From assembly GCA_003279055.1 (NCBI GenBank), contig QCBP01000003.1, positions 1 to 64,000 on the forward strand: a stretch of DNA of 64,000 bases. The letters are read 5' to 3'. This DNA is from Prochlorococcus sp. AG-347-I21 (GTDB lineage: Bacteria; Cyanobacteriota; Cyanobacteriia; PCC-6307; Cyanobiaceae). This document shows, piece after piece, positions 1 to 64,000 of the stretch (its first letter is position 1; each line of letters begins with the position of its first letter). The notes below the pieces were generated by a model. That model ran no database searches. It had not been told where the DNA came from and saw only the letters and a list, made by a program, of their open reading frames with translations. Position numbers and translations under genes: made by a program.

Positions 1-948
1 GTAACAGAATCCAGTAAAGTAGTAGCATCAAATTCTTCGGCAGTTCTGAGTGATAATGCTTCTATCACTGAAATAGGAAATATTATTAGTAAGGTTAGTT
101 CTGCTACGTATTCTTTAAGTGATACAGCGTCAAATATTGATTCTGCTACAACATCAGTATTGAATGGTGCTACTAACATAACAGCAACTGATGAAGGTGG
201 AGTTAATGGCAGTACTGTAGATCTTGATAATTTGACAAGTACTTCTAATACTAATTCTGTCAGTATTACTGGAGACAACAATGTCAACAAGGTAGAGTTA
301 TCTCTTGTCTTATCAGAATCAGGTAAAACAGAAATTGATTTTGTTAGTGATGCTAGTGAAGACTTGTTAGTATTTAACATAGGAGATAATACTAGTTTTG
401 TAGAGTTTGACTCGGATGGAACTGTTGCCTCAGGAAGTGCATCAACGTTTAATTTCAACAAGATAAGTAATTTCGATGTTACTGGAGAAGATCTATTAGG
501 TGTTTTCTATGGTAATTCGACTACAAAAGGAGTTTATAGAGATATTGGAGATTCTCCTTCTACTATTGCAATGAAGTTACAAGATGGTGTTATCTATGAG
601 GATAACTTCAATAGCTCTGACGGGTTATACATAACCAATACTGCAGCTAAAGATGCACTAACTATTAAGACAAATATTGGTGGTTTTATACAAGCTGCAG
701 GTACTGGTCCAAACCTAATAGGAAGTAGCTCGCTTGACTTTACTTACGTTTTATATGGTCAATCATCATCTGATGCAACACAAACCTCAGCCTATGTTTA
801 TGCTGGTACTTATGGATCTGCTAATACATTGTCTAATAACTTCAATGCATCACAACTCAAGATCGTAGGATTAGCTGAAATAGTTAATGTTGCTGATGCA
901 TCGTTAGTAACTGGAAGTATAACCAACTCAAAAGGCACTCTCGCCTAA
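1..948 (+). CDS. 3' end of large secreted repetitive protein (partial)
   Basis: The frame is open from the first base of the window, so the gene begins upstream; 315 codons are visible. The sequence is rich in Ser, Thr, Asn, Asp and Gly with almost no Cys, typical of extended beta-rich surface or secreted proteins. I see no classical RTX nonapeptides (GGxGxD) in this tail. The last ~260 residues look like a globular beta domain, with a motif FVSDASEDLLVFNIGD near the middle. Directly downstream are a parvulin-like gene, an HlyB-type exporter and an HlyD adaptor, so I infer that this is the exported substrate and that the C-terminus carries the secretion signal. The exact family is not recognised. 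Confidence 0.75.
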   Translation, partial: VTESSKVVASNSSAVLSDNASITEIGNIISKVSSATYSLSDTASNIDSATTSVLNGATNITATDEGGVNGSTVDLDNLTSTSNTNSVSITGDNNVNKVELSLVLSESGKTEIDFVSDASEDLLVFNIGDNTSFVEFDSDGTVASGSASTFNFNKISNFDVTGEDLLGVFYGNSTTKGVYRDIGDSPSTIAMKLQDGVIYEDNFNSSDGLYITNTAAKDALTIKTNIGGFIQAAGTGPNLIGSSSLDFTYVLYGQSSSDATQTSAYVYAGTYGSANTLSNNFNASQLKIVGLAEIVNVADASLVTGSITNSKGTLA

Positions 949-980
949 AGTGTCCTAACTAAGAGATCATTTTTTAATGC

Positions 981-1754
981 ATGAATGATAATTGGATAAA
1001 TATTGAAGGAGAATTAATATCATTAATAGATACTCCTAAATTACTTAGGGAACTAAATTTAATGCAAATTTTTCTTAGAAGATATTTTGAAAGTAAATAT
1101 ATCAAAAATATTAATCCAACTAGAGAGGATCAAATTAACTATCAGAAATCCTTTATGAAAAGAGAAAGAATTTTAGATGCGGATGACCTTAATAGTTGGT
1201 TAATTAAAAATAATAAAACGGAAGAAGAAATGAATACTTTACTTTTTAAATCTTTATGCTTAGAAATATTCAAAAGAGATCAATTTAATTCAAAAGTTGA
1301 GCGAATATTTTTAGATAGAAAAACAGTTTTAGATAGAGTTTCTTACTATTTAATTAGAGTGAAAAGTAAAGCAAAGGCCTCTGAGCTTTACTTTCGTTTA
1401 CAAGAAGAAGAATCTACTTTCTCTGAATTAGCTTCTTCATATTCAGAGGGGGTTGAAAACCTTCTCAATGGTTTGATAGGACCCGTAGAGTTCGGTAATG
1501 TCAACTTAAAGATAGCAGAGCGATTGAGAAATAGTTCACCTGGTCAACTATGGCAACCTTTTGAGCTTGAAGGTTGGTGGGTTATCTTAAGAGCAGAAAG
1601 ATTCATGCAAGCTACACTAAATGAGGCAATGAGAAACCGTCTTATTAATGAGATGTATGAGAGCTGGATTAAAGATAAGATTTTAAAAACGATGAATGAA
1701 TTAGATAAAAGTTCTGAAAAAGAAAAATCTAATAATGATCAATCAGGTAATTAA
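981..1754 (+). CDS. PpiC/parvulin-like peptidyl-prolyl isomerase of a secretion locus
   Basis: A 257-residue protein with an N-terminal helical part (~1-115) and a C-terminal rotamase-like part (~120-225). The phrases EESTFSELASSYSEG and IGPVEFG match the core of PpiC-type isomerases, where YSEG and G(P/F) turns recur. No signal peptide is visible, so it probably acts in the cytoplasm on the exported substrate. In cyanobacteria such proteins often sit beside type I exporters; here its TAA overlaps the ATG of the exporter gene (TAATG), implying translational coupling. Isomerase activity is unproven, because the rotamase domain is short and divergent. Confidence 0.75.
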   Translation: MNDNWINIEGELISLIDTPKLLRELNLMQIFLRRYFESKYIKNINPTREDQINYQKSFMKRERILDADDLNSWLIKNNKTEEEMNTLLFKSLCLEIFKRDQFNSKVERIFLDRKTVLDRVSYYLIRVKSKAKASELYFRLQEEESTFSELASSYSEGVENLLNGLIGPVEFGNVNLKIAERLRNSSPGQLWQPFELEGWWVILRAERFMQATLNEAMRNRLINEMYESWIKDKILKTMNELDKSSEKEKSNNDQSGN

Positions 1755-4735
1755 TGAAAGATACAAGATCCATTTTTGAAATAATAAAAAAAGTACCCAT
1801 TTTTGAGGCATTAAAAGAAAATCAAAAAAAGAAAATTTCTAAGTTTTTTATCAAAGAATACTTTTCTATGGGAGACCATATTGTAGTAGGTAAAGTAAAG
1901 CCAGAATTTGGAAGAATATTAATAAGTGGAGATGTAAGACAAATTGTTGAACATCCAATTAAAAAAAACATAATGACGTTAAATATAGAAAAGCATATAA
2001 GTTATCTAGGATTAGCAAACGATGATTTAATTAATCCATTTGAACTTGTTTCTGCAGCCACAGATTGTTTTTTATTAAAAATAAAAATGAAAGACTGGGA
2101 AATTCTCTTAAAGGAATTTCCTGAGATCCATTTGATGTTAAATGAATGTATTAGACCTTCTAATGTATGGCCCTTAATTTATAACAGAAAGGATATTTCA
2201 ATACCGGAGAAGTCTAAGGATTTAAAGAAATGGATTAATTTGGTTTTAGACAAGTCAGAAGCTATTACTTTTTATAATGAGAAAGATTTTAATAAAGTTT
2301 TAAAGGATGATAAAGAATGGCTTTTGGCATCAACTTCAGATCAATTAATACAAGGTGAGATATTTAAAAAGAATTTCTTAGAAAAGGTAAACTTACAAAA
2401 AACTCCATTAAAAATAATTGGATTACCTAAAAATATCTTTTCAAAGAATATAAATAATCAAACAATAGCTAATGAAGAATATTTACCCGTAATCAATACT
2501 AAACAAAAATTTGTTCCAAAAGTTGAAAAAACTTTCAATAAAAAATTTCAAGAAAAAAAAGAATATTTCAAATTTAAATTTTATGGATCATCTGAAAATA
2601 AGATTGAGCAAGCAGTTGCTTGTTTTAGAACTATAGGTGATTTTTTTGATCTCCCACTAAAGCCAGATATATTAAAAAGAAATTTTTTAAAAAATGTTGA
2701 GAATGAAACTGATGGTGTAAGTCTTAATTTATTTGCCGCGATATCTGAGTCAAATGGATTAACCACGCAACTACTTGAATTACCGATAAACCTATTACAT
2801 AGAGTTGAGACCCCCGCTGTATTGCAACTTAAGGATAATGAGTTGGCAGTAATACTAGATATAAATAAAAAAAATGTATTAATCTCGAGGCCACGATTTG
2901 ATTTAAAACCTTATACACAAGATGACCTTAAGAAACTCATATCTTCTGAAGAAAAACTCCCCATTTTAGTTCTTAAATCAACAGATAGAACTCCAAAAAG
3001 AAAATTTGGGCTCAAATGGTTTTTACCCGCAATTAAGAAGAATAAACGACCATTAATAGAAGTATTGATAGCCTCTTTATTTGTACAGGTTTTTCAACTA
3101 ATGAACCCTCTTATTATTCAACAAATAATTGATAATGTGCTTGGCAAAGGAGCAATCGGTTCTTTAGGAGTTTTAGCTTCATTATTATTTGGATTTTCTA
3201 TTTTCGAAAATATACTTACAGCGGTAAGAACTAATTTATTTATAGATACTACAAATAGAATAGACATCTCCCTTGGAGAACAAGTAATTGATCATTTATT
3301 GAGACTACCTCTATCTTTCTTTGATAAGCGTCCTGTCGGTGAACTCTCAACAAGATTATCTGAATTAGAGCAAATAAGAACTTTTCTTACTTCAACAGCT
3401 CTTACGGTTGTTTTGGATTCAGTTTTTTCTGTAGTTTATATCGGGGTTATGCTGCTTTACAGTTGGGTTTTAACGATAGTTGCTCTTTTAGTCGCGCCAA
3501 TATTAGCATTATTAACATTTTCTGTTTCACCTATTGTGAGGAGACAATTAAGGACCAAAGCAGAATTAAATGCTAAAACTCAAAATCACTTAGTAGAAGT
3601 TCTTACTGGCATTCAAACGGTGAAAGCACAAAATTTTGAATTAAAAGCAAGATGGAAGTGGAGAGATAGATATACAAGATACATAACTGAAAGTTTTAAA
3701 AATGCAATAACTTCCACTACATATACAAGTATTTCTCAATTATTAAATCAATTCTCAAGTTTGGGAGTTCTTTGTGTTGGGACATTTCTGGTAATTAGGG
3801 GGGATTTAACTCTTGGAGAACTTATAGCGTTTAGAATTATTTCTGGATATGTAACAGGACCTTTGTTAAGGCTATCAAATTTGTATCAGAATTTCCAACA
3901 AACTAATATTGCGATCGAAAGAGTATCTGAAATAATTAATACTCCTCAGGAATCTAATGAAAAAGATAGTGTGAATATACCTATGCCTAAAATAGATGGT
4001 TCAATAAGATTTGAAGAGTTATCCTTTGCATTCTCAGAAAAAGGGCCGTTGAATTTATCTAAAATAAATTTAGAGATATCTAAAGGAAAATTTGTTGCCA
4101 TTGTTGGTGAGTCAGGTTCCGGTAAGTCTACATTGACTAAACTTATAGCTCGATTGTATGAACCATTGGAAGGGAAAATTTTCATTGATAATATAGACAT
4201 AGCGAAAGTTGAACTCTATTCCCTGAGAAGTCAAATAGGTATTGTTCCTCAAGACTCAATTCTGTTTGATGGCACAGTTCAAGAAAATATATCTCTTACA
4301 GATCCTGAAGCATCCATAGAAGATGTAATAAATGCAGCAAAGATTGCATGTGCGAATGATTTTATAATGCAATTACCTACAGGATATTCCTCAGATGTTG
4401 GGGAGAGAGGTAGTAATTTAAGTGGTGGGCAGAGGCAAAGATTAGCTATCGCTAGATCTGTTCTTCAAAATCCTAATTTATTGATTATGGATGAGTCTAC
4501 TTCTGCTTTGGATTTTCAGACTGAGAGAAAAGTTTCTCTCAACTTAATGGAATATTTTAGGGGTAAAACAGTTTTATTTATTACTCATAGGCTTAATTCG
4601 ATAATTCATGCAGATTTAATTATTACAATGCATCAAGGAAGAGTAGAAGAATGTGGTACTCATTTAGAACTTATGAATTTAAAAGGCAGATATTATACTC
4701 TGTATAAGCAGCAAGAAAAATTTAAGGAAGAATAA
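1754..4735 (+). CDS. Type I secretion ABC exporter with cNMP-like and C39-like domains (HlyB type)
   Basis: A 993-residue inner-membrane exporter. Residues ~5-130 resemble a cyclic-nucleotide-binding fold. Residues ~275-410 resemble a C39 peptidase domain; C290 aligns with the second Cys of the usual CGxxC motif while the catalytic Cys position is Q286, so the domain is probably a non-cleaving substrate dock, as in HlyB. The transmembrane part is ~430-720. The ATPase part has Walker A GESGSGKS (785-792), signature LSGGQ (889-893), Walker B ending in D913-E914, and an ITHR switch His. It is coupled by TAATG to the parvulin gene and followed by the HlyD gene, so these form one operon. The domain calls are firm for TMD/NBD, weaker for the N-terminal fold. 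Confidence 0.92.
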   Translation: MKDTRSIFEIIKKVPIFEALKENQKKKISKFFIKEYFSMGDHIVVGKVKPEFGRILISGDVRQIVEHPIKKNIMTLNIEKHISYLGLANDDLINPFELVSAATDCFLLKIKMKDWEILLKEFPEIHLMLNECIRPSNVWPLIYNRKDISIPEKSKDLKKWINLVLDKSEAITFYNEKDFNKVLKDDKEWLLASTSDQLIQGEIFKKNFLEKVNLQKTPLKIIGLPKNIFSKNINNQTIANEEYLPVINTKQKFVPKVEKTFNKKFQEKKEYFKFKFYGSSENKIEQAVACFRTIGDFFDLPLKPDILKRNFLKNVENETDGVSLNLFAAISESNGLTTQLLELPINLLHRVETPAVLQLKDNELAVILDINKKNVLISRPRFDLKPYTQDDLKKLISSEEKLPILVLKSTDRTPKRKFGLKWFLPAIKKNKRPLIEVLIASLFVQVFQLMNPLIIQQIIDNVLGKGAIGSLGVLASLLFGFSIFENILTAVRTNLFIDTTNRIDISLGEQVIDHLLRLPLSFFDKRPVGELSTRLSELEQIRTFLTSTALTVVLDSVFSVVYIGVMLLYSWVLTIVALLVAPILALLTFSVSPIVRRQLRTKAELNAKTQNHLVEVLTGIQTVKAQNFELKARWKWRDRYTRYITESFKNAITSTTYTSISQLLNQFSSLGVLCVGTFLVIRGDLTLGELIAFRIISGYVTGPLLRLSNLYQNFQQTNIAIERVSEIINTPQESNEKDSVNIPMPKIDGSIRFEELSFAFSEKGPLNLSKINLEISKGKFVAIVGESGSGKSTLTKLIARLYEPLEGKIFIDNIDIAKVELYSLRSQIGIVPQDSILFDGTVQENISLTDPEASIEDVINAAKIACANDFIMQLPTGYSSDVGERGSNLSGGQRQRLAIARSVLQNPNLLIMDESTSALDFQTERKVSLNLMEYFRGKTVLFITHRLNSIIHADLIITMHQGRVEECGTHLELMNLKGRYYTLYKQQEKFKEE

Positions 4736-4776
4736 ATTATGTTTAGGAACTTAAAAGCACTACTTTGTGAAAACAT

Positions 4777-6357
4777 GTGTTATTTAGTATATTTAATTTG
4801 AGATTAAGCAGGATTAAATTAATAGTGGAAAATTATTCAAAATTTATAATTAGTAAATTCAAAAAAGTAAATAATAAATTGATTAACTTAAGAGGATCAT
4901 TTTTGAAATCTTTTTATCATTTAAGAAAAAGAAAGGAAATTGAATTAAATATTATTTTATTAAAAAAATTACTGAATAAATCTTATTTAAAGACAAAAAA
5001 ATATTTTTTGATTAGTTTTCGGTTTATAAACTTCAAAATAGTTCCAAAGATACTTAATTTTACTGAAAAATATAATAATAGATTAATAAATGAAGAAGGT
5101 AGCGAATTTTGGAGTGTCTTATCTACAAGTCAAAAATGGGGAAGTAGGATAATTTGGACACTTGTAGGAGTTACTGGTTTTGGTATTATTTATGTCTCTT
5201 TCGCCTCAATTGATGAAACAATTCAAAGTACTGGAAAATTGGAACCTAAGGGGACCACAATAGATGTTAAAGTTCCATTAGGAGGAGTAATAAAAAAAAT
5301 ATTGGTAAAAGAAGGTGAATCTGTTATCAAAAATCAGAGACTTTTGAGATTAGATACTACAGCAGCTAAATCAAAATTAGAGGCTTTAGATAGAGTTAAA
5401 TCTCAGATAAATGCAGATAACCTTTTGAGTAAAATTCAATTAGGTGAGGAAATAAATATTGATAATTTAACTGAGAACCAAAGAATTAAACTTAATTCTC
5501 TACAAAATGAATATGAATCAAGAATAAAAGCATCAAGAAGTGCTGTTGTTCAAATTGAATTCCAAGAGGAATCATTGCTTGAAAGAATCAAAGCTCAAAA
5601 GGAAGTACTCAGAATTAGAGAAGATATACTTGCCAAACTTAGTGAGGTTACTGAAATTGGTGGTTTGAGTAAAATTCAATTTGCAAAGGAAAAGCAAGAA
5701 GTTATTCAATTAAGAGCTCAGTTAATAAGTTCGGAATCAGAATTAAGTCGTCTTAGAGCAGCTCTTGATGAATCAAAAAGTAAATTAAGAAATACAATTG
5801 CAGCAAGTAAGGTTGATTTTTCTACAAAAATAGAAGAAAACAATAAACAGGTTGCACAGATAGAAAATCAAATTAATGAAACAAAGTTAACACTTGATTA
5901 TCAAGAGATAAAATCGCCTGTAGATGGAATAGTTTTTGATCTCCAACCCGCTGCTCCTGGATTTGTTGTTAATAGTAATTTTCCAATATTGAAAATTGTT
6001 CCTATAGATGATCTAGTTGCTAGAGTTTTTATCCCAAATCAAAATATAGCCTTTTTAAAAAAAGGGCAAAAAGTTAAAATTCGCCTTGATGCCTATCCAT
6101 ATAACGAATTTGGCGAGTTAGAGGGCGAGGTTGAATCTATTGGATCTGATGTTCTTGAACCTGATGAGAAATATCAGTTTTTTCGTTTTCCTGTGACTGT
6201 TAAATTAAATGATTCATTCTTAAAACATAAAGGAAAAGAATTACCGCTAATTACAGGTATGTCACTTTCTGCTAATATCGTGCTGAGACAAAGACCTATA
6301 ATTTCAATTTTTACTGAAAGAATTCTCCCATTCTGGGACAGTTTGGAGCAAATTTAA
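4777..6357 (+). CDS. HlyD-family membrane fusion protein
   Basis: A 526-residue periplasmic adaptor of the type I exporter. An unusually long Lys-rich cytoplasmic N-terminus (~120 residues) precedes one membrane span (~124-144). After it come the biotinyl-lipoyl half motif (LGGVIKKILVKEGE), a long coiled coil (~200-360) and the second lipoyl half and beta-barrel part (IKSPVDGIVFDL onward). The start is GTG at 4777; an ATG two bases upstream is in another frame and ends quickly. The gene follows the ABC exporter after 41 bases. It should bridge the exporter to the TolC-like protein encoded convergently next door. Confidence 0.92.
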   Translation: MLFSIFNLRLSRIKLIVENYSKFIISKFKKVNNKLINLRGSFLKSFYHLRKRKEIELNIILLKKLLNKSYLKTKKYFLISFRFINFKIVPKILNFTEKYNNRLINEEGSEFWSVLSTSQKWGSRIIWTLVGVTGFGIIYVSFASIDETIQSTGKLEPKGTTIDVKVPLGGVIKKILVKEGESVIKNQRLLRLDTTAAKSKLEALDRVKSQINADNLLSKIQLGEEINIDNLTENQRIKLNSLQNEYESRIKASRSAVVQIEFQEESLLERIKAQKEVLRIREDILAKLSEVTEIGGLSKIQFAKEKQEVIQLRAQLISSESELSRLRAALDESKSKLRNTIAASKVDFSTKIEENNKQVAQIENQINETKLTLDYQEIKSPVDGIVFDLQPAAPGFVVNSNFPILKIVPIDDLVARVFIPNQNIAFLKKGQKVKIRLDAYPYNEFGELEGEVESIGSDVLEPDEKYQFFRFPVTVKLNDSFLKHKGKELPLITGMSLSANIVLRQRPIISIFTERILPFWDSLEQI

Positions 6358-6373
6358 AGACATATAGTATTAA

Positions 6374-7879
6374 TTAGATTTTTATATTATTTATAAATAA
6401 ATTGCAATTTAATAATTGATTTGTCTTGACGAAATTACCAAAAATGTCGTCATTATTAGGAATTTTACAGGCTTCATATTTTTGGATGCGAGTGATTCTT
6501 ATGAGACTTATAAGACTACTATTATACTCTGTTATTGCATTTATATAATTACTTTCTGCTTCTGTTACGTCACCTTGCAAATTCACAATCTCTCTTTGAG
6601 TAGTTAATCCAGCATCTAATCTTTTCATAGAAATATTTAATGATTCATTTGCTGATTTGACCTGTTGATAAGAAATCATTATGTTTTCTTTGGAAATTTC
6701 TAAATCTGATAAGGTATTAACTATTGAGTTTTCAATTTCTAATTTCTTTAATTGTAGATCTGCTAATAATTCATTTTGTTTCTCTCTGATTCTTTTATAT
6801 TCTTGATTGATTAATCCACCATCGTATAAATTTAAATTTAATTTTATTCCTAGTGTATTGTTGTTTGTATTTATAACATTTTCGAAATTTGGCTCGATTA
6901 CTGTAGTTTCTCCATTTGATGTTGAAATCGAATAATTATTATAAACAGTTAATGTAGGTTTTTTCCCCGAATTTATAGACTTTGCCCTTGCAATATTTAT
7001 ATCAATTTCTTTTTCAGCGATCTTAAAATCATTTCGATACTTAAATGCATTCAAAAGACTATCTTTTTTATTCAAATGCCAGAATCCAAGAATTTTAGGA
7101 ATTTCCTCAGTTTCAACAACATAGTTTTCTTTTATATTAAGAATTTTTGCTAATTCATTTTTGTTGAATCTTAACTTGCCTTTTATTTTTACTAAAGCTA
7201 TATTTTCCCTCCTTAGCTGCGTTTCAGCTTCTAGCAAATCTAATTTGTTTCCGATACCTGATTCATATCTGTTTTTTGCTTCTTTTAGAGAGGTTTTAGA
7301 AATTTCTATAGCTTGTCTCGTAGTCTTGATGTCTTGTAATGAACTTTGTATTGAAAAATATATTTTTGCTGCTTTAAGGAATAATTCATTCTTAATAAAT
7401 TCATATTGGTAATTTGAATTCTCTAAACTATCCTCTGCAATATTTATTTCTAATTTTCTTGAGGGTTCAATTATATTCCAAGTAATTGATCCATTCAACT
7501 CGTATTTCAACTGATTTGTTGCCGTGTCGGTTGAAAGTTTATTATTTATTTCTCCTGTAGATAAACTTGGAAGGCTATTACTTGAAATATTTAATTTAGG
7601 ATACCATGATGATTTTTTACTTTTTAAATAAGCTTCTGATTGAATAATCTTTGACTTATATTTGATTAATTCTTGATTATTATTGATAAGTATAGTTTTA
7701 AGATCTTTTAAAGTGATTCTTAAGATTTTATTATCTATTTTTTCAGTATAATTTTTGTTGTTCTCCACCTGGTTTGAAGCATTTATCCTTTTACTAGAAG
7801 AGTCATTTGCGAATAGAGTATTAGCGTAAGGAATTAATATAAACAATGAAAGTAAAATTTTAAATTTATTATTTCTCAA
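6374..7879 (-). CDS. TolC-like outer-membrane efflux protein
   Basis: A 501-residue outer-membrane channel of the TolC/OEP family. A signal peptide covers ~1-24 (hydrophobic core then ANTLFAND). The body shows two long helical repeats typical of OEP, including YESGIGNKLDLLEAETQLRRENI in the first and RLDAGLTTQREIVNLQGDVTEAE in the second. The start used is TTG at 7879. The gene converges on hlyD and ends 16 bases from it. With the exporter and adaptor it completes a three-part type I secretion machine, although in cyanobacteria one TolC usually serves several pumps. Confidence 0.9.
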   Translation of the reverse strand: MRNNKFKILLSLFILIPYANTLFANDSSSKRINASNQVENNKNYTEKIDNKILRITLKDLKTILINNNQELIKYKSKIIQSEAYLKSKKSSWYPKLNISSNSLPSLSTGEINNKLSTDTATNQLKYELNGSITWNIIEPSRKLEINIAEDSLENSNYQYEFIKNELFLKAAKIYFSIQSSLQDIKTTRQAIEISKTSLKEAKNRYESGIGNKLDLLEAETQLRRENIALVKIKGKLRFNKNELAKILNIKENYVVETEEIPKILGFWHLNKKDSLLNAFKYRNDFKIAEKEIDINIARAKSINSGKKPTLTVYNNYSISTSNGETTVIEPNFENVINTNNNTLGIKLNLNLYDGGLINQEYKRIREKQNELLADLQLKKLEIENSIVNTLSDLEISKENIMISYQQVKSANESLNISMKRLDAGLTTQREIVNLQGDVTEAESNYINAITEYNSSLISLIRITRIQKYEACKIPNNDDIFGNFVKTNQLLNCNLFINNIKI

Positions 7880-7985
7880 TTTATATTTAAAAACAGGATC
7901 AAAAAAATACTAGTTTAATTACTGAATTAATGCAAATCACATATTGCCCTTTTGAATTCAAATATCCTAATACGGTTATTATTTA

Positions 7986-8135
7986 TCAACCAAAATTAAA
8001 ATTTTCTTGAAAAATTCCAAATAGATTATTTCCAACTATTGCTGCGAGAATTAAAAAAAAAGCTACGATACTGAATAAAGCACTTACATCTTTTAGGTCA
8101 TAGGGAGATTTAAATAAAGGTTTTTGATCATTCAT
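7986..8135 (-). CDS. Small membrane protein, 49 aa
   Basis: An ATG-initiated frame of 49 codons. The N-terminus is polar (MNDQKPLFKSPYDL) and is followed by one hydrophobic span (~18-38, FSIVAFFLILAAIVG). It stands alone between tolC and the riboswitch unit, on the tolC strand. The family is not recognised and no chlorophyll-binding motif is present. Frame length and composition argue for a real gene, but there is no functional clue. Confidence 0.45.
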   Translation of the reverse strand: MNDQKPLFKSPYDLKDVSALFSIVAFFLILAAIVGNNLFGIFQENFNFG

Positions 8136-8437
8136 GTTTTTAAGATTTGAAAATGATTTTAGTTTATGGTAGCTCTAAAAACAAAGTATTCAGTAATTTT
8201 ATCATTGATTTATTTTGTAAAACTATCTTAGAGAGAACTTAATTATCCTTAAACTACCTAAACTAAAATCGAATTTTTTTTTCTAAAAAAACATTATGAT
8301 AATTTTGCAGATTTTAGATAGATACCAATCCAATTATTGAGTATTTGATAAATGCTTAAAAAATTTTTTAAGAGATAAATTTACCTCATATTAAATAATT
8401 AAAATCTCAAAATAAATAATGCTATAAGCTTTTCTAT
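8136..8437. other. Non-coding AT-rich spacer
   Basis: About 300 bases with no supported ORF, RNA or hairpin. It probably holds the promoter of the 49-aa gene read leftwards; no -35/-10 pair is convincing. Confidence 0.4.
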
Positions 8438-8448
8438 GCAAAAAAAAA

Positions 8449-8470
8449 CCACTTAAAAGTGGCCTTTTTA
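8449..8470 (-). terminator. Intrinsic terminator of the DUF4278 unit
   Basis: Read on the minus strand: CCACT, loop TTTA, AGTGG, then a run of eight or nine T. It lies ~25 bases after the stop of the 33-residue peptide gene, so the riboswitch, peptide and terminator make a compact transcript of about 250 bases. Confidence 0.8.
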
Positions 8471-8487
8471 TTTATTAGATAAATGAA

Positions 8488-8589
8488 CTAGCTTGTATAA
8501 ACTTTACCTCTGTAAGTTAGTTCTTTATGCTGCTTTTTAGCTGCTTCTTTGTTCTGGACATACTTTTGTCCTCTGTAAATTAGAGTCAT
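8488..8589 (-). CDS. DUF4278-like short peptide, 33 aa
   Basis: A 33-residue basic peptide (start ATG) with two copies of one motif: LIYRGQKYV near the start and LTYRGKVY at the end. The YRGxxY motif is that of DUF4278, a family of tiny cyanobacterial proteins. It lies eight bases after a glutamine-II riboswitch, matching the arrangement that gave the 'downstream-peptide' RNA its name, and is closed by a terminator. Expression should therefore follow cellular glutamine, meaning nitrogen status. By analogy with small glutamine-synthetase-inactivating factors it might act in nitrogen control, but that is only an inference. Confidence 0.8.
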   Translation of the reverse strand: MTLIYRGQKYVQNKEAAKKQHKELTYRGKVYTS

Positions 8590-8596
8590 TTTTTAA

Positions 8597-8689
8597 GCTC
8601 CGGTTTCGCTCAAGTCCCCGTTCCATGGCTTAAGTCGATTTGCGGCTTGCAAAATGCAAGTTGAACGTTTTAGTAGCGGTTGCTACAAA
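8597..8689 (-). promoter_or_regulatory. Glutamine-II riboswitch (downstream-peptide RNA)
   Basis: Read on the minus strand from ~8689. First comes a leader hairpin GTAGC-AACC-GCTAC. The core has CGTTC (P1 5' side), hairpin CTTGCA-TTT-TGCAAG (P2), the conserved segment CGCAAATCGA, CTTAAG, and GGAACGGGG, whose GAACG pairs back with CGTTC. CTTGAG then pairs with CTTAAG as the pseudoknot. This order matches the glutamine-II / downstream-peptide aptamer known from marine cyanobacteria and cyanophage. The pseudoknot lies close to the start of the peptide gene, so ligand binding can plausibly control translation. I checked the helices by eye only. Confidence 0.88.
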
Positions 8690-8894
8690 TTTATAATAAC
8701 ATCTATTAAAATTATTTGTCTAGGTTTTTAATAAATAAACTTAATATATTAATGATAGATTAGGTTTCTGATAAAAATACTTATCATAATCCCGGCTTAA
8801 TTTCTCACAGGTTACATTTTGTGCGTTTTTGAGAAGTATTTTTTATTTAATGAACTTTTAAATGTAAAATTCTTAAGATTATAAAATTTGTTTT

Positions 8895-9089
8895 ATGTTT
8901 TCTAGAAGCAAAAAACCTACAGTAAAAAAATCTGCAATAGTTGAAGAGACTCCATTATTTGCTCAATTATTACCATTCGCAAACAGAATGAATGATAAGG
9001 TCCAATTGGTAAATGCTTTGGCTTTTACTTTTATTATGGGATTCTCAATTTTTGGAATTGCTCTATGGAAACTATCAGGGCTGACCTAA
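8895..9089 (+). CDS. Small membrane protein, 64 aa
   Basis: ATG start; a basic N-terminus (SRSKKPTVKKS), an amphipathic middle (FANRMNDKVQLVNA) and one membrane span near the C-terminus (~42-60). The arrangement loosely recalls Hli-type proteins, but the ExxNxRxAMIGF chlorophyll motif is absent, so I do not call it one. Its stop is six bases from the convergent stop of the next gene. Function unknown. Confidence 0.65.
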   Translation: MFSRSKKPTVKKSAIVEETPLFAQLLPFANRMNDKVQLVNALAFTFIMGFSIFGIALWKLSGLT

Positions 9090-9094
9090 ATATT

Positions 9095-9352
9095 TTATTT
9101 TTGCAAAGCATCAATTTTTGATTCTTTGTTTTCAATTATGGTTATTAACCATCTAGAGGCTAGCCCTCTGGATATTGATCTATTTTTTAGAAATCTACAT
9201 ATATATACGTGTAGATTTTTTTCGTTTTTGGAGTTAAATTTTTCCTCAAAATCTAAGATATCCTCTTCTGATGTTCTTTTTCTTAGCTCATCTACCAATG
9301 CATGACTTGAGGAATCATTAAACAAGTTCCCAATATTTAAGCTTAATGTCAT
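9095..9352 (-). CDS. Conserved hypothetical protein, 85 aa
   Basis: A soluble, mostly helical protein with no membrane span or known motif; acidic in the middle (SEEDILDFEEKFNSKNE) and basic after it. It converges with the 64-aa gene and follows nrdJ on the same strand with an 88-base gap. Family not recognised. Confidence 0.6.
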   Translation of the reverse strand: MTLSLNIGNLFNDSSSHALVDELRKRTSEEDILDFEEKFNSKNEKNLHVYICRFLKNRSISRGLASRWLITIIENKESKIDALQK

Positions 9353-9440
9353 AAATAATTTATGTCCCTATTTAAGAGGTAGCCATAAATTGAATTTTTA
9401 AAAACTAATTTATATTTTTTATTTACAAATTATTCAAAAT

Positions 9441-11774
9441 TTAATCTTTTGGTTTAGCAAGAGGAAGCAAGCACTTATCTGAATCACAACCTGCTGGTCC
9501 TGCTTCAGATAGTTCTCCAACATCATATTTATTTAGAGCGTCAAAGAAATCGTTATTTACTTTCCTTTCTATTACTTTATTCTGCAATGATATATATTCC
9601 TCTTTACTTATTGGTTCAAAGGGTAATCTCGGGAAAGTAGCGTTAGCACTAAATCTAGCCAGCAATGCTGCTGAAATATATCCCTCATTATTTTCTATTG
9701 CATTATGAATAGCCTTAGCTAAATCCTCGATTTCATTTTCTCTAAATTCTACGGTTGCAGAGGTATTATGCTCTGTGTAAAATTTCTGCACTTGCATGTA
9801 AAAATCAAATTGAGCTAATGCTGAGAAATTATTGATGTCTATTTGATCTGCGCCGTCTATATTTGCCCAACTAACTTCTGTAGGGATTTCAACTAACCAT
9901 TCTGTACATCTTGGATCAAATGGATTATCGAGCAAGCAACCATTTTCATCTTTATCAGATTGAGATGGAACAACTGAGTAACCATAATCCATGCAAGCTA
10001 ACGCGATTGGGTCATTTTTCCTAAAAGTTATTCTTCTTATGAATCTTTGAGCCTTTGGAGGATGCCAACCTGGAGCTGCTCCAGTAAGAAGACTTTTAGT
10101 TCCAGCTGGCTGAACTGTTGTGCATCTATTTGGTCTCCTTAGATTATGCTTATCACAATATTCCCATACAGTTTCTTTTACTATTTTTCTCCAAGAATCT
10201 AAGAATTTAGCTTCCTTTTCTTTGAAGGCCTTCCCTTCTTCGCTATTTGGCCTTCCTGCTTCCCACCATTTCAACCATGGCGTCCCAAAGGCATGGACAC
10301 AAAAATCAAATAATCCAGTGAAACTTACTCCTACGATAGGATCATATTCCCTACTTTTTCTGTAACGCTCAACTTCAAATTCATGATTAAGTAAGCATGC
10401 TACAGAAAGAGCGGCTGCTTTAAAAGCTTTTTTTTGCTCTTCAAAATTTCCTGGATCAATCTGATTTAAATGAACTTCAGCCAAATTGCAATGGAAATCA
10501 TTTCCCAAGATCTCCCCACAAGGGTTAAGTCCATATCGGCTCATCCTGTGGTCTAACTCTTCTTCTGAAAAAGGACCATAACTACTATTTATCCAATTTC
10601 TCGCTTCATCCTTGCCTTGTTCTGAGTAGATTTCAATAAATTCTTTTCTCAATTCATCATCTTTGAGAATATCTGCATTTGACCTCGCGATTGCTTCTGG
10701 TGCAAATTGAATGGCTCCCTCACCTGAATGGAATTGTTTTGTTACTGCATCCAAAACAGTTTGGTAAGTGGGTTTTGTATGGTAAACCCTAGTATGATTG
10801 GCCATTCTGAGGGCATCTTTTTCAGGATCTATTCTCCAATTACCATTCTCATCTTGACTCCATAAATTTTCTTTTGCTGATGCGGCTTCCTTATCATCTG
10901 AAGCAAATTGTCTCATTCCAGCGCTTCTTCTTATATTTCCAGCAACTATAGTTACTGCAGCTTCATCAATTAATAAACAACATTCTACTGTACTTAATTT
11001 CCTGCCTATTGCCTTTCCAAGAAGTGATGCGACTCTGGAGTAGAGATCTTTCAATTTAATAGGATTTGCCATACCACCAAAACCTTTTAATGATTCTCCA
11101 GCAGGTCTAATATCTTCCAAATTTATATAAACATCAAGTTCTCTTTCAAGATTTTCATTACTTGATGCCTCAAGAAGATATTTATAGCTATCTACCCAGC
11201 CTCTTCTGCTATCTCCAACTTTGATGTAAAGATCTTTTCCTTTGATTTCTATTGATGACTTTTCTTCTCTTTGATCTTTAGCAGTTATTCCAACTTCACT
11301 GACTGATTTAATATTTATTTTGTTAATTACCGTAGGTAGATTATTTATAAAATGAGGTTCAATTATTGCACCTGTTCCACATCCCATCATTGCTAAGTCC
11401 ATCATTAATGCGAAGGCTTCCCAATCAATTAAGTTTGTTGAGGTGCAGTTGTATGCTCCTGAGAAATTTTGGTTCTTGTTAATCCAAGGGGTTCCGCCTA
11501 TCCATAACCATCTTCCCGAAGGTTGGGCTTTTTGGTTACTTTGCATCTCTCTCATTAGGATCAATTCTTCATCAGAAAGTTTTCCTAATTCTTTTAATCC
11601 CGATAAATTCCTTTCGCCTACTTCGCTCCAGTTCTCCCTTTTGCCAGATAAAGTTTTTCTACTGTAAGATCTGAAAAAAACTGGATAAGCAGCCGGCGCA
11701 GTCTTTGGAAAATCATCTTTTTTAAGATTATTGGAATTGCTTTTTGAAGAAGCTTTATTTGGTGTAACTGTCAC
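9441..11774 (-). CDS. nrdJ: Adenosylcobalamin-dependent ribonucleotide reductase, class II
   Basis: A cytoplasmic monomeric class II reductase that makes deoxynucleotides from ribonucleoside triphosphates using B12. The expected features are present: the redox Cys of GAYNCTS, the NPCGE active-site Cys with its Glu, and the C-terminal shuttle pair CxxxxC (GCDSDKC). The length from GTG 11774 is 777 residues, normal for the family. The frame stays open to an ATG at 11849, but those 25 extra codons encode a hydrophobic stretch absent from the usual soluble start, so the GTG giving MTVTPNKASSKS is preferred. It makes the cell dependent on cobalamin, as is usual in Prochlorococcus. Confidence 0.95.
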   Translation of the reverse strand: MTVTPNKASSKSNSNNLKKDDFPKTAPAAYPVFFRSYSRKTLSGKRENWSEVGERNLSGLKELGKLSDEELILMREMQSNQKAQPSGRWLWIGGTPWINKNQNFSGAYNCTSTNLIDWEAFALMMDLAMMGCGTGAIIEPHFINNLPTVINKINIKSVSEVGITAKDQREEKSSIEIKGKDLYIKVGDSRRGWVDSYKYLLEASSNENLERELDVYINLEDIRPAGESLKGFGGMANPIKLKDLYSRVASLLGKAIGRKLSTVECCLLIDEAAVTIVAGNIRRSAGMRQFASDDKEAASAKENLWSQDENGNWRIDPEKDALRMANHTRVYHTKPTYQTVLDAVTKQFHSGEGAIQFAPEAIARSNADILKDDELRKEFIEIYSEQGKDEARNWINSSYGPFSEEELDHRMSRYGLNPCGEILGNDFHCNLAEVHLNQIDPGNFEEQKKAFKAAALSVACLLNHEFEVERYRKSREYDPIVGVSFTGLFDFCVHAFGTPWLKWWEAGRPNSEEGKAFKEKEAKFLDSWRKIVKETVWEYCDKHNLRRPNRCTTVQPAGTKSLLTGAAPGWHPPKAQRFIRRITFRKNDPIALACMDYGYSVVPSQSDKDENGCLLDNPFDPRCTEWLVEIPTEVSWANIDGADQIDINNFSALAQFDFYMQVQKFYTEHNTSATVEFRENEIEDLAKAIHNAIENNEGYISAALLARFSANATFPRLPFEPISKEEYISLQNKVIERKVNNDFFDALNKYDVGELSEAGPAGCDSDKCLLPLAKPKD

Positions 11775-11907
11775 GATAAAAAAAAGTATGTAAATAACCC
11801 GTACTGGAAGAATAACTCTACCTGTGGCGTCTGCAACCATTCTTACCACTATTTAACGGTTTGTGTAGAATTATGTTTAATATGAAATCTTTGTTTCAAG
11901 AAAGGAT

Positions 11908-12603
11908 ATGAAAAGAATCCCTGAACCTGAATTAATGGTAGAAAAAGAGCAGGTCATTTCTTATGACGAAGCTGATTTTTCAGAAGGGGAAGTTAATCTA
12001 ATTAATCAAATAAATTATTATCTTTTGAGAAAAAATATTTATTTAGGTGAAAAAGATTTAATAGTTGATTTAGGATGCGGCCCAGGAAATATTTCGGAGA
12101 AGTTAGCAATAAAATGGCCTAATACTGAAGTTGTTGGAATAGATGGTTCTAAAGAGATGATTTTAAGAGCAGAGTATAATAAAAGTATTTCTACTAATCA
12201 AAAAAATTTAAAAAATTTAAGTTACATTTGTTCTGACATCAAAGACATTAAATCAAATAATTTCTTAATTAACAAAAGAATTAGTTTGCTTGTAAGTAAT
12301 AGTTTGATTCATCACATTACCAATCTTGAAGATTTCTTCAATACCATAAGAAGTTTGTCTAGTAATATCACTGTAAATTTTCACAAGGACTTAAAAAGGC
12401 CATTAGATGAAAAGTCTGCTTTAGAACTCAAATCACAATGTTCGAAAAAATATAATGAGATTTTAACTAATGATTATTATGCATCTTTAAGGGCTTCTTA
12501 TACTTTTAAAGAGTTAAAAAATTTCACTTTAGAGAATGATCTATCCTCTTTAGATGTGTTTGAAGAAGGTGATAATTATTTAATAGTCTATGGTAATGTT
12601 TAA
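11908..12603 (+). CDS. Class I SAM-dependent methyltransferase
   Basis: A 231-residue Rossmann methyltransferase. Motif I is LIVDLGCGPGNISE (~50-63), the acidic end of strand 2 is VVGIDGSKEM, and a motif LLVSNSLIHHI marks strand 4. The substrate cannot be read from the sequence; the fold resembles ubiquinone/tRNA-type small-molecule methylases. It is divergent from nrdJ and followed 31 bases later by prfC, so it may be cotranscribed with it. Confidence 0.8.
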   Translation: MKRIPEPELMVEKEQVISYDEADFSEGEVNLINQINYYLLRKNIYLGEKDLIVDLGCGPGNISEKLAIKWPNTEVVGIDGSKEMILRAEYNKSISTNQKNLKNLSYICSDIKDIKSNNFLINKRISLLVSNSLIHHITNLEDFFNTIRSLSSNITVNFHKDLKRPLDEKSALELKSQCSKKYNEILTNDYYASLRASYTFKELKNFTLENDLSSLDVFEEGDNYLIVYGNV

Positions 12604-12634
12604 GAATTAAGTGAAAGCCCCTAATATTATATAA

Positions 12635-14272
12635 ATGAGCTTTGGTACTAAAATTCTAAATAATAAAGAAATACTGGATGCAGTAAATAAAAGAAGAAAT
12701 TTTGCTATTATTTCACATCCAGATGCTGGGAAAACGACTCTTACTGAAAAGCTTCTTTTGTATGGAGGTGCCATTCAACAGGCAGGAGCAGTAAAAGCTA
12801 GGGGTAATCAGAGAAAAGCCACCTCAGACTGGATGGAACTTGAGAAACAAAGAGGTATTTCTATTACATCAACTGTATTGCAATTTGAATATGAAAGATC
12901 AGTAATCAATCTATTAGATACGCCAGGACACCAAGATTTCTCTGAAGATACTTATAGAACATTAGCTGCTGCTGATAATGCAGTTATGTTGGAAGATGCA
13001 GCTAAAGGACTAGAACCTCAAACTAGAAAATTGTTTGAAGTTTGCAAGATGCGAAAAATACCAATATTTACTTTCATAAACAAAATGGATAGACCAGGAA
13101 GAGAGCCATTTTCTTTACTTGATGAAATTGAATCAGAACTTGGATTAAATACCTTACCTATTAACTGGCCAATTGGGAGTGGCGAGGAATTTAGAGGAGT
13201 TATTGATAGATTTTCGAGAGAGGTAATTTTATTTGATAAAGCCGTGAGAGGTAAACAATCGAATGAGAAAAGATTAAGTCTTGAAGATAAAGAGCTATCA
13301 AAATATGTAGAGATAGATTTACTTGAAAACTCACTTGAAGAATTGGAGGTTCTTGATGCGGCAGGATCGAAATTTGAAAAAGAAAAAGTTTTTAATGGCT
13401 CTTTAACCCCAGTTTTCTTTGGATCTGCCATGACTAATTTTGGTGTAAGACCATTTTTAGATAGTTTTTTAAAAATGGCACAAAAACCAACTTCAAGAAA
13501 TAGTAATAAAGGGGATATTGAACCTGCAAGCGATGAATTTAGTGGGTTTGTTTTTAAACTTCAGGCAAATATGGATCCAAAGCACAGAGATAGGGTTGCT
13601 TTTATAAGAGTTTGTAGTGGCAAATTTGAAAAGGATATGTCAGTTAAACATTCCAGAACTGGGAAAACAATCAGATTATCAAGACCACAAAAAATATTTG
13701 GGCAAGATAGAGAAGTAGTTGATGATGCCTATCCTGGAGATGTTATTGGTTTAAATAACCCAGGTATGTTTTCTATTGGAGATACTCTTTATACTGGTTC
13801 GCATCTAGAATATGAGGGCATACCATCCTTTAGTCCTGAAATTTTCAGCTGGCTTAGAAATCCAAATCCCTCAGCATTTAAAAACTTTAGAAAGGGTGTT
13901 AATGAACTTCGAGAAGAAGGTGCTGTTCAGATTCTTTATGACTTTGATGAGAGCAAAAGAGACCCTATACTCGCAGCTGTTGGCCAATTGCAGTTGGAGG
14001 TAGTAACTCACAGATTAAAAACCGAATATGGTGTAGATGCAAATCTTGAAGCAATGCCATATCAATTGGCTAGATGGATTTCTGATGGATGGCCAGCTAT
14101 TGAAAAACTAGGCAGAATATTTAATTGTAAAGTAGTTAAAGATTGCTGGAATAGGCCAGTTATTCTTTTCAAAAATGAGTGGAATCTAAATCAATTTGTT
14201 GAAGATAATAATCAATTAAATTTAAACAAAGTTGCTCCCGTTGTTAGTGGAGTCGAACCAATTGTTTTATAA
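12635..14272 (+). CDS. prfC: Peptide chain release factor 3
   Basis: A 545-residue translational GTPase that recycles RF1/RF2 from the ribosome. G1 is SHPDAGKTT (27-35), the switch II region is [14 protein letters not shown], and NKMD is the G4 guanine motif. Length and C-terminal domains fit RF3 rather than EF-G (about 690). Start ATG, 31 bases after the methyltransferase gene. Confidence 0.95.
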
Positions 14273-14323
14273 AGTCTTAATGGATTATAAAATTAGTTAG
14301 TCTGTTAGTATAAGAAAAAAATT

Positions 14324-14998
14324 TTGGACTCAAACACCAGTAAAAACAATAATGAAAAATCACCTTATGAAATTTTAGGTGTAAAAGAAGGTGCTGCTTT
14401 TGAGGATATTCAGAAGGCTAGAGATATTAAAGTTAAAGAGGCTGGCGAAGATTTAATTTTAAAAGCGAAAATAGAATCTTCCTTTGATAAATTACTTATG
14501 GGGAGTTTGAAAGCCAGGCAATCAGGAAATGTAAGCTATGAAGCTGTGAGTGCCTCAAAAAAAGAAAAACAAATTAATCAATTTACAAATAATAATTTCC
14601 CACTGCTATCTAAGATAAAAAATTTAAATAATAACTCTAAGAACTCAAGTCAATATACTCTGCCAAAAATACCCGCCCCCTCGTTTGATAATCTTTCAAT
14701 AAAAATATCTGTTGGTCTACTATTTTTAATTTTGTTATTTATCAGTCCAGACTCTAATAATAGACTTTTACTTTCTATCTCAACATTAATACTTACCTAT
14801 ACTCAAATTAAATCGGGGAAAAGATTTATAGGTTCTCTTGGTTGGAGTGTTACCTTTCTCTCGATAGGATTAATATTTGGTGGATTGCTTGAAAATAATT
14901 CTTTCATTCAGGAAGTATCAAACAACTCTTTATCAATACAAAAAATTCAAAGTATTCCAGCCATGGTTATTTTATGGCTAGGCGTAATTTTTTTATGA
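14324..14998 (+). CDS. CPP1-like (DnaJ-like) membrane protein
   Basis: A 224-residue protein with an N-terminal J-like domain ([21 protein letters not shown], ~13-33) lacking the HPD motif, a linker, and three or four C-terminal membrane spans (~130-224). This is the layout of CPP1/DUF3353 proteins, which in plants hold protochlorophyllide oxidoreductase at the membrane. The start is TTG. Its 3' end overlaps that of the convergent hslO by six bases. Confidence 0.8.
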
Positions 14999-15901
14999 TT
15001 GGTTTTCTATCATTGATTTAATTTCTTCATAATTTACAAGATATTTATTCTTACAAAATTCACAAACCAACTCTGCTTTGCCCTCTTTCTTGAGGATGTC
15101 TTCCAACTCACTCTTATCAAGCATTTTCATCGCATTTAAACTTCTTTGTTTGGAACACTTGCATTTAAAACTTACTTCTTGGGAACGAGCTTTTTCAGAG
15201 ATTGATTTATCGTCAATATCGGGAAATATATTTCTAATTAACGAAAGAAGATTATCTTTTGACTTAAATAGTTCTTCGCTGAAAGAATTAATTTCTTTAC
15301 ATCTTTCTTCAAGTAGTGAGACAAGTAGAGGGTCAGTATCTTTTTTAGGTAGAACTTGAGCTAATAAGCCACCACTACAAATAACACTTTTATTTTGAAT
15401 TTTTTCTCCAATAAATACAGCGGAGGGAGTTTGCTCTGAATGATATAAATATGAAGCTAAGTCTTCAGCAATATTTCCATTTACTAATTCAACAGTGCTT
15501 GTAAAGGGTTCTCCAAATCCACTATCTCTAATTACATTTAAATATCCTGTACCTAATGCTTTTGTAAAATCAAATGAATATTTATTATTGCCTATTTTGA
15601 CTAGGTCTAATTCTAAATTAGGATTCCCTACATAACCCCTAACTTTTCCATCTCTACCTGCATCAACTAGTAATCCTTTTAAAGGTCCGTCAGATCTAAC
15701 TCTTAAAGTAACTCTCCCATGCATTATCTTCATCGAGCTTGCTAAAAGCAGTGAAGCACTAAATGCTCTTCCTAAGATACAAGTGGTTAAATAAGAAAGA
15801 TCGTGTCTTTTTTTTGCTTCTAAAGAAGATTCTGTTGTTAAGACCGCAACTAATCTTATTCCTCCATTTGCTGCAGTTGCCCGAACTATCCTATCCTGCA
15901 T
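14993..15901 (-). CDS. hslO: Redox-regulated chaperone Hsp33
   Basis: A 302-residue cytoplasmic holdase switched on by oxidation. The C-terminal zinc site is complete: CKC at 247-249 and CEFC at 280-283, together CxC and CxxC. The N-terminal domain has the family's [15 protein letters not shown] segment. It ends inside the last codons of the convergent CPP1-like gene and begins nine bases after the ECF-type ATPase gene, so the two are probably cotranscribed. Confidence 0.95.
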
Positions 15902-15910
15902 GATTTTCTT

Positions 15911-16537
15911 TTAAAAATTTTTAATTTTCCCTTTTTCCAAGAATAATATCCTAGAAGGAATTCCTTCAAATAAGGCAGGTTCATGAGTAACAATAATAAT
16001 TGTATTTTTATTTTTTAGATCAAGAATTAAATTCTTCACATCATTTCTCATTGAATAGTCTAATCCAGCAGTTGGTTCATCAAGTAAAAGAATTGAGGGG
16101 TTTCTAAGTAGTTGTACTGCTACAGCTAGCCGCCTTTGTTGTCCGCCACTTAGTTGTTCTGGTGGTTGGGTCAGATCAATTTTTTTTAAACCAACTTTAT
16201 TTAAAACTATTTCTATATTTTTTTCTCTTAAAGATTTATGGCCTATTTTTAATTCTTTCCCAATCGTTGTACCTATAAAGTATCTTTCGGGAAATTGGAA
16301 TACTACTCCACAAAACCATCTTCTTTGTCTAGATGATAAAATTTTATTCTTCCATTCAATTTTGCCTTTTTGTGGATTTATTAATCCGCTTATTATTTCG
16401 AGAAGTGTTGTTTTCCCAGAACCACTATTACCACAAATTAAAATGATTTCATTTTCATGAACTTTTAAATTTAAATTGTCTATTATTTTTCTTTCACCAG
16501 TTTGGGGTTGATAAGATATTTCTTTTAAATCAAGCAT
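15911..16537 (-). CDS. ECF/CbiO-type ABC transporter ATPase
   Basis: A 208-residue ATPase subunit. Walker A is GNSGSGKTT, the Q-loop region is VVFQFPERYF (the FQFPE type of ECF transporters), the signature is LSGGQQRR, Walker B is LLLDEPT, and the H-loop is VTHEP. It likely energises uptake of a metal ion or vitamin. No membrane or substrate-binding partner is nearby, so substrate is unknown. Located just upstream of hslO. Confidence 0.85.
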   Translation of the reverse strand: MLDLKEISYQPQTGERKIIDNLNLKVHENEIILICGNSGSGKTTLLEIISGLINPQKGKIEWKNKILSSRQRRWFCGVVFQFPERYFIGTTIGKELKIGHKSLREKNIEIVLNKVGLKKIDLTQPPEQLSGGQQRRLAVAVQLLRNPSILLLDEPTAGLDYSMRNDVKNLILDLKNKNTIIIVTHEPALFEGIPSRILFLEKGKIKNF

Positions 16538-16620
16538 TATTAATTAAGTTATAAGTATGAATTTTAATCTAGTAATAACTTACTTATAATAGCTATAGAT
16601 CTAAAAAGCTATTAGTCAAT

Positions 16621-17064
16621 ATGAATATTATTTTTAGGGAAGTTGATCCTTTTAATTGTTGGATATGGATCAGGTTTTCTGAATCACCAACTCAAGATGA
16701 AAAAAATTATTTAGATGGTGTTTTTGATAGCTGGTACGTTTTAGGAAGGTTAGGTGGATTTAATTCTGAAAATTTGCAAACTCATGAAGAGGGTTCTGAT
16801 CTAAGTTGGATGTCCTATGATAATGACCAAAAAAACGCATCTCTTCCAGCCTTAATGCATAATTTAGGAATTATGGAATATCATAACCTGTGGGGAAGAT
16901 GTTGGGTTGATTTTGGGACTTCAGATTCCATTGCAATAGATATATTAATTAATTCTTTGAATGAGATATCAAAAAATTATGTAAAAATTGAGGAGTTAAT
17001 TATTGGGGGTGAAAATAATGATTGGGCAACTGAAGAACATGAAGATTTAGTTTTCAAAGATTAA
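16621..17064 (+). CDS. DUF3531 protein
   Basis: A 147-residue acidic, Trp-rich soluble protein (WIWIRF, SWYVLGRLGG, NLWGRCWVDFG). These phrases match DUF3531, a family of cyanobacteria and plastid-bearing plants. Role unknown. It is followed after nine bases by rsmE, suggesting a three-gene operon with rsmE and the DUF92 gene. Confidence 0.8.
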   Translation: MNIIFREVDPFNCWIWIRFSESPTQDEKNYLDGVFDSWYVLGRLGGFNSENLQTHEEGSDLSWMSYDNDQKNASLPALMHNLGIMEYHNLWGRCWVDFGTSDSIAIDILINSLNEISKNYVKIEELIIGGENNDWATEEHEDLVFKD

Positions 17065-17073
17065 GTGTTTTAG

Positions 17074-17847
17074 ATGGAAGACTTAACAAGATTAATTATT
17101 TCCCATGAAAGAATTGAAAATATTAAGAACAATAATTTAGAACTTTCTAAAGAAGAGGCTCATTATCTAAATAAAGTAATGAGGATAAAAAATGGTAAAG
17201 AAATATTTATAGCTAACGGAAAGGGTTCATTATGGAAAGCATTAAAAGTTAAAAATGATTGTTTAGAAATAATTAAATTAAAAAAACCTTACTTATTTCA
17301 AGAACAAGAAATTTACTTATTAGGTATAGCTGTTGTCATACCAAAAAGTGGTTTTGAGGATATTTTAAAAATGTGCACTGAAATAGGAATTGATTTTATA
17401 CAGCCATTATTTTCAGAAAGACAGGTAAACAAAAATTTAAATTTTTCAAGAAAGCTTTTGAGATGGAATTCAATTATCAAAGAAGCAGTTGAGCAAAGTG
17501 AGAGATTATGGAAACCATCTATTTTAAATGGTATGGATATTATTAAATGGCTAAAAAGTAGAGATAATCAAGAAAGAGTTTCAATTTCTATAACGAGAGA
17601 AGAAACACCATATGACTTAAATAAATGGTTAAGAAAACAACAAGAATTTGCAAACAAAAAAGGAGGTATATTTTGGAATGTAATTGGCCCTGAAGGGGGT
17701 TGGTCCTCTAAAGAAATTGATTTTTTTAATAAAAATAACATTACCTTTGTTAAACTTTCCGACACTATCTTAAGAACTTCGACGGCTAGTATTAACGCAT
17801 CATCAATCCTAAATCAGTGGAGAATTGATTTGAAATTAAAGAATTAG
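17074..17847 (+). CDS. rsmE: 16S rRNA m3U1498 methyltransferase
   Basis: A 257-residue SPOUT methyltransferase. An N-terminal PUA-like domain is followed by the knotted SAM site with GPEGGWS and the closing segment LSDTILRTSTAS, both diagnostic for RsmE. The neighbouring frames are seven to nine bases away on each side, in the same direction. Confidence 0.93.
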   Translation: MEDLTRLIISHERIENIKNNNLELSKEEAHYLNKVMRIKNGKEIFIANGKGSLWKALKVKNDCLEIIKLKKPYLFQEQEIYLLGIAVVIPKSGFEDILKMCTEIGIDFIQPLFSERQVNKNLNFSRKLLRWNSIIKEAVEQSERLWKPSILNGMDIIKWLKSRDNQERVSISITREETPYDLNKWLRKQQEFANKKGGIFWNVIGPEGGWSSKEIDFFNKNNITFVKLSDTILRTSTASINASSILNQWRIDLKLKN

Positions 17848-17853
17848 ATAAAT

Positions 17854-18597
17854 ATGGATTTAATTAGAAATCAATTTTTTATAGGTTTTTGCATTAATTT
17901 TATTTTGATTTATATATTTTGCAGGATTCCTTTGATGACGAAAAGTGGTTGGGTAAGTGCAGGCATCTTAGGCACAATTTTGTGGGGATGTTTGTCTTGG
18001 CAGGGATGGATGTCAGTTGTACTTTATTTATTATTTGGATCCCTCGTTACCAAAATAGGTTTTAAATTTAAAAAAGCACAAGGAATTGCTGAAAAAAGAG
18101 GCGGGAGGAGAGGTCCTGAGAATGTCTGGGGCTCAGCAGCTACAGGATTATTTCTTGCCATTATGACCAAATTTAATGCTGCCAATGTAGTGATGTTTAA
18201 AGTAGGTTTTGCTGCAAGTTTTGCTGCAAAGTTGGCGGATACTTTTGGTAGCGAAATTGGGAAAAGATTTGGTAAAGACACATACTTAATTACTTCACTT
18301 AAAAAGGTGGATAGGGGAACTGAGGGAGGAATAAGTATAGAAGGAACATTAGCTAGTGTTTTGGGATCAATATTTATGGCTTTTATAATGCTTCGTCTAT
18401 CAATTATTTCTACAAAATATCATTTTATAGTTGTTGTGGTTTCTGGATTCTTGGCAACACTTTCCGAAAGTATTATTGGTGCTAAATTTCAAAACAAATA
18501 TAAATTAAGTAATGAGTTGGTAAATGCTATTCAGACAAGTATTGCTTCTGTTTTTGCTATCTTTGCTATTATTTTATGTTCATATTTTTTAAATTAA
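17854..18597 (+). CDS. DUF92/VTE6-like phytyl-phosphate kinase family membrane protein
   Basis: A 247-residue protein with about six membrane spans. The conserved features are KKAQGIAEKRGGRRGPENVWG, FAAKLADTFGSEIGK and TEGGISIEGT, as in the DUF92 family. In plants and Synechocystis this family includes VTE6, which phosphorylates phytyl phosphate for tocopherol and phylloquinone synthesis; chlorophyll-derived phytol salvage is a reasonable inference here. It follows rsmE by six bases. Confidence 0.85.
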   Translation: MDLIRNQFFIGFCINFILIYIFCRIPLMTKSGWVSAGILGTILWGCLSWQGWMSVVLYLLFGSLVTKIGFKFKKAQGIAEKRGGRRGPENVWGSAATGLFLAIMTKFNAANVVMFKVGFAASFAAKLADTFGSEIGKRFGKDTYLITSLKKVDRGTEGGISIEGTLASVLGSIFMAFIMLRLSIISTKYHFIVVVVSGFLATLSESIIGAKFQNKYKLSNELVNAIQTSIASVFAIFAIILCSYFLN

Positions 18598-18613
18598 TAA
18601 TATTTGGAAAGAC

Positions 18614-19258
18614 TTAGGATTCCTTCCATTTTGTGAGAATCTCCCAGCTTTTAAGTCTTTGGAAAAGCCAAAAATGACCTTCGGAATTTAGATGAATTCC
18701 ATCATGCGTAATCCAATTTTTACTCCTTTTATCAGAGTACATTTCTCTAAAAGTAGGAAGAAATGGGACATTCTGATTGAGGCATACTTCCTCCATTCTC
18801 CTTTCATAAGAATTACAAAAATCATTTGAGTACCATAGACATCCTGCGAACGGCATTTTGCTTTCGTCAACTGGTGTAAGACCAATAACAAATACATTTG
18901 TTTGAGAGTTCATTTCATTAATTAGCCTCTCTAATCCATATTCAAATCCATCTATATCTAATTGATGTCTTCCATTTTTCTGACCAATTGCGGCTGTGTC
19001 GTTAAGACCAACATTCAGTAGGATTGCTTTAGGTTTATTTCTTCTCGTTTCTCCTCTAGATGACCATTCTTTTTCCCATCTAGATGAAACTTTTTCTATC
19101 CCATCTCCCCTAACACCAAGTTGATAAATAACTGGCCCATTGTGGTTATTGCACCAATCTTTTCTAAGCCTCTCACACCATCCACCACCCTCATTATCTC
19201 CCCATCCATAAACTGAGCTATCTCCAATTACAACTAGCTGTTTTGGTAAACTAATCAC
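18614..19258 (-). CDS. SGNH/GDSL-family hydrolase
   Basis: A 214-residue esterase-like protein. Block I is VVIGDSSVYGWGD (catalytic Ser), block III contains GLND, and the C-terminal pair is HDGIHLNSEGH (Asp and His). No signal peptide is seen, so it is probably cytoplasmic. The start is GTG. Substrate unknown. Confidence 0.88.
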   Translation of the reverse strand: MISLPKQLVVIGDSSVYGWGDNEGGGWCERLRKDWCNNHNGPVIYQLGVRGDGIEKVSSRWEKEWSSRGETRRNKPKAILLNVGLNDTAAIGQKNGRHQLDIDGFEYGLERLINEMNSQTNVFVIGLTPVDESKMPFAGCLWYSNDFCNSYERRMEEVCLNQNVPFLPTFREMYSDKRSKNWITHDGIHLNSEGHFWLFQRLKSWEILTKWKES

Positions 19259-19307
19259 TATAACTGGAAAAAAATAATTACTTGATTTAACAAATTATTC
19301 TTACAAA

Positions 19308-20810
19308 TCAAGTTAAACTATTTTTGATTTTACCATTTATTAATTCGCCAATTATTGCGATAGAGCTATAAGCTATCAAAACTAATGTAACTTCTTGCCA
19401 TGCGAAGGAACTTAGTGATTCTTGCAATTGCCAACCTAGACCAACACTTCCAATAACCCCAACAATTGCAGTTTCTCTAATAATAATGTCAGATCTATAA
19501 GCGCAATATGCTAAGTAACTTTTTGCTTGTTGAGAAAATAAACCTAAAAGCCAACTAGTCTTTTTTGTGATTCCTAGAGATTTCATTGCGATATAATTTC
19601 TCTTGTCTTGGCTATCTAGATTTGTAAAAAGTAATTTGCTAGTAATACCAGCGTTGTGGAGACCTAATGTTAAAGCTGCTAAAGATAAAGAAGGATTATT
19701 AAAAGTTAATAGAGTTAGAAGTATTACAGGTGTAGGTATTAAACGTAATAAAAATGCAAAAATTTTTATAAAAATTTTAGAACTATTGTTGTTAAAAAAT
19801 CCTATTACCAATGGAGGTAAACTTATTGCGATTCCTGTTGATAAAAGACTTAAAATTATTGTTTCTAATATAAGTTTTAAGAAATCAAATAATCCTAAAT
19901 CTGAGCTTGATTTAAATAGAGAACTAACGGAATTAAAATTTTCAAAATTATTATTAAAAATAAAATAAAGAAAATATGAAAAAGAAAATAAAATTGTTAT
20001 GAAAAAAACTCCAATAAAAAAAATAGATAGGATTGTATTTGTAGTATTAAATTTTATTTTTTTGAATATTAATCCAGAAAGAATTATCAAAATTGCTAAG
20101 GACCATAAATAAGTCCATAACTCTCTAAAATTCAAAGTTTGGAAAGATAAAAAAATACTGGTACCTATTCCTCCAATCCCAAAAAGTCCAAGAATCACCG
20201 TACTTCTTATTGAACACTCTAATCGATATAAACCAAAGTTTTTAAATGTATTTAATATTGGATTCCATATTAAAGTTAGTAAAGAAGAAAATTTAGGTGC
20301 ATTTATTTGATTTATAGATTCAAAACTTTTGTAATCAATAGTTTCTAATTGTTCAGCAAAAACTTTTGAATTTACAGCAATATAAGGTATACATATAGCT
20401 ATTATTCCTATCGAAAAATTTATTCCATATATTTGCAGTAATATTATTCCCCAAACCACTTCGTGTATAGATCTAATTATTGTTAGAAAAAACCTTATTA
20501 TGCGGTAGAAAAAATTTGGAATATTAAAGATTTTATAAAAAATATTTGAGGAAATTATTCCAAAAACTGCTCCAAAAATAATACTTACTAACCAACTAAA
20601 AAAACCAATTAAAATAGTTTCATTTAATCGCTTAATTACGGTAATAATAATTTCATTATCGATCTTTGGATTAAATGCAGAAATTAAGAATTCTTGGAAT
20701 AATGTAAATCCTCCAAAATGAATATTGTTTATTAATTGATACCCTAGAGGTATGCAAACCAAAATTGGAAGAAAAGATAATGAGGTATAGTTTAATTTTA
20801 ATTTGTTCAA
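19308..20810 (-). CDS. phnE: Phosphonate-type ABC permease, two fused PhnE domains
   Basis: A 500-residue inner-membrane permease, roughly twice the length of a single PhnE. Two halves each carry several spans and an EAA-like loop: one around the QINAPKFSSLLTLIWNPILN region and a second around KSLGITKKTSWLLGLFSQQ. Each pore would thus be formed by one polypeptide. It is the last gene of phnD-phnC-phnE and starts four bases after phnC. The substrate may be phosphonate or phosphite. Confidence 0.88.
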   Translation of the reverse strand: MNKLKLNYTSLSFLPILVCIPLGYQLINNIHFGGFTLFQEFLISAFNPKIDNEIIITVIKRLNETILIGFFSWLVSIIFGAVFGIISSNIFYKIFNIPNFFYRIIRFFLTIIRSIHEVVWGIILLQIYGINFSIGIIAICIPYIAVNSKVFAEQLETIDYKSFESINQINAPKFSSLLTLIWNPILNTFKNFGLYRLECSIRSTVILGLFGIGGIGTSIFLSFQTLNFRELWTYLWSLAILIILSGLIFKKIKFNTTNTILSIFFIGVFFITILFSFSYFLYFIFNNNFENFNSVSSLFKSSSDLGLFDFLKLILETIILSLLSTGIAISLPPLVIGFFNNNSSKIFIKIFAFLLRLIPTPVILLTLLTFNNPSLSLAALTLGLHNAGITSKLLFTNLDSQDKRNYIAMKSLGITKKTSWLLGLFSQQAKSYLAYCAYRSDIIIRETAIVGVIGSVGLGWQLQESLSSFAWQEVTLVLIAYSSIAIIGELINGKIKNSLT

Positions 20811-20814
20811 CTAA

Positions 20815-21555
20815 TTAATATATTTTCTCTAAATGAATCTTCTTTAAGTTATTTCTTTTGATATTGAAAAAAATTTTACCATCACTTATTCCAATAACTT
20901 TATCGAAATCGTTCAGCAAATCTAATCTATGTAATGCAACTAATACAGTCTTTGGCGATTCTTTTGTATTGTTTTTATCTACATTTTCTAGCAGAAGGTT
21001 TTTAATTGTTGTTATCAATTTGGGATCTAAATTATTAAAAGGCTCATCTGCAAGTAATATATTTGATCCTTGAATTAATGATCTAGCTATAGCCACCCTT
21101 TGTTTTTGCCCCCCAGATAGTTTTCTGATTTTTTTGTCGTAAACGGAGTTATGAAGTTTACATAATTTCATATATTTATGCGCCTTCTTAAAAGAACTTA
21201 TATTTAGCAAATTTTTAAAAGCGAAATAAAAGTTGTTTTCCGCTAGTAGTCCACAATTAACATTTTGTTCTGCAGAGAGATCATCTATTAATCTTAAATC
21301 TTGCCAAATAGTTGTTACCTTACTTTTCTGCTTTCTATTTAATTCCTCAAAACTTTTATTGAATAATTTAACCTCACCTTGAGTTGGCTTGATAGTGCCA
21401 TTAAGAACTGATATAAGTGTAGTTTTTCCTGAACCACTTTTACCTAAAAGTGCAATTTTCTCCCCTGAATTTATTTTTAAATTTATTTTATTTAGAATCA
21501 GATTATTTTTGTATTTATAAGATATATTTTTTAATTCTAGGAGAGTATTATTCAT
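20815..21555 (-). CDS. phnC: Phosphonate-type ABC transporter ATPase
   Basis: A 246-residue ATPase with Walker A GKSGSGKTT, signature LSGGQKQRVAIARS, Walker B ILLADEP and switch His in LVALHR. The QDLRLIDDLSAEQNV segment fits PhnC. Its ATG overlaps the TGA of phnD (ATGA), implying coupled translation. Confidence 0.9.
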   Translation of the reverse strand: MNNTLLELKNISYKYKNNLILNKINLKINSGEKIALLGKSGSGKTTLISVLNGTIKPTQGEVKLFNKSFEELNRKQKSKVTTIWQDLRLIDDLSAEQNVNCGLLAENNFYFAFKNLLNISSFKKAHKYMKLCKLHNSVYDKKIRKLSGGQKQRVAIARSLIQGSNILLADEPFNNLDPKLITTIKNLLLENVDKNNTKESPKTVLVALHRLDLLNDFDKVIGISDGKIFFNIKRNNLKKIHLEKIY

Positions 21556-22445
21556 CTAATTTTATTTAATTTCCTCCCGATTTCCTCTATATTTTTATAC
21601 TGTTTTCCTTCTGCATTTATAAATCTTTTTGCATTGAACATATCTAAAATCTGTTTATGTGATTTTTGCTTTATATCTAAATTTAGAATTACTGATTTAA
21701 GTTCGTTTGTAAACCCTTCCCCGAATCTATTTTCAAGATCCCCTTGAGCCACCCAATGATAGTCAACATATTCTGGGGTGATCCAGAATAATTTTAAATT
21801 ACTTGTTCTTTTGGGATTACTTTTAAGATTTCTTTCCCAAACTTGTTTATTTAAAGCTCCAGCATCAAATGCCCCACTATTAACTAAAGCTATAGTGGCA
21901 TCATGACTGCCACTAAAACCCGCTTTCCCCCCTTTAAAGTGTTTAATTTCTACCCCTGCTCGATTTAAAAAATATTCTGGCATCAATCTTCCAGAAGTTG
22001 AGTTTTCAGAGCCAAAAGTAAATCTTAAATTCTTTAGTTTTTTAAGCCCTTTAATGTTTGAAATTGAGTTAAGTTTTAAATTTTTGTTTACTATAAAAAC
22101 ACTTTTAAATTCCTTATCGATATCTCTTTGAGCTATAACTATTGAATTAGGATTTTGTAATCTTGCTTGAACTCCTGATAAACCGCCAAACCAAACTAAA
22201 TCTAAATCTTTAGTTCTAAATCCAGTTACTGCTGCAACATAATTAATAACAGGAATGTATTTAACTTCTACATCAAGTTGTTTGGATAATTCTTTTGAAA
22301 ATAAATTAAATCTTTTGTCCAAAACATCTTGGTTTTGATCAGGTATTGCTCCAACTTTTAAAACTTTGGGATTTGAAAATACAGGTGATGAAAAAATAGA
22401 AAATAATAGAGATGTACTTATTAGGAAATTCTTAAAATTAAACAT
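21552..22445 (-). CDS. phnD: Phosphonate/phosphite-binding periplasmic protein
   Basis: A solute-binding protein of the PhnD family. The ATG at 22445 gives a clean signal peptide (MFNFKNFLISTSLLFSIFSS, cleavage near SNPKV) and avoids overlap with the aminotransferase; a longer TTG frame from 22487 would bury the signal and is not preferred. Family features include GAIPDQNQDVL and TFGSENSTSGRLMPEYFL. No C-P lyase or phosphite dehydrogenase gene is adjacent, so how the imported compound is used is not shown. Confidence 0.9.
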   Translation of the reverse strand: MFNFKNFLISTSLLFSIFSSPVFSNPKVLKVGAIPDQNQDVLDKRFNLFSKELSKQLDVEVKYIPVINYVAAVTGFRTKDLDLVWFGGLSGVQARLQNPNSIVIAQRDIDKEFKSVFIVNKNLKLNSISNIKGLKKLKNLRFTFGSENSTSGRLMPEYFLNRAGVEIKHFKGGKAGFSGSHDATIALVNSGAFDAGALNKQVWERNLKSNPKRTSNLKLFWITPEYVDYHWVAQGDLENRFGEGFTNELKSVILNLDIKQKSHKQILDMFNAKRFINAEGKQYKNIEEIGRKLNKIR

Positions 22446-22458
22446 ATCAATGTTTGAT

Positions 22459-23637
22459 TTAATAGTATTCAGAGATTGCTTTTTCAATCCTTTTTAGGCC
22501 ATCTTTTATTTTACTCTCTGAAGCTGCACAAGATATCCTAATGCATTGATCAGCCCCAAAAGCTTTTCCTGGTACAACAACTAATCCGTAATCTTGAAGA
22601 GCTTTATTGCAGAAATCAACAGAAGTAATTGAAGAGTTAGGTAATTTTGGAAATGCATAAAATGCTCCATTAGGTTCTTCAATATAAATACCATCTATAT
22701 TCTTAAGGCCCTCATAGAGAAGACTTCTTCTTTGATCATAATGGCTATTTATCATTGAGAAAAACTCATTATTAATTTTTAAAGCTTCTAAAGCACCTTT
22801 TTGAACAAAAGAGCAAACATTACTTGTACTTTGACTTTGTAATGCTGAGGATGCTTTGATTACATCTTTGGGACCTACTAAATAACCTATCCTCCAGCCA
22901 GTCATAGCCCATCCTTTCGCAAACCCATTTATTATAAAAATCCTATCTTTTAAGTCATTTGCTAATGAAGATAAACTGTAGTGTTTAAATTCTTTTTTAA
23001 GGATTAGTTCGTAAATCTCATCAGAAAGAATATTGATATTTGGATTTTCTCTAGCTAAATCGGCAATTTGTAATAATTCTTCCTTTGACATAACTCTTCC
23101 AGTAGGGTTATTAGGAGAATTGATAATTATAAATTTAGTTTTTGAAGAGATTTTAGACTTCAAATCTTCTATATTTATTTTGAATCCATCTTCTGCAGAA
23201 GAATTTGTAAAAATTGGCTTCCCACCCGCCAATCTAACCATCTGGGGATAACTTAACCAATATGGAGAAGGAATAATAACTTCGTCTCCAGTATTTAACA
23301 ATACTTGGAAAAGATTATATATTGCTTGCTTAGCACCATTTGTGACCATTACATTTTCAAATTCATAATTTAAATCGTTTTGAATTTGAAGTTTATTTGC
23401 AATTGCTTTTCGGAGATCTAAATTCCCCGCTGCGGGCCCGTACTTTGTAAATCCATCAAATATAGCTTTACTTGTAGCCTCTATAACTTCTTTTGGAGCA
23501 TCAAAATCAGGTTCTCCTGCACTTAAATTGCAAATGTCTAGTCCTTCTGCAGATAATTGATTTGCTTTAGCACTTATCTGCAATGTAAGAGAAGGTTCAA
23601 TTGAAAGTGCCCGATCAGATAAATTAACTTGACTCAT
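22459..23637 (-). CDS. Class I aminotransferase, aspartate/prephenate type
   Basis: A PLP-dependent enzyme of about 392 residues. PNNPTGRVMS binds the cofactor region, SDEIYE follows, and the Schiff-base Lys lies in GFAKGWAMTG. The family transfers amino groups between aspartate (or prephenate) and 2-oxoacids. ATG at 23637 (MSQVNLSDRA) is preferred over the in-frame TTG 18 bases upstream. phnD begins 14 bases after its stop. Confidence 0.9.
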   Translation of the reverse strand: MSQVNLSDRALSIEPSLTLQISAKANQLSAEGLDICNLSAGEPDFDAPKEVIEATSKAIFDGFTKYGPAAGNLDLRKAIANKLQIQNDLNYEFENVMVTNGAKQAIYNLFQVLLNTGDEVIIPSPYWLSYPQMVRLAGGKPIFTNSSAEDGFKINIEDLKSKISSKTKFIIINSPNNPTGRVMSKEELLQIADLARENPNINILSDEIYELILKKEFKHYSLSSLANDLKDRIFIINGFAKGWAMTGWRIGYLVGPKDVIKASSALQSQSTSNVCSFVQKGALEALKINNEFFSMINSHYDQRRSLLYEGLKNIDGIYIEEPNGAFYAFPKLPNSSITSVDFCNKALQDYGLVVVPGKAFGADQCIRISCAASESKIKDGLKRIEKAISEYY

Positions 23638-23798
23638 TGACTTATGACTTTTCAAATATGACTTTTAATAATGACAAATGCATAAATTAAGAATAAATAA
23701 AAGTATCACACTATGGTTTAATTTAGTTCATTTTCTTAATCTATTTTATTTTCATGTTTTGAGTTCTTAAGATAAAAATATTTAAAGTTTTATTTTCG

Positions 23799-24302
23799 GT
23801 GAAAAGGTTAGTTATTGGGAGAGGAAGTGTATTTGCAGATTTGTTAGTAATTGGTGAGGCACCTGGAGCCCAGGAAGATTTAGAAGGAAAACCTTATGTA
23901 GGTAAATCTGGTAAGTTATTAAACGAATTATTAATACAAGTTGGAATTGATTATAAGAAGGATGTTTATTTTTGTAATGTAATTAAATGTCGTCCACCAA
24001 ATAATAGAAAACCCACTGCTAGAGAAATTAATATTCACAAACCTTGGTTATTACAGCAAATAAAGTTAGTCGATCCAAAATTTATATTACTTACTGGTTC
24101 TACTGCTATGAGAGCTATTTTAGAAGTTAAAGATCCTATAAGTAATTTAAGAGGTCAATGGATTAAAAAAGATGGGAGAGAAATTATGGTAATTTTTCAT
24201 CCATCTTATTTGTTGAGATTTCCTTCAAAAGAAATCAATAAACCTTACCATCTAACTTTGAAAGACCTAGAGAATGTAAGTGGTAAACTATATGCCGTAT
24301 AA
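23799..24302 (+). CDS. Uracil-DNA glycosylase, family 4-like, without the N-terminal iron-sulfur motif
   Basis: A 167-residue DNA repair enzyme that removes uracil. Motifs GEAPGAQED (19-27), YVGKSGKLL and HPSYLL are intact, as is KCRPPNNR. Normal family-4 enzymes have four Fe-S cysteines: CxxC at the N-terminus, the Cys of KCRPP, and one 16 residues later. Here the frame starts (GTG) after the CxxC position, and the in-frame codons back to the upstream stop encode no Cys. C64 is present, but position 80 is His. The cluster is therefore probably absent or altered; see findings. Confidence 0.85.
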   Translation: MKRLVIGRGSVFADLLVIGEAPGAQEDLEGKPYVGKSGKLLNELLIQVGIDYKKDVYFCNVIKCRPPNNRKPTAREINIHKPWLLQQIKLVDPKFILLTGSTAMRAILEVKDPISNLRGQWIKKDGREIMVIFHPSYLLRFPSKEINKPYHLTLKDLENVSGKLYAV

Positions 24303-24337
24303 TTTAGTGAAATCCTTTTTGAATATCAAGAATTTTA

Positions 24338-25555
24338 ATGTCATTAACTCAATCTAAAGAGGTTAATAGTCTCTCCAAAAGATATTCAACTCATATTGAG
24401 AGAAGGATAACTAGAACAGTAATGGTGGGTAATGTAGCTATTGGAAGTGATTATCCAGTAAGAGTTCAATCGATGATAAATGAAGATACGATGGATGTCG
24501 AAAATGCTTACTTAGCTATTAAAAGACTTCATGATGTGGGTTGTGAAATAGTAAGGTTAACTGTCCCTTCGTTAGCACATGCCAAAGCAGTAGGAGATAT
24601 AAAGGCAAAATTACTAGAAAATAATATCAATACCCCCTTGGTGGCTGATGTTCACCATAATGGTATGAAAATTGCAATGGAAGTTGCAAAACATGTTGAT
24701 AAAGTAAGAATTAATCCTGGATTGTTTGTTTTTGAAAAATCAGACCCTACAAGAACTGAATATACAGATGAGGAATTTGAAACTATTAAGCAAACAATAC
24801 TTAAAAGATTTACCCCTTTAGTTGAAGTTTTAAAGGCTGAAAATAAAGCTCTAAGGATTGGAGTTAATCATGGGTCTCTATCTGAGAGGATGCTTTTTAC
24901 TTATGGAGATACGCCATTAGGAATGACAGAATCTGCGATGGAGTTCGTCAAAATTTGTGATGAGCTTGATTTTCATAACATAATTATTTCTATGAAAGCT
25001 TCTAGGGCTCCTGTCATGATGGCAGCTTACAGAATGATTGCAGATAGGCTTGACTCAGAAGGATATAACTATCCCTTACATTTAGGAGTGACCGAAGCTG
25101 GTGATGGTGATTATGGAAGGATTAAAAGTACTGCTGGAATTGGAACGCTTTTAGCAGAGGGATTAGGAGATACCATCAGGGTTTCCTTAACAGAAGCTCC
25201 AGAAAAGGAAATACCAGTGTGCTATTCAATTTTGCAATCTTTAGGATTAAGAAAAACGATGGTTGAATATATCAGTTGCCCCAGTTGTGGTAGAACACTT
25301 TTCAATCTAGAAGAAGTTGTAGATAAAGTTAGGAACGCTACCTCACATTTGACGGGTCTAGATATAGCAATAATGGGATGTATTGTTAATGGGCCAGGAG
25401 AAATGGCAGATGCTGATTATGGTTATGTTGGAAAAGGTAAAGGAACTATTGCCTTATATAGAAGAAAAGAAGAGATAAAAAGAGTACCTGAAGATGAGGG
25501 CGTTAATGCTTTAATCCAACTTATTAAGGATGATGGGAAGTGGATTGATCCTTAA
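24338..25555 (+). CDS. ispG: 4-hydroxy-3-methylbut-2-enyl diphosphate synthase
   Basis: A 405-residue iron-sulfur enzyme, the penultimate step of the MEP isoprenoid pathway. The conserved front end is [14 protein letters not shown] and the 4Fe-4S site is formed by CPSCGRT and GCIVNGPGE near the C-terminus. Single-domain bacterial length. ATG start, 35 bases after the glycosylase gene on the same strand. Confidence 0.96.
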
Positions 25556-25616
25556 GGATTTGTCAAATTTTTGAATTATAAATAAATTCTTTTTATAATA
25601 AAAAATATCGAATTAT

Positions 25617-26951
25617 TTGAAGATAAGAAAATTGCTTAAAAAAAAATATATATTTCTGTTTGCGACATCCTTTTCTGGGTTATTTTTAAATAATTTTGCA
25701 GAGGCAACAGTTTTAAATAATAGTTATAAAGAAGTAATTGATCATGTTTGGCAAATTGTATATAGAGATTTTCTTGATTCAAACGGCAAATTTCAAAAGT
25801 CCAATTGGATTAATCTAAGAAAAGAGGTTTTATCAAAAACATATTCAGACAGCAATGAAGCATATGATGCGATTAGAGATATGCTTTCTAATTTAGATGA
25901 TTCTTATACAAGATTTTTAGAACCTAAGGAATTTAATCAAATGAGAATTGATACCTCTGGCGAATTAACTGGAGTTGGTATCCAAATAGTTAAAGATAAA
26001 GAATCTGATGATTTAATAATTATTTCTCCCATAGAGGGCACCCCTGCATTTGATGCTGGAATTAAAGCTAGAGATAAAATATTATCTATAGATGATATTT
26101 CTACTGAAGGTATGAATATTGAGGATGCCGTGAAATTAATAAGAGGACAAAGAGGTACTAAAGTAAAGCTTGAAATTCTTAGAGGTTCTCAATCCTTTTT
26201 TAAGACTTTATCAAGAGAAAAAATTGAAATAAAATCTGTATCAAGTAAAGTCAATCAAACCAAAAATGGCTTATCAATTGGCTACGTAAGAATTAAACAA
26301 TTTAATGCAAATGCATCCAAAGAAACTAGAGATGCTATTAAGGATTTAGAAACAAAAAAAGTCGCAGGATATGTTCTTGACTTGAGAAGTAATCCTGGAG
26401 GTTTATTAGAATCAAGCATTGATATCTCAAGGCACTTCATTAACAAAGGAGTAATAGTAAGTACAGTAAGTAAAAATGGTTTAAAAGAAACAAAAAAAGG
26501 AAATGGTCAAGCTCTAACAAAAAAGCCCTTAGTTGTGTTAGTCAATGAGGGCTCTGCTAGTGCTAGTGAAATAGTCTCAGGAGCAATAAAAGATAACAAA
26601 AGAGGAAAATTAGTTGGGAAGAAAACGTTTGGTAAAGGTCTAGTTCAATCTATGAGAACTTTAGTTGATGGTTCAGGTCTAACTGTTACAGTCGCTAAGT
26701 ATTTAACTCCGAACGGCACTGATATAAACAAATCTGGAATTATTCCAGACATAGAAGTAAAAATGAATATAAACCCTATTCTCCAAAGAGAAATTGGAAC
26801 TAGAAAAGATAATCAATACAGAGCTGGTGAAAAAGAGCTAGTAAATATAATTAAAAGAAATAATCAGATAAGTGAATTTAATCCAAACACTACCAACCTT
26901 AATGCATTCCTAAAAATTAAGAAGGAAAATAAAATTTTTGCCTTAAATTAA
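25617..26951 (+). CDS. ctp: Carboxyl-terminal processing protease (S41)
   Basis: A 444-residue secreted protease. A signal peptide (~1-30, ending FAEA) is followed by a PDZ domain (~95-190, GVGIQI to IRGQRGTKVKL) and the catalytic part with RSNPGG, the nucleophile Ser in NEGSASASEI and Lys in GKKTFGKG. CtpA members mature the D1 protein in the thylakoid lumen; which Ctp paralogue this is cannot be decided. Start TTG. Its last four bases overlap the convergent nadA. Confidence 0.92.
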   Translation: MKIRKLLKKKYIFLFATSFSGLFLNNFAEATVLNNSYKEVIDHVWQIVYRDFLDSNGKFQKSNWINLRKEVLSKTYSDSNEAYDAIRDMLSNLDDSYTRFLEPKEFNQMRIDTSGELTGVGIQIVKDKESDDLIIISPIEGTPAFDAGIKARDKILSIDDISTEGMNIEDAVKLIRGQRGTKVKLEILRGSQSFFKTLSREKIEIKSVSSKVNQTKNGLSIGYVRIKQFNANASKETRDAIKDLETKKVAGYVLDLRSNPGGLLESSIDISRHFINKGVIVSTVSKNGLKETKKGNGQALTKKPLVVLVNEGSASASEIVSGAIKDNKRGKLVGKKTFGKGLVQSMRTLVDGSGLTVTVAKYLTPNGTDINKSGIIPDIEVKMNINPILQREIGTRKDNQYRAGEKELVNIIKRNNQISEFNPNTTNLNAFLKIKKENKIFALN

Positions 26952-27862
26952 TTACTCATATCTAGCATTCTCTTTATTGGTACATAGGCTTTTCTTATTA
27001 TTTCTGGGTCAAGTTCGATAGATGGTGAATTGTTTTTCAAACAATCTAAAATTTTCTCTAAAGTATTTAATTTCATATATGGACACTCGTTACATTTACA
27101 ACCTTCTATGTCAGGGACTTCAATAAAAATTTTGTTAGGTTCTTTCTTTTTCATTTGATGAATTATTCCAGGTTCAGTTAGTACCATGTAAGTTTTAGAT
27201 GGATCTTTACTTACGAAATCAAGCAGCTTACTTGTTGATCCAATAAAGTCTGAGAGATTTAGTAAATTTTGACTACATTCAGGATGAGCAATGACTTTTG
27301 ATCCTGGATTTTGAAACTTTAGTTTTAGAAGTGCTTCTTCACTAAATGATTCATGAACAATGCAGCTGCCAGGCCATAATTTAAGATCTCTTCCTGAATT
27401 TTTCTTTACCCATCTCCCAAGGTTCTGATCTGGAGCAAATATTATCTTTTTATCTGTAGGTATCTTTTTAATTAATGAGACCGCATTACTGCTTGTACAT
27501 ATCAGATCACTTTGAGCTTTTACTTCTGCAGTACAATTTATATAACTTACGACATAGTGATCTGGATTTTCTTCCCTGAACTTTTGAAATTTATCTGAGG
27601 GACAATCGTCTGCTAGTGAGCATCCTGCGTCAATATCTGGTAATAGGACTGTTTTATTAGGGCTTAGTATTTTTGCAGTTTCGGCCATGAAGTGCACGCC
27701 ACAAAAAATTATTATATCTGCATCATTATTAGCAGCTTTCCTGGATAGATCTAATGAATCGCCAATAAAATCTGCAATTTCCTGAATCTCTGGAGCTTGA
27801 TAATAGTGCGCAAGAATAATTGCATTAGCTTTTTTGCAACGCTCCTTTATTTCAGAAATCAA
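26948..27862 (-). CDS. nadA: Quinolinate synthase A
   Basis: A 304-residue 4Fe-4S enzyme making quinolinate for NAD. Visible are AHYYQAPEIQEIADFIGDS, the Fe-S Cys in DAGCSLADDC, PGSCIVHE, GSTSKL and the C-terminal CKCNECPY. The TTG at 27862 begins at the usual helix. The frame stays open 19 more codons upstream but offers no ATG or GTG there, so the true start is uncertain. Confidence 0.94.
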   Translation of the reverse strand: MISEIKERCKKANAIILAHYYQAPEIQEIADFIGDSLDLSRKAANNDADIIIFCGVHFMAETAKILSPNKTVLLPDIDAGCSLADDCPSDKFQKFREENPDHYVVSYINCTAEVKAQSDLICTSSNAVSLIKKIPTDKKIIFAPDQNLGRWVKKNSGRDLKLWPGSCIVHESFSEEALLKLKFQNPGSKVIAHPECSQNLLNLSDFIGSTSKLLDFVSKDPSKTYMVLTEPGIIHQMKKKEPNKIFIEVPDIEGCKCNECPYMKLNTLEKILDCLKNNSPSIELDPEIIRKAYVPIKRMLDMSN

Positions 27863-27965
27863 ATCCTCTTCGTTTTGAACTGATTTCTGTTTTGCAGTAG
27901 AACTTATACTGGTCAGGATTTAGAATATCTCTAAATAGATTATATGCCTTTAAACAGAAAAAATT

Positions 27966-28799
27966 CTGACAAATTTAAAAATTGCTATTGTTGGTGACTG
28001 TCATGGTCAATGGTCTGAATTAGACTTGAAAGTTTTATCGATTATCAAACCAAATATTGTTTTATTTGTTGGTGATATTTCTGATGGGAGTGTCAAAATA
28101 ATTAAAAAAATCAATGAGATCAAAATTCCTACTTTTGTGATTTTAGGGAATCATGATAGAGGGAAAGATTCTACAGGCGAAACTCTCTCAAAGCAGATAC
28201 GTGTTCTTGGTGAAAAATATTGTGCATGGGATTTGAAAGTTTTTGATAATCAAATAAATTTATTGTCTGCTAGACCATGTAGTTCTGGCGGTGGCTACTA
28301 TCTTTCGAAAGAAGTTAAAGGTGTTTATGGACCTATCACCGAACAAGATTCAATAAATAAAATTATCAAATGTTCAGAAGAGAGTGTCGAAGATATACCT
28401 TTAATAATTATGTCTCATGCTGGCCCCTCGGGTTTAGGCTCAGAACCTAAAAGCATTTGCGGGAAAGACTGGAAATTACCTTCATTAGATTGGGGAGATA
28501 GAGATTTGTCTGTGGCTATTTCTCAAATACAAAAGAGAAGAAAAGTTGATCTTGTAATTTTTGGTCATATGCACAACCGGCTTAAAAGAAATCTTGGTTT
28601 AAGAGAGATGTTTAAAATTGATAGCAAAGGTACAATTTATTTCAACACTGCTGTGGTGCCAAGATATAAAACTGATAAAGGTGGGAAATTACTAATTAAC
28701 TTTTCATGGATTGAGTTTAAAAAAAAGGGATTAAGTCATGTTTCTCATCGATGGTATTCAGAATCTGGTGAAATTCGTGAAGAAGAAAAATTTTTTTAG
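27966..28799 (+). CDS. Calcineurin-like metallophosphoesterase (TIGR04168-like)
   Basis: A cytoplasmic phosphoesterase. The first metal motif, GDCHGQW, is encoded at ~27993-28013, ahead of the first TTG at 28026; the remaining motifs are VGDISDGS, LGNHDRG, MSHAGP and FGHMHNR. Because the DxH motif is essential, the gene must start upstream of 28026. Between the TAA at 27951 and that motif there is no ATG, GTG or TTG in frame; CTG (27966) or ATT (27963) are the candidates. I place it at CTG as a best guess. Substrate unknown. Confidence 0.82.
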   Translation: MTNLKIAIVGDCHGQWSELDLKVLSIIKPNIVLFVGDISDGSVKIIKKINEIKIPTFVILGNHDRGKDSTGETLSKQIRVLGEKYCAWDLKVFDNQINLLSARPCSSGGGYYLSKEVKGVYGPITEQDSINKIIKCSEESVEDIPLIIMSHAGPSGLGSEPKSICGKDWKLPSLDWGDRDLSVAISQIQKRRKVDLVIFGHMHNRLKRNLGLREMFKIDSKGTIYFNTAVVPRYKTDKGGKLLINFSWIEFKKKGLSHVSHRWYSESGEIREEEKFF

Positions 28800-28822
28800 G
28801 ATTAGATATTTTTGTTCATATT

Positions 28823-29620
28823 TTAATTATTTTTGCCCTTTTCATATCTTGAAAATAATGTTTGAGACAAGATATAACCCGCAATTCCAGCTGCTGTAAA
28901 AGCTAAGCCATTTTTAAATAAAGGTAATAAATCATTTGTTCTGGATATTATCGGTGCCAAACCAAAAATTCCAAATAACATTCCCCATAAAGGAGAAAGA
29001 AGAGCTAAAAATCCAATTGATATGACTTGACCTTCTTTTCTTGGAGCAGATGCGAAACCTGCCACTAAACCTCCAAGAATAGATGTACATAAAGTCCATA
29101 TATATTGTTCTTTGGGTAGGCCAGGGACAACTTGACATCCCCCTCTTTCAAGGCAAATCTTTACTGAGTCAATTGCATCTAATACTGCACCATCCTCACC
29201 GTGATCTTTAACATAGTATTGGTTGCCAAATCTTGTTTGAAGTTCAACCCAAAATAACCTTGGCATAAAATTAAAATAAGCCTCTCCGACGTTAAAGTTC
29301 AACAAATTTCCCCCTCTAGGATCAGCAACTATCAACAAACTTGTCTCATCTAAATCCCAATAGTCCTTTATTGCGCTACCAGGAGAACTTTCAAACTGAG
29401 ATAAATATTTAATTTTCCACCCACTTTCAATTTCTAGATTATTGAGCTTTTCCTCTAAAGATTTTTTCTGAATAGGGCTTAATGTTTTAGCTAAATCAAT
29501 TACTGGTGTTTTTTCTTCTGGTAAGAGATTTGGATTATTTATAGCGAAAGCGGGTTTATGTGAAATTAAAACTAATATAGATAGAAATATTCCTAATAAA
29601 TAGTTAATCTTTGAAGGCAT
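28823..29620 (-). CDS. TPM-domain membrane protein
   Basis: A 265-residue protein with a signal peptide (~1-26, ending AFA), a TPM domain (~38-165, VIDLAKTLSPIQKKSLEEKL is the typical opening) and a C-terminal membrane region of two or three spans (~185-255). TPM proteins of cyanobacteria and plastids (Psb32/TLP18.3) aid photosystem II repair; this member differs by the long membrane tail. Divergent from the MidA-like gene. Confidence 0.82.
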   Translation of the reverse strand: MPSKINYLLGIFLSILVLISHKPAFAINNPNLLPEEKTPVIDLAKTLSPIQKKSLEEKLNNLEIESGWKIKYLSQFESSPGSAIKDYWDLDETSLLIVADPRGGNLLNFNVGEAYFNFMPRLFWVELQTRFGNQYYVKDHGEDGAVLDAIDSVKICLERGGCQVVPGLPKEQYIWTLCTSILGGLVAGFASAPRKEGQVISIGFLALLSPLWGMLFGIFGLAPIISRTNDLLPLFKNGLAFTAAGIAGYILSQTLFSRYEKGKNN

Positions 29621-29651
29621 AAATAAGTTCTTTCTTTTTATATTTTCGCCG

Positions 29652-30842
29652 ATGAATAGCTTACCCGCGAATAATCCAGATTGGTTAGTAAAAAAAATAA
29701 TAAAAATGGGTGGGACTATAAGTTTTTATGACTTTATGAATTTCTCATTAAATGATCCTATTAATGGCTATTACGGCAGCGGTAAGGCTGAGTTCGGCTT
29801 TCGAGGAGATTTTGTTACATCACCCTCTTTATCAGATGATTTTGCTTTTTTGGTTGGTAAGCAAATAGAAGATTGGTTGATTCAGTTCAAAAATAGTTTT
29901 TTATCTAATCAGAAATTAGCAGTAATTGAATTTGGAGCAGGAGATGGAAGCTTTATGAGTGGATTAATTAAATATTTTTTAGAAAATAACAAGAATTTTT
30001 TGGAAGGAGTTTCTTTTGTAATTATTGAACCTAATGAAGGGATGGTAGAAAAACAAAAAAATAAATTGGAAGAATGTTTAAACTTAGGCATTGATATTTT
30101 ATGGAAAGGTTTGGAAGAAGTAGAGGAAAATAATATAAATGGAATAGTTATTGCAAATGAGGTTTTGGATGCTTTGCCAGTAGAGAGAATAATCTTCTCA
30201 AAAGGAAAATTACTTCGACAAGCAGTTTCTATAGACAAAAAATCTCATAAATTATATTTTGATGAAATGCCAATTACCAGTGAATTGAGAAAAAGTATTG
30301 AACTTGCTAAAAGTGAGTTAGGAATCTCTATTCCGCCTGAAGATGCTCTCGAAGGATGGACGACAGAATGGCACATAGATAACTCAAAATGGTTAAAAGC
30401 TATTTATCAAAAAATTAATAATGGTATTTTATTGATAATTGATTACGCTAAAGAAGTCAAAAAATACTACACCTCTAGGAACTCTGATGGGACGATAGTT
30501 TCTTATGAAAATCAAAAAATGACGAATAATCTCCTAGATTCTCCTGGAAATTGCGATTTAACATCTCATGTCTGCATAGAAACTTTAATTAATGATGCTG
30601 AGACTCTTGGATTTGATACTGTTGGAATAACTAAACAGGGAGAGGCATTGTTGGCACTTGGATTGGCAGAAAGACTTTATGGGATTCAGAAAGAAATTAA
30701 AGAGGATTTATCAAATGCCCTTCTGAGAAGAGAGGCATTACTTAGACTCGTTGATCCTGTTTGTTTAGGTGATTTTAAGTGGTTTGTTTTTAAAAAGTTT
30801 AATGAGAAAAACATGAATATAAATTCAACCTGTTTGCGTTAA
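29652..30842 (+). CDS. MidA/NDUFAF7-like SAM-dependent methyltransferase (DUF185)
   Basis: A 396-residue protein. The family opening [14 protein letters not shown] and [10 protein letters not shown] is clear, motif I is [12 protein letters not shown], and [13 protein letters not shown] follows. In mitochondria the homologue methylates an Arg of complex I; in cyanobacteria NDH-1 is a conceivable target. Its final four bases overlap the convergent aroB. Confidence 0.88.
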
Positions 30843-31930
30843 GAAAAAAACTTTAAAAATAATGAATCTTCTACGTCATCATATATATCAACAGCACCAA
30901 TTTCTTTCGGTAATATAAATCTCATTTTGCCATCACGAACTTTTTTATCGCCCATAAGTATTGTTAGAACCTCTTCTGTATTTATTTTGGGGATCGCGGT
31001 AGGAAGATCGTAACTCTTCAAAAGATTCTTCTGTCTCTTTAATTCTTCTTTAGACCATAACCCTTTTTCAATTGCTATTTCCCCCGCAATATTCATACCA
31101 ATTGATATCGCCTCACCATGTAGAAATTTGCCGTATCCACATAAATTTTCAATAACGTGACCAAAAGAATGACCATAATTTAATATTGCTCTAACACCAT
31201 TTTCATGTTCGTCTTGAGAAACAATATGAGACTTTGTTTTAATTGAACTATTAATTACTTTAATTAGATATTCACTCTTGAGATTTATAAGTTCATTCTT
31301 GTTTTTTTCGATTTCTAAGTATTCAAAAAGTTCTTTGTCTCTTATTACTCCGTATTTTATTACTTCGGCCATGCCTGCATTAAATTCTCTTTTGGGCAAA
31401 CTTTTTAAAGTTTCTGGATCAATAAAAACTGCTTTAGGTTGATTGAAAGCCCCAATTAAATTCTTACCTTTTGGATGATTTACGCCTGTTTTTCCTCCCA
31501 CAGATGAATCAACCATTGATAACAATGTTGTTGGAATCTGAATATATTCGATTCCCCTCAGCCAAGTAGCAGCCGCAAAACCACTTACGTCTCCAACAAT
31601 TCCTCCTCCAAGGGCAATAATTATTGAATTTCTATCTAAGCCAAATTCAAATGCTACATCATATATTTCACTTAAGGTTTTTAAGTTTTTATATGATTCT
31701 CCAGCCTTGATAAGGAACATTTTGGCCTGAAATTGATTATTTTTTAAATTATTTAAGAATTTTTCTCCATACAAATTTGATACTTCTTCATTTGAAATTA
31801 CAAGTATTTTTCTATTGTTTGTTATTCCAATTTTTAAGAGTTCTTCGCTGATATTATTCAGTATCCCTGCTTCAAGAGTTACTTCGTATGACTTATCACC
31901 TAATGGGACTAATATTTTTCTCTTATTCAC
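30839..31930 (-). CDS. aroB: 3-dehydroquinate synthase
   Basis: A 363-residue NAD- and metal-dependent enzyme, second step of the shikimate pathway. The NAD loop [19 protein letters not shown], the catalytic [17 protein letters not shown] and the metal His segment [11 protein letters not shown] are all present. GTG start. Confidence 0.96.
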
Positions 31931-32055
31931 AATTGATTACCTAGTTGAAATTTATAAATATTTGGTATTAAATACTCTATATATTAGCAAAATCTAAGCT
32001 TTAGATACTTAAAAAATCAGTTGTTAAGAATTAAAAATGGTAATAAAATCATGCT

Positions 32056-33246
32056 ATGAGTTTAAAAAAAAATATAAACGATATTAAGAAAAATTATTCC
32101 CTAGGAATAATTGGAGGTGGTCAACTGGCTTTGATGTTAACCGAGGCAGCAAAAAAAAGAGATTTAGATGTATGTGTGCAAACAAAATCTTGTGATGATC
32201 CTGCTGGTTCAAAAGCAGATCATGTCATAGAAGCTGACCCTTTAAAGATAAGAGGTAATAAATCATTAATTAATGAGTGTGAAAAAATAATTTTTGAAAA
32301 TGAATGGATAAAAATTGATAAATTAAATTTAATTGGCAATAACGATATTTTTGTTCCAAGCCTTAATGCAATTAAGCCATTAGTAGATAGGTTTTCTCAA
32401 AAAGAATTAATAGATAGGATGAATATTCCCTGTCCAAAATGGATAAATATTGAAGATTTTAAAAATCTCTCGGATGAGGAAATCAATAATTGGACTTTTC
32501 CTCTAATGGCAAAATCAAATAAAGGTGGATATGACGGCAAAGGGAATAGAAAAATAAAGACAAAAGAAGATTTAGATTCTTTTTTAACAGAGAATAATTC
32601 TGATGAATGGTTAATAGAAGAATGGATAGATTATGAAAAAGAACTGGCTCTTGTTGGTTCGAGAGATAGGACCGGTAAGATAAGATTCTTTCCAATAGTT
32701 GAGACATTTCAATCAAATCATGTTTGTGATTGGGTTCTTGCACCTGGAACTAATGAATATGATTTGAATTTATTTGCAATTAATATTTTCTCTTCAATAG
32801 TCAACGAACTTAATTACGTTGGAGTTTTAGCCATTGAATTCTTCTATGGAGATAATGGTCTTTTGATTAATGAAATAGCTCCTAGAACACATAACTCAGC
32901 TCATTTCTCTATTGAAGCTTGCACCTCAAGTCAGTTTGATCAATATGTTTGCATTTCTTCTGGGATAATGCCACCTGAAATTAAAATGAACTGTGAAGGG
33001 GCAATCATGATAAATCTACTGGGATTAAGAAAGAATTTCCCAATCTCAATGGAAACCAGAATGAAAATGTTATCTGAAATTGAGGGTTCTAATATTCATT
33101 GTTATGGCAAATCTCGCGAAATTCTTGGAAGAAAAATGGCTCATGTCACATTTTTATTAAATGGTAAAACGCATTCAGAAAGATATGATGAGGCTCAAGT
33201 TTTATTAACTATGGTAAGAGACATTTGGCCATCTCCAAATGCATAA
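32056..33246 (+). CDS. purK: 5-(carboxyamino)imidazole ribonucleotide synthase
   Basis: A 396-residue ATP-grasp enzyme of purine synthesis. The opening GIIGGGQLALMLTEAA, the ATP-binding KSNKGGYDGKGN and the metal site NEIAPRTHNS are diagnostic. ATG start. It is followed directly by the 6S RNA gene, an arrangement I recall from other cyanobacteria. Confidence 0.96.
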   Translation: MSLKKNINDIKKNYSLGIIGGGQLALMLTEAAKKRDLDVCVQTKSCDDPAGSKADHVIEADPLKIRGNKSLINECEKIIFENEWIKIDKLNLIGNNDIFVPSLNAIKPLVDRFSQKELIDRMNIPCPKWINIEDFKNLSDEEINNWTFPLMAKSNKGGYDGKGNRKIKTKEDLDSFLTENNSDEWLIEEWIDYEKELALVGSRDRTGKIRFFPIVETFQSNHVCDWVLAPGTNEYDLNLFAINIFSSIVNELNYVGVLAIEFFYGDNGLLINEIAPRTHNSAHFSIEACTSSQFDQYVCISSGIMPPEIKMNCEGAIMINLLGLRKNFPISMETRMKMLSEIEGSNIHCYGKSREILGRKMAHVTFLLNGKTHSERYDEAQVLLTMVRDIWPSPNA

Positions 33247-33274
33247 AAAAATAAGTTAGAGTTAGATTACTGGA

Positions 33275-33460
33275 TCTTTGGTTAAGTTCTTCTTTATGTG
33301 CTCTGATCTGACTCTATTTCGACATGAGGAGACTGTCGTGATGCGGTAGTAAACCGATCTTGTAATCGGAAACGAAAGCCCACTTTGAATCCTCTTCTGG
33401 CATTTCCAGGTCGATGCAGCAGAGAACTGACGGGGATCCGGTGCTACCTATCAAAAAGCT
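33275..33460 (+). ncRNA. ssrS: 6S RNA (RNA polymerase regulator)
   Basis: A non-coding segment clearly richer in GC than its surroundings. It contains an apical hairpin CCGAT-CTTGTA-ATCGG (around 33354-33369), complementary outer strands (for example TCTC with GAGA around the central part) and a strong terminator. Position directly after purK and length near 180 bases fit cyanobacterial 6S RNA, which binds RNA polymerase during dark or stationary phases. The ends are approximate; I could not fold it. Confidence 0.75.
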
Positions 33461-33498
33461 TGCTATAACAGGCTTTTGGTAGGTATTTTATTTTTTTG
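33445..33498 (+). terminator. Intrinsic terminator of 6S RNA
   Basis: TACCTATCAAAAAGC pairs with GGCTTTTGGTAGGTA across an ~11-base loop, with one bulge and one wobble, followed by TTTTATTTTTTT. Confidence 0.8.
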
Positions 33499-33554
33499 GA
33501 AAAACTGAGCGTTTTTATTCTCTATTAGTGTAAATAATTTATTTGCCAAAATAC

Positions 33555-33600
33555 TTGACGATCCGTTTCTAATGTATTTATATGTATAGTACATATGTAT
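33555..33600 (+). promoter_or_regulatory. Promoter/operator block of the first DUF1651 gene
   Basis: TTGACG at 33555-33560 as -35, TATATG at 33579-33584 as -10 (18-base spacer), then TAGTACA and TGTATTATC near the start. The same order and nearly the same letters precede the paralogue at 36004-36052, so the block is conserved by duplication or selection. Confidence 0.65.
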
Positions 33601-33609
33601 TATCAGCTA

Positions 33610-33909
33610 ATGACTTTAGGGGGAGCTAATGTTTGGACTAATTTTTCTTACGGTTATCGTAATGAGTCTCCAAGTGGTTGGCTGCTTAGTCCAGACCGCA
33701 GCAGATTAATTTTATTTATAAGGAATAAAAAATCTCCAAGAAATAGTATGAGAATTTTTGCTCATACATATTATGCAAATGATCTTGGTGAGCCAATGGC
33801 AATTAAATCATCCACTCAAATGTATTTGGATAATGCTTGGGATAAATGGCATGACCTTCAATTAGAAGGTTGGACTTTTGAAGAACTTGAATTACCTGAA
33901 TCAGTATGA
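33610..33909 (+). CDS. DUF1651 protein
   Basis: A 99-residue soluble protein of DUF1651, a family confined to marine picocyanobacteria. Core phrases are SPSGWLLSPD, AHTYYANDLGEP and a Trp-rich end. ATG 33610 is chosen over ATG 33595 because the paralogue at 36056 starts at the same aligned place (ATGAC...GGAG.CGCTAATGTT) and the promoter block ends just before it. The next ORF overlaps its stop (ATGA). Role unknown. Confidence 0.85.
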   Translation: MTLGGANVWTNFSYGYRNESPSGWLLSPDRSRLILFIRNKKSPRNSMRIFAHTYYANDLGEPMAIKSSTQMYLDNAWDKWHDLQLEGWTFEELELPESV

Positions 33910-34046
33910 CTAACTTAAATCCAATTAAAAAGAAACTATCAAAAGCAGATAGAAAGATATCAATACAAGACCCATCAAAATTATTAGCAGAATTTTTTAA
34001 TGGTGTTGTCATCGAACTCGATGAAGAATATGAATATGACTCATAA
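33906..34046 (+). CDS. Small acidic-tailed protein, 46 aa
   Basis: ATG overlaps the stop of the DUF1651 gene. A basic first half (NPIKKKLSKADRK) is followed by an acidic end (ELDEEYEYDS). No membrane span. The overlap points to coupled translation within a DUF1651 operon; function unknown. Confidence 0.55.
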   Translation: MTNLNPIKKKLSKADRKISIQDPSKLLAEFFNGVVIELDEEYEYDS

Positions 34047-34188
34047 AGAATTGATAGATCAAGTTTCCGCAAATTTATTTAAGCAAAGTGGAAAGATAGA
34101 AAGTAGGAGATCTTGGTTAGCAATGAGAAATTATCTTGAACAACTAGACAGCGAACAACTTAAATCCATGCTCAAGGACCATGGATGA
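34036..34188 (+). CDS. Small helical protein, 50 aa
   Basis: Begins inside the end of the preceding ORF; ATG 34036 gives MTHKELIDQVSANLF. In-frame ATGs at 34021 and 34030 are alternatives. Helical, with a Trp-containing middle (ESRRSWLAMRNYLEQ). Third gene of the presumed DUF1651 operon; no family recognised. Confidence 0.55.
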   Translation: MTHKELIDQVSANLFKQSGKIESRRSWLAMRNYLEQLDSEQLKSMLKDHG

Positions 34189-34198
34189 TTTAAAAACT

Positions 34199-34312
34199 TT
34201 ATTTAGTTTTTATTTTTTTCTTAATTCTCAGAAAACCATAAGTTGCAAAGCCAATCAAAAACATATCCAAGTAAATATGCCAAGTAGGAAAAATCTGGTG
34301 TATTAATTCCAT
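34199..34312 (-). CDS. Small membrane protein, 37 aa
   Basis: Its ATG overlaps the stop of the ligase-like gene (TAATG), supporting translation. One hydrophobic span (~13-29, LDMFLIGFATYGFL) and a strongly basic tail (KKKIKTK). It may tether or simply be cotranscribed; function unknown. Confidence 0.5.
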   Translation of the reverse strand: MELIHQIFPTWHIYLDMFLIGFATYGFLRIKKKIKTK

Positions 34313-35061
34313 TAACGTTTTATTGCTACTTGCCAATAAGGATAATCTAAATTTGATTTTTCTCTAATCAATTGTAATTTTCTAGAATTTATTTTTACTA
34401 CTATTCCATCTGTTGGATATTTATTAAAAAGCTTCCCTTCTAGCCACCGTTTTCTAAATACTTCAACTTGGCTCGTAAAGTTGCATGAAATATCCTGAGG
34501 GATCGTGAAGCCAAGCTTTGAAAGACTCTTTTTGGACTCATATTGGTTTAGTGTTGAATTAAGTATTTGAAATGCGCAGAAGCTAAGACTTTCAGAAAAT
34601 CCTTCTTTAGCTCTTAGAAATCCAGAAGCGATTCTCTGGGAGATATTTGGACTTTGGTTTGGTGCGTATAATTCACCTCTAACTTGAAGAATTCCTCGTA
34701 AAGGGAGGTTATTGGGAATGTCTTGGACTTTAACAAGTTTACTAGTAACGTCTGCCCCTTTTCTTGAAATTGCTTTCTCCAAGATTCCGTCTGTATATTG
34801 CAAAGCAACAGCACAACCATCAATTTTTGGTTCAATTAATAATCTGGTATCTACTAATAATCCTTTCAAAAATTCATCTATTGAATCCTTTTCTAATGAA
34901 GGTAAAACTAGTTTATTTTTCTTTTTAAAGTAATCACAATTTGGGTTTGTTCTTAATAAATTTTTTTCAAGTTGGTCGAACTGCTTATCAGAGATTAAAG
35001 CATTACCATTTCTATAATTATCGTCGTACCATTCAATTCGTTCTTCTAAATAAGTCTTCAT
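34312..35061 (-). CDS. Adenylation-domain-only NAD+-dependent DNA ligase homologue
   Basis: A 249-residue protein matching only the front of LigA (about 670 residues). A shortened Ia region (~10-40, ISDKQFDQLEKNL) precedes the nucleotidyltransferase: KIDG with Lys at 79, VRGELY, a SGFLRA segment, TDGIVVKI and the final motif V-like WQVAIKR. It ends right there: OB-fold, zinc finger, HhH and BRCT are missing, and no remnant of them follows. All nucleotidyl-transfer motifs survive, so self-adenylation is plausible while normal nick sealing is doubtful. It starts one base after the stop of a 68-aa membrane gene and is coupled to a 37-aa one. Confidence 0.88.
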   Translation of the reverse strand: MKTYLEERIEWYDDNYRNGNALISDKQFDQLEKNLLRTNPNCDYFKKKNKLVLPSLEKDSIDEFLKGLLVDTRLLIEPKIDGCAVALQYTDGILEKAISRKGADVTSKLVKVQDIPNNLPLRGILQVRGELYAPNQSPNISQRIASGFLRAKEGFSESLSFCAFQILNSTLNQYESKKSLSKLGFTIPQDISCNFTSQVEVFRKRWLEGKLFNKYPTDGIVVKINSRKLQLIREKSNLDYPYWQVAIKR

Positions 35062-35268
35062 TTAATAGGATGGCTTAAGTTTTTGGTCAGGTATCCAACT
35101 TGGTTTATCTATAATCCATTTTTCTCTATCTTCATATTTAACAGTCGATAAAAGAAATGAAGAAATTTCTTTTAGAGTTATGCCAACCAAATATCTTGTT
35201 TTTGGACTTATTAATATAAATCCAAATAATAATATTAATAAAATAAGTTTAAACATACCTTTAATCAT
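35062..35268 (-). CDS. Small membrane protein, 68 aa
   Basis: N-terminal hydrophobic span (~5-22, FKLILLILLFGFILIS), then a polar tail rich in Lys, Trp and Pro (WIIDKPSWIPDQKLKP). ATG at 35268 or 35256. The stop directly abuts the start of the ligase-like gene, so the two are cotranscribed. Confidence 0.65.
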   Translation of the reverse strand: MIKGMFKLILLILLFGFILISPKTRYLVGITLKEISSFLLSTVKYEDREKWIIDKPSWIPDQKLKPSY

Positions 35269-35299
35269 TTAAAAACTCAGCGTAATTTTTCCGAACTTT

Positions 35300-35557
35300 T
35301 TAATTAATGCAATTCTTATAACCCTCAATCTTTGCTAGTTCATCAATATTCAAACCTGTTTCTTCTAGTAAAGTTTCTCCAATATCTTCCTTATTGAATT
35401 TAGTTAAAGCTCCTTTAGTAGAGTACTTAATACATTGGTTTTTGTATTTGGCTTCTTTGACAACAGGCGATAAATAAAAGCCAAACAAGATGATAAAAGC
35501 CCCATAGGTTACAACTTTTCTATGGTTTTTCCACCATTCATAAAATTTATTGGACAC
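35300..35557 (-). CDS. Small membrane protein with two Cys after the span, 85 aa
   Basis: GTG start. A short N-terminal part (FYEWWKNHRK), one membrane span (~15-33), then KYKNQC and a C-terminal EGYKNC. The pattern resembles the proteins at 42999 and 63476: membrane span, Lys-rich segment, Cys, and a final Cys ~30-45 residues later. Function unknown. Confidence 0.7.
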   Translation of the reverse strand: MSNKFYEWWKNHRKVVTYGAFIILFGFYLSPVVKEAKYKNQCIKYSTKGALTKFNKEDIGETLLEETGLNIDELAKIEGYKNCIN

Positions 35558-35631
35558 GAAAAATAAATGACTATTTTCTATTTTAAATTGACTGTCAACA
35601 AATTACTTTAGAAATTTAAGGATTGGTTAAT

Positions 35632-35862
35632 TTATTGTTTTTCATTAATAGATTTAAGCCAAGAATAATATCTTGATTTTCTAATCCTTTGCTCTTTCGA
35701 GACTAATCTATCCGCAGATTCTAGGGGTGATTCTCCTTTCTCAACTTTTGTTGTAATAGAAATACCAAAACCTTTTGCTTCAATTTTTGCAATGCCACCC
35801 TCTAAAAAAAATAAAAAAGACCAGCCTTTGTTCCATCCTAAATAGAAGGGATTTCGATACAT
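35632..35862 (-). CDS. Hypothetical protein, 76 aa
   Basis: ATG start. An aromatic N-terminus (FYLGWNKGWSFLFFLEGG), a beta-like middle (IAKIEAKGFGISITTKVE) and a basic helical tail. No known motif. Stands alone, divergent from the second DUF1651 operon. Confidence 0.6.
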   Translation of the reverse strand: MYRNPFYLGWNKGWSFLFFLEGGIAKIEAKGFGISITTKVEKGESPLESADRLVSKEQRIRKSRYYSWLKSINEKQ

Positions 35863-36003
35863 TGCATTCTTTTGGAGATACTATTTAAATGATATTTTCC
35901 TTTTCAAGAAGTTACTTGTATTCACTATTACCAAATAAGAAGTTTAAGGCTGATTATTTTTTGGAAAGTAATTTTAGTATTTAAATAATTATCAGAGGAA
36001 TAC

Positions 36004-36052
36004 TTGACGCCTACGAGTAGTACATTTATATTAATAGTACAACTGTATTATC
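36004..36052 (+). promoter_or_regulatory. Promoter/operator block of the second DUF1651 gene
   Basis: TTGACG at 36004-36009, 17-base spacer, TATATT at 36027-36032, then TAGTACA and TGTATTATC ending just before the ATG. Same layout as the block at 33555. Confidence 0.65.
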
Positions 36053-36055
36053 TTT

Positions 36056-36346
36056 ATGACATCAGGAGTCGCTAATGTTCGGACTTGTTTTTATCGTGGC
36101 AGCCTTATTGACCCCCCAACTGGCTGGTTGTTTAACAAAAAAAGTGGTTTATTAATTTTTTTTGAGAGTTATAAGAAATCTGTATCTAATAACTTACAAG
36201 TATATACTCATCTTTTCTATGCAAATAAATTAGGTGAACCAACCCAAATTAAAAATTCAAGACTTCATTCTATTGAGTGCGCTTGTGAAACATGGAATGA
36301 ATTAATTTCAGGAGGTTGGCAAATTGTTACTAATAAATTCCAGTAA
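36056..36346 (+). CDS. DUF1651 protein (second copy)
   Basis: A 96-residue paralogue of the protein at 33610: PPTGWLFNKKSG, THLFYANKLGEPTQIKNS and a Trp-containing C-terminus align along the whole length. It differs in a Cys-bearing segment (IECACETWNEL). A separate 77-aa gene follows after two bases. Confidence 0.85.
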   Translation: MTSGVANVRTCFYRGSLIDPPTGWLFNKKSGLLIFFESYKKSVSNNLQVYTHLFYANKLGEPTQIKNSRLHSIECACETWNELISGGWQIVTNKFQ

Positions 36347-36348
36347 TC

Positions 36349-36582
36349 ATGATCAAGGTAAATCCGTCAAAATGGGAATATCTAAAAGAATCTACCCTAA
36401 AACGAAAACGGACAAAGATTTGTATTACTTGCAATCACTTTCGCTACAGCACTACAGAAACTTTTGCTACTATCTTGATCTGTCCAAAATACGAAAAACG
36501 CATACCACAGGGTGATCATTTACTTAAAGGCTGTGATTATTGGAAAAAAAATAGGACGATATTTTCCCCTGAAGCATCTTAA
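36349..36582 (+). CDS. Small Cys-rich, possibly metal-binding protein, 77 aa
   Basis: ATG two bases after the DUF1651 stop. A basic N-terminus (KESTLKRKRTK), then CITCNHFRY, a CPKYEK segment, GDH and GCDYW. The spacing of four Cys and two His suggests a small zinc or iron site. Another frame starting at 36324 is a shadow. Function unknown. Confidence 0.65.
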   Translation: MIKVNPSKWEYLKESTLKRKRTKICITCNHFRYSTTETFATILICPKYEKRIPQGDHLLKGCDYWKKNRTIFSPEAS

Positions 36583-36682
36583 TTATTCTCTAATTAAACT
36601 TCTCTCTTTAGAGATATTTAATTATGTAAACAAAGCATTATTTTATACAACTTAAAAAATTCTTTTTAAGTAATTTTGAAGA

Positions 36683-36784
36683 ATGATTCAATTCTACTTT
36701 TCCATATTTTTATTAGTTGTGCTTACATTTTTTGCACTTTTATTGGATGCACCAGAATTGGCATCTTTAATTCAAACATTTTAG
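36683..36784 (+). CDS. Tiny membrane protein, 33 aa
   Basis: ATG start; one hydrophobic span (~3-23, FYFSIFLLVVLTFFALLL) and a short acidic end (DAPELASL). Resembles low-molecular-mass photosystem or regulator subunits in size only. No family assigned. Confidence 0.5.
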   Translation: MIQFYFSIFLLVVLTFFALLLDAPELASLIQTF

Positions 36785-36853
36785 AAAATAATAAATCAGC
36801 ATTTTTACTGATTTACTTTCTTAATAAGTAAGACGTAGGTTTAACCTGTTGAA

Positions 36854-36973
36854 TAGGAGGAATCTAATGATTGACAGTCCACCAGAGGAGTTAAATTTTA
36901 AAATTTAAATCTAGATAAAACTAATGCTAAATCTGGAATGAATCTTCTTTTTGAGATTCATTCCTTATTAATT
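36854..36973 (+). ncRNA. Short transcript: strong RBS, 13-aa ORF and terminator
   Basis: AGGAGG (36856-36861) lies five bases before the ATG of a 13-codon ORF (36867-36908; MIDSPPEELNFKI). A perfect ten-base inverted repeat GGAATGAATC / GATTCATTCC (36935-36964) then ends in a T-rich stretch. The whole looks like a small RNA or leader-peptide gene. Strong ribosome-binding sites are rare here, which makes translation likely. Role unknown. Confidence 0.5.
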
Positions 36974-37077
36974 TCTTTCAAAAAAATGTAAATTATAAAT
37001 ATTAAATTTTAAAAGTAAAAATCTCTTCATATAAAAATGATTTGAGGCCTAAGTCTCAACTTAAATAGTGGCTAACT

Positions 37078-37260
37078 TTACCTGAATCCAAAACCAGTTT
37101 TTTGTTCTTCTTTTTCTTCCCATTCATTAATAATTAGTTTTAGTAAACTTTTAAGTTCTGAATTCGAAGCATCAGTATCTTTTTGAAGATTTATACAAAT
37201 GTTTTTTATTTCCTCAAAAGCATTATCAATTAATATTGTTTTTTGATCTGGATTAGCCAT
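37078..37260 (-). CDS. Small helical acidic protein, 60 aa
   Basis: ATG start. A single helical domain (LIDNAFEEIKNICINLQK) and an acidic tail (NEWEEKEEQKTGFGFR). No membrane span. Followed on the same strand by, and probably transcribed with, the 65-aa gene seven bases away. The protein at 39012 has a similar helical outline with INEW/QNEW near the end. Confidence 0.6.
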   Translation of the reverse strand: MANPDQKTILIDNAFEEIKNICINLQKDTDASNSELKSLLKLIINEWEEKEEQKTGFGFR

Positions 37261-37266
37261 AGAATT

Positions 37267-37464
37267 TTAAAATGCTCCATTACAGTTGAATCCACTGCAG
37301 TTAATAACCCTGAATATATTCAATACAAAGTTGTGGAATCTTTCATCAAAAAAAAATCCCCAGGTTGTAAATATAGCAAAACCAGAGACAGCAAAAGCAG
37401 CATATTGAAGCCAATGTATTCCATAGCTGTCCAATCCATTTTTATCAAAATCAGAATTACTCAA
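37267..37464 (-). CDS. Small membrane protein, 65 aa
   Basis: TTG start. One span (~20-40, YAAFAVSGFAIFTTWGFFF) and a C-terminus with two Cys (INCSGFNCNGAF). The stop lies six bases upstream of the next gene's start on the same strand. Role unknown. Confidence 0.6.
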   Translation of the reverse strand: MSNSDFDKNGLDSYGIHWLQYAAFAVSGFAIFTTWGFFFDERFHNFVLNIFRVINCSGFNCNGAF

Positions 37465-37565
37465 TTGCTTTTTTTATTTTATAATAAAAATTTTTTTTTT
37501 AAAAGGAGAGTTTGTTTTGATCGGGAGATTTATTTTTTTCTTTAAGACCTTAATGTATTGATAGT

Positions 37566-37820
37566 TTAAATAAAACCAGGTATTATCCACCCAAAAAAAC
37601 CGTAGTTTATTATCAAAGCTAAAAAACCAATCATAGCTAATCTTCCATTTGTTATTTCGGCATTTTTCCAAAATTTACCCATGTAGTTTTTATTTTTTTT
37701 CGAATTTTTATCTAGCAAATAATTTGGTTCTAAAGGTTCCTGCAACCTTTTGATGGCGTATAAAGAGAATTGAATTGTAATTGCGATGATAACAACTATA
37801 AAACTAGTAAGTGCATCCAT
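37566..37820 (-). CDS. hli: High-light-inducible protein (Hli)
   Basis: An 84-residue thylakoid protein. An additional N-terminal hydrophobic span (~4-22) precedes the chlorophyll-binding Hli helix ENxNGRxAMIGF form (E55ITNGRLAMIGF), ending FGWIIPG. Hli proteins bind chlorophyll and carotenoid and protect photosystem assembly under excess light. The extra N-terminal span is less common among Hli proteins. Upstream are 355 bases without a gene. Confidence 0.85.
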   Translation of the reverse strand: MDALTSFIVVIIAITIQFSLYAIKRLQEPLEPNYLLDKNSKKNKNYMGKFWKNAEITNGRLAMIGFLALIINYGFFGWIIPGFI

Positions 37821-38175
37821 TTTTAGATTTGATATGTGATCAATTGGTAAGCCAAAGAGTAAATGACATTTTATACATCAAACATTTCCTCAATTCTGCT
37901 TTATTGACAGAGGAGACCTTAACTTGAATTATTAAAGAATGTAACATATTTAAAGAAAATTAGTATGAATTCTTACTTTTTCTTTGGATTTCACATTTAT
38001 AAATACTTTACTGTTACATTTATGTGCCAGAAACATCCTAAGACTAGTCTTAATTGAATTACAGAATTAACTTTAAAGTTGTTACTTTAAATCAGATCAA
38101 ATATTGAAAAGTTTTTATAAGAAATATATTTTCAATGTTATTTATTTAAAAAATTTTTTTAATAACTAAAAATTA
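37821..38175. other. Spacer without a gene, upstream of hli
   Basis: About 355 AT-rich bases. No ORF, RNA or perfect hairpin is supported. The segment next to 37821 should contain the hli promoter; I cannot fix its boxes. Confidence 0.4.
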
Positions 38176-38295
38176 TTATTTTTGTTTGATTTCCGGAAGG
38201 TAGAATTTATTGCCTAATGTGTAACCAATTGACATCAGAACAAATCCAATAAGTTGAGGTAAATGAGAATTTGCTAGAGAGATTTTTTCAATCAT
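38176..38295 (-). CDS. Tiny membrane protein, 39 aa
   Basis: ATG start; a hydrophobic span (~14-27, LIGFVLMSIGYTLG) and a basic end (PEIKQK). Codon use is ordinary for the region. No family recognised. Confidence 0.5.
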   Translation of the reverse strand: MIEKISLANSHLPQLIGFVLMSIGYTLGNKFYLPEIKQK

Positions 38296-38346
38296 TTCTC
38301 AATCTATAAATTTATATAATAATAAAAAAATTTAAATATTGTAAGT

Positions 38347-38520
38347 CTATTTTCTTTTTGATTCTTTAATCTCCCCAGATTTTTTTAGTGAATTAACAAG
38401 TCTTTCATTTTCTGTTTTTAAATTTTCTAATGCAGATTTTGTGAATTGTTCTTTAGCCTCAAATTTTGCTGAACTTACAACTTTTTTATTAGGGAGTTTT
38501 TTCTTCGGTTCTGACTTCAT
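38347..38520 (-). CDS. Small basic coiled-coil protein, 57 aa
   Basis: ATG start. Lys-rich N-terminus (SEPKKKLPNKKVV), a helical middle (ALENLKTENERLVNSLKKSGE) and a basic end. The LKxxNE(R/N)xLVxxLKK(S/A)G core closely resembles the end of the 41-aa protein at 42338, so they are probably paralogues. Confidence 0.55.
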   Translation of the reverse strand: MKSEPKKKLPNKKVVSSAKFEAKEQFTKSALENLKTENERLVNSLKKSGEIKESKRK

Positions 38521-38618
38521 ATTAAACAGCTTTTAAAAAATTTTAGAAGTTATTTTTTTTGAGTTAGGTATTATTTTTTACAGTTTTCAAGTTAATAATA
38601 TTTGTTTACATAGACTAA

Positions 38619-38831
38619 TTAATCTTTATCTTTTGGGAGCCTTAACCATCCAGTACTCCATTCTGATTTTAGTTTTGCCCATGAGATTCTTTTGATATCT
38701 TTTTTATTTTTGGTAGGAAAAATATCAACCCATCTATCTTCATTTTTCCCACCATAAGCTTTAACTTGAAAATGCCTATTACCATCAATTGTTTTTGGTG
38801 CTGTCCAACACAAAGTAGGAGGCCATTTCAT
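38619..38831 (-). CDS. Trp-rich small protein (TIGR02450-like)
   Basis: A 70-residue protein with five Trp. The order WTAP...GNRHFQVKAYGG...WVDI...ISWAKLKSEWSTGWLRL matches the small tryptophan-rich TIGR02450 family of marine bacteria and cyanobacteria. Function unknown. Confidence 0.75.
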   Translation of the reverse strand: MKWPPTLCWTAPKTIDGNRHFQVKAYGGKNEDRWVDIFPTKNKKDIKRISWAKLKSEWSTGWLRLPKDKD

Positions 38832-38854
38832 GACAAATCTTTAAAAGTAAAAAA

Positions 38855-38941
38855 CTAAAGGTTGCTTTGCCCAGTTAAAACTAAACCATAATATGCAATC
38901 GTCCCAAGGATAAGTACGATTCCTAGTATCCTAATAATCAT
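38855..38941 (-). CDS. Tiny membrane protein, 28 aa
   Basis: ATG start; almost entirely one span (IIRILGIVLILGTIAYYGL) followed by TGQSNL. Located 23 bases upstream of the Trp-rich gene on the same strand. Weak call because of size. Confidence 0.4.
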   Translation of the reverse strand: MIIRILGIVLILGTIAYYGLVLTGQSNL

Positions 38942-39011
38942 GATTTAATATTTTTAAATTCGTATTATATTAAAGAAATTTTATAATTTTGCGTTGTAGA
39001 TTTAATATTTT

Positions 39012-39221
39012 CTAATTTTTCTTTTTTTTATTTCTAACTATGGAGTGGCAAGATTTGGGATGCCATTCATTCTGAATCTTGCCAATTAAATCATAAATAA
39101 ATGAATCCGGACATCCAGTTTTTTTTTGAAGTTCTGAAAGTTCTTCTTTAATGAATTCATATACACTCGTTATTACCCCTAAATTTTCTTCTTGGGAGGG
39201 AGCCCATTTTTTATTCTCCAT
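39012..39221 (-). CDS. Small helical protein, 69 aa
   Basis: ATG start. Helical (SVYEFIKEELSELQKKTG), with GKIQNEW and a basic tail. Its start overlaps the end of the 63-aa gene by 11 bases on the same strand, so the two form a coupled pair. Function unknown. Confidence 0.6.
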   Translation of the reverse strand: MENKKWAPSQEENLGVITSVYEFIKEELSELQKKTGCPDSFIYDLIGKIQNEWHPKSCHSIVRNKKKKN

Positions 39222-39402
39222 TAATATTTTTTAAATTATTTTCCACAATATCGTAATAGGTTATGTCTCCATAATCAGCATCTGAACAACATAAATCTCC
39301 ATATAGTTCCTCTAACAAATCGTACGCATCTGAATACTTTTCGAAACTTTGAGCTGTTAATTTGTCATCTTTCCCATCAATTCTAATTATTTTGTAGGTC
39401 AT
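39211..39402 (-). CDS. Small acidic protein, 63 aa
   Basis: ATG start. A beta-helix arrangement (TYKIIRIDG, FEKYSDAYDLLEELYGDLCCSDADYGDITYYDIVE) with a Cys pair and many acidic residues. Upstream partner of the 69-aa gene. Function unknown. Confidence 0.6.
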   Translation of the reverse strand: MTYKIIRIDGKDDKLTAQSFEKYSDAYDLLEELYGDLCCSDADYGDITYYDIVENNLKNINGE

Positions 39403-39464
39403 ATTTTACTAAGATGCAAAAGCATTTTTTTTTGATTTATTAGATTATCTTATAAATAAAAATC

Positions 39465-39671
39465 TTATTTAGGAGTATTAGTTGGGTAAAGCTTCTGAAT
39501 TTTATTTTTCTGAATTTCTATTTTTCTTTTTTTATATTTTTTTTCCATTATTTTTCTGATAAATAATTGTGGGATAAGCCAAACTAACGCAATAGCTATA
39601 GCCATGAAAGCAGGATTTCTCCACGTTAACCTAATAATTTCTTGTATAAATTCTTGATTGATAATTTCCAT
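39465..39671 (-). CDS. Small membrane protein, 68 aa
   Basis: ATG start. A short amphipathic N-terminus, one span (~20-38, AFMAIAIALVWLIPQLFI) and a long basic cytoplasmic tail (KIMEKKYKKRKIEIQKNK). No family recognised. Confidence 0.6.
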   Translation of the reverse strand: MEIINQEFIQEIIRLTWRNPAFMAIAIALVWLIPQLFIRKIMEKKYKKRKIEIQKNKIQKLYPTNTPK

Positions 39672-39851
39672 ACATTAAATTTTGATGATAAACATATTTT
39701 TGCTTTCTTTATTCATACTTTTATATATCAAAAATTATTATAACCTTAATAAATCTTATAAGGAATTTTATAAATTTTCTCTTTTTCTGGTTTGTTTTTT
39801 TTTGTATTTGGATTTAGATTAATTTTTTATTTTTTATTTTTTATTTTAAAG

Positions 39852-40517
39852 ATGCCGACTTATTTAATTACAGGATCAAATAGGGGTATTGGATTAGAAT
39901 TATGTAGACAAATTCATAAAAGGGGAGATAACGTAATTGCAACTTGTAGGAAAGCTTCAAAAGAACTTAGAGATTTAGGAGTGAGAGTTGAAGAGAATGT
40001 AGAAATTTCTTCTGATGAGTCCATAACAAATTTGTGTAAAAAATTATCTGGAGTTAATTTAGATTGCTTAATTCATAATGCAGGAATTTATGAATTTAAT
40101 TCCTTCGAAAACTTAGATAAGAAAAGTATTTTGCGTCAATTTGAAGTTAATGCATTGAGTCCAATATGTATGACTCAATCACTTAGACATCTTTTAAAAA
40201 GATCTTCTAAAGTTGCTTTTATCACAAGTAGAATGGGTTCAATTGAAGATAATACATCAGGAGGTTCTTATGGTTACAGGATGTCTAAGGTAGCCTTGTC
40301 TATGGCAGCAAAATCACTCTCCATAGATTTATCAAGAGAAGATATTTATGTAGCTATTTTGCATCCTGGGTTAGTAAGTACAAGAATGACTGGCTTTACA
40401 AGAAATGGAATTAGTCCTAAAGAATCAGCAAATGGCCTTTTAAAACGTATTGATTCTTTAAATAAAAATAACTCGGGGATGTTTTGGCACTCCAACGGTG
40501 AAATTTTGCCCTGGTAA
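39852..40517 (+). CDS. Short-chain dehydrogenase/reductase
   Basis: A 221-residue SDR enzyme. The cofactor motif TGSNRGIG (~7-14), NAG in LIHNAGIY, catalytic Ser in ITSRMGS, and YGYRMSK (Tyr and Lys) are in place. ATG 39852 is preferred: a frame from 39792 adds a run of Phe and Leu that is not part of the fold. The substrate is unknown. Confidence 0.9.
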   Translation: MPTYLITGSNRGIGLELCRQIHKRGDNVIATCRKASKELRDLGVRVEENVEISSDESITNLCKKLSGVNLDCLIHNAGIYEFNSFENLDKKSILRQFEVNALSPICMTQSLRHLLKRSSKVAFITSRMGSIEDNTSGGSYGYRMSKVALSMAAKSLSIDLSREDIYVAILHPGLVSTRMTGFTRNGISPKESANGLLKRIDSLNKNNSGMFWHSNGEILPW

Positions 40518-40649
40518 TATCTTTAGCTTTGTGTTGATGAGAATTATATCTTAGATTTGTTAAAAAACTTTTAAATTTTTAACGTATTTCTTTCCTTGTT
40601 TAATTATTTTAGTTATCTTTAAAAAAACATTAGTAAAGGAGGTGATTCA

Positions 40650-40784
40650 TTGTCGTATCTACCGAAAAATGCGGTTATTAAAGGGACCGTGAATTCAGTA
40701 TCTTCATCACATTCATCGGTCTCTTTTTCTTTAATTAAGAAAAAAGGTTTCATCATCAATAGATTTATATAAATCAATCAATTA
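40650..40784 (+). CDS. Short Ser-rich ORF behind a perfect Shine-Dalgarno, 44 aa
   Basis: The sequence AAAGGAGGTGAT at 40635-40646 is a twelve-base exact complement to the 3' end of bacterial 16S rRNA. It lies a few bases before TTG at 40650, which opens 44 codons (MSYLPKNAVIKGTV, then a Ser-rich segment). Such a site is exceptional in this window. A strong terminator follows. The ORF overlaps an RNA hairpin (GGGACCG...CGGTCTC, 40683-40723), so a structured regulatory RNA is an alternative reading. Confidence 0.5.
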
Positions 40785-40790
40785 ATAATT

Positions 40791-40828
40791 AAAAGCTCTG
40801 CATCTCAAGAAGTTGCAGAGCTTTTTTT
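40791..40828 (+). terminator. Intrinsic terminator
   Basis: AAGCTCTGCA (40792-40801) pairs perfectly with TGCAGAGCTT (40813-40822) and runs into seven T. It ends the short-ORF transcript started near 40630. Confidence 0.85.
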
Positions 40829-40858
40829 ATGAATTTAAATAGACTTTCAAAGTTTAAT

Positions 40859-40960
40859 CTATCTTTTTTGGCCAAAGTAAATTAAGGCTAAAAAAGATAA
40901 AGTGCTTACCAAAGCAATTAAGTACCACCCAGTTGAGGAGTTGCTTGTTACTTCTGTCAT
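40859..40960 (-). CDS. Tiny membrane protein, 33 aa
   Basis: ATG start; short polar N-terminus (TEVTSNSSTG) and one span (WYLIALVSTLSFLALIYFG) ending QKR. The last of five genes lying almost without gaps on the minus strand (41532 to 40859). Confidence 0.55.
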   Translation of the reverse strand: MTEVTSNSSTGWYLIALVSTLSFLALIYFGQKR

Positions 40961-41050
40961 TTATTTTGATTTATCTGAGGAATTGATTATTTGAGTGAAA
41001 ACCACAATTGACATCATTAAAAAAACTAAAAGTATGTAAGTTATGTTCAT
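40961..41050 (-). CDS. Tiny membrane protein, 29 aa
   Basis: ATG start; one span (ITYILLVFLMMSIVVFTQI) and a polar end (NSSDKSK). Its stop abuts the start of the 33-aa gene and its start abuts the stop of the 84-aa gene, which supports it. Confidence 0.5.
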   Translation of the reverse strand: MNITYILLVFLMMSIVVFTQIINSSDKSK

Positions 41051-41305
41051 TTATAGAAAAATGCTAATTATCAAAAAGATTATTCCTAGAACTACCGTAA
41101 CAACTGCTGCATCTACTAATAAGTCTTTCCATGTATAGCTTTTAAGCATCCTAGTTTTATCTTCTTCACTCATAAGGTTTTTTAACCACGTCCAATCTAA
41201 AATCTGTGTCATTGCTACACCAAAAATTAAATGACCAATCAAAATACCAATTAGATCAATTCTAGAAATATCTTTAGTGAGACTTGTAATAATAAAAAAG
41301 TCCAC
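41051..41305 (-). CDS. Membrane protein, 84 aa
   Basis: GTG start overlapping the upstream gene's TAG by one base. Two spans (~17-35 and ~63-83) separated by a soluble segment (MSEEDKTRMLKSYTW). Third in the compact gene run. Confidence 0.65.
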   Translation of the reverse strand: MDFFIITSLTKDISRIDLIGILIGHLIFGVAMTQILDWTWLKNLMSEEDKTRMLKSYTWKDLLVDAAVVTVVLGIIFLIISIFL

Positions 41306-41532
41306 TAGCTTTTTTCTTTATTAGATAGAGCTCCACCTTCTTGTTTGTATTTTTCCCAAGCTTCACTTATTTTTGCTTTAGAGAAGTTTTGTTTACCCTC
41401 AGATAATTTATTTTTGAGATTATTAAAACTATTTGTCAGCTCTTTTTTTGTTGGTTCATCAAGAAAGTTTGATGTTAATTTCCATAGGTACCAGCTACTA
41501 GCTAGAAGAAGAATTAATCCCAGTAATTGCAT
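41305..41532 (-). CDS. Small membrane-anchored protein, 75 aa
   Basis: ATG start. N-terminal anchor (LLGLILLLASSWYLW) and a helical, charged cytoplasmic part (KNKLSEGKQNFSKAKISEAW). First gene of the run that ends at 40859. Confidence 0.6.
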   Translation of the reverse strand: MQLLGLILLLASSWYLWKLTSNFLDEPTKKELTNSFNNLKNKLSEGKQNFSKAKISEAWEKYKQEGGALSNKEKS

Positions 41533-41622
41533 ATTCGTTTTTTACTATGCTACAACTTTTTAAATGGTTTTGATAAATGAATTTATTTAATATCTGCAGA
41601 ATTTTTTTGACAAAAATAAAGA

Positions 41623-41778
41623 CTAAAACTTTAACCAGTGGAAAAATATTCTATCAAGCAACCATATAGTTAACCCCCCTTCCAGGAAAGCCAACCAGTA
41701 CATCCCATAATCAGAAAATCCCATTTGTTCTTTTACTGACTTAATTAATTTTTTGTGTGCTTGAATGAGATCTTTCAT
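41623..41778 (-). CDS. Small membrane-associated protein, 51 aa
   Basis: ATG start. An amphipathic basic N-terminus (LIQAHKKLIKSVKEQMG) and an aromatic half (YWLAFLEGGLTIWLLDRIFFHW). FLEGG recurs in the 76-aa protein at 35632. Function unknown. Confidence 0.55.
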   Translation of the reverse strand: MKDLIQAHKKLIKSVKEQMGFSDYGMYWLAFLEGGLTIWLLDRIFFHWLKF

Positions 41779-41792
41779 GAAGATTAAAAATT

Positions 41793-42044
41793 TTAAACCT
41801 GCTGATTTTCTTTTATTAAGAATCCCCTCCCGTAACAGGATAAACAGGTTTTAGTTTCATCTAATGAAATTCTTAGGAAACCTGCTCCATTACATCTGAA
41901 GCAATTTAATTTAGAAGTTGAGTAAATTTTTGATTTTATTTTAGCAGCACGGTTTAAGTAAGAAACAGTTTCTTTACGACCGTTTGCTTGAGCAGCTTTA
42001 TTTAAAAGCTTTTTATAACTGACTTTTAGATCTTGGGTATTCAT
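41793..42044 (-). CDS. DnaJ-type zinc-finger protein, 83 aa
   Basis: A helical N-terminus (~1-40) and two zinc-binding repeats CFRCNGAGF and CLSCYGRGF in the C-terminal half, each CxxCxGxGF as in the DnaJ cysteine-rich domain. A full DnaJ has four such repeats and a J-domain; neither is present. Small plastid relatives (BSD2-like) act as protein-folding helpers, for instance for Rubisco, which is a suggestion only. Confidence 0.8.
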   Translation of the reverse strand: MNTQDLKVSYKKLLNKAAQANGRKETVSYLNRAAKIKSKIYSTSKLNCFRCNGAGFLRISLDETKTCLSCYGRGFLIKENQQV

Positions 42045-42337
42045 CTTTTGAAAGAAACAAGGATTCTAATACAGGGAAAATAATTGTTTATGAAATTAAA
42101 AAAACTAGGAATTTTCCGTTTATATTTCTGATCAGATCTCTTATTGAGATTTGAATAATATAACTAGGATTTGCTTTATACGTTTAGTATCTGAAGTATT
42201 CGCTTGTATATTTAATAGAAATTTTATATTTGACAAATTAAAAATATTTTAGGTGATCATTCAAGAAATCATTAATTCGACCTAGAAAGGAATTTTTAAA
42301 AATTTTGTTGCTTAAAAATATTTTTTTCTCTAATAAA

Positions 42338-42463
42338 TCATCCAGCCTTTTTGAGGTTTTTTACTAAAAAATCATTTTCATTAGTAAGAACTTTGAGCTT
42401 AGATTTTTCCAATTCTTTTCTGATTTCGGAATTTAACCCCTTTTTTGTCTCATTTAGATTCAT
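42338..42463 (-). CDS. Small coiled-coil protein, 41 aa
   Basis: ATG start. Charged helix throughout (IRKELEKSKLKVLTNENDFL) ending VKNLKKAG. Similar to the 57-aa protein at 38347. No membrane span. Confidence 0.5.
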   Translation of the reverse strand: MNLNETKKGLNSEIRKELEKSKLKVLTNENDFLVKNLKKAG

Positions 42464-42998
42464 AAGTTTTGGACTAAAAATTATTTAAAAGACAGTTGAA
42501 ATCATAGTGATCCCAAAAAAAATTTGTGGATATTTTTTTCTTAAAAGAAGATAATATTTTATTTTGCACATAGAAATTCAAATTTAATCAACATATTGTG
42601 GAAAACCCTGTTGAAAAACGCTTAAAAAGTGGATAACTCTTCGGGAGCATTATCAAAACAAGCTTTTCTGAAAAAATTTTTAAGTATTAATACTTCATCA
42701 AAAAAAATAAAATATAGTTTAAAAAGTAACATAATCTCTTGTTATAACTGTGGGATCATTACTTTTTAAAAAAGATAAATTTTCTATACCAGAAGCTCAT
42801 GTTGATAAAAAATTTAAAAAGATTTTTCTTCATGATGTATCAAATTGAAAATTAAAGTGAAGAAAAATCAATCAAAACTTGAAATTTTTAATTTTTATCT
42901 TAGGTGAGTAAAAATTGTTTAATTCGGTTTTCTCTATGCAAATATTTCTCAAACCTAAACCTAATCAAATAGGGTTGATTAAGTTAAAAAAATCTTAA
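42464..42998. other. Intergenic region with DnaA-box-like sites
   Basis: 535 bases lacking a convincing gene. A GTG-started 32-codon frame at 42750 is possible but unsupported. The main signals are three nine-base sites resembling DnaA boxes, described separately. Confidence 0.4.
42525..42636 (+). promoter_or_regulatory. Cluster of three DnaA-box-like 9-mers
   Basis: TGTGGATAT (42525-42533), TGTGGAAAA (42597-42605) and AGTGGATAA (42628-42636), all in one orientation within 112 bases. The reverse of the second, TTTTCCACA, is the form reported for cyanobacterial DnaA boxes. Surrounding DNA is very AT-rich. Binding is unproven. Confidence 0.35.
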
Positions 42999-43235
42999 AT
43001 GACAGAAGAAAAAAAGGATTCAAAAAAATGTTCTGGAAAGAAAAACATTATGTTTGCCTATGGTTTTATACAACTTGGTTCTAGTTTCGTATCTGCTATA
43101 GCTTTAGCTGCAATCGCCTTTGGATTCTGTTCGGTCAAAAAAGAGTCTAAATTTTTCAATAACTGTGTTGCAGAGATTATTGAAGATGGTGGTACCAATT
43201 CTGAAGCCGTAAGGTACTGCAATGGGGGCAATTAA
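42999..43235 (+). CDS. Small membrane protein with C-terminal YCNGG motif, 78 aa
   Basis: ATG start. Lys-rich N-terminus (EEKKDSKKCSGKKN), one span (~22-45, LGSSFVSAIALAAIAFGF), then KKESKFFNNC and a C-terminal VRYCNGG. Same general plan as 35300 and 63476. Function unknown. Confidence 0.7.
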   Translation: MTEEKKDSKKCSGKKNIMFAYGFIQLGSSFVSAIALAAIAFGFCSVKKESKFFNNCVAEIIEDGGTNSEAVRYCNGGN

Positions 43236-43255
43236 AACTCCTCGCAGAAAAATTA

Positions 43256-43498
43256 ATGGATTCAACTTGTGATTTGATTATTGACTCTTTAAAAGAGGAG
43301 CCTATTGGAGAAACTGATCATTTTATTTGGTTCATAACAGATATTGGCATTGTTGCTCTATTTAAAAGGGAGGAAAACTTTGAAACTTATAGTACAAATA
43401 TCGAAATTGAGGCAAATAAGATTGCTTTGGATATAACTAAAGAAGAGAAAGAGTACCTCAAAATAAAAGAGAAACAGCTTTTCTTGTTTTATTCATAA
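43256..43498 (+). CDS. Hypothetical protein, 80 aa
   Basis: ATG start, 20 bases after the YCNGG gene. Soluble, acidic (SLKEEPIGE; TYSTNIEIEANKIALDITKEE), with a beta-rich hydrophobic middle (HFIWFITDIGIVALF). Family not recognised. Confidence 0.6.
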   Translation: MDSTCDLIIDSLKEEPIGETDHFIWFITDIGIVALFKREENFETYSTNIEIEANKIALDITKEEKEYLKIKEKQLFLFYS

Positions 43499-43506
43499 TC
43501 TAGGAT

Positions 43507-43701
43507 TTAGTAAGATGGCTCAAGGTTAAACGCCTGCTCCATAATATTGTTTTCGCTAATAAATTCGTAGGTTAGCTCTTGATTTAGGGCATTTATATAA
43601 GATGTATAAAGTTTTCCCCAAACAAATTCAAACTCATCTTTACTTAAATTCTTGAAAAGAATTTCTCCTTTGAAGTAAATGTGATAAGAATCATTCATCA
43701 T
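43507..43701 (-). CDS. Conserved small protein, 64 aa
   Basis: Two ATGs start it (MMNDSYHIYFKG). Beta-turn-helix outline: HIYFKGEILFKNL then EFEFVWGKLYTSYI. I have seen this general layout in Prochlorococcus hypothetical proteins but know no function. Confidence 0.6.
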   Translation of the reverse strand: MMNDSYHIYFKGEILFKNLSKDEFEFVWGKLYTSYINALNQELTYEFISENNIMEQAFNLEPSY

Positions 43702-43794
43702 GGAAAATTAATCTTATCCTTTTTAACGTAGTGAGATATGTATGTAGTATTAGGTGCTACTAAAAAGAAATTTATATTTGGAATTCAAATACTT

Positions 43795-44106
43795 TTAGAC
43801 TATCCGGGTATTCATTTTTTGTTTTTTGAATAATTCGACTGTCTCATCAAGATCCATACACGGCTGAATACTTATATCCATTAACCTTCTCCAGGGATGC
43901 CATTGCTTCCAAATTGTCTCAAGAGAATCTGCACTTACTACAGAATGTCCAATCCCATTTTGAACCATAAAAATCCAAGAATGAACCTCATAGTTTTCGG
44001 GTCTGTTTTGGGGGCCACCTGATTCATACCAATTAATTAGCATTTCTGCCCCTTCTTCTTGATCCTCGCCATCTGTAAATTCGTAGGAAATTAAATACCT
44101 TTGCAT
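43795..44106 (-). CDS. DUF3303-like protein, 103 aa
   Basis: ATG start. YLISYEFTDGEDQEEGAEML, then a Trp-rich stretch (EVHSWIFMVQNGIG) and WKQWHPWRRLMDISIQP. The order fits the DUF3303 ferredoxin-like small-domain family. Function unknown. Confidence 0.7.
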   Translation of the reverse strand: MQRYLISYEFTDGEDQEEGAEMLINWYESGGPQNRPENYEVHSWIFMVQNGIGHSVVSADSLETIWKQWHPWRRLMDISIQPCMDLDETVELFKKQKMNTRIV

Positions 44107-44389
44107 ATAGATATTATTAAAATCTCTAAACTATCTTAACTCTAGATTTAGATATTGCCTCCCAATTTAATTAATGCTATGAAGTTTATAGAAGTGATTG
44201 TTTTTAAATGACCGAAAGATTTGGGAAAATTAAAAAGAATATTTTGACTAATTTATCTTTTATAAATAAGACAATCTTGAAGTATTTTCAAAATCATGAT
44301 CTGTTCGTATAGCTCCAGTTAACAGATAAAATTTGATACTTTTTAAAATCCCTTAAATTAGTTACCATATTTGTACTGTATAGATACCA

Positions 44390-44770
44390 ATGATAAATAA
44401 AAAGGGTCAAAGCGATCCAATTGATAATTTAGAGTATGAAAAAGTTCTAGAAGAAGAAATAATTAATTCGTACGAAAGTAAATTTCAGAAAGATACTGAA
44501 GATATTAAAAAAATTAAATTCTACAGACTCAAAAGAACTCCATTAGAAATATTAAATAGGTCATTTTTCTTTTTCTTTATTGGAAGTTTTCTTTTCTCTT
44601 TGTTTTTAGCTTATTCAGAAAGTAAGTTATGGTTCATACTTTATGTAATAAGTGCATTGTCATGTGTTTTCTATACTCCGAATAGAAAGGCACTTAAAGA
44701 ATTAATAGCAGCTTGGCCAAATGTAGAGGATCTCATTAAAGGGAGGAGTATGTGGAGAAAAGGCAAGTAA
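44390..44770 (+). CDS. Membrane protein, 126 aa
   Basis: ATG start. An acidic N-terminal third, KFYRLKRTP just before two close spans (~58-75 and ~81-95), then YTPNRKALKELIAAWPNVEDLIKG at the C-terminus. First of three genes in close series (44390-45004). Function unknown. Confidence 0.65.
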   Translation: MINKKGQSDPIDNLEYEKVLEEEIINSYESKFQKDTEDIKKIKFYRLKRTPLEILNRSFFFFFIGSFLFSLFLAYSESKLWFILYVISALSCVFYTPNRKALKELIAAWPNVEDLIKGRSMWRKGK

Positions 44771-44777
44771 ATAGATT

Positions 44778-44870
44778 ATGAAACCGTTAAGTTCATTTAA
44801 AAAATGGTTATTAAATATCCTTGTGCCATACATAGAGGGCACCAATAAGAAAAAAGAGGATAAAAAATGA
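44778..44870 (+). CDS. Tiny basic protein, 30 aa
   Basis: ATG seven bases after the 126-aa gene; the stop overlaps the next ATG (ATGA). Short amphipathic half (SFKKWLLNILVPYIEG) and a Lys-rich end. The overlaps on both sides are the main support. Confidence 0.45.
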   Translation: MKPLSSFKKWLLNILVPYIEGTNKKKEDKK

Positions 44871-45004
44871 GTTTAATAAAGGTTGGAATTATTGTTGAAA
44901 TCTTTTTGTTTGTGGGAGTTTTTTTATGGGTTAGGAAACTAAATAGTAAACAAAGTAGGCAACCATCTCTATCCAAAAAAACAATAAAAAATCTCAAATT
45001 TTAG
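44867..45004 (+). CDS. Small membrane protein, 45 aa
   Basis: ATG overlapping the previous stop. One N-terminal span (IKVGIIVEIFLFVGVFLWV) and a basic tail (SLSKKTIKNLK). An antisense frame over the same bases is a shadow. Confidence 0.5.
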   Translation: MSLIKVGIIVEIFLFVGVFLWVRKLNSKQSRQPSLSKKTIKNLKF

Positions 45005-45125
45005 AATTTTGATCACAAAATAAGGAATCTTTATAAAGAGATCAAATTTATGGGAAAATTCTTTATTTTTTTCTCTCACTTTGTATGTGAAATCGGTTAG
45101 AACATCTACATCGTTCTTAAAAAAT

Positions 45126-45479
45126 ATGGTTTCCTCCATTCAAGGTCTTGCTCCAATAACTAATCCATTAAATAGTGTCTTAGTAGAAAAGAAACTAATA
45201 AATGTTGATCAAAAGTTTATTCAACTTGTTTCTCTTGCAGAAGGTTTACCTCGTACAGAAGTTATTGAAAGTGGTCGAAATTATTGGAGAGGTGTTTGTA
45301 GGAGCTTAATTTTTAGATTTCCTGATGACCTTGAAATTTTAAAGCTTGATGTAAGAAGTTATGTAGATAGATCTAAAGGAATTATTCAGATAAGATCTGC
45401 AGCAAGATTAGGGCAATCAGATTTAGGCGTTAATCTAAGAAGAGTAGAATACTTGTTTAATCAATTAGAGAAATTTTAA
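45126..45479 (+). CDS. DUF1499 protein
   Basis: About 117 residues. The end RFPDDLEI...KGIIQIRSAARLGQSDLGVNLRRVE is the hallmark of DUF1499. ATG 45126 is favoured; a TTG at 45081 adds 15 residues without signal features. Role unknown, though plastid relatives occur in the lumen. Confidence 0.8.
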   Translation: MVSSIQGLAPITNPLNSVLVEKKLINVDQKFIQLVSLAEGLPRTEVIESGRNYWRGVCRSLIFRFPDDLEILKLDVRSYVDRSKGIIQIRSAARLGQSDLGVNLRRVEYLFNQLEKF

Positions 45480-45556
45480 TTAATCTGTTTTTTATAGATT
45501 TAAGGTTCTTTTTACTTAATAGTTGTGCTTTAATTCATAAGAATATTTGAATTGCC

Positions 45557-45688
45557 ATGGTAAAGATAATCTTAGTTGGTATTATTGTCGCGCTTGTATA
45601 TTCTCAACCGGACCTTCGTCTTACAGTAGCTGATTGGTTAAAAACAGCTTCTGATTTTCTTATTGAATCGGTACAAGTAAAACCTTGA
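45557..45688 (+). CDS. Small membrane or secreted protein, 43 aa
   Basis: ATG start. An N-terminal hydrophobic segment (VKIILVGIIVALVYS) followed by QPDLRLTVADWLKTASDFLIES. Located 77 bases after the DUF1499 gene. Family not recognised. Confidence 0.5.
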   Translation: MVKIILVGIIVALVYSQPDLRLTVADWLKTASDFLIESVQVKP

Positions 45689-45871
45689 ATTAATTTTCAA
45701 TGAATTATTAAATAAGACCTGAGACAGTAATCATTTGTTTAATGCATACAGCTACGAAAATAAATATTATTATCCTGCTTAATATGTATTTCACTTAAAA
45801 AAATAAATAGTTTTAGGAACATAATAGAAAAATGTTTTGAAATTTCTGAATAGTTAACGATAATAAGGGAT

Positions 45872-46927
45872 ATGAAGCTTAGATTATTTGAGTTCTATTT
45901 TATTAAAGACTATTTAAGGCCTTGGTTTGGTCTTATTTATTCTTTATTCTTTCTGTTTTTTTTAGGTGCAATTGGCTATCGAATAACAGAGGGATGGGAA
46001 TGGAGTGATTGCTTATGGATGGTTCTAATCACAATAACCACTATTGGTTTTGGAGAAGTTCAACCTTTAAGCCCTGAAGGCAGGATCGTAACTGTTTTAG
46101 TAATCGTTGGCGGATTGATCTTTATTCAATTTACCTTTCAAAAAGCTGTTAGATTATTCGAATCCGGCTATTTTCAAAGAGTAAACGAATTACGTTTTAA
46201 AAGACTTCTTAGAAAAATGGAAAATCATGTAATTTTGTGTGGATATGGGAGGGTAGGTCAGGAAATATCCAACCAAATAAAAACGCAAAATATTCCAATT
46301 ATTGTTGTTGAGAGTGATGAAGATAGAAAAAAAATTGCTGAAGAAAATGGTTTAGAAGTACTTTGTGCTGACGCCACCCTTGATGAGACGTTAAAACTTG
46401 CAGGATTAGAAAAATGTAAGAGTTTGGTTGTTACCTTACCAAATGATGCTGCAAATTTATATGTGGTTTTAAGTGCTAAAGGTATAAGAAGTTCTATAAG
46501 AGTAATTGCAAGAGCTGGAACTGAAGAAGCTGCAAGTAAGTTGAGATTAGCTGGGGCAAGTATAGTAGTAAGTCCTTATATCGCAGCAGGAAGAGCTATG
46601 GCATCAATGGCTTTAAGACCTATAGCTATTGACTTTCTAGATCTTCTCGCCGGAAGTGAATGTGAGATTGAAGAATTTGAATTAAGTAATGATATTAGTC
46701 TTTTTGAAACAGCAGAGAAAAGATCACTCTCTGAACTTGGAATAGGTAAAAAGAGTGGTGCAAAAATATTGGCTATCAAAGAAAATGAAAAATTGTTCAC
46801 TAATCCTGGAGGTAACTTTATACTTCAACCAGGTCAGGTATTAATAGCATTTGGTAGTAAAGAACAACTAAATATTTTGAACGGATTATTAGGTAATCTT
46901 GTCGTAGCAGTAGAACTATTAAAATAG
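45872..46927 (+). CDS. Potassium channel with RCK (TrkA-N/TrkA-C) domains
   Basis: A 351-residue ion channel. Two spans flank the pore with filter TTIGFGE (56-62). A regulator domain follows: NAD-type fold CGYGRVGQEI at ~118 and ESDEDR, then a TrkA-C domain (~265-345). The TIGFGE filter is the potassium type. Likely adjusts K+ flux across the inner membrane. ATG start. Confidence 0.92.
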   Translation: MKLRLFEFYFIKDYLRPWFGLIYSLFFLFFLGAIGYRITEGWEWSDCLWMVLITITTIGFGEVQPLSPEGRIVTVLVIVGGLIFIQFTFQKAVRLFESGYFQRVNELRFKRLLRKMENHVILCGYGRVGQEISNQIKTQNIPIIVVESDEDRKKIAEENGLEVLCADATLDETLKLAGLEKCKSLVVTLPNDAANLYVVLSAKGIRSSIRVIARAGTEEAASKLRLAGASIVVSPYIAAGRAMASMALRPIAIDFLDLLAGSECEIEEFELSNDISLFETAEKRSLSELGIGKKSGAKILAIKENEKLFTNPGGNFILQPGQVLIAFGSKEQLNILNGLLGNLVVAVELLK

Positions 46928-46981
46928 ATTGATAGAGGTTCGGAATTAATTGCTAAATTGATTTTGGATGGAATAAATCTA

Positions 46982-47341
46982 ATGAAAATATTTAAATTCC
47001 TATTCCTATTCGTAATTCCTGTAATAACTTTAATAATTATTTTTCAAACCTCTTTGCAAAATAGATTTCTAATGGCTTCTGATATTAGAGATGGAGAAAC
47101 AATTTTTAGAAATGTTTGTGCAGGCTGTCATGTAAGAGGTGGATCAGTCGTCCTTAAAGGATCCAAATCATTAAAACTTTCCGACCTTGAAAAAAGAGGA
47201 ATAGCAGATATAGATTCAATAGCTAAAATTGCTAATGATGGGATTGGTTTTATGAAGGGTTATAAAAATAAATTGAAGGATGGAGAGGATAAGGTTCTTG
47301 CACAATGGATTATTCAAAATGCAGAAAAGGGTTGGGAATAA
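46982..47341 (+). CDS. cytM: Cytochrome cM
   Basis: A 119-residue c-type cytochrome. An uncleaved hydrophobic N-terminus (~5-22) anchors it; the haem motif is CAGCH (46-50), the axial Met lies in GFMKGY (M91), and KSLKLSDLEKRG plus the final AEKGW match cytochrome cM rather than c6. CytM acts at low-temperature or high-light stress and in respiration. ATG 46982 removes nine poorly matching codons of the longer frame from 46958. Confidence 0.82.
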   Translation: MKIFKFLFLFVIPVITLIIIFQTSLQNRFLMASDIRDGETIFRNVCAGCHVRGGSVVLKGSKSLKLSDLEKRGIADIDSIAKIANDGIGFMKGYKNKLKDGEDKVLAQWIIQNAEKGWE

Positions 47342-47508
47342 ATGAAAAGCGTACTTGTTGCTAAGTTTTTACTTCTATTAGATGAGCTCTTAATGCCGAT
47401 ATATATTGAATAATTATATATCAAATTAATTTGATTTGTTTATCTTTTAATTTTTAAATTACCTCTTGACTGTAATTTATATTTAACAGACTCATTTCTC
47501 ATTACAAA

Positions 47509-48480
47509 GTGGGCATTTTAAAAAAAATCCTTATTTTTTCTTCTGCTATCTCATTAGTTCTCTCTCAAGAAGCGATTGCTTCAAAAAGATTGAGCGGAGC
47601 AGGTGCTACATTTCCTTCGAAGATTTATACTAGGTGGTTTTTTGACTTAGCTAAATCTGGAGGCCCTAGAGTTAATTATCAAGCAGTAGGTTCTGGATCT
47701 GGAAGAAAAGCTTTCATAGATGAAACTGTTAATTTTGGAGCCTCTGACGATCCAATGAAAGAAGCTGATATAAAAAAAGTTACTAGAGGACTTGTTCAAA
47801 TACCGATGGTAGGTGGCACAATTGCCTTTGGATATAACTACGATTGCGATTTAAAACTTACTCAAGAGCAAGCTGTTCAAGTAGCAATGGGAATGATTAA
47901 AAATTGGAAGGAATTAGGATGTAAGTCAGGTAAATTAACTTGGGCCCATCGATCTGATGGCTCAGGCACGACTAAAGCTTTTACAAATTCTATGGAGGCT
48001 TTCTCTAAAACCTGGAATTTAGGTACTGGTAAATCAGTTAAGTGGCCAGCAGGTGTTGGAGCAAAAGGTAATTCAGGTGTTGCAGGTGTAATTCAAAACA
48101 CACCAGGCGCAATTGGTTATGTAAATCAGTCATATATTAAAGGTAATGTTAAGGCCGCCGCACTTCAAAATCTTTCAGGGGAGTTTCTAAAACCATCTGC
48201 AGGAGCAGGAGCTAAGGCTCTTAATGGTATTACTTTAGATGAAAATCTTGCGGGTAAAAATCCTAATCCAACGGCGAAAGGAGCGTACCCTATTGCTTCA
48301 TTGACATGGATACTTGCTTACGAAAAAGGTAATGGTAGAAATACTAAAGCAATCAAACAAGCCTTTAATACATTGTTAAGTGATGAGTATCAAGATAAGG
48401 CTTCATCCCTTGGATTTATCCCCTTAAAAGGGAATATCCTTTTGAAATCAAGAGCTGCCGTTGAAAAAATAGGTAGTTAA
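47509..48480 (+). CDS. pstS: Phosphate-binding periplasmic protein
   Basis: A 323-residue high-affinity phosphate receptor. Signal peptide ~1-23 (ending AIAS), then GAGATFPSKIYTRWF and GSGSGRKAF for the binding loops, FGASDDPM and RSDGSGTT, all characteristic of PstS. GTG start. First of pstS-pstC-pstA-pstB, with a 105-base gap before pstC that carries repeated elements. Confidence 0.96.
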   Translation: MGILKKILIFSSAISLVLSQEAIASKRLSGAGATFPSKIYTRWFFDLAKSGGPRVNYQAVGSGSGRKAFIDETVNFGASDDPMKEADIKKVTRGLVQIPMVGGTIAFGYNYDCDLKLTQEQAVQVAMGMIKNWKELGCKSGKLTWAHRSDGSGTTKAFTNSMEAFSKTWNLGTGKSVKWPAGVGAKGNSGVAGVIQNTPGAIGYVNQSYIKGNVKAAALQNLSGEFLKPSAGAGAKALNGITLDENLAGKNPNPTAKGAYPIASLTWILAYEKGNGRNTKAIKQAFNTLLSDEYQDKASSLGFIPLKGNILLKSRAAVEKIGS

Positions 48481-48520
48481 ATTTTTAAATAGATGTCAAA
48501 TTATCTTGACTTTCATATAC

Positions 48521-48539
48521 CTTTAAGTCGTCTTAAAGT
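48521..48539 (+). promoter_or_regulatory. Repeats/hairpin between pstS and pstC, possible Pho box
   Basis: CTTTAAGT, three bases, CTTAAAGT: two eight-base direct repeats with an 11-base period as in cyanobacterial Pho boxes (repeats separated by three). The same bases form a perfect seven-base inverted repeat CTTTAAG-TCGT-CTTAAAG. A TTGAC box lies upstream at 48506. Either a PhoB site for pstC or an RNA stem moderating readthrough. Confidence 0.4.
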
Positions 48540-48585
48540 CTTTTACAGCATTTAGTAGTAGATTTATAGAGATATTCTTTTTTTA

Positions 48586-49533
48586 ATGGAAGAGAAATTA
48601 ACTCTTTTCAAGAATCGTAAAAGATTCGGTATCGAAAAAAATATAGATATTATCTTCAAGAATACTGCTCTAGTCTTGTCTAGTTTCGTAGCAATAATAC
48701 TATTAGGAATTATTTTAGTAGTTTTTTTTCAGTCATTTGAATCCTTTTCAAGGTATGGCTTGAAGTTTCTCGTAACCTCTGAATGGAATCCAGTAAAAGA
48801 TGAATACGGAGCTTTTACTGCAATTTATGGCACATTAGTGACCTCATTTCTTTCGTTATTAATAACTATCCCTTTGGGCGTTGGAACTGCAATATTTATT
48901 ACCGAAGACTTTGTGCCGAAAGTTGTTAGAGAAATAATAGGTTCTTTTGTTGAATTATTAGCAGCTATACCATCAGTTGTATTGGGACTATGGGCAATAT
49001 TTGTTATGGAACCTTTTTTTAGAGCCTTTTTTGTCTTTTTACATAATTTCTTTGGTTGGATACCTTTATTCAGTACAGAACCTACAGGTAGGAATTCTTT
49101 GTTAGCAATATTGATTTTAGTAGTAATGCTTTTGCCAATAGTGACTTCTATAGCTAGAGATTCTCTGAATCAAGTTCCTAAAAAGTTAAGAAATGCAGCA
49201 TATGGAATTGGAGCAAGTAGATGGAAAACAATATTTTCAGTGATTTTGCCGGCAGCTTTATCAGGAATTATGGCAGGTGTTCTATTGGCTTTAGGTAGGG
49301 CAATGGGTGAAACCATGGCTGTCACAATGATTATTGGTAATTCCAATGCATTTAGTTGGTCTCTATTATCTCCTGGATATACCATTTCCTCCATGCTCGC
49401 AAACCAGTTCGGTGAAGCTGATGGAAGTCAAGTTTCATCACTCTTTTATGCGGCTTTTGTACTGATGATTCTATCTTTAGTGGTAAATATCTTTGCGCAG
49501 TGGCTAGTTAAGAAATTTAGTCTCAAATATTAG
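48586..49533 (+). CDS. pstC: Phosphate ABC permease PstC
   Basis: A 315-residue inner-membrane protein with six spans. The signature segment ASRWKTIFSVILPAALSGIMAG and RAMGETMAVTMIIGN are the permease loop of PstC. ATG start; pstA follows after six bases. Confidence 0.95.
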   Translation: MEEKLTLFKNRKRFGIEKNIDIIFKNTALVLSSFVAIILLGIILVVFFQSFESFSRYGLKFLVTSEWNPVKDEYGAFTAIYGTLVTSFLSLLITIPLGVGTAIFITEDFVPKVVREIIGSFVELLAAIPSVVLGLWAIFVMEPFFRAFFVFLHNFFGWIPLFSTEPTGRNSLLAILILVVMLLPIVTSIARDSLNQVPKKLRNAAYGIGASRWKTIFSVILPAALSGIMAGVLLALGRAMGETMAVTMIIGNSNAFSWSLLSPGYTISSMLANQFGEADGSQVSSLFYAAFVLMILSLVVNIFAQWLVKKFSLKY

Positions 49534-49539
49534 ATAATT

Positions 49540-50433
49540 ATGAATTCACTTTATTATCAGAAAAGATTATCAAGAAATATAGGAGATAAATTCTTTACTT
49601 CTCTATCAGTAATTTGTGCACTGATAGCAATACTCCCTTTGATTTTTCTAGTCACTTATATTCTTATCAAAGGTGGATCTCAAATCACTCCAGAACTATT
49701 TACTTTAGAACCAAATCCACCTGGAGATGATTTAGACGCAGGAGGTATTAACCCTGCATTGATCGGTACATTAATAATAACTACCATTGCTTCAATTATT
49801 GCAATACCAGTAGGTGTTGGTGGTGGCATATATTTAGCTGAATACTCTAAAGGTGGTGCTTTTTCAAGATTTATTAGATTTGGAGTTAATGTTCTGGCGG
49901 GAGTCCCTTCAATTATTGCTGGTGTATTTATCTATGCCTTAATTGTCTCAACAAAAATTTTGTTTGGAAGTATGTATAGCGGTTTGGCTGGAGGAATGGC
50001 GCTTTCAATATTGATGTTGCCTACAGTGATTAAAACGACTGATGAAGGTTTAAAGCTGGTTCCTAACGAGTTGAGATATGCGTCTCTTGGTGTTGGAGCA
50101 AGTATGTATACAACAATATTAAAAGTCACTTTGCCCTCTGCCTTTAGGTCTATTGCTACTGGCGTTGTACTTGGAATCGCAAGAGCTGCAGGTGAAACAG
50201 CGCCTTTGATCTTCACTGCTTTATTCTCTTACTACTACATAACTGGTTTTGGAGATTTATTTTATGAGATGGGTTCATTGGCCGTATTGATATACAACTT
50301 TGCCCTTGAACCCTACGATGCGCAGAACAAGTTAGCATGGGCGGCTTCCTTTATCCTTGTTTTATCGATATTATCAGTAAATATATTTTCAAGGATATTA
50401 GCCGCTTTTACTGAGAAAACTAAGAGAGTATAA
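49540..50433 (+). CDS. pstA: Phosphate ABC permease PstA
   Basis: A 297-residue inner-membrane partner of PstC. GVGGGIYLAEY, GVPSIIAGVF and ARAAGETAPLIFTA are typical of PstA. Its stop abuts the ATG of pstB with no gap. Confidence 0.95.
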   Translation: MNSLYYQKRLSRNIGDKFFTSLSVICALIAILPLIFLVTYILIKGGSQITPELFTLEPNPPGDDLDAGGINPALIGTLIITTIASIIAIPVGVGGGIYLAEYSKGGAFSRFIRFGVNVLAGVPSIIAGVFIYALIVSTKILFGSMYSGLAGGMALSILMLPTVIKTTDEGLKLVPNELRYASLGVGASMYTTILKVTLPSAFRSIATGVVLGIARAAGETAPLIFTALFSYYYITGFGDLFYEMGSLAVLIYNFALEPYDAQNKLAWAASFILVLSILSVNIFSRILAAFTEKTKRV

Positions 50434-51243
50434 ATGATTAAAACTAATAAAAAAATTCCAAAGAATATCATTTTATCTCTTGAGAATGTCTCTATTAGCT
50501 ATGGCACTTTTCAAGCAGTAAGGAATGTTTTTTGTAACTTTAAAAAAGGAAATATAACCTCTCTTATTGGACCTTCAGGTTGTGGTAAATCTACTGTTCT
50601 TAGATCTTTAAATAGGATGAACGATCTAATTCCTAATTGCTCATTAAAAGGGACTGTCCTCTTTGATGGAACTAATATTTACGACAAAAGAGTAGATCCA
50701 GTTGAAGTAAGAAGAAGAATTGGGATGGTTTTTCAACAACCTAATCCTTTTCCTAAATCTATTTACGAAAATATTGCATTTGGGGCAAGAATTAATGGCT
50801 TCACAGGAGATATGGATGAATTAGTAGAAAGTTCACTAAGAAAAGCTGCTTTATGGGACGAATGTAAGGATAAATTAAATGACAGCGGTTACTCTTTATC
50901 AGGAGGACAACAACAAAGATTATGTATTGCTAGAACCATTGCAATTGAGCCTGAAATAATTCTCATGGATGAGCCATGCTCAGCTTTAGATCCAATCTCT
51001 ACTTTAAAAATAGAAGAGACGATGCATGAACTAAAGAAGAATTACACAATAATAATCGTTACTCATAATATGCAACAGGCATTAAGAGTTAGTGATACGA
51101 CTGCATTTTTTAATGCTATTGAATATGAAGATGGTGATGGAGGGAAAGTCGGCTATCTTGCCGAATTTGATTCTACTAAGAAAATTTTTAACTCTCCAAA
51201 AGAAAAAACTACTCAGGAATATATATCAGGTAAATTTGGTTAA
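50434..51243 (+). CDS. pstB: Phosphate ABC ATPase PstB
   Basis: A 269-residue ATPase. Walker [25 protein letters not shown], signature [16 protein letters not shown], Walker [13 protein letters not shown] and switch His in VTHNMQQA. Closes the pst operon. Confidence 0.97.
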
Positions 51244-51351
51244 TTTATAATTTTTACCTTTAAAAGAATAATTTTTACTTTTTAAGAAAGCTTAGGGGTA
51301 GACAAACAGTATAAATACCTATATAGTTATTTCGAATTAGTAAGTTGATCT

Positions 51352-51441
51352 TTGAAAAACTACCCTTTTCTACCTTTCTTGATTTTTGCAGGGGCTCTCA
51401 TAACAACTGCAACAATAGGATTGCCTGTATTTATTTCATAA
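51352..51441 (+). CDS. Tiny membrane protein, 29 aa
   Basis: TTG start. PFLPFLIFAGALITTATIGLPVFIS is essentially one hydrophobic span after a short polar start. Regular composition makes it plausible; start codon and size keep it uncertain. Confidence 0.45.
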   Translation: MKNYPFLPFLIFAGALITTATIGLPVFIS

Positions 51442-51471
51442 TTTAAGAGTTTCTCTATTGCAGGTGATCAT

Positions 51472-51627
51472 ATGGTTTCAATACTAAATAAAGAATTAAT
51501 TGGAAGTCCTCATAAAACCTTAATAAAGGGAAATTTATTTGACTTTATAAAAAAAAGAGAGAATATGTATCTGTGTGGGAGTAAAAAATCTGTATTAAAA
51601 CCATTTTTAAAAGTGGTTAATTTCTAA
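51472..51627 (+). CDS. Small basic protein, 51 aa
   Basis: ATG start. Lys-rich throughout (SPHKTLIKGN, FDFIKKREN, GSKKSVLKPFLK), with one Cys. No motif recognised. It fills most of the gap before the 48-aa helical gene. Confidence 0.4.
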   Translation: MVSILNKELIGSPHKTLIKGNLFDFIKKRENMYLCGSKKSVLKPFLKVVNF

Positions 51628-51637
51628 TTTATTTTTC

Positions 51638-51784
51638 ATGGATAAAACTAAAGAACAGTTAGAAAAATTAAGAGAAGTAGCAGAAGCCTCTCTTACCAAA
51701 ACGGATGAACTTCAAAAAGTTCTTGCTCAAATCGAAGCTTTAATGTCTAGAGAAGAATCACAAACATTATCAAAGAAGAAGTAA
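51638..51784 (+). CDS. Small coiled-coil protein, 48 aa
   Basis: ATG start. A continuous charged helix (EQLEKLREVAEASLTKTDEL) with heptad-like Leu spacing and a KKK end. No membrane span. Function unknown. Confidence 0.6.
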   Translation: MDKTKEQLEKLREVAEASLTKTDELQKVLAQIEALMSREESQTLSKKK

Positions 51785-51869
51785 TTATTTAAAAAATAAT
51801 TTTAGGTTTTGTACTTTTAATTACACCTCTACAAATCCATTGTAGTTATTAATTGGTTATGCAGAACCC

Positions 51870-51933
51870 GTTCCAAAGTTTTCTGTTAGGTCTCGAGGTC
51901 TTACCTTCTTTAAGTAAAAGACCTCTTTAAATT
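51870..51933 (+). terminator. Strong hairpin, terminator or small-RNA 3' end
   Basis: GAGGTCTT (51895-51902) and AAGACCTC (51918-51925) pair perfectly over a 15-base loop, followed by TTTAAATT. It follows an ~85-base ORF-free stretch, so it may be the tail of a small RNA rather than only the terminator of the 48-aa gene. Confidence 0.5.
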
Positions 51934-51968
51934 GTATGTTTTTTATTATATTTTTATAACCTGCTTAT

Positions 51969-52271
51969 TTAGTTGATTACTTTATAGATTTCTTTCAAGC
52001 AGACATTTACATCAAAAGATTCAGTATTTACAACCTCTAATCCTGTTTTTTCTGTAACTTCAACAGTTGCATTGCATTCGTCTTGTTTAAGAGCCATATA
52101 ACTTGGCTTTATGTCTTCTATATCTAATTCAATACTTGATTCATTATCTACCTTATATTGTTCCATTACTAATGTAAGTGCCTCTATCTCAACGGAAAAA
52201 TTATCATTTGCTTTTGCTCCAAATGGAATTACAAGAAATGGAAATAATATCAAGGCTATTAATTTTTTCAT
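51969..52271 (-). CDS. Secreted hypothetical protein, 100 aa
   Basis: ATG start and a clear signal peptide (~1-21, LIALILFPFLVIPFGAKAN). The mature part has two Cys (DECNATVEV and VNVCLKEI), which could form a disulfide in the periplasm. Family not recognised. Confidence 0.7.
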   Translation of the reverse strand: MKKLIALILFPFLVIPFGAKANDNFSVEIEALTLVMEQYKVDNESSIELDIEDIKPSYMALKQDECNATVEVTEKTGLEVVNTESFDVNVCLKEIYKVIN

Positions 52272-52477
52272 TTCTATAAAATGTGTTTATTTTTTTTATA
52301 ACGTGGATTGTATGCTAAGGAAAGGGTCATTAGCTTTATAAATTTTTTATTATCTATTTTTACTAGTAGAAAATAGATTAATAGATACAAAATAATTGAT
52401 AAAAAAAATAAACGAGACTTTTAAGTATAAATTGGTATATCTAAAAGAAAATTTAAGAAACTTCAATAGGATTTTTT

Positions 52478-53128
52478 TTAAGATTTTATCTCGATAATTT
52501 CTTCTTCAGAAACAATTGCCCATTTTTTAAATGATTTTTTGCAGGGATATCCCCCTGTTAGGTCTCCAAATGCAGGTAAAAATAAAGTATTTTTAGTCTT
52601 ATCCATTGCAAAGCACCTGAATGATAATTTATCCCCATTGTTTTTTATATATATTTTTGGATGATAATGTCCACAAATATTCAATGTTTTATTGTTTTCT
52701 GAATTAACTGGCTCATGGCTAAAGGTAATATTTTTAGTTTTTCTAATATCAAAAATTTTTATATTTTTAATATCACAACCTACATCGTGATTTCCGAGTA
52801 CTAACTCAATGTTGGTTTTTAGTAGTTCGGGAAGATCCTCAACTTTTTTTTGAAGAGTTTTATCTATTGAATATTTGCTGTGGAATAAATCTCCCAAAAT
52901 TATTAACTTTTCAGGATTATATTTTTTTACTATTTTTCTTATTCTTGCGAAATTGTTTTTATCTGAATTATTAGTAAGAGGTATACCATTTTGCTGAAAA
53001 TACTCAGCTTTCCCAAGATGAATATCACATATTAACAACTCTTTTGTTTCCGGTAGAAATAACGCTCTTGAAGGAAGCATCTCTAACAATGTATCTTCCC
53101 AATAAAATATAAAAGAACTTTTTTTCAT
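52478..53128 (-). CDS. pdeM: DNA ligase-associated metallophosphoesterase (PdeM-like)
   Basis: A 216-residue calcineurin-like enzyme. Metal motifs: CDIHLGKA (D35, H37), GDLFHS, GNHD (112-115), SHEP and GHYHPKI. The family accompanies an Lhr-type helicase, a ligase and an MBL nuclease in a widespread bacterial repair cluster; homologues hydrolyse phosphodiesters. It follows the helicase gene with no gap and ends the operon. Confidence 0.88.
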   Translation of the reverse strand: MKKSSFIFYWEDTLLEMLPSRALFLPETKELLICDIHLGKAEYFQQNGIPLTNNSDKNNFARIRKIVKKYNPEKLIILGDLFHSKYSIDKTLQKKVEDLPELLKTNIELVLGNHDVGCDIKNIKIFDIRKTKNITFSHEPVNSENNKTLNICGHYHPKIYIKNNGDKLSFRCFAMDKTKNTLFLPAFGDLTGGYPCKKSFKKWAIVSEEEIIEIKS

Positions 53129-55615
53129 TTAATCACTATATTTCTTTATAAGTTTTTCTACTCTTTTTTCTATTGGTTCATTGCTTAAAGTATTTTTAAG
53201 TCTTTCAACTAATAAAGGGAAAGCAAAAGGAGTTGGAGTTTTTATCTCGTTCAATATCATTTTTAAATTTTTTAATCTTTCTAGTGATCTTGATATTCTT
53301 TTATTTTCTAATTGATATTCTTTTACTTCTTGATGAGATTGTTTTATCAAAAGATGGCCTTCTTCATATTTAGTAAAGACATCGTAGAAAAGACTTGAAC
53401 TTATTTGAAGTTGAGAAGATGTTCTTGTCTTGGTTGGATTATTTTGATTTACTAGTCCACTTATTTGGGCAATATTTTTAAATCTACGTTTTGTTAATTC
53501 TGAAAAATTAATTGCATTTTCTAGATCTTCCTCTAATGTTTTGTTATCCAAAAAATAATCAGCTTCTTTTTTAATTATGGAAAAATCATAATCTTCTGAG
53601 GTAGTTAAGCTGAATCCAAAATCATTTGCAGTAATACTAAATGTAGATTGTTTTAATTTTGCTAATCTTAAAGCCCATAGAAATGCAATTCCTTCATTTA
53701 CAAATTTTCCATCAAGTGTAAAAACAAAAATATTTGATAAATCCTTGGTTTTATATATTTCTATAAGGAATTCATCTTTCTTTGGAATATTTGAAAGTAC
53801 GCTTTGTTTCTTTAATATTGGGCGTAATGAATTTAGTTCAGGATTCAAGTAATCATAATTTTCTGATTTATTGCATATATCTATTTCTTTTCTCAAACTT
53901 TCACAAAGCAGATCAGAAATTGCCATTTGACCTCCAACCCATGCAGGAATTAAAGAACTTTTTTTTGTTGATTTTTTAACGTATAAAATCATATCTCTGA
54001 TTCTTACAAATTGAAGCATTTTGCCGGCAAAGTAAAAGGTATCTCCAGTATTTAATTTTGAAGCAAAATTCTCCTCTAAATTACCTAAAGATTTACCTTT
54101 CATATATTTGACATTCACAAATTTGTCACTTGTAATTGTCCCAATATTGAACTTATGTATTCTTATTAAAGATTTGTCTTTTACAAAATATTTAAAGTTT
54201 TCATTATTATTTTGTGATTCTTCTTTAACTATCTTTTTATATTTTGGGTATGCTTTAAGACATTTTCCTCCATATTCTAAAAAGTCAAGACACCAATTCC
54301 AATCTTGATCTTTTAAGTTTCTATAACTCCAGCAATTTTTAATTCTTTCTTTCTCAATTTTCGGATCAAAGCCATTTCCACATGCCAAACTTATTAGATG
54401 TTGTAGAAGGACATCATAAGATAATTCAGGAAGTCTAATTTCCTCAGATATACCACTTTTTATTATTCTTCTCATTGCACTAATCTCTAATAACTCTAAA
54501 GAATTAGTAGGCATAAAAATTATTTTTGATTTTCCACCTGGTCTATGAGCACTTCTTCCCGCTCTTTGGATAAGTCTAGCTAAATTCTTTGCACTACCAA
54601 TTTGAACTATTTGATCTACAGGTTGGAAGTCAACTCCCAAATCTAACGAGCTGGTGCAGACTACCCATTTTATTAATCCGTCTTTAACCCCTTCTTCAAC
54701 TCTTTTTCTATCATCTTTATCCAGGGAGCCGTGATGAAGTGCAATTTTGTCTTTCATCTCTGGCAGAAAAAATTTAAGACATTGATACCATCTTTCAGAT
54801 TGATTCCTCGTATTGGTGAATAATAAGGTGCTTTTATTTTTATCTAGGATTTTCAAAAGTGAAGAATGACTTCTAATCCCAAGATGCCCACTCCATGGAA
54901 AGGTAGTTTCCTCCTCTGGTAAAACACTTATAATTTCGATCTCTTTTTGAATATTTGTACTTATAATTTTGGGTTTAATAGCGCTCATACCAACTATTGC
55001 TATTGCTGCTTCTGTAATATTTCCAATAGTTGCAGACATTGCCCAAATTTGTAAATTTTTTATATTACCTCTTAGCCAACTTAAAGATAACTCGCACTGG
55101 TTGCCTCTTTTACTTCCCATCAATTCATGCCATTCATCAATAATTATTGATGACAACTCCTTGAACAGATTATTAGATTCTTTATTAGAAAGTAAAAGAG
55201 ATAAAGACTCTGGAGTGGTAATAAGAATATTAGGTGGTTTAGCTAGTTGCTTTTTCTTTTCATATGGGGTTGTATCCCCGTTCCTAATTTCAACAGTTAT
55301 TTCTTTATTAAAATGTAAAGCTGCTAATTGTATGGAATTTTTTAGATCTCTACTTAGTGCTTTTAAAGGGGTTATTAATAATATATTCACACTTTTATTA
55401 TTTTTAGGATCTTCTATCTTTGATAGAGGTCCCATTAATGCAGCATAAGTTTTGCCGCATCCAGTAGGAACTTGTATTATTCCACTCTCTCCATTTAAAA
55501 ATGCTTCCCAAGATTCGATCTGATAAGGTAGTGGCTCCCATCCATTTGTGGAGAAAAACTGTTTAATTTTAGAAATTAAATTATTTTGCTTATTATTTTT
55601 CGTAATATTTTTCAT
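53129..55615 (-). CDS. DNA ligase-associated DEXH helicase (Lhr-core type)
   Basis: An 828-residue superfamily 2 helicase. TGCGKT (51-56), DEWH (160-163), SAT in MSATIGN and QRAGRSAHRPG (motif VI) are visible; a WH and Lhr-type C-terminal part follow. Homologues are 3'-5' DNA translocases of the Lhr-core group. Its start overlaps the end of the ligase gene by four bases. Confidence 0.93.
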   Translation of the reverse strand: MKNITKNNKQNNLISKIKQFFSTNGWEPLPYQIESWEAFLNGESGIIQVPTGCGKTYAALMGPLSKIEDPKNNKSVNILLITPLKALSRDLKNSIQLAALHFNKEITVEIRNGDTTPYEKKKQLAKPPNILITTPESLSLLLSNKESNNLFKELSSIIIDEWHELMGSKRGNQCELSLSWLRGNIKNLQIWAMSATIGNITEAAIAIVGMSAIKPKIISTNIQKEIEIISVLPEEETTFPWSGHLGIRSHSSLLKILDKNKSTLLFTNTRNQSERWYQCLKFFLPEMKDKIALHHGSLDKDDRKRVEEGVKDGLIKWVVCTSSLDLGVDFQPVDQIVQIGSAKNLARLIQRAGRSAHRPGGKSKIIFMPTNSLELLEISAMRRIIKSGISEEIRLPELSYDVLLQHLISLACGNGFDPKIEKERIKNCWSYRNLKDQDWNWCLDFLEYGGKCLKAYPKYKKIVKEESQNNNENFKYFVKDKSLIRIHKFNIGTITSDKFVNVKYMKGKSLGNLEENFASKLNTGDTFYFAGKMLQFVRIRDMILYVKKSTKKSSLIPAWVGGQMAISDLLCESLRKEIDICNKSENYDYLNPELNSLRPILKKQSVLSNIPKKDEFLIEIYKTKDLSNIFVFTLDGKFVNEGIAFLWALRLAKLKQSTFSITANDFGFSLTTSEDYDFSIIKKEADYFLDNKTLEEDLENAINFSELTKRRFKNIAQISGLVNQNNPTKTRTSSQLQISSSLFYDVFTKYEEGHLLIKQSHQEVKEYQLENKRISRSLERLKNLKMILNEIKTPTPFAFPLLVERLKNTLSNEPIEKRVEKLIKKYSD

Positions 55616-57252
55616 GATATTTTTTTCATTAGTTCATAAGCATTCTCTAGGCTATCTGCATCATTAATTTTTTTATCTTTTCTCCATTTTGTTATTCTAG
55701 GAAATCGTACTGCTATGCCTGACTTATGACGTTTAGAAATTTGTATTTTCTCAAAAGATATTTCGAATACCATTTCTGGTTTTAACGATCGAACAGGGCC
55801 AAATTTTTCTATTGTATTTTTTCTTATCCATTTATCTAGCTCTTTAATCTCAATATTCGTTAAACCAGAATATGCACTTGCAAATTTAATTAATTCTTTG
55901 TCTTTCCATAATGCAAAACTGTAATCTGTATACAGACCAGCTCTTCTACCGCTACCGCCCTTAGCGTAAATTAGAACAGCATCCAGTTGCATAGGATCAA
56001 CTTTATATTTCCACCAAATACCTTTCTTTCTACCAGAGGAGTATATAGAAGTCTTTTTCTTAATTATTAATCCTTCAGTATTATTTTCTCGAGATTTTTC
56101 TTTATAAGTTAAAGCATCAGGCCAATCTTTAGGAAAGATTAAATCGCATATTTTGAAAATATCAGAGATATTATTCTCAGTTTTAATTTGCCATTTTGAA
56201 AAATATTTTTCTAACTCAATTCTTCTATTTTCTAATTTAATTTCTCTTATATCTCTCCCATTAATCTCTAAAAGATCATAAGCAATAAAAATAATTGGAT
56301 ATTTTATTTGGATTGATCTAGTAGGAGACTTTCTATTTATTCTTTTTTGAAGTAAAGAAAAATCAAAGGCAATTTGATCTTTAAAGTTCCAAGCTAATAA
56401 TTCCCCATCAAGAACAAAATCATCTTTTATATGTGACATTTTCTCTACTAATTCTGGGAAAGATTCATTTACTAATTCTTGCCCTCTTGTCCATAATGAT
56501 ACATTGCCTGATCTTTTAATTAATTGCATCCTTATACCGTCGTATTTCCATTCAAATTGAAAATCATTTATTGAATTTTTGAAGATTTTATCTTCAATAG
56601 TATTTGCTAGAAGAAATGGAAATGGTTTGGAATTTAACTCTTGAAGATTGATATTCTTGTTAATTAAAAATTCATATGAATCAATTGAAGGTTTAAAATC
56701 ACCCATCAACCTATGAGAAATAATCTCTTCCTCAATATTAATTAGTTTTGATATTGATTTTGTGATTAATCCGATAGAGACTCCTACTCTGAAAGTTCCT
56801 GTAAGAATTTTATTAAAAATTAGATGGTTATCTTCAGGTAATGTTTCCCAAAGATTTTTAATTTCTAAATTTTTCTCCTCCTCATTAAGTTTTGATAATG
56901 CAGGTATTGTTTTGCTTAGTAATTCATTGAGACTTATATTTGATAATTTCTTTTTTCTAGAATTAGTTTTATTTTTAAGTAATAACGTTATTACCTCAGC
57001 AGAATCACCAACTTTTAAATAACATGTATCAATTAACCATTGAGGATATTCATATATTTGAGAAAAAAGATTTTTTAAATATCTTCCACTAATAAATCTC
57101 TTATTACTTTTTCCAGTTAGTAAATATATTGCCCATGAATTATCTATTGGATCATTAGATAAAAAATAATTCTTTAAAACTTCAATTTTATTATTTGTAC
57201 TATTAATTGAATCTAGATCGCCAAATAATTCTGAAAATTTTTTTAAGCTCAT
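55612..57252 (-). CDS. ATP-dependent DNA ligase
   Basis: A 546-residue ligase with an N-terminal DNA-binding region (~1-210), adenylation Lys in WKYDG (K236), RGQEL, DGELLAW, EGLIIKK and WWKYK, then an OB-fold. This is the ligase subfamily linked with the repair cluster and DNA damage tolerance, distinct from the NAD-dependent replicative LigA. Separated from the exonuclease gene by five bases. Confidence 0.93.
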   Translation of the reverse strand: MSLKKFSELFGDLDSINSTNNKIEVLKNYFLSNDPIDNSWAIYLLTGKSNKRFISGRYLKNLFSQIYEYPQWLIDTCYLKVGDSAEVITLLLKNKTNSRKKKLSNISLNELLSKTIPALSKLNEEEKNLEIKNLWETLPEDNHLIFNKILTGTFRVGVSIGLITKSISKLINIEEEIISHRLMGDFKPSIDSYEFLINKNINLQELNSKPFPFLLANTIEDKIFKNSINDFQFEWKYDGIRMQLIKRSGNVSLWTRGQELVNESFPELVEKMSHIKDDFVLDGELLAWNFKDQIAFDFSLLQKRINRKSPTRSIQIKYPIIFIAYDLLEINGRDIREIKLENRRIELEKYFSKWQIKTENNISDIFKICDLIFPKDWPDALTYKEKSRENNTEGLIIKKKTSIYSSGRKKGIWWKYKVDPMQLDAVLIYAKGGSGRRAGLYTDYSFALWKDKELIKFASAYSGLTNIEIKELDKWIRKNTIEKFGPVRSLKPEMVFEISFEKIQISKRHKSGIAVRFPRITKWRKDKKINDADSLENAYELMKKIS

Positions 57253-57257
57253 ATTTA

Positions 57258-58241
57258 TTAACCGAATAAAAGGACATTTATTGATTCCTTTTCAACTAAA
57301 TATTTACTTAAGGCTTCACTATCGCCATGATGAAAAAATACATTTTTTGCTTCAGACTTTTTTACCATTTCCAGAATTCCATCCCAATCCGCATGATCAG
57401 AGATTGCGAATCCTTTATCATATCCTGATCTTTTTCTTAGAGCTCTTATTGACATCCATCCACTCGCGAAAGCTGTTTGAATGTTTTTGAAATTTTTTAA
57501 ATAAGAACCCTTACTTAAAGATGGCGGTAATAATATTAGACTTCCTTTGAGTTCATCTATCTTCATTTTATTTTCAATTTTTATAGTATCTTTAATATCA
57601 ATTCCAAGTTCTCTATAACTATCGTTCATTTTGTGAATACTGCCATGGGAATAAATATTGCCTTTAAAATTTGTTTGACTAATTTCATTTAACAATCTCT
57701 GAGCTTTTCCAAGTGAATAGCAGAAAAGTAAAGAAGTTTTTTCTGGTGAATTAGTTATCCATTTTGAAATATCATTTGCTATTTTGTTTGATTCATCCCA
57801 CTTAAATATTGGCAAACCAAAAGTACATTCGCTTATTAAATAATCCGTTTTTACTATTTCATATTGTTTGCAAGTCTGATCTTTTTGAAGCTTAAAGTCA
57901 CCTGAAATTAGCCATTTTTCTTCAGCAAAAATAAATCTTATTTGACTAGATCCAAGAATGTGACCGGATGGATGAAAAGAAATGTTAATGCCATTTATCT
58001 TAAATTCTTCTCCATATTCAAAAGTCTTAATTTTGATATTATCACCAACTCTTTCTTTAAGAAGTATCGCAGTTTCTTTAGTAGAAATGTATTCTTCACA
58101 GCCAAATGTAAAGTGATCAAAATGAGCATGAGTTATTAATGCCTTTTTTACTGGCTTGCTTGGATCAATCCAAATATCAGCAAGTTCACAATAAAGATTA
58201 CCATCTTTATATCTAATTAAATATTCTTGTTTAGTTCTCAA
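57258..58241 (-). CDS. Ligase-associated MBL-fold DNA exonuclease
   Basis: A 327-residue metallo-beta-lactamase/beta-CASP-type nuclease. Metal ligands: HAHFDH (38-43), HPSGHILGS, SGDFK and SDHADWDG near the C-terminus. Related to Artemis/SNM1-like enzymes. First gene of the four-gene repair operon; TTG start. Confidence 0.9.
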   Translation of the reverse strand: MRTKQEYLIRYKDGNLYCELADIWIDPSKPVKKALITHAHFDHFTFGCEEYISTKETAILLKERVGDNIKIKTFEYGEEFKINGINISFHPSGHILGSSQIRFIFAEEKWLISGDFKLQKDQTCKQYEIVKTDYLISECTFGLPIFKWDESNKIANDISKWITNSPEKTSLLFCYSLGKAQRLLNEISQTNFKGNIYSHGSIHKMNDSYRELGIDIKDTIKIENKMKIDELKGSLILLPPSLSKGSYLKNFKNIQTAFASGWMSIRALRKRSGYDKGFAISDHADWDGILEMVKKSEAKNVFFHHGDSEALSKYLVEKESINVLLFG

Positions 58242-58276
58242 AACTACATCTCTTACAATGATGTTAATTTAGCTAA

Positions 58277-58690
58277 TTATGCCCACGCTTGTTTTGATAA
58301 AGCTATGGCTGAAATTGTTAGTAAAGCAATAACTACAAATTTGTTACTCCAATTAATCATGAATGAACTAATTTTGTTGAAAGAAACTCTATTAGATGGC
58401 ACAATCTTTTTTTTATTAATAATGTGATGATTTTCATTATTTTCTAAGTAATTTAAATTTTTAATCTCATTTATTAATTTAGATTCGCAAGTTGAAAGTT
58501 TTTCTACTTGATTTAATAATTCAATATCTTCTGGCCTTAATAAAGAATTTAATTCTTTAATTTGTCTTTCGTTTTTCATAAGAAATTCATTAACTATCTC
58601 ATCTGTCGCTAAACCCTTCTTTATATTTAGAAGAATATCATCTCTTTCCCAGGATTTTTCAAGAGAATTTAAAATTTTGCTTATGCTCAT
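58277..58690 (-). CDS. Hypothetical tail-anchored protein, 137 aa
   Basis: ATG start. A helical, acidic body (~1-110) and one C-terminal span (~116-134, FVVIALLTISAIALS). It lies 35 bases upstream of the exonuclease gene on the same strand, so it may share its promoter. No family recognised. Confidence 0.65.
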   Translation of the reverse strand: MSISKILNSLEKSWERDDILLNIKKGLATDEIVNEFLMKNERQIKELNSLLRPEDIELLNQVEKLSTCESKLINEIKNLNYLENNENHHIINKKKIVPSNRVSFNKISSFMINWSNKFVVIALLTISAIALSKQAWA

Positions 58691-58774
58691 TTTAAGTATT
58701 TTTACTTATCATAATTTATTATTTTTTTCTTTTGTGACTTATTCCTTTAAGTAATTAAATATAATTATTTTTAT

Positions 58775-59056
58775 TTAAGATTTACGAATAAGTCTGTTAG
58801 CAAAATATTTTATCTTTACCTTTTCTACAATTTTTTTAGAACTACTTTTTGTTTTAACTTTATTTAAATTGATTACTTCATCTGACACATTTTTCCCCTT
58901 TTCAAAATAACTTTTAATTTTTTCTAATTCTTCTTCATTTAGTCTTTTTGTCGCACCTTTTGCATTGATTCCAAGTTTCTTGCAGGCTAATAATATTCTA
59001 TTACTTTCGACATTAAGATCTTTGGCAATACTGAAAATAGGAGTGTTGCTTGACAT
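58775..59056 (-). CDS. Stand-alone IF2_N-like domain protein, 93 aa
   Basis: ATG start. Residues ~6-50 (FSIAKDLNVESNRILLACKKLG...GATKRLNEEELEKIKSYF) resemble the N-terminal domain of initiation factor IF-2, a small nucleic-acid/ribosome-associated fold. A basic tail (KTKSSSKKIVEKVKIK) follows. Full IF-2 is about ten times longer, so this is a separate small protein. Role unknown. Confidence 0.65.
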   Translation of the reverse strand: MSSNTPIFSIAKDLNVESNRILLACKKLGINAKGATKRLNEEELEKIKSYFEKGKNVSDEVINLNKVKTKSSSKKIVEKVKIKYFANRLIRKS

Positions 59057-59152
59057 TATTTTATTTACTATGAAATTTATTATTTATAGTATATTTATAA
59101 GTTAGAAATTAAATATATTTTTAATTATTATTAATTTTAAAAACTTTTTTCA

Positions 59153-60472
59153 TTAGGCTACTTGATCTTCAAAATTATTTAAATCATTAAACTTCTTCTT
59201 CATGGTTGGATTATTTTTAGTTAATTTCTTTACGGTCAAATCTTGAGATTTGCTGTCAGCAGATAAAAGATGTTTTTTTGAGAGAACTAAAGCTTCTTTA
59301 GTTTTTTGTAAATGGGTTATTGATTTATCAATTTCTGAAATTGCATCATTAAATCTATCCTGGGCCAGTGAAACATTTTTACCAACTGCATTTTTGAATT
59401 GCTCAAGAGTACTTTCAAAATTAGTTATGTCAAAATTCTCACGTTTCATTAAATCAATTTGTGATTTGTATTTTAAGGTTTCCATAGATGCATTTCTTAG
59501 CAGAGAAATAATAGGCAAGAAAAATTGAGGTCTTATGACATACATTTTTGGGAATCTATGAGAAACATCTACTATGCCAGCATTATATAGTTCACTATCT
59601 GGTTCTAGAAGGGATACGAGAACTGCATATTCACAAGATTTTTGTCTTCTATCTTTATCTAATTCTTTTAAAAAATCTTCGTTTTTTCTTTTATTAGTTC
59701 CATTTAAACTTTCATTCTTCATCTCAAACATTATGGATACTACTTCGGTTTTATTTTCATCAAATTCTCTAAATATATAGTCACCTTTACTTCCTGAAGA
59801 GGCATCATTATCCTTTTCGAAATATGAGTTTTTAAATGCAGAGGCACGATTCAGATTAAATTGAGTTTCGCAATGGATTTCTAATGTTTCTCCTATCATC
59901 TTTGTAGATAATCTAGATTTCATTTCTCTTAACTCCTGAATAGTCAAGTCCCTTTCACTAATTTTGCTTTTAAACTTTTCTTCAATTAATTTTTCATTAA
60001 TTGAATGTTCAAGCTTCATCTTTTCAATGGAATTTGTTAAAGATGAGTTTTCTTTTTCTAAATTAGTAACAGCTTCACTAATTTTGTTTTTTAAAGATAA
60101 TTCTGAAATTAAATGCTGGTTTTTAATTTCATCCTTTAACTTGATTAATTCATTATTCAGTGAATTAATTTTATTTGTTGCTTGATTTTTTAAATCATTA
60201 AGAGCATTTATTTTCTTTTCTTCAGATATTTTTAATTTAGATTCAAGAGTTTGGATCTCAGAGTCTTTAATGCGATTTTGCTCTATTAACTGTATTTTTA
60301 ACTCACGTTTTAAAATTTCCAAAGCTTTTTTATTATCTTCTTCAGCCAAAATTAGTCTTTCTTTTATTTGTTTGTTGAATTCTTCGTCTTTTATCTGAAG
60401 AAGTATTTCTTCAAAACTACTGGGATCAATTCGGAAGGTTTTCCCGCATGAGGGGCATTTAATATCTTTCAT
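59153..60472 (-). CDS. DUF2130 coiled-coil protein, possible nuclease
   Basis: A 439-residue protein. It opens with a zinc ribbon start (CPSCGKTF), followed by a long coiled coil (~30-185) and the DUF2130 domain. That domain holds GETLE, GDYIF (D231), and FEMK (E250, K252), a spacing consistent with a PD-(D/E)xK nuclease fold, as suspected for RmuC-like proteins. Nuclease activity is an inference. It lies just upstream of the IF2_N-like gene and the repair operon on the same strand. Confidence 0.8.
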   Translation of the reverse strand: MKDIKCPSCGKTFRIDPSSFEEILLQIKDEEFNKQIKERLILAEEDNKKALEILKRELKIQLIEQNRIKDSEIQTLESKLKISEEKKINALNDLKNQATNKINSLNNELIKLKDEIKNQHLISELSLKNKISEAVTNLEKENSSLTNSIEKMKLEHSINEKLIEEKFKSKISERDLTIQELREMKSRLSTKMIGETLEIHCETQFNLNRASAFKNSYFEKDNDASSGSKGDYIFREFDENKTEVVSIMFEMKNESLNGTNKRKNEDFLKELDKDRRQKSCEYAVLVSLLEPDSELYNAGIVDVSHRFPKMYVIRPQFFLPIISLLRNASMETLKYKSQIDLMKRENFDITNFESTLEQFKNAVGKNVSLAQDRFNDAISEIDKSITHLQKTKEALVLSKKHLLSADSKSQDLTVKKLTKNNPTMKKKFNDLNNFEDQVA

Positions 60473-60601
60473 TTTTTAATTACATAATTAATTAGAAGGG
60501 ATTTAATATTCGAATTATGTAAAAAGAATATTATTCTTGACTAAGAATAAACAATGATCCAATATTATGCATTAAAAAATAAAATAATTACTCAATGAAA
60601 G

Positions 60602-60970
60602 TCATATTAATCCTGATTCCTTAAGGATATTTATTTTATTTGCTAATTCAATATCTGCAGAAGATATTGAGCGGTCTAAAGTTTTGTGAGATGCAACCGT
60701 GTAACCACTATCATCAACAAATTCGTCTTCAGAATCTTTTAAGTGGGTATTCTCATTTTGGAGATCTTTAAAATTATCCGACTTGTATATATTTGACTTA
60801 CTGATATTACTATATCCAAAATTCGCGATTCCTCTGGCATCTAATGCTTCCTCAACTAATATTCCAACTACTTTAGATCTACTTATAGATTCGCTCTTTG
60901 ATATTTCATCAATAATTTCAAGTACTCTTTTTCTTGGGAGATATCCTATCCTTTTAATTTTATTTTCCAT
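60602..60970 (-). CDS. Ribbon-helix-helix-like protein, 122 aa
   Basis: ATG start. Residues ~8-48 (IGYLPRKRVLEIIDEISKSE, then SRSKVVGILVEEAL) follow the RHH pattern of a short strand and two helices. The rest is polar and probably disordered. It may be a DNA-binding regulator of the adjacent DUF2130 gene, 130 bases away. Only an outline match. Confidence 0.55.
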   Translation of the reverse strand: MENKIKRIGYLPRKRVLEIIDEISKSESISRSKVVGILVEEALDARGIANFGYSNISKSNIYKSDNFKDLQNENTHLKDSEDEFVDDSGYTVASHKTLDRSISSADIELANKINILKESGLI

Positions 60971-61052
60971 AAGTATTTATATATGTCAATATTGTAACAC
61001 TTCTGTCAAATAAAACCAGATTTTAATTAATACCACTTATTTATAATTTTAA

Positions 61053-61187
61053 ATGATGAGACTAAAGTATAATATTAAAGAACATTCATACAAAGTTATT
61101 TCTCAAATATTCATGAGGATGGTTTTATATGCTTCTTCTAATAACTCTTTCAGATTGGGTCGGATTTCTGAAATTTTCTTAATTTAA
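61053..61187 (+). CDS. Possible small protein, 44 aa
   Basis: An ATG-ATG start and 44 codons (MMRLKYNIKEHSYK, then RMVLYASSNNSFRLG). Nothing else supports it and composition is close to that of random frames. It ends 12 bases before the 67-aa gene. Confidence 0.28.
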   Translation: MMRLKYNIKEHSYKVISQIFMRMVLYASSNNSFRLGRISEIFLI

Positions 61188-61199
61188 ATTCCAAATATT

Positions 61200-61403
61200 A
61201 TGAAAGATAAACTATATGATAATGCTGATAGCTTTGCTATGTCATTTGATGAGGAATGGGGAAATATTAATTGTGATGATATACGATTAAAGATAGATAA
61301 GGTATTTGAAATTTTATCAGACCACCCTTTTTTGATATCTAATCCAGAAAATGCCAGAAAAATGGCAGATTTTAGAGTATTTTCATTAAAAAAATATCAA
61401 TAA
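61200..61403 (+). CDS. Hypothetical protein, 67 aa
   Basis: ATG start. Acidic and helical (DSFAMSFDEEWGNINCDDIR), ending basic (ARKMADFRVFSLKKY). No motif. Family not recognised. Confidence 0.6.
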   Translation: MKDKLYDNADSFAMSFDEEWGNINCDDIRLKIDKVFEILSDHPFLISNPENARKMADFRVFSLKKYQ

Positions 61404-61473
61404 TTATTTTAAATTTTATTGAAATAAATTTATTAAATTAATTTTAATAAAATTAATCTTAATAACTTACTAA

Positions 61474-61644
61474 TTAAATAGTTGGTGAATTAAAAAATCC
61501 TTTACTGTATAAAAATATTATTATGCCAATAATTGGACCTATCCCAAACACAAACAGTACTAATTTAGCAGAATTTTTTGTTTGTCCTAATTTTTGATCT
61601 TTTAAATTTGAATTAGTTTTAATTTTTGATTTTTTCTTTTTCAT
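61474..61644 (-). CDS. Small membrane protein with basic N-terminus, 56 aa
   Basis: ATG at 61644 (MKKKKSKIKTNSNLK) is preferred to a start eight codons upstream. One span near the C-terminus (~29-49, LVLFVFGIGPIIGIIIFLY). Function unknown. Confidence 0.55.
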   Translation of the reverse strand: MKKKKSKIKTNSNLKDQKLGQTKNSAKLVLFVFGIGPIIGIIIFLYSKGFFNSPTI

Positions 61645-61750
61645 GATTGATATATTACTACAACGCAACTTTAAAAGATTTTGATATGGTATTGGGTTTA
61701 GAAATGATTTTTCAATTTAACAAAATTGATAAGGGAGTCAAAAAAGATCG

Positions 61751-61780
61751 TGTTGTATAATATAAAGAATATAAAGGAAA
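61751..61780 (+). promoter_or_regulatory. Promoter -10 and RBS of the 65-aa helical gene
   Basis: TATAAT (61756-61761) lies about 20 bases upstream of the ATG, with AAGGAAAT directly before it. A TTGTT element sits just upstream, with no clear -35. Confidence 0.45.
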
Positions 61781-61781
61781 T

Positions 61782-61979
61782 ATGAGTGCAACTAAGAGAG
61801 AGGAAGTTTGTTCTCACCTTAGATATATAAGGTTAGAGCTTAGAGAGATGCATCAAACGCTCATCAAAGAAGATTTGTTGCCAGATCTTAATGAAGCAAA
61901 GGAAGTACTCGCACAGCTTGATGCTTTATTGGATTTATTATCAGAAAAAAGAGTAACGAAGATAAAAAGCCAATTTTAA
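61782..61979 (+). CDS. Small helical protein, 65 aa
   Basis: ATG start. Two helices: HLRYIRLELREMHQTLIKED and NEAKEVLAQLDALLDLLSEK, with an LLPDL turn. It aligns along its length with the 58-aa protein at 63218 (HLKDLRQNLKKMHLEVTEE; LPNPGDVKDLMNKMDKLLKLIE), so the two are paralogues. Function unknown. Confidence 0.65.
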   Translation: MSATKREEVCSHLRYIRLELREMHQTLIKEDLLPDLNEAKEVLAQLDALLDLLSEKRVTKIKSQF

Positions 61980-62002
61980 AACTTTCGGTTAATTTGAATG
62001 TA

Positions 62003-62197
62003 TTAAAGATAATTTGTTGCTGATTCTATTTGTTTTCTATTATCATGCATCTGTTCCAATTTATTATAAATTTCTTTAATTTGCAATTGTATTAGATCTG
62101 TTGAATGTATATTACTTAACGCGTCTAATGTTGAAAGAAGGCTTTCTTTCGCTTCAATTAAATGTCTACATTCTTTACTGCCTGCTTCGTATGACAT
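62003..62197 (-). CDS. Small helical protein, 64 aa
   Basis: ATG 62197 (MSYEAGSKECRHLIEAK) is chosen; an open extension back to 62344 encodes a Phe/Asn-rich segment unlike a protein start. Helical coiled-coil character (LSTLDALSNIHSTDLIQLQI). It converges with the helical gene 61782 with a 23-base gap. Function unknown. Confidence 0.6.
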   Translation of the reverse strand: MSYEAGSKECRHLIEAKESLLSTLDALSNIHSTDLIQLQIKEIYNKLEQMHDNRKQIESATNYL

Positions 62198-62338
62198 AGG
62201 ATTTTTGTAAAAAATAATTATCCCAAATATATTAAAAATTCTTCCGTATTGCTTGATACTCTTAGTAAATAAACGCTTATTATTGTAATTTTCAATACAG
62301 AATAAGAAATTATTTTTACTAAGATTTAATAAAAACAA

Positions 62339-62521
62339 ATGCAAGAAAACTCTAATGATTATGAATTCTGTATTAAGTTGGCCTTAATTAATGCAAAAAA
62401 AAGAATTAATCTACTAGATAATTCTGATAAAAAGTGTGTCCTAGAGGAATATAAGGAATGGCTTAATGATGACTTAAATAAACATACAGTTTTACTAATA
62501 AGAGATGATCCCATCATTTAA
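62339..62521 (+). CDS. Hypothetical protein, 60 aa
   Basis: ATG start. Helical, mixed charge (FCIKLALINAKKRINLLDNS, EEYKEWLNDDLNKH) with two Cys. No motif recognised. Confidence 0.55.
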   Translation: MQENSNDYEFCIKLALINAKKRINLLDNSDKKCVLEEYKEWLNDDLNKHTVLLIRDDPII

Positions 62522-62541
62522 GTATGATGCAAAAATATTTT

Positions 62542-62637
62542 CTAATTCTTTGTACCAGAAGTAACCCTAAATAAAAAATAAAGACTTATGATAAAAATTA
62601 TTGAAAGAATAACCGTTAATGAAGAAAAACCACCCAT
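62542..62637 (-). CDS. Tiny membrane protein, 31 aa
   Basis: ATG start; one span (LTVILSIIFIISLYFLF) and a short polar end (RVTSGTKN). Converges with the 60-aa gene after 20 bases. Confidence 0.45.
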   Translation of the reverse strand: MGGFSSLTVILSIIFIISLYFLFRVTSGTKN

Positions 62638-62696
62638 ATCTTTATTAATTAAAAATATATTTAACTATAGCAGTTAAGTTAAATTAAGTTCTGCAT

Positions 62697-62825
62697 TCAG
62701 TTTTCTTTGAAAAGTGAAAGGATAAATTTATGCAAAGTTTCTTTATCTAAAAATATTTTTTTATTCTTATATGTTTTTAATTTCTTAAAAATTAAATCAA
62801 CTAATTGTTCTGATTTTGGATTCAT
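62697..62825 (-). CDS. Small basic protein, 42 aa
   Basis: ATG start. Lys-rich helix (LVDLIFKKLKTYKNKK, DKETLHKFILSLFKEN). It lies nine bases after the lipoprotein gene on the same strand, probably in one transcript. Function unknown. Confidence 0.45.
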   Translation of the reverse strand: MNPKSEQLVDLIFKKLKTYKNKKIFLDKETLHKFILSLFKEN

Positions 62826-62834
62826 ATATTAAAT

Positions 62835-63185
62835 TTATTTTTCCAATAAATAAATTTTTTCTTCACCTATTTTATCTGGCTTTGTTATTTTACATCCTTT
62901 ATCTTTTTCCATACTACAATCTTTTGTGGCAGGAACAGATTTCCAGGTGCAAATTTTTTCTTGGGAATCTTCTTTTAAAATTTTCCATCCATCATCTAAG
63001 TATTCTGAAATACCATCCTCTTCACAAGAAAACTTTATTTCCATTCTTTTCTTTTCTGAATTAGGATTCTCATCAATATTTTTTTCCGAATTATTTATAG
63101 GATATTCTTTATTAGTTGATGTCTTACAAGAAATTAAGAAAATTGCAATTATAATTATCAGTGGAAATTGTTTTAATATTTTCAT
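62835..63185 (-). CDS. Lipoprotein, 116 aa
   Basis: ATG start. A signal with lipobox (IIIIAIFLISCKT; acylated Cys at 20), a polar linker, then a compact domain with four Cys (KFSCEEDG, KICTWKSV, KDCSMEKDKGCKI). Probably attached to a membrane facing the periplasm. Family not recognised. Confidence 0.7.
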   Translation of the reverse strand: MKILKQFPLIIIIAIFLISCKTSTNKEYPINNSEKNIDENPNSEKKRMEIKFSCEEDGISEYLDDGWKILKEDSQEKICTWKSVPATKDCSMEKDKGCKITKPDKIGEEKIYLLEK

Positions 63186-63217
63186 TTTTTTAACTTTTGA
63201 TCAATTCAAATTATAGT

Positions 63218-63394
63218 TTAGTTTGATTCAATTAATTTTAATAGTTTATCCATTTTATTCATCAAGTCTTTTACATCACCTGGGTTCGGTAATATTAATT
63301 CTTCCGTAACTTCTAAATGCATTTTCTTTAAGTTTTGCCTCAAATCTTTTAGATGCATTTTTATGTTTTCTTTCTTTTGTTTTATATCAGTCAT
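63218..63394 (-). CDS. Small helical protein, paralogue of 61782, 58 aa
   Basis: ATG start. Basic first helix (KENIKMHLKDLRQNLKKMH), ILPNPGD turn, and second helix (VKDLMNKMDKLLKLIESN). The same two-helix plan with LLPDL/ILPNP turn as 61782, on the opposite strand. Confidence 0.6.
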   Translation of the reverse strand: MTDIKQKKENIKMHLKDLRQNLKKMHLEVTEELILPNPGDVKDLMNKMDKLLKLIESN

Positions 63395-63475
63395 AGGAAT
63401 AAAATTTAAACTTTACTAAACTTAAAGTTAATATCATAATATTGTGATGCTTAATTGTAGAGAATAATTCAAAAA

Positions 63476-63913
63476 TTAATTTTTTAAATTTTCTATTTCA
63501 TAGATTTCTTCGCCACCATAACAAAAATTTGTAGATATCATTTTTATTTCCCTATTATTAATTCCGATTATATTTTTATTTTTAATAATATAATTTTTAG
63601 CAATCGCTTCACAATCTAATTTATTTTTTGCATGTTTAATAACTGGATAAAAATATGCCAATGCAGTAATTACAAACAAAAATATTATTATTGATTTTTT
63701 TTCATTTTGAATATATTCTTTAGATGTTTTTTTTGCTTTTAATATTTTTATTAGTAATTTATCTGGTAATCCTATCTGAACGAATAATAACTCTACCCAC
63801 CATGGAAGATCCTTTTCTTTCTTTTTCTTTAGGTTTTCGGAAGTATTCATTTTCTTGGCTTCATAGTTTTGGTTTCTAACCTCTTTAGGATTAGTTGTTT
63901 CTTTTTTACTCAT
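63476..63913 (-). CDS. Membrane protein with C-terminal FCYGG motif, 145 aa
   Basis: ATG start. Lys-rich cytoplasmic N-terminus, an amphipathic segment (DLPWWVELLFVQIGLPDKLL), one span (~76-91, IIIFLFVITALAYFYP) and a tail with KLDCEAIAKNY and a final FCYGG. The Cys plus CxGG plan links it to 42999 and, more loosely, 35300. Function unknown. Confidence 0.65.
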   Translation of the reverse strand: MSKKETTNPKEVRNQNYEAKKMNTSENLKKKKEKDLPWWVELLFVQIGLPDKLLIKILKAKKTSKEYIQNEKKSIIIFLFVITALAYFYPVIKHAKNKLDCEAIAKNYIIKNKNIIGINNREIKMISTNFCYGGEEIYEIENLKN

Positions 63914-64000
63914 ATCATCGAATGATTTATTTGGAATGTAGAGGTTTTATTTTGATTTGGAAACTATATTTTTATTTTATAAGTTTTAATTTAATTTATC

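Follow-up and report, generated by a model that had tools for sequence, protein, structure and literature searches.

A Yfr6-type glutamine-II riboswitch unit with a putative NtcA operator in Prochlorococcus and its reduced counterparts in T7-like cyanophages

The locus and its relation to Yfr6

The window, the whole stretch of DNA analysed here, comprises positions 1 to 64,000 of contig QCBP01000003.1 of Prochlorococcus sp. AG-347-I21; few photosynthetic cells on Earth rival those of its genus in abundance. A short unit lies on its minus strand, in which a promoter, a palindromic element, a glutamine-II (Gln-II) aptamer, a reading frame for a 33-aa DUF4278 peptide and an intrinsic terminator follow one another (Table 1). 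The present genome has five Gln-II elements. From 37 Prochlorococcus genomes, about 120 loci with such an element were sorted by their products into five classes: class A with the 33-aa peptide of the window (28 loci), class B with a 57-aa DUF4278 product (28 loci), class C with a 109-aa product (7 loci), class D with another 33-aa YRG peptide that is below Pfam detection (26 loci), and class E with a 56-aa product containing PYRRSVF (30 loci). Two further RNAs in the window exceeded their Rfam thresholds, 6S RNA (33264-33448, plus strand) and Yfr17 (42486-42752, plus strand).

Table 1. Features of the Gln-II unit, in window coordinates
Feature	Position	Strand	Evidence
-35 element TAGACA	8717..8722	-	promoter scan; 10/12 consensus bases together with the -10 element
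-10 element TATTAT, extended (TG before)	8693..8698	-	promoter scan
Transcription start	8686	-	inferred from MED4
GTAGCAACCGCTAC, putative NtcA-type operator GTA-N8-TAC	8673..8686	-	sequence and leader comparison
Glutamine-II aptamer	8609..8670	-	Rfam RF01704, 67.9 bits
Shine-Dalgarno GGAG	8598..8601	-	sequence
33-aa DUF4278 peptide MTLIYRGQKYVQNKEAAKKQHKELTYRGKVYTS	8488..8589	-	Pfam PF14105, 32.4 bits; dN/dS
Intrinsic terminator, hairpin and U9	8440..8467	-	folding; kept in orthologs

The signals of the unit are conserved: the -35 element is kept as GACA across class A leaders, a TATAAT-like -10 element is kept in classes A to D, and the Shine-Dalgarno (SD) sequence is GGAG throughout class A except for one member with GGGG. 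The terminator hairpin (8467 to 8444, followed by a T run; -9.3 kcal/mol, z -3.2) was found in 28 of 28 class A orthologs, with compensating changes. A preliminary description, made from the sequence, had correctly seen a self-contained unit of Gln-II aptamer, DUF4278 peptide and terminator that should report nitrogen status, but it left the strand unstated and missed both the identity of the locus and the NtcA box discussed below. It had also put the ATG eight bases after the aptamer; the distance is 19 nt, and the 8 nt are those between SD and ATG.

The unit is orthologous to Yfr6 of Prochlorococcus, and the locus is therefore already known, because Yfr6 was published in 2005 and 2008. Axmann et al. 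(2005) described Yfr6 of MED4 as a 244-nt RNA near nrdJ (complement 627729..627972) in which a 33-aa ORF follows the first 97 nt and whose expression falls upon nitrogen depletion (PMC1242208), Steglich et al. (2008) added an antisense RNA, Yfr14, and the suggestion of a toxin-antitoxin system (PMC2518516), and Weinberg (2010) connected Yfr6 with the downstream-peptide motif (PMC2864571). A Gln-II match at 627894-627956 (minus strand) of our comparison genome, equated with MED4 by position, falls inside Yfr6, and the mapped start of Yfr6 at 627972 is 16 nt before the aptamer (627956), on the first G of GTAGC. The unit in the window shares with Yfr6 of MED4 and SS120 (PMC1242208, PMC2518516) the 33-aa ORF, which differs from that of MED4 at 3 of 33 positions, the terminator and, as in MED4, the location beside the gene of the B12-dependent ribonucleotide reductase NrdJ (TIGR02505, 854 bits); by projection from MED4, it would also share the start at the G of GTAGC and a transcript of about 245 nt (244 nt in MED4). 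It differs in being from another strain, and the papers of 2005 and 2008 treated Yfr6 as a non-coding RNA, before the riboswitch was assigned. The unit itself is thus well described already, and its function is better understood than the preliminary description assumed; the additions made here are the reading of the palindrome as an NtcA site and the design shared by hosts and phages.

Aptamer and peptide

The covariance-model search for the downstream-peptide/Gln-II family, which the preliminary description had proposed as a check, gave a clear match to RF01704 from 8670 to 8609 (67.9 bits against a gathering threshold of 33, E 2.8e-14, model positions 1-60 of 60). All three stems quoted earlier are present, but their names had been permuted, since in the nomenclature of the crystal structure (PMC6698751) CGTTC/GAACG (8667-8663 and 8623-8619) is the pseudoknot (PK), CTTGCA/TGCAAG (8660-8655 and 8651-8646) is P1 and CTTAAG/CTTGAG (8634-8629 and 8614-8609) is P2. 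The covariance-model alignment further places the conserved CGCA linking strand beside them, so that the window aptamer has every element of the crystallised RNA (Prochlorococcus sp. RS01) and lies as far from its start codon. In this genome, however, it is the leader of class E to which the RS01 RNA is almost identical; this leader precedes the other, 56-aa product and has no NtcA box.

Relatives of this RNA bind glutamine (PMC6316151, PMC6698751), and a 2018 review, which ties Gln-II to DUF4278, presents a Prochlorococcus downstream-peptide aptamer as a glutamine ON switch (PMC6316151); by analogy, the window aptamer would bind L-glutamine and act in the same direction. Folding did not reveal a convincing alternative structure sequestering the SD, and the exposure of SD and AUG was the same whether folding was unconstrained or had the PK strands blocked. 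For the linking strand, an attractive partner would be the linker or SD, by CCG..UCG with CGA..CGG in class A and by GCAG with CUGC in class D; we do not claim this pairing, because its duplex energies surpass those of shuffled linkers by only about 1.2 standard deviations, and not in class B. Another candidate, CTTAAGC/GCTTAA beside the SD, was rejected as it is not conserved.

The 33-aa peptide matches DUF4278 (PF14105) with 32.4 bits (cut-off 25.3), over profile positions 1-34 of 57 only, and it contains the two copies of YRGxxY noted in the preliminary description (YRGQKY and YRGKVY). Purifying selection acts strongly on the class A peptide: dN/dS is about 0.05 (mean dN 0.040, mean dS 0.82; 28 orthologs), and third codon positions account for 26 of the 46 variable sites. 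A search of the PDB with the peptide found no relative. The AlphaFold models are of low confidence for both the window peptide (pLDDT 59) and the class B peptide (pLDDT 61), and the former gives only a hint of two beta hairpins, one at each YRGxxY, separated by a helix. The peptide would most likely act by binding a protein partner; the earlier statement that this effector is unstudied holds at the biochemical level in the literature searched.

Two other classes deserve mention. The class C ORF begins only 6 nt from the aptamer, behind a leader with the NtcA box, and its 109-aa product has no YRG motif; the first 70 residues of this product gave no Pfam match. Class E, whose aptamer is the one nearly identical to the crystallised RNA, is without GTA-N8-TAC; at a comparable distance, many of its members carry a sequence that includes GTTA.

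A putative NtcA operator and the alternatives

The palindrome GTAGC-N4-GCTAC (8686 to 8673) occurs once in the window and in none of 100 shuffles; GTA-N8-TAC alone is common, with 13 occurrences in the window against 7 expected. Among the 89 leaders of classes A to D, in which the element starts 15-17 nt before the aptamer and stands a few bases behind the conserved -10 element (in MED4 its first base is the mapped start itself), the GTA at bases 1-3 and the TAC at bases 12-14 are invariant, and 88 leaders have G-C at pair 4/11, the remaining one A-T. GTA-N8-TAC is the consensus of NtcA, and the genome encodes NtcA (364 bits), so that both the site at the promoter and the regulator, as expected for a member of the NtcA regulon, are present. 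An NtcA motif has also been noted at PMM1846, the gene of a DUF4278 paralog (review PMC6316151). Taken together with the position of the element, these observations lead us to read it as an NtcA operator, with good confidence. Because the palindrome covers +1 to +14, NtcA bound there should repress. Calibration of the box on a known activated promoter fails in this genome, because the glnA promoter is without an exact GTA-N8-TAC; the ntcA promoter is likewise without one.

The preliminary description had taken the same palindrome for an additional 5′ hairpin. The palindrome is there, and as RNA it folds into a perfect hairpin (-4.9 kcal/mol) exactly at +1, where it might protect the 5′ end or form part of the riboswitch; moreover, 89% of the leaders preserve pairing at 5/10, with C-G, U-A and U-G forms among them. 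Yet 10 of the 89 leaders break this pair, whereas both outer triplets are constant around a fixed N8 spacing with a variable interior, the pattern of a site for a dimeric protein. Phage Gln-II units are without the element, and the riboswitch therefore does not need it, and Yfr6 in MED4 has a half-life of only about 2 min (PMC1242208). We thus consider an RNA hairpin unlikely and prefer the NtcA operator, which would give the unit a second nitrogen input.

On this basis, the unit is probably an autonomous two-input mini-gene for nitrogen sufficiency, with NtcA-repressed transcription and glutamine-activated translation. The sigma-70 promoter would start an RNA of about 245 nt at 8686; under nitrogen starvation, NtcA with 2-oxoglutarate would bind GTA-N8-TAC and block transcription, and under nitrogen-replete conditions the RNA would be made and glutamine, as in another Prochlorococcus member of the family, would stabilise the Gln-II pseudoknot and turn on translation of the 33-aa peptide, whose two YRGxxY motifs would then most likely bind a protein partner. 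How nitrogen assimilation is controlled in Prochlorococcus without the usual inhibitors of glutamine synthetase (GS) is an open question (PMC6316151), and the operator reading makes Yfr6 a simple gene with two signals, 2-oxoglutarate and glutamine, that is directly testable.

A known parallel to this design would make the peptide a GS inactivating factor like IF17, the product of gifB. In Synechocystis, gifB combines a DUF4278 product, a glutamine ON switch and an NtcA-repressed promoter, the same control logic, with an aptamer of another class (the type 1, or glnA, riboswitch; PMC6316151). The same review regards IF regulation as ruled out in the Prochlorococcus clade. DUF4278 corresponds to the N-terminal part of IF17, and since the 33 residues cover only its positions 1-34, the GS-inhibiting C-terminal region is missing. 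The single GlnA of this genome, aligned to Synechocystis GS (3NG0), has N instead of E419 and Q instead of N456 and keeps R459, the three GS docking residues reported by Saelices 2015. Because the inhibitory domain is absent and two of the three docking residues are changed, canonical GS inactivation by the peptide appears unlikely, and we regard an IF17-like role as quite doubtful. PirA, a PII-interacting small protein made under nitrogen excess from an NtcA-repressed gene, resembles the 33-aa peptide in these respects, but is without detected sequence relation to it, and homology was rejected because PirA is reported absent from marine picocyanobacteria (PMC8092223). A proposal of 2008 would give the ORF a secondary place: Yfr6 might act primarily as regulatory RNA, or form a toxin-antitoxin pair together with Yfr14, an RNA that overlaps it on the opposite strand and whose level reportedly increases in MED4 early after infection by phage (PMC2518516). 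The dN/dS of the peptide and the concentration of changes at third codon positions speak against this, as do the well-spaced SD and the occurrence of YRG ORFs behind Gln-II at unrelated loci and in phages; the remaining RNA is accounted for by operator, riboswitch and terminator. A primarily regulatory RNA therefore seems very improbable, and a translated peptide under the two inputs is the reading that we retain.

Related units in cyanophages

Searches of phage records with the DNA and protein of the window unit gave no match, and the link to phages was seen only with the aptamer descriptor, which matched at least 120 viral contigs in IMG/VR. Among 80 of these, 73 have a YRG peptide ORF about 20-28 nt behind the pattern; the peptides are most often 16-20 aa in length, e.g., MTVTYVYRGVAYTKIIK, and the others are mostly of 29-39 aa with a leading charged helix. 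All of 20 sampled viral aptamers passed the Rfam threshold. Found with the same descriptor, the NtcA box is present in 71 of 80 host contigs but only 2 of the 80 viral contigs, being absent from the other 78 (Fisher p 3e-32; as these loci are mutually related, the value is no more than descriptive).

T7-like cyanophages carry stripped-down copies of the Yfr6-type unit. Gln-II was found in all eight isolates examined (P-SSP7, P-GSP1, 9515-10a, P-SSP2, S-RIP2, S-TIP37, NATL1A-7 and S-CBP1; 45.7-59.2 bits). It is accompanied by a YRGxxY micro-ORF and preceded by psbA, and wherever this can be seen in the record, the capsid gene comes after it; in P-SSP7 the unit is at AY939843.2 20522-20640. The micro-ORF, mostly unannotated in these records, encodes 16-18 aa in five isolates (one 17-aa phage peptide is MKVTFVYRGVAYTRVIG), 34 aa in S-CBP1 and 38 aa in S-TIP37, and in S-RIP2 it lies within an annotated ORF of 79 aa. 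Glutamine riboswitches have been mentioned in T4-like cyanophages and a methylophage (PMC9964418, PMC9602691, PMC9004378); no mention of one in a podovirus was found in the literature searched, outside which lie Klahn 2018 and Ames and Breaker 2011. The phage comparison pares the effector down to one YRGxxY motif, and a short synthetic peptide could serve as bait. Tentatively, with somewhat less than even confidence, we suggest that Gln-II with a YRGxxY micro-peptide is a currency shared by picocyanobacteria and their viruses, in which hosts would use NtcA and glutamine, and the glutamine-only version of 16-18 aa between psbA and capsid gene might tune phage late genes or nitrogen physiology via the same target.

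Other phage loci showed variants. The 71-kb Synechococcus phage S-CRES3 has, at gp46 (774-938 of the extracted locus), a Gln-II element (52 bits) before a 32-aa peptide, MNHLQLIKAAQLKAAALKSAQLAHKPSSRGIV, whose sequence is similar to the beginning of host class E products, and then a terminator-like hairpin. T4-like cyanophages encode a 41-aa peptide with two YRGVK motifs (PHM1_181 of P-HM1; 795-920 of the extracted locus), and no Gln-II match was found at this locus at E 1 or better. In several cyanopodoviruses including P-SSP7, a conserved hairpin resembling a tRNA T arm, GGGAGGTGCRAGTCCTCCC, stands just behind the micro-ORF.
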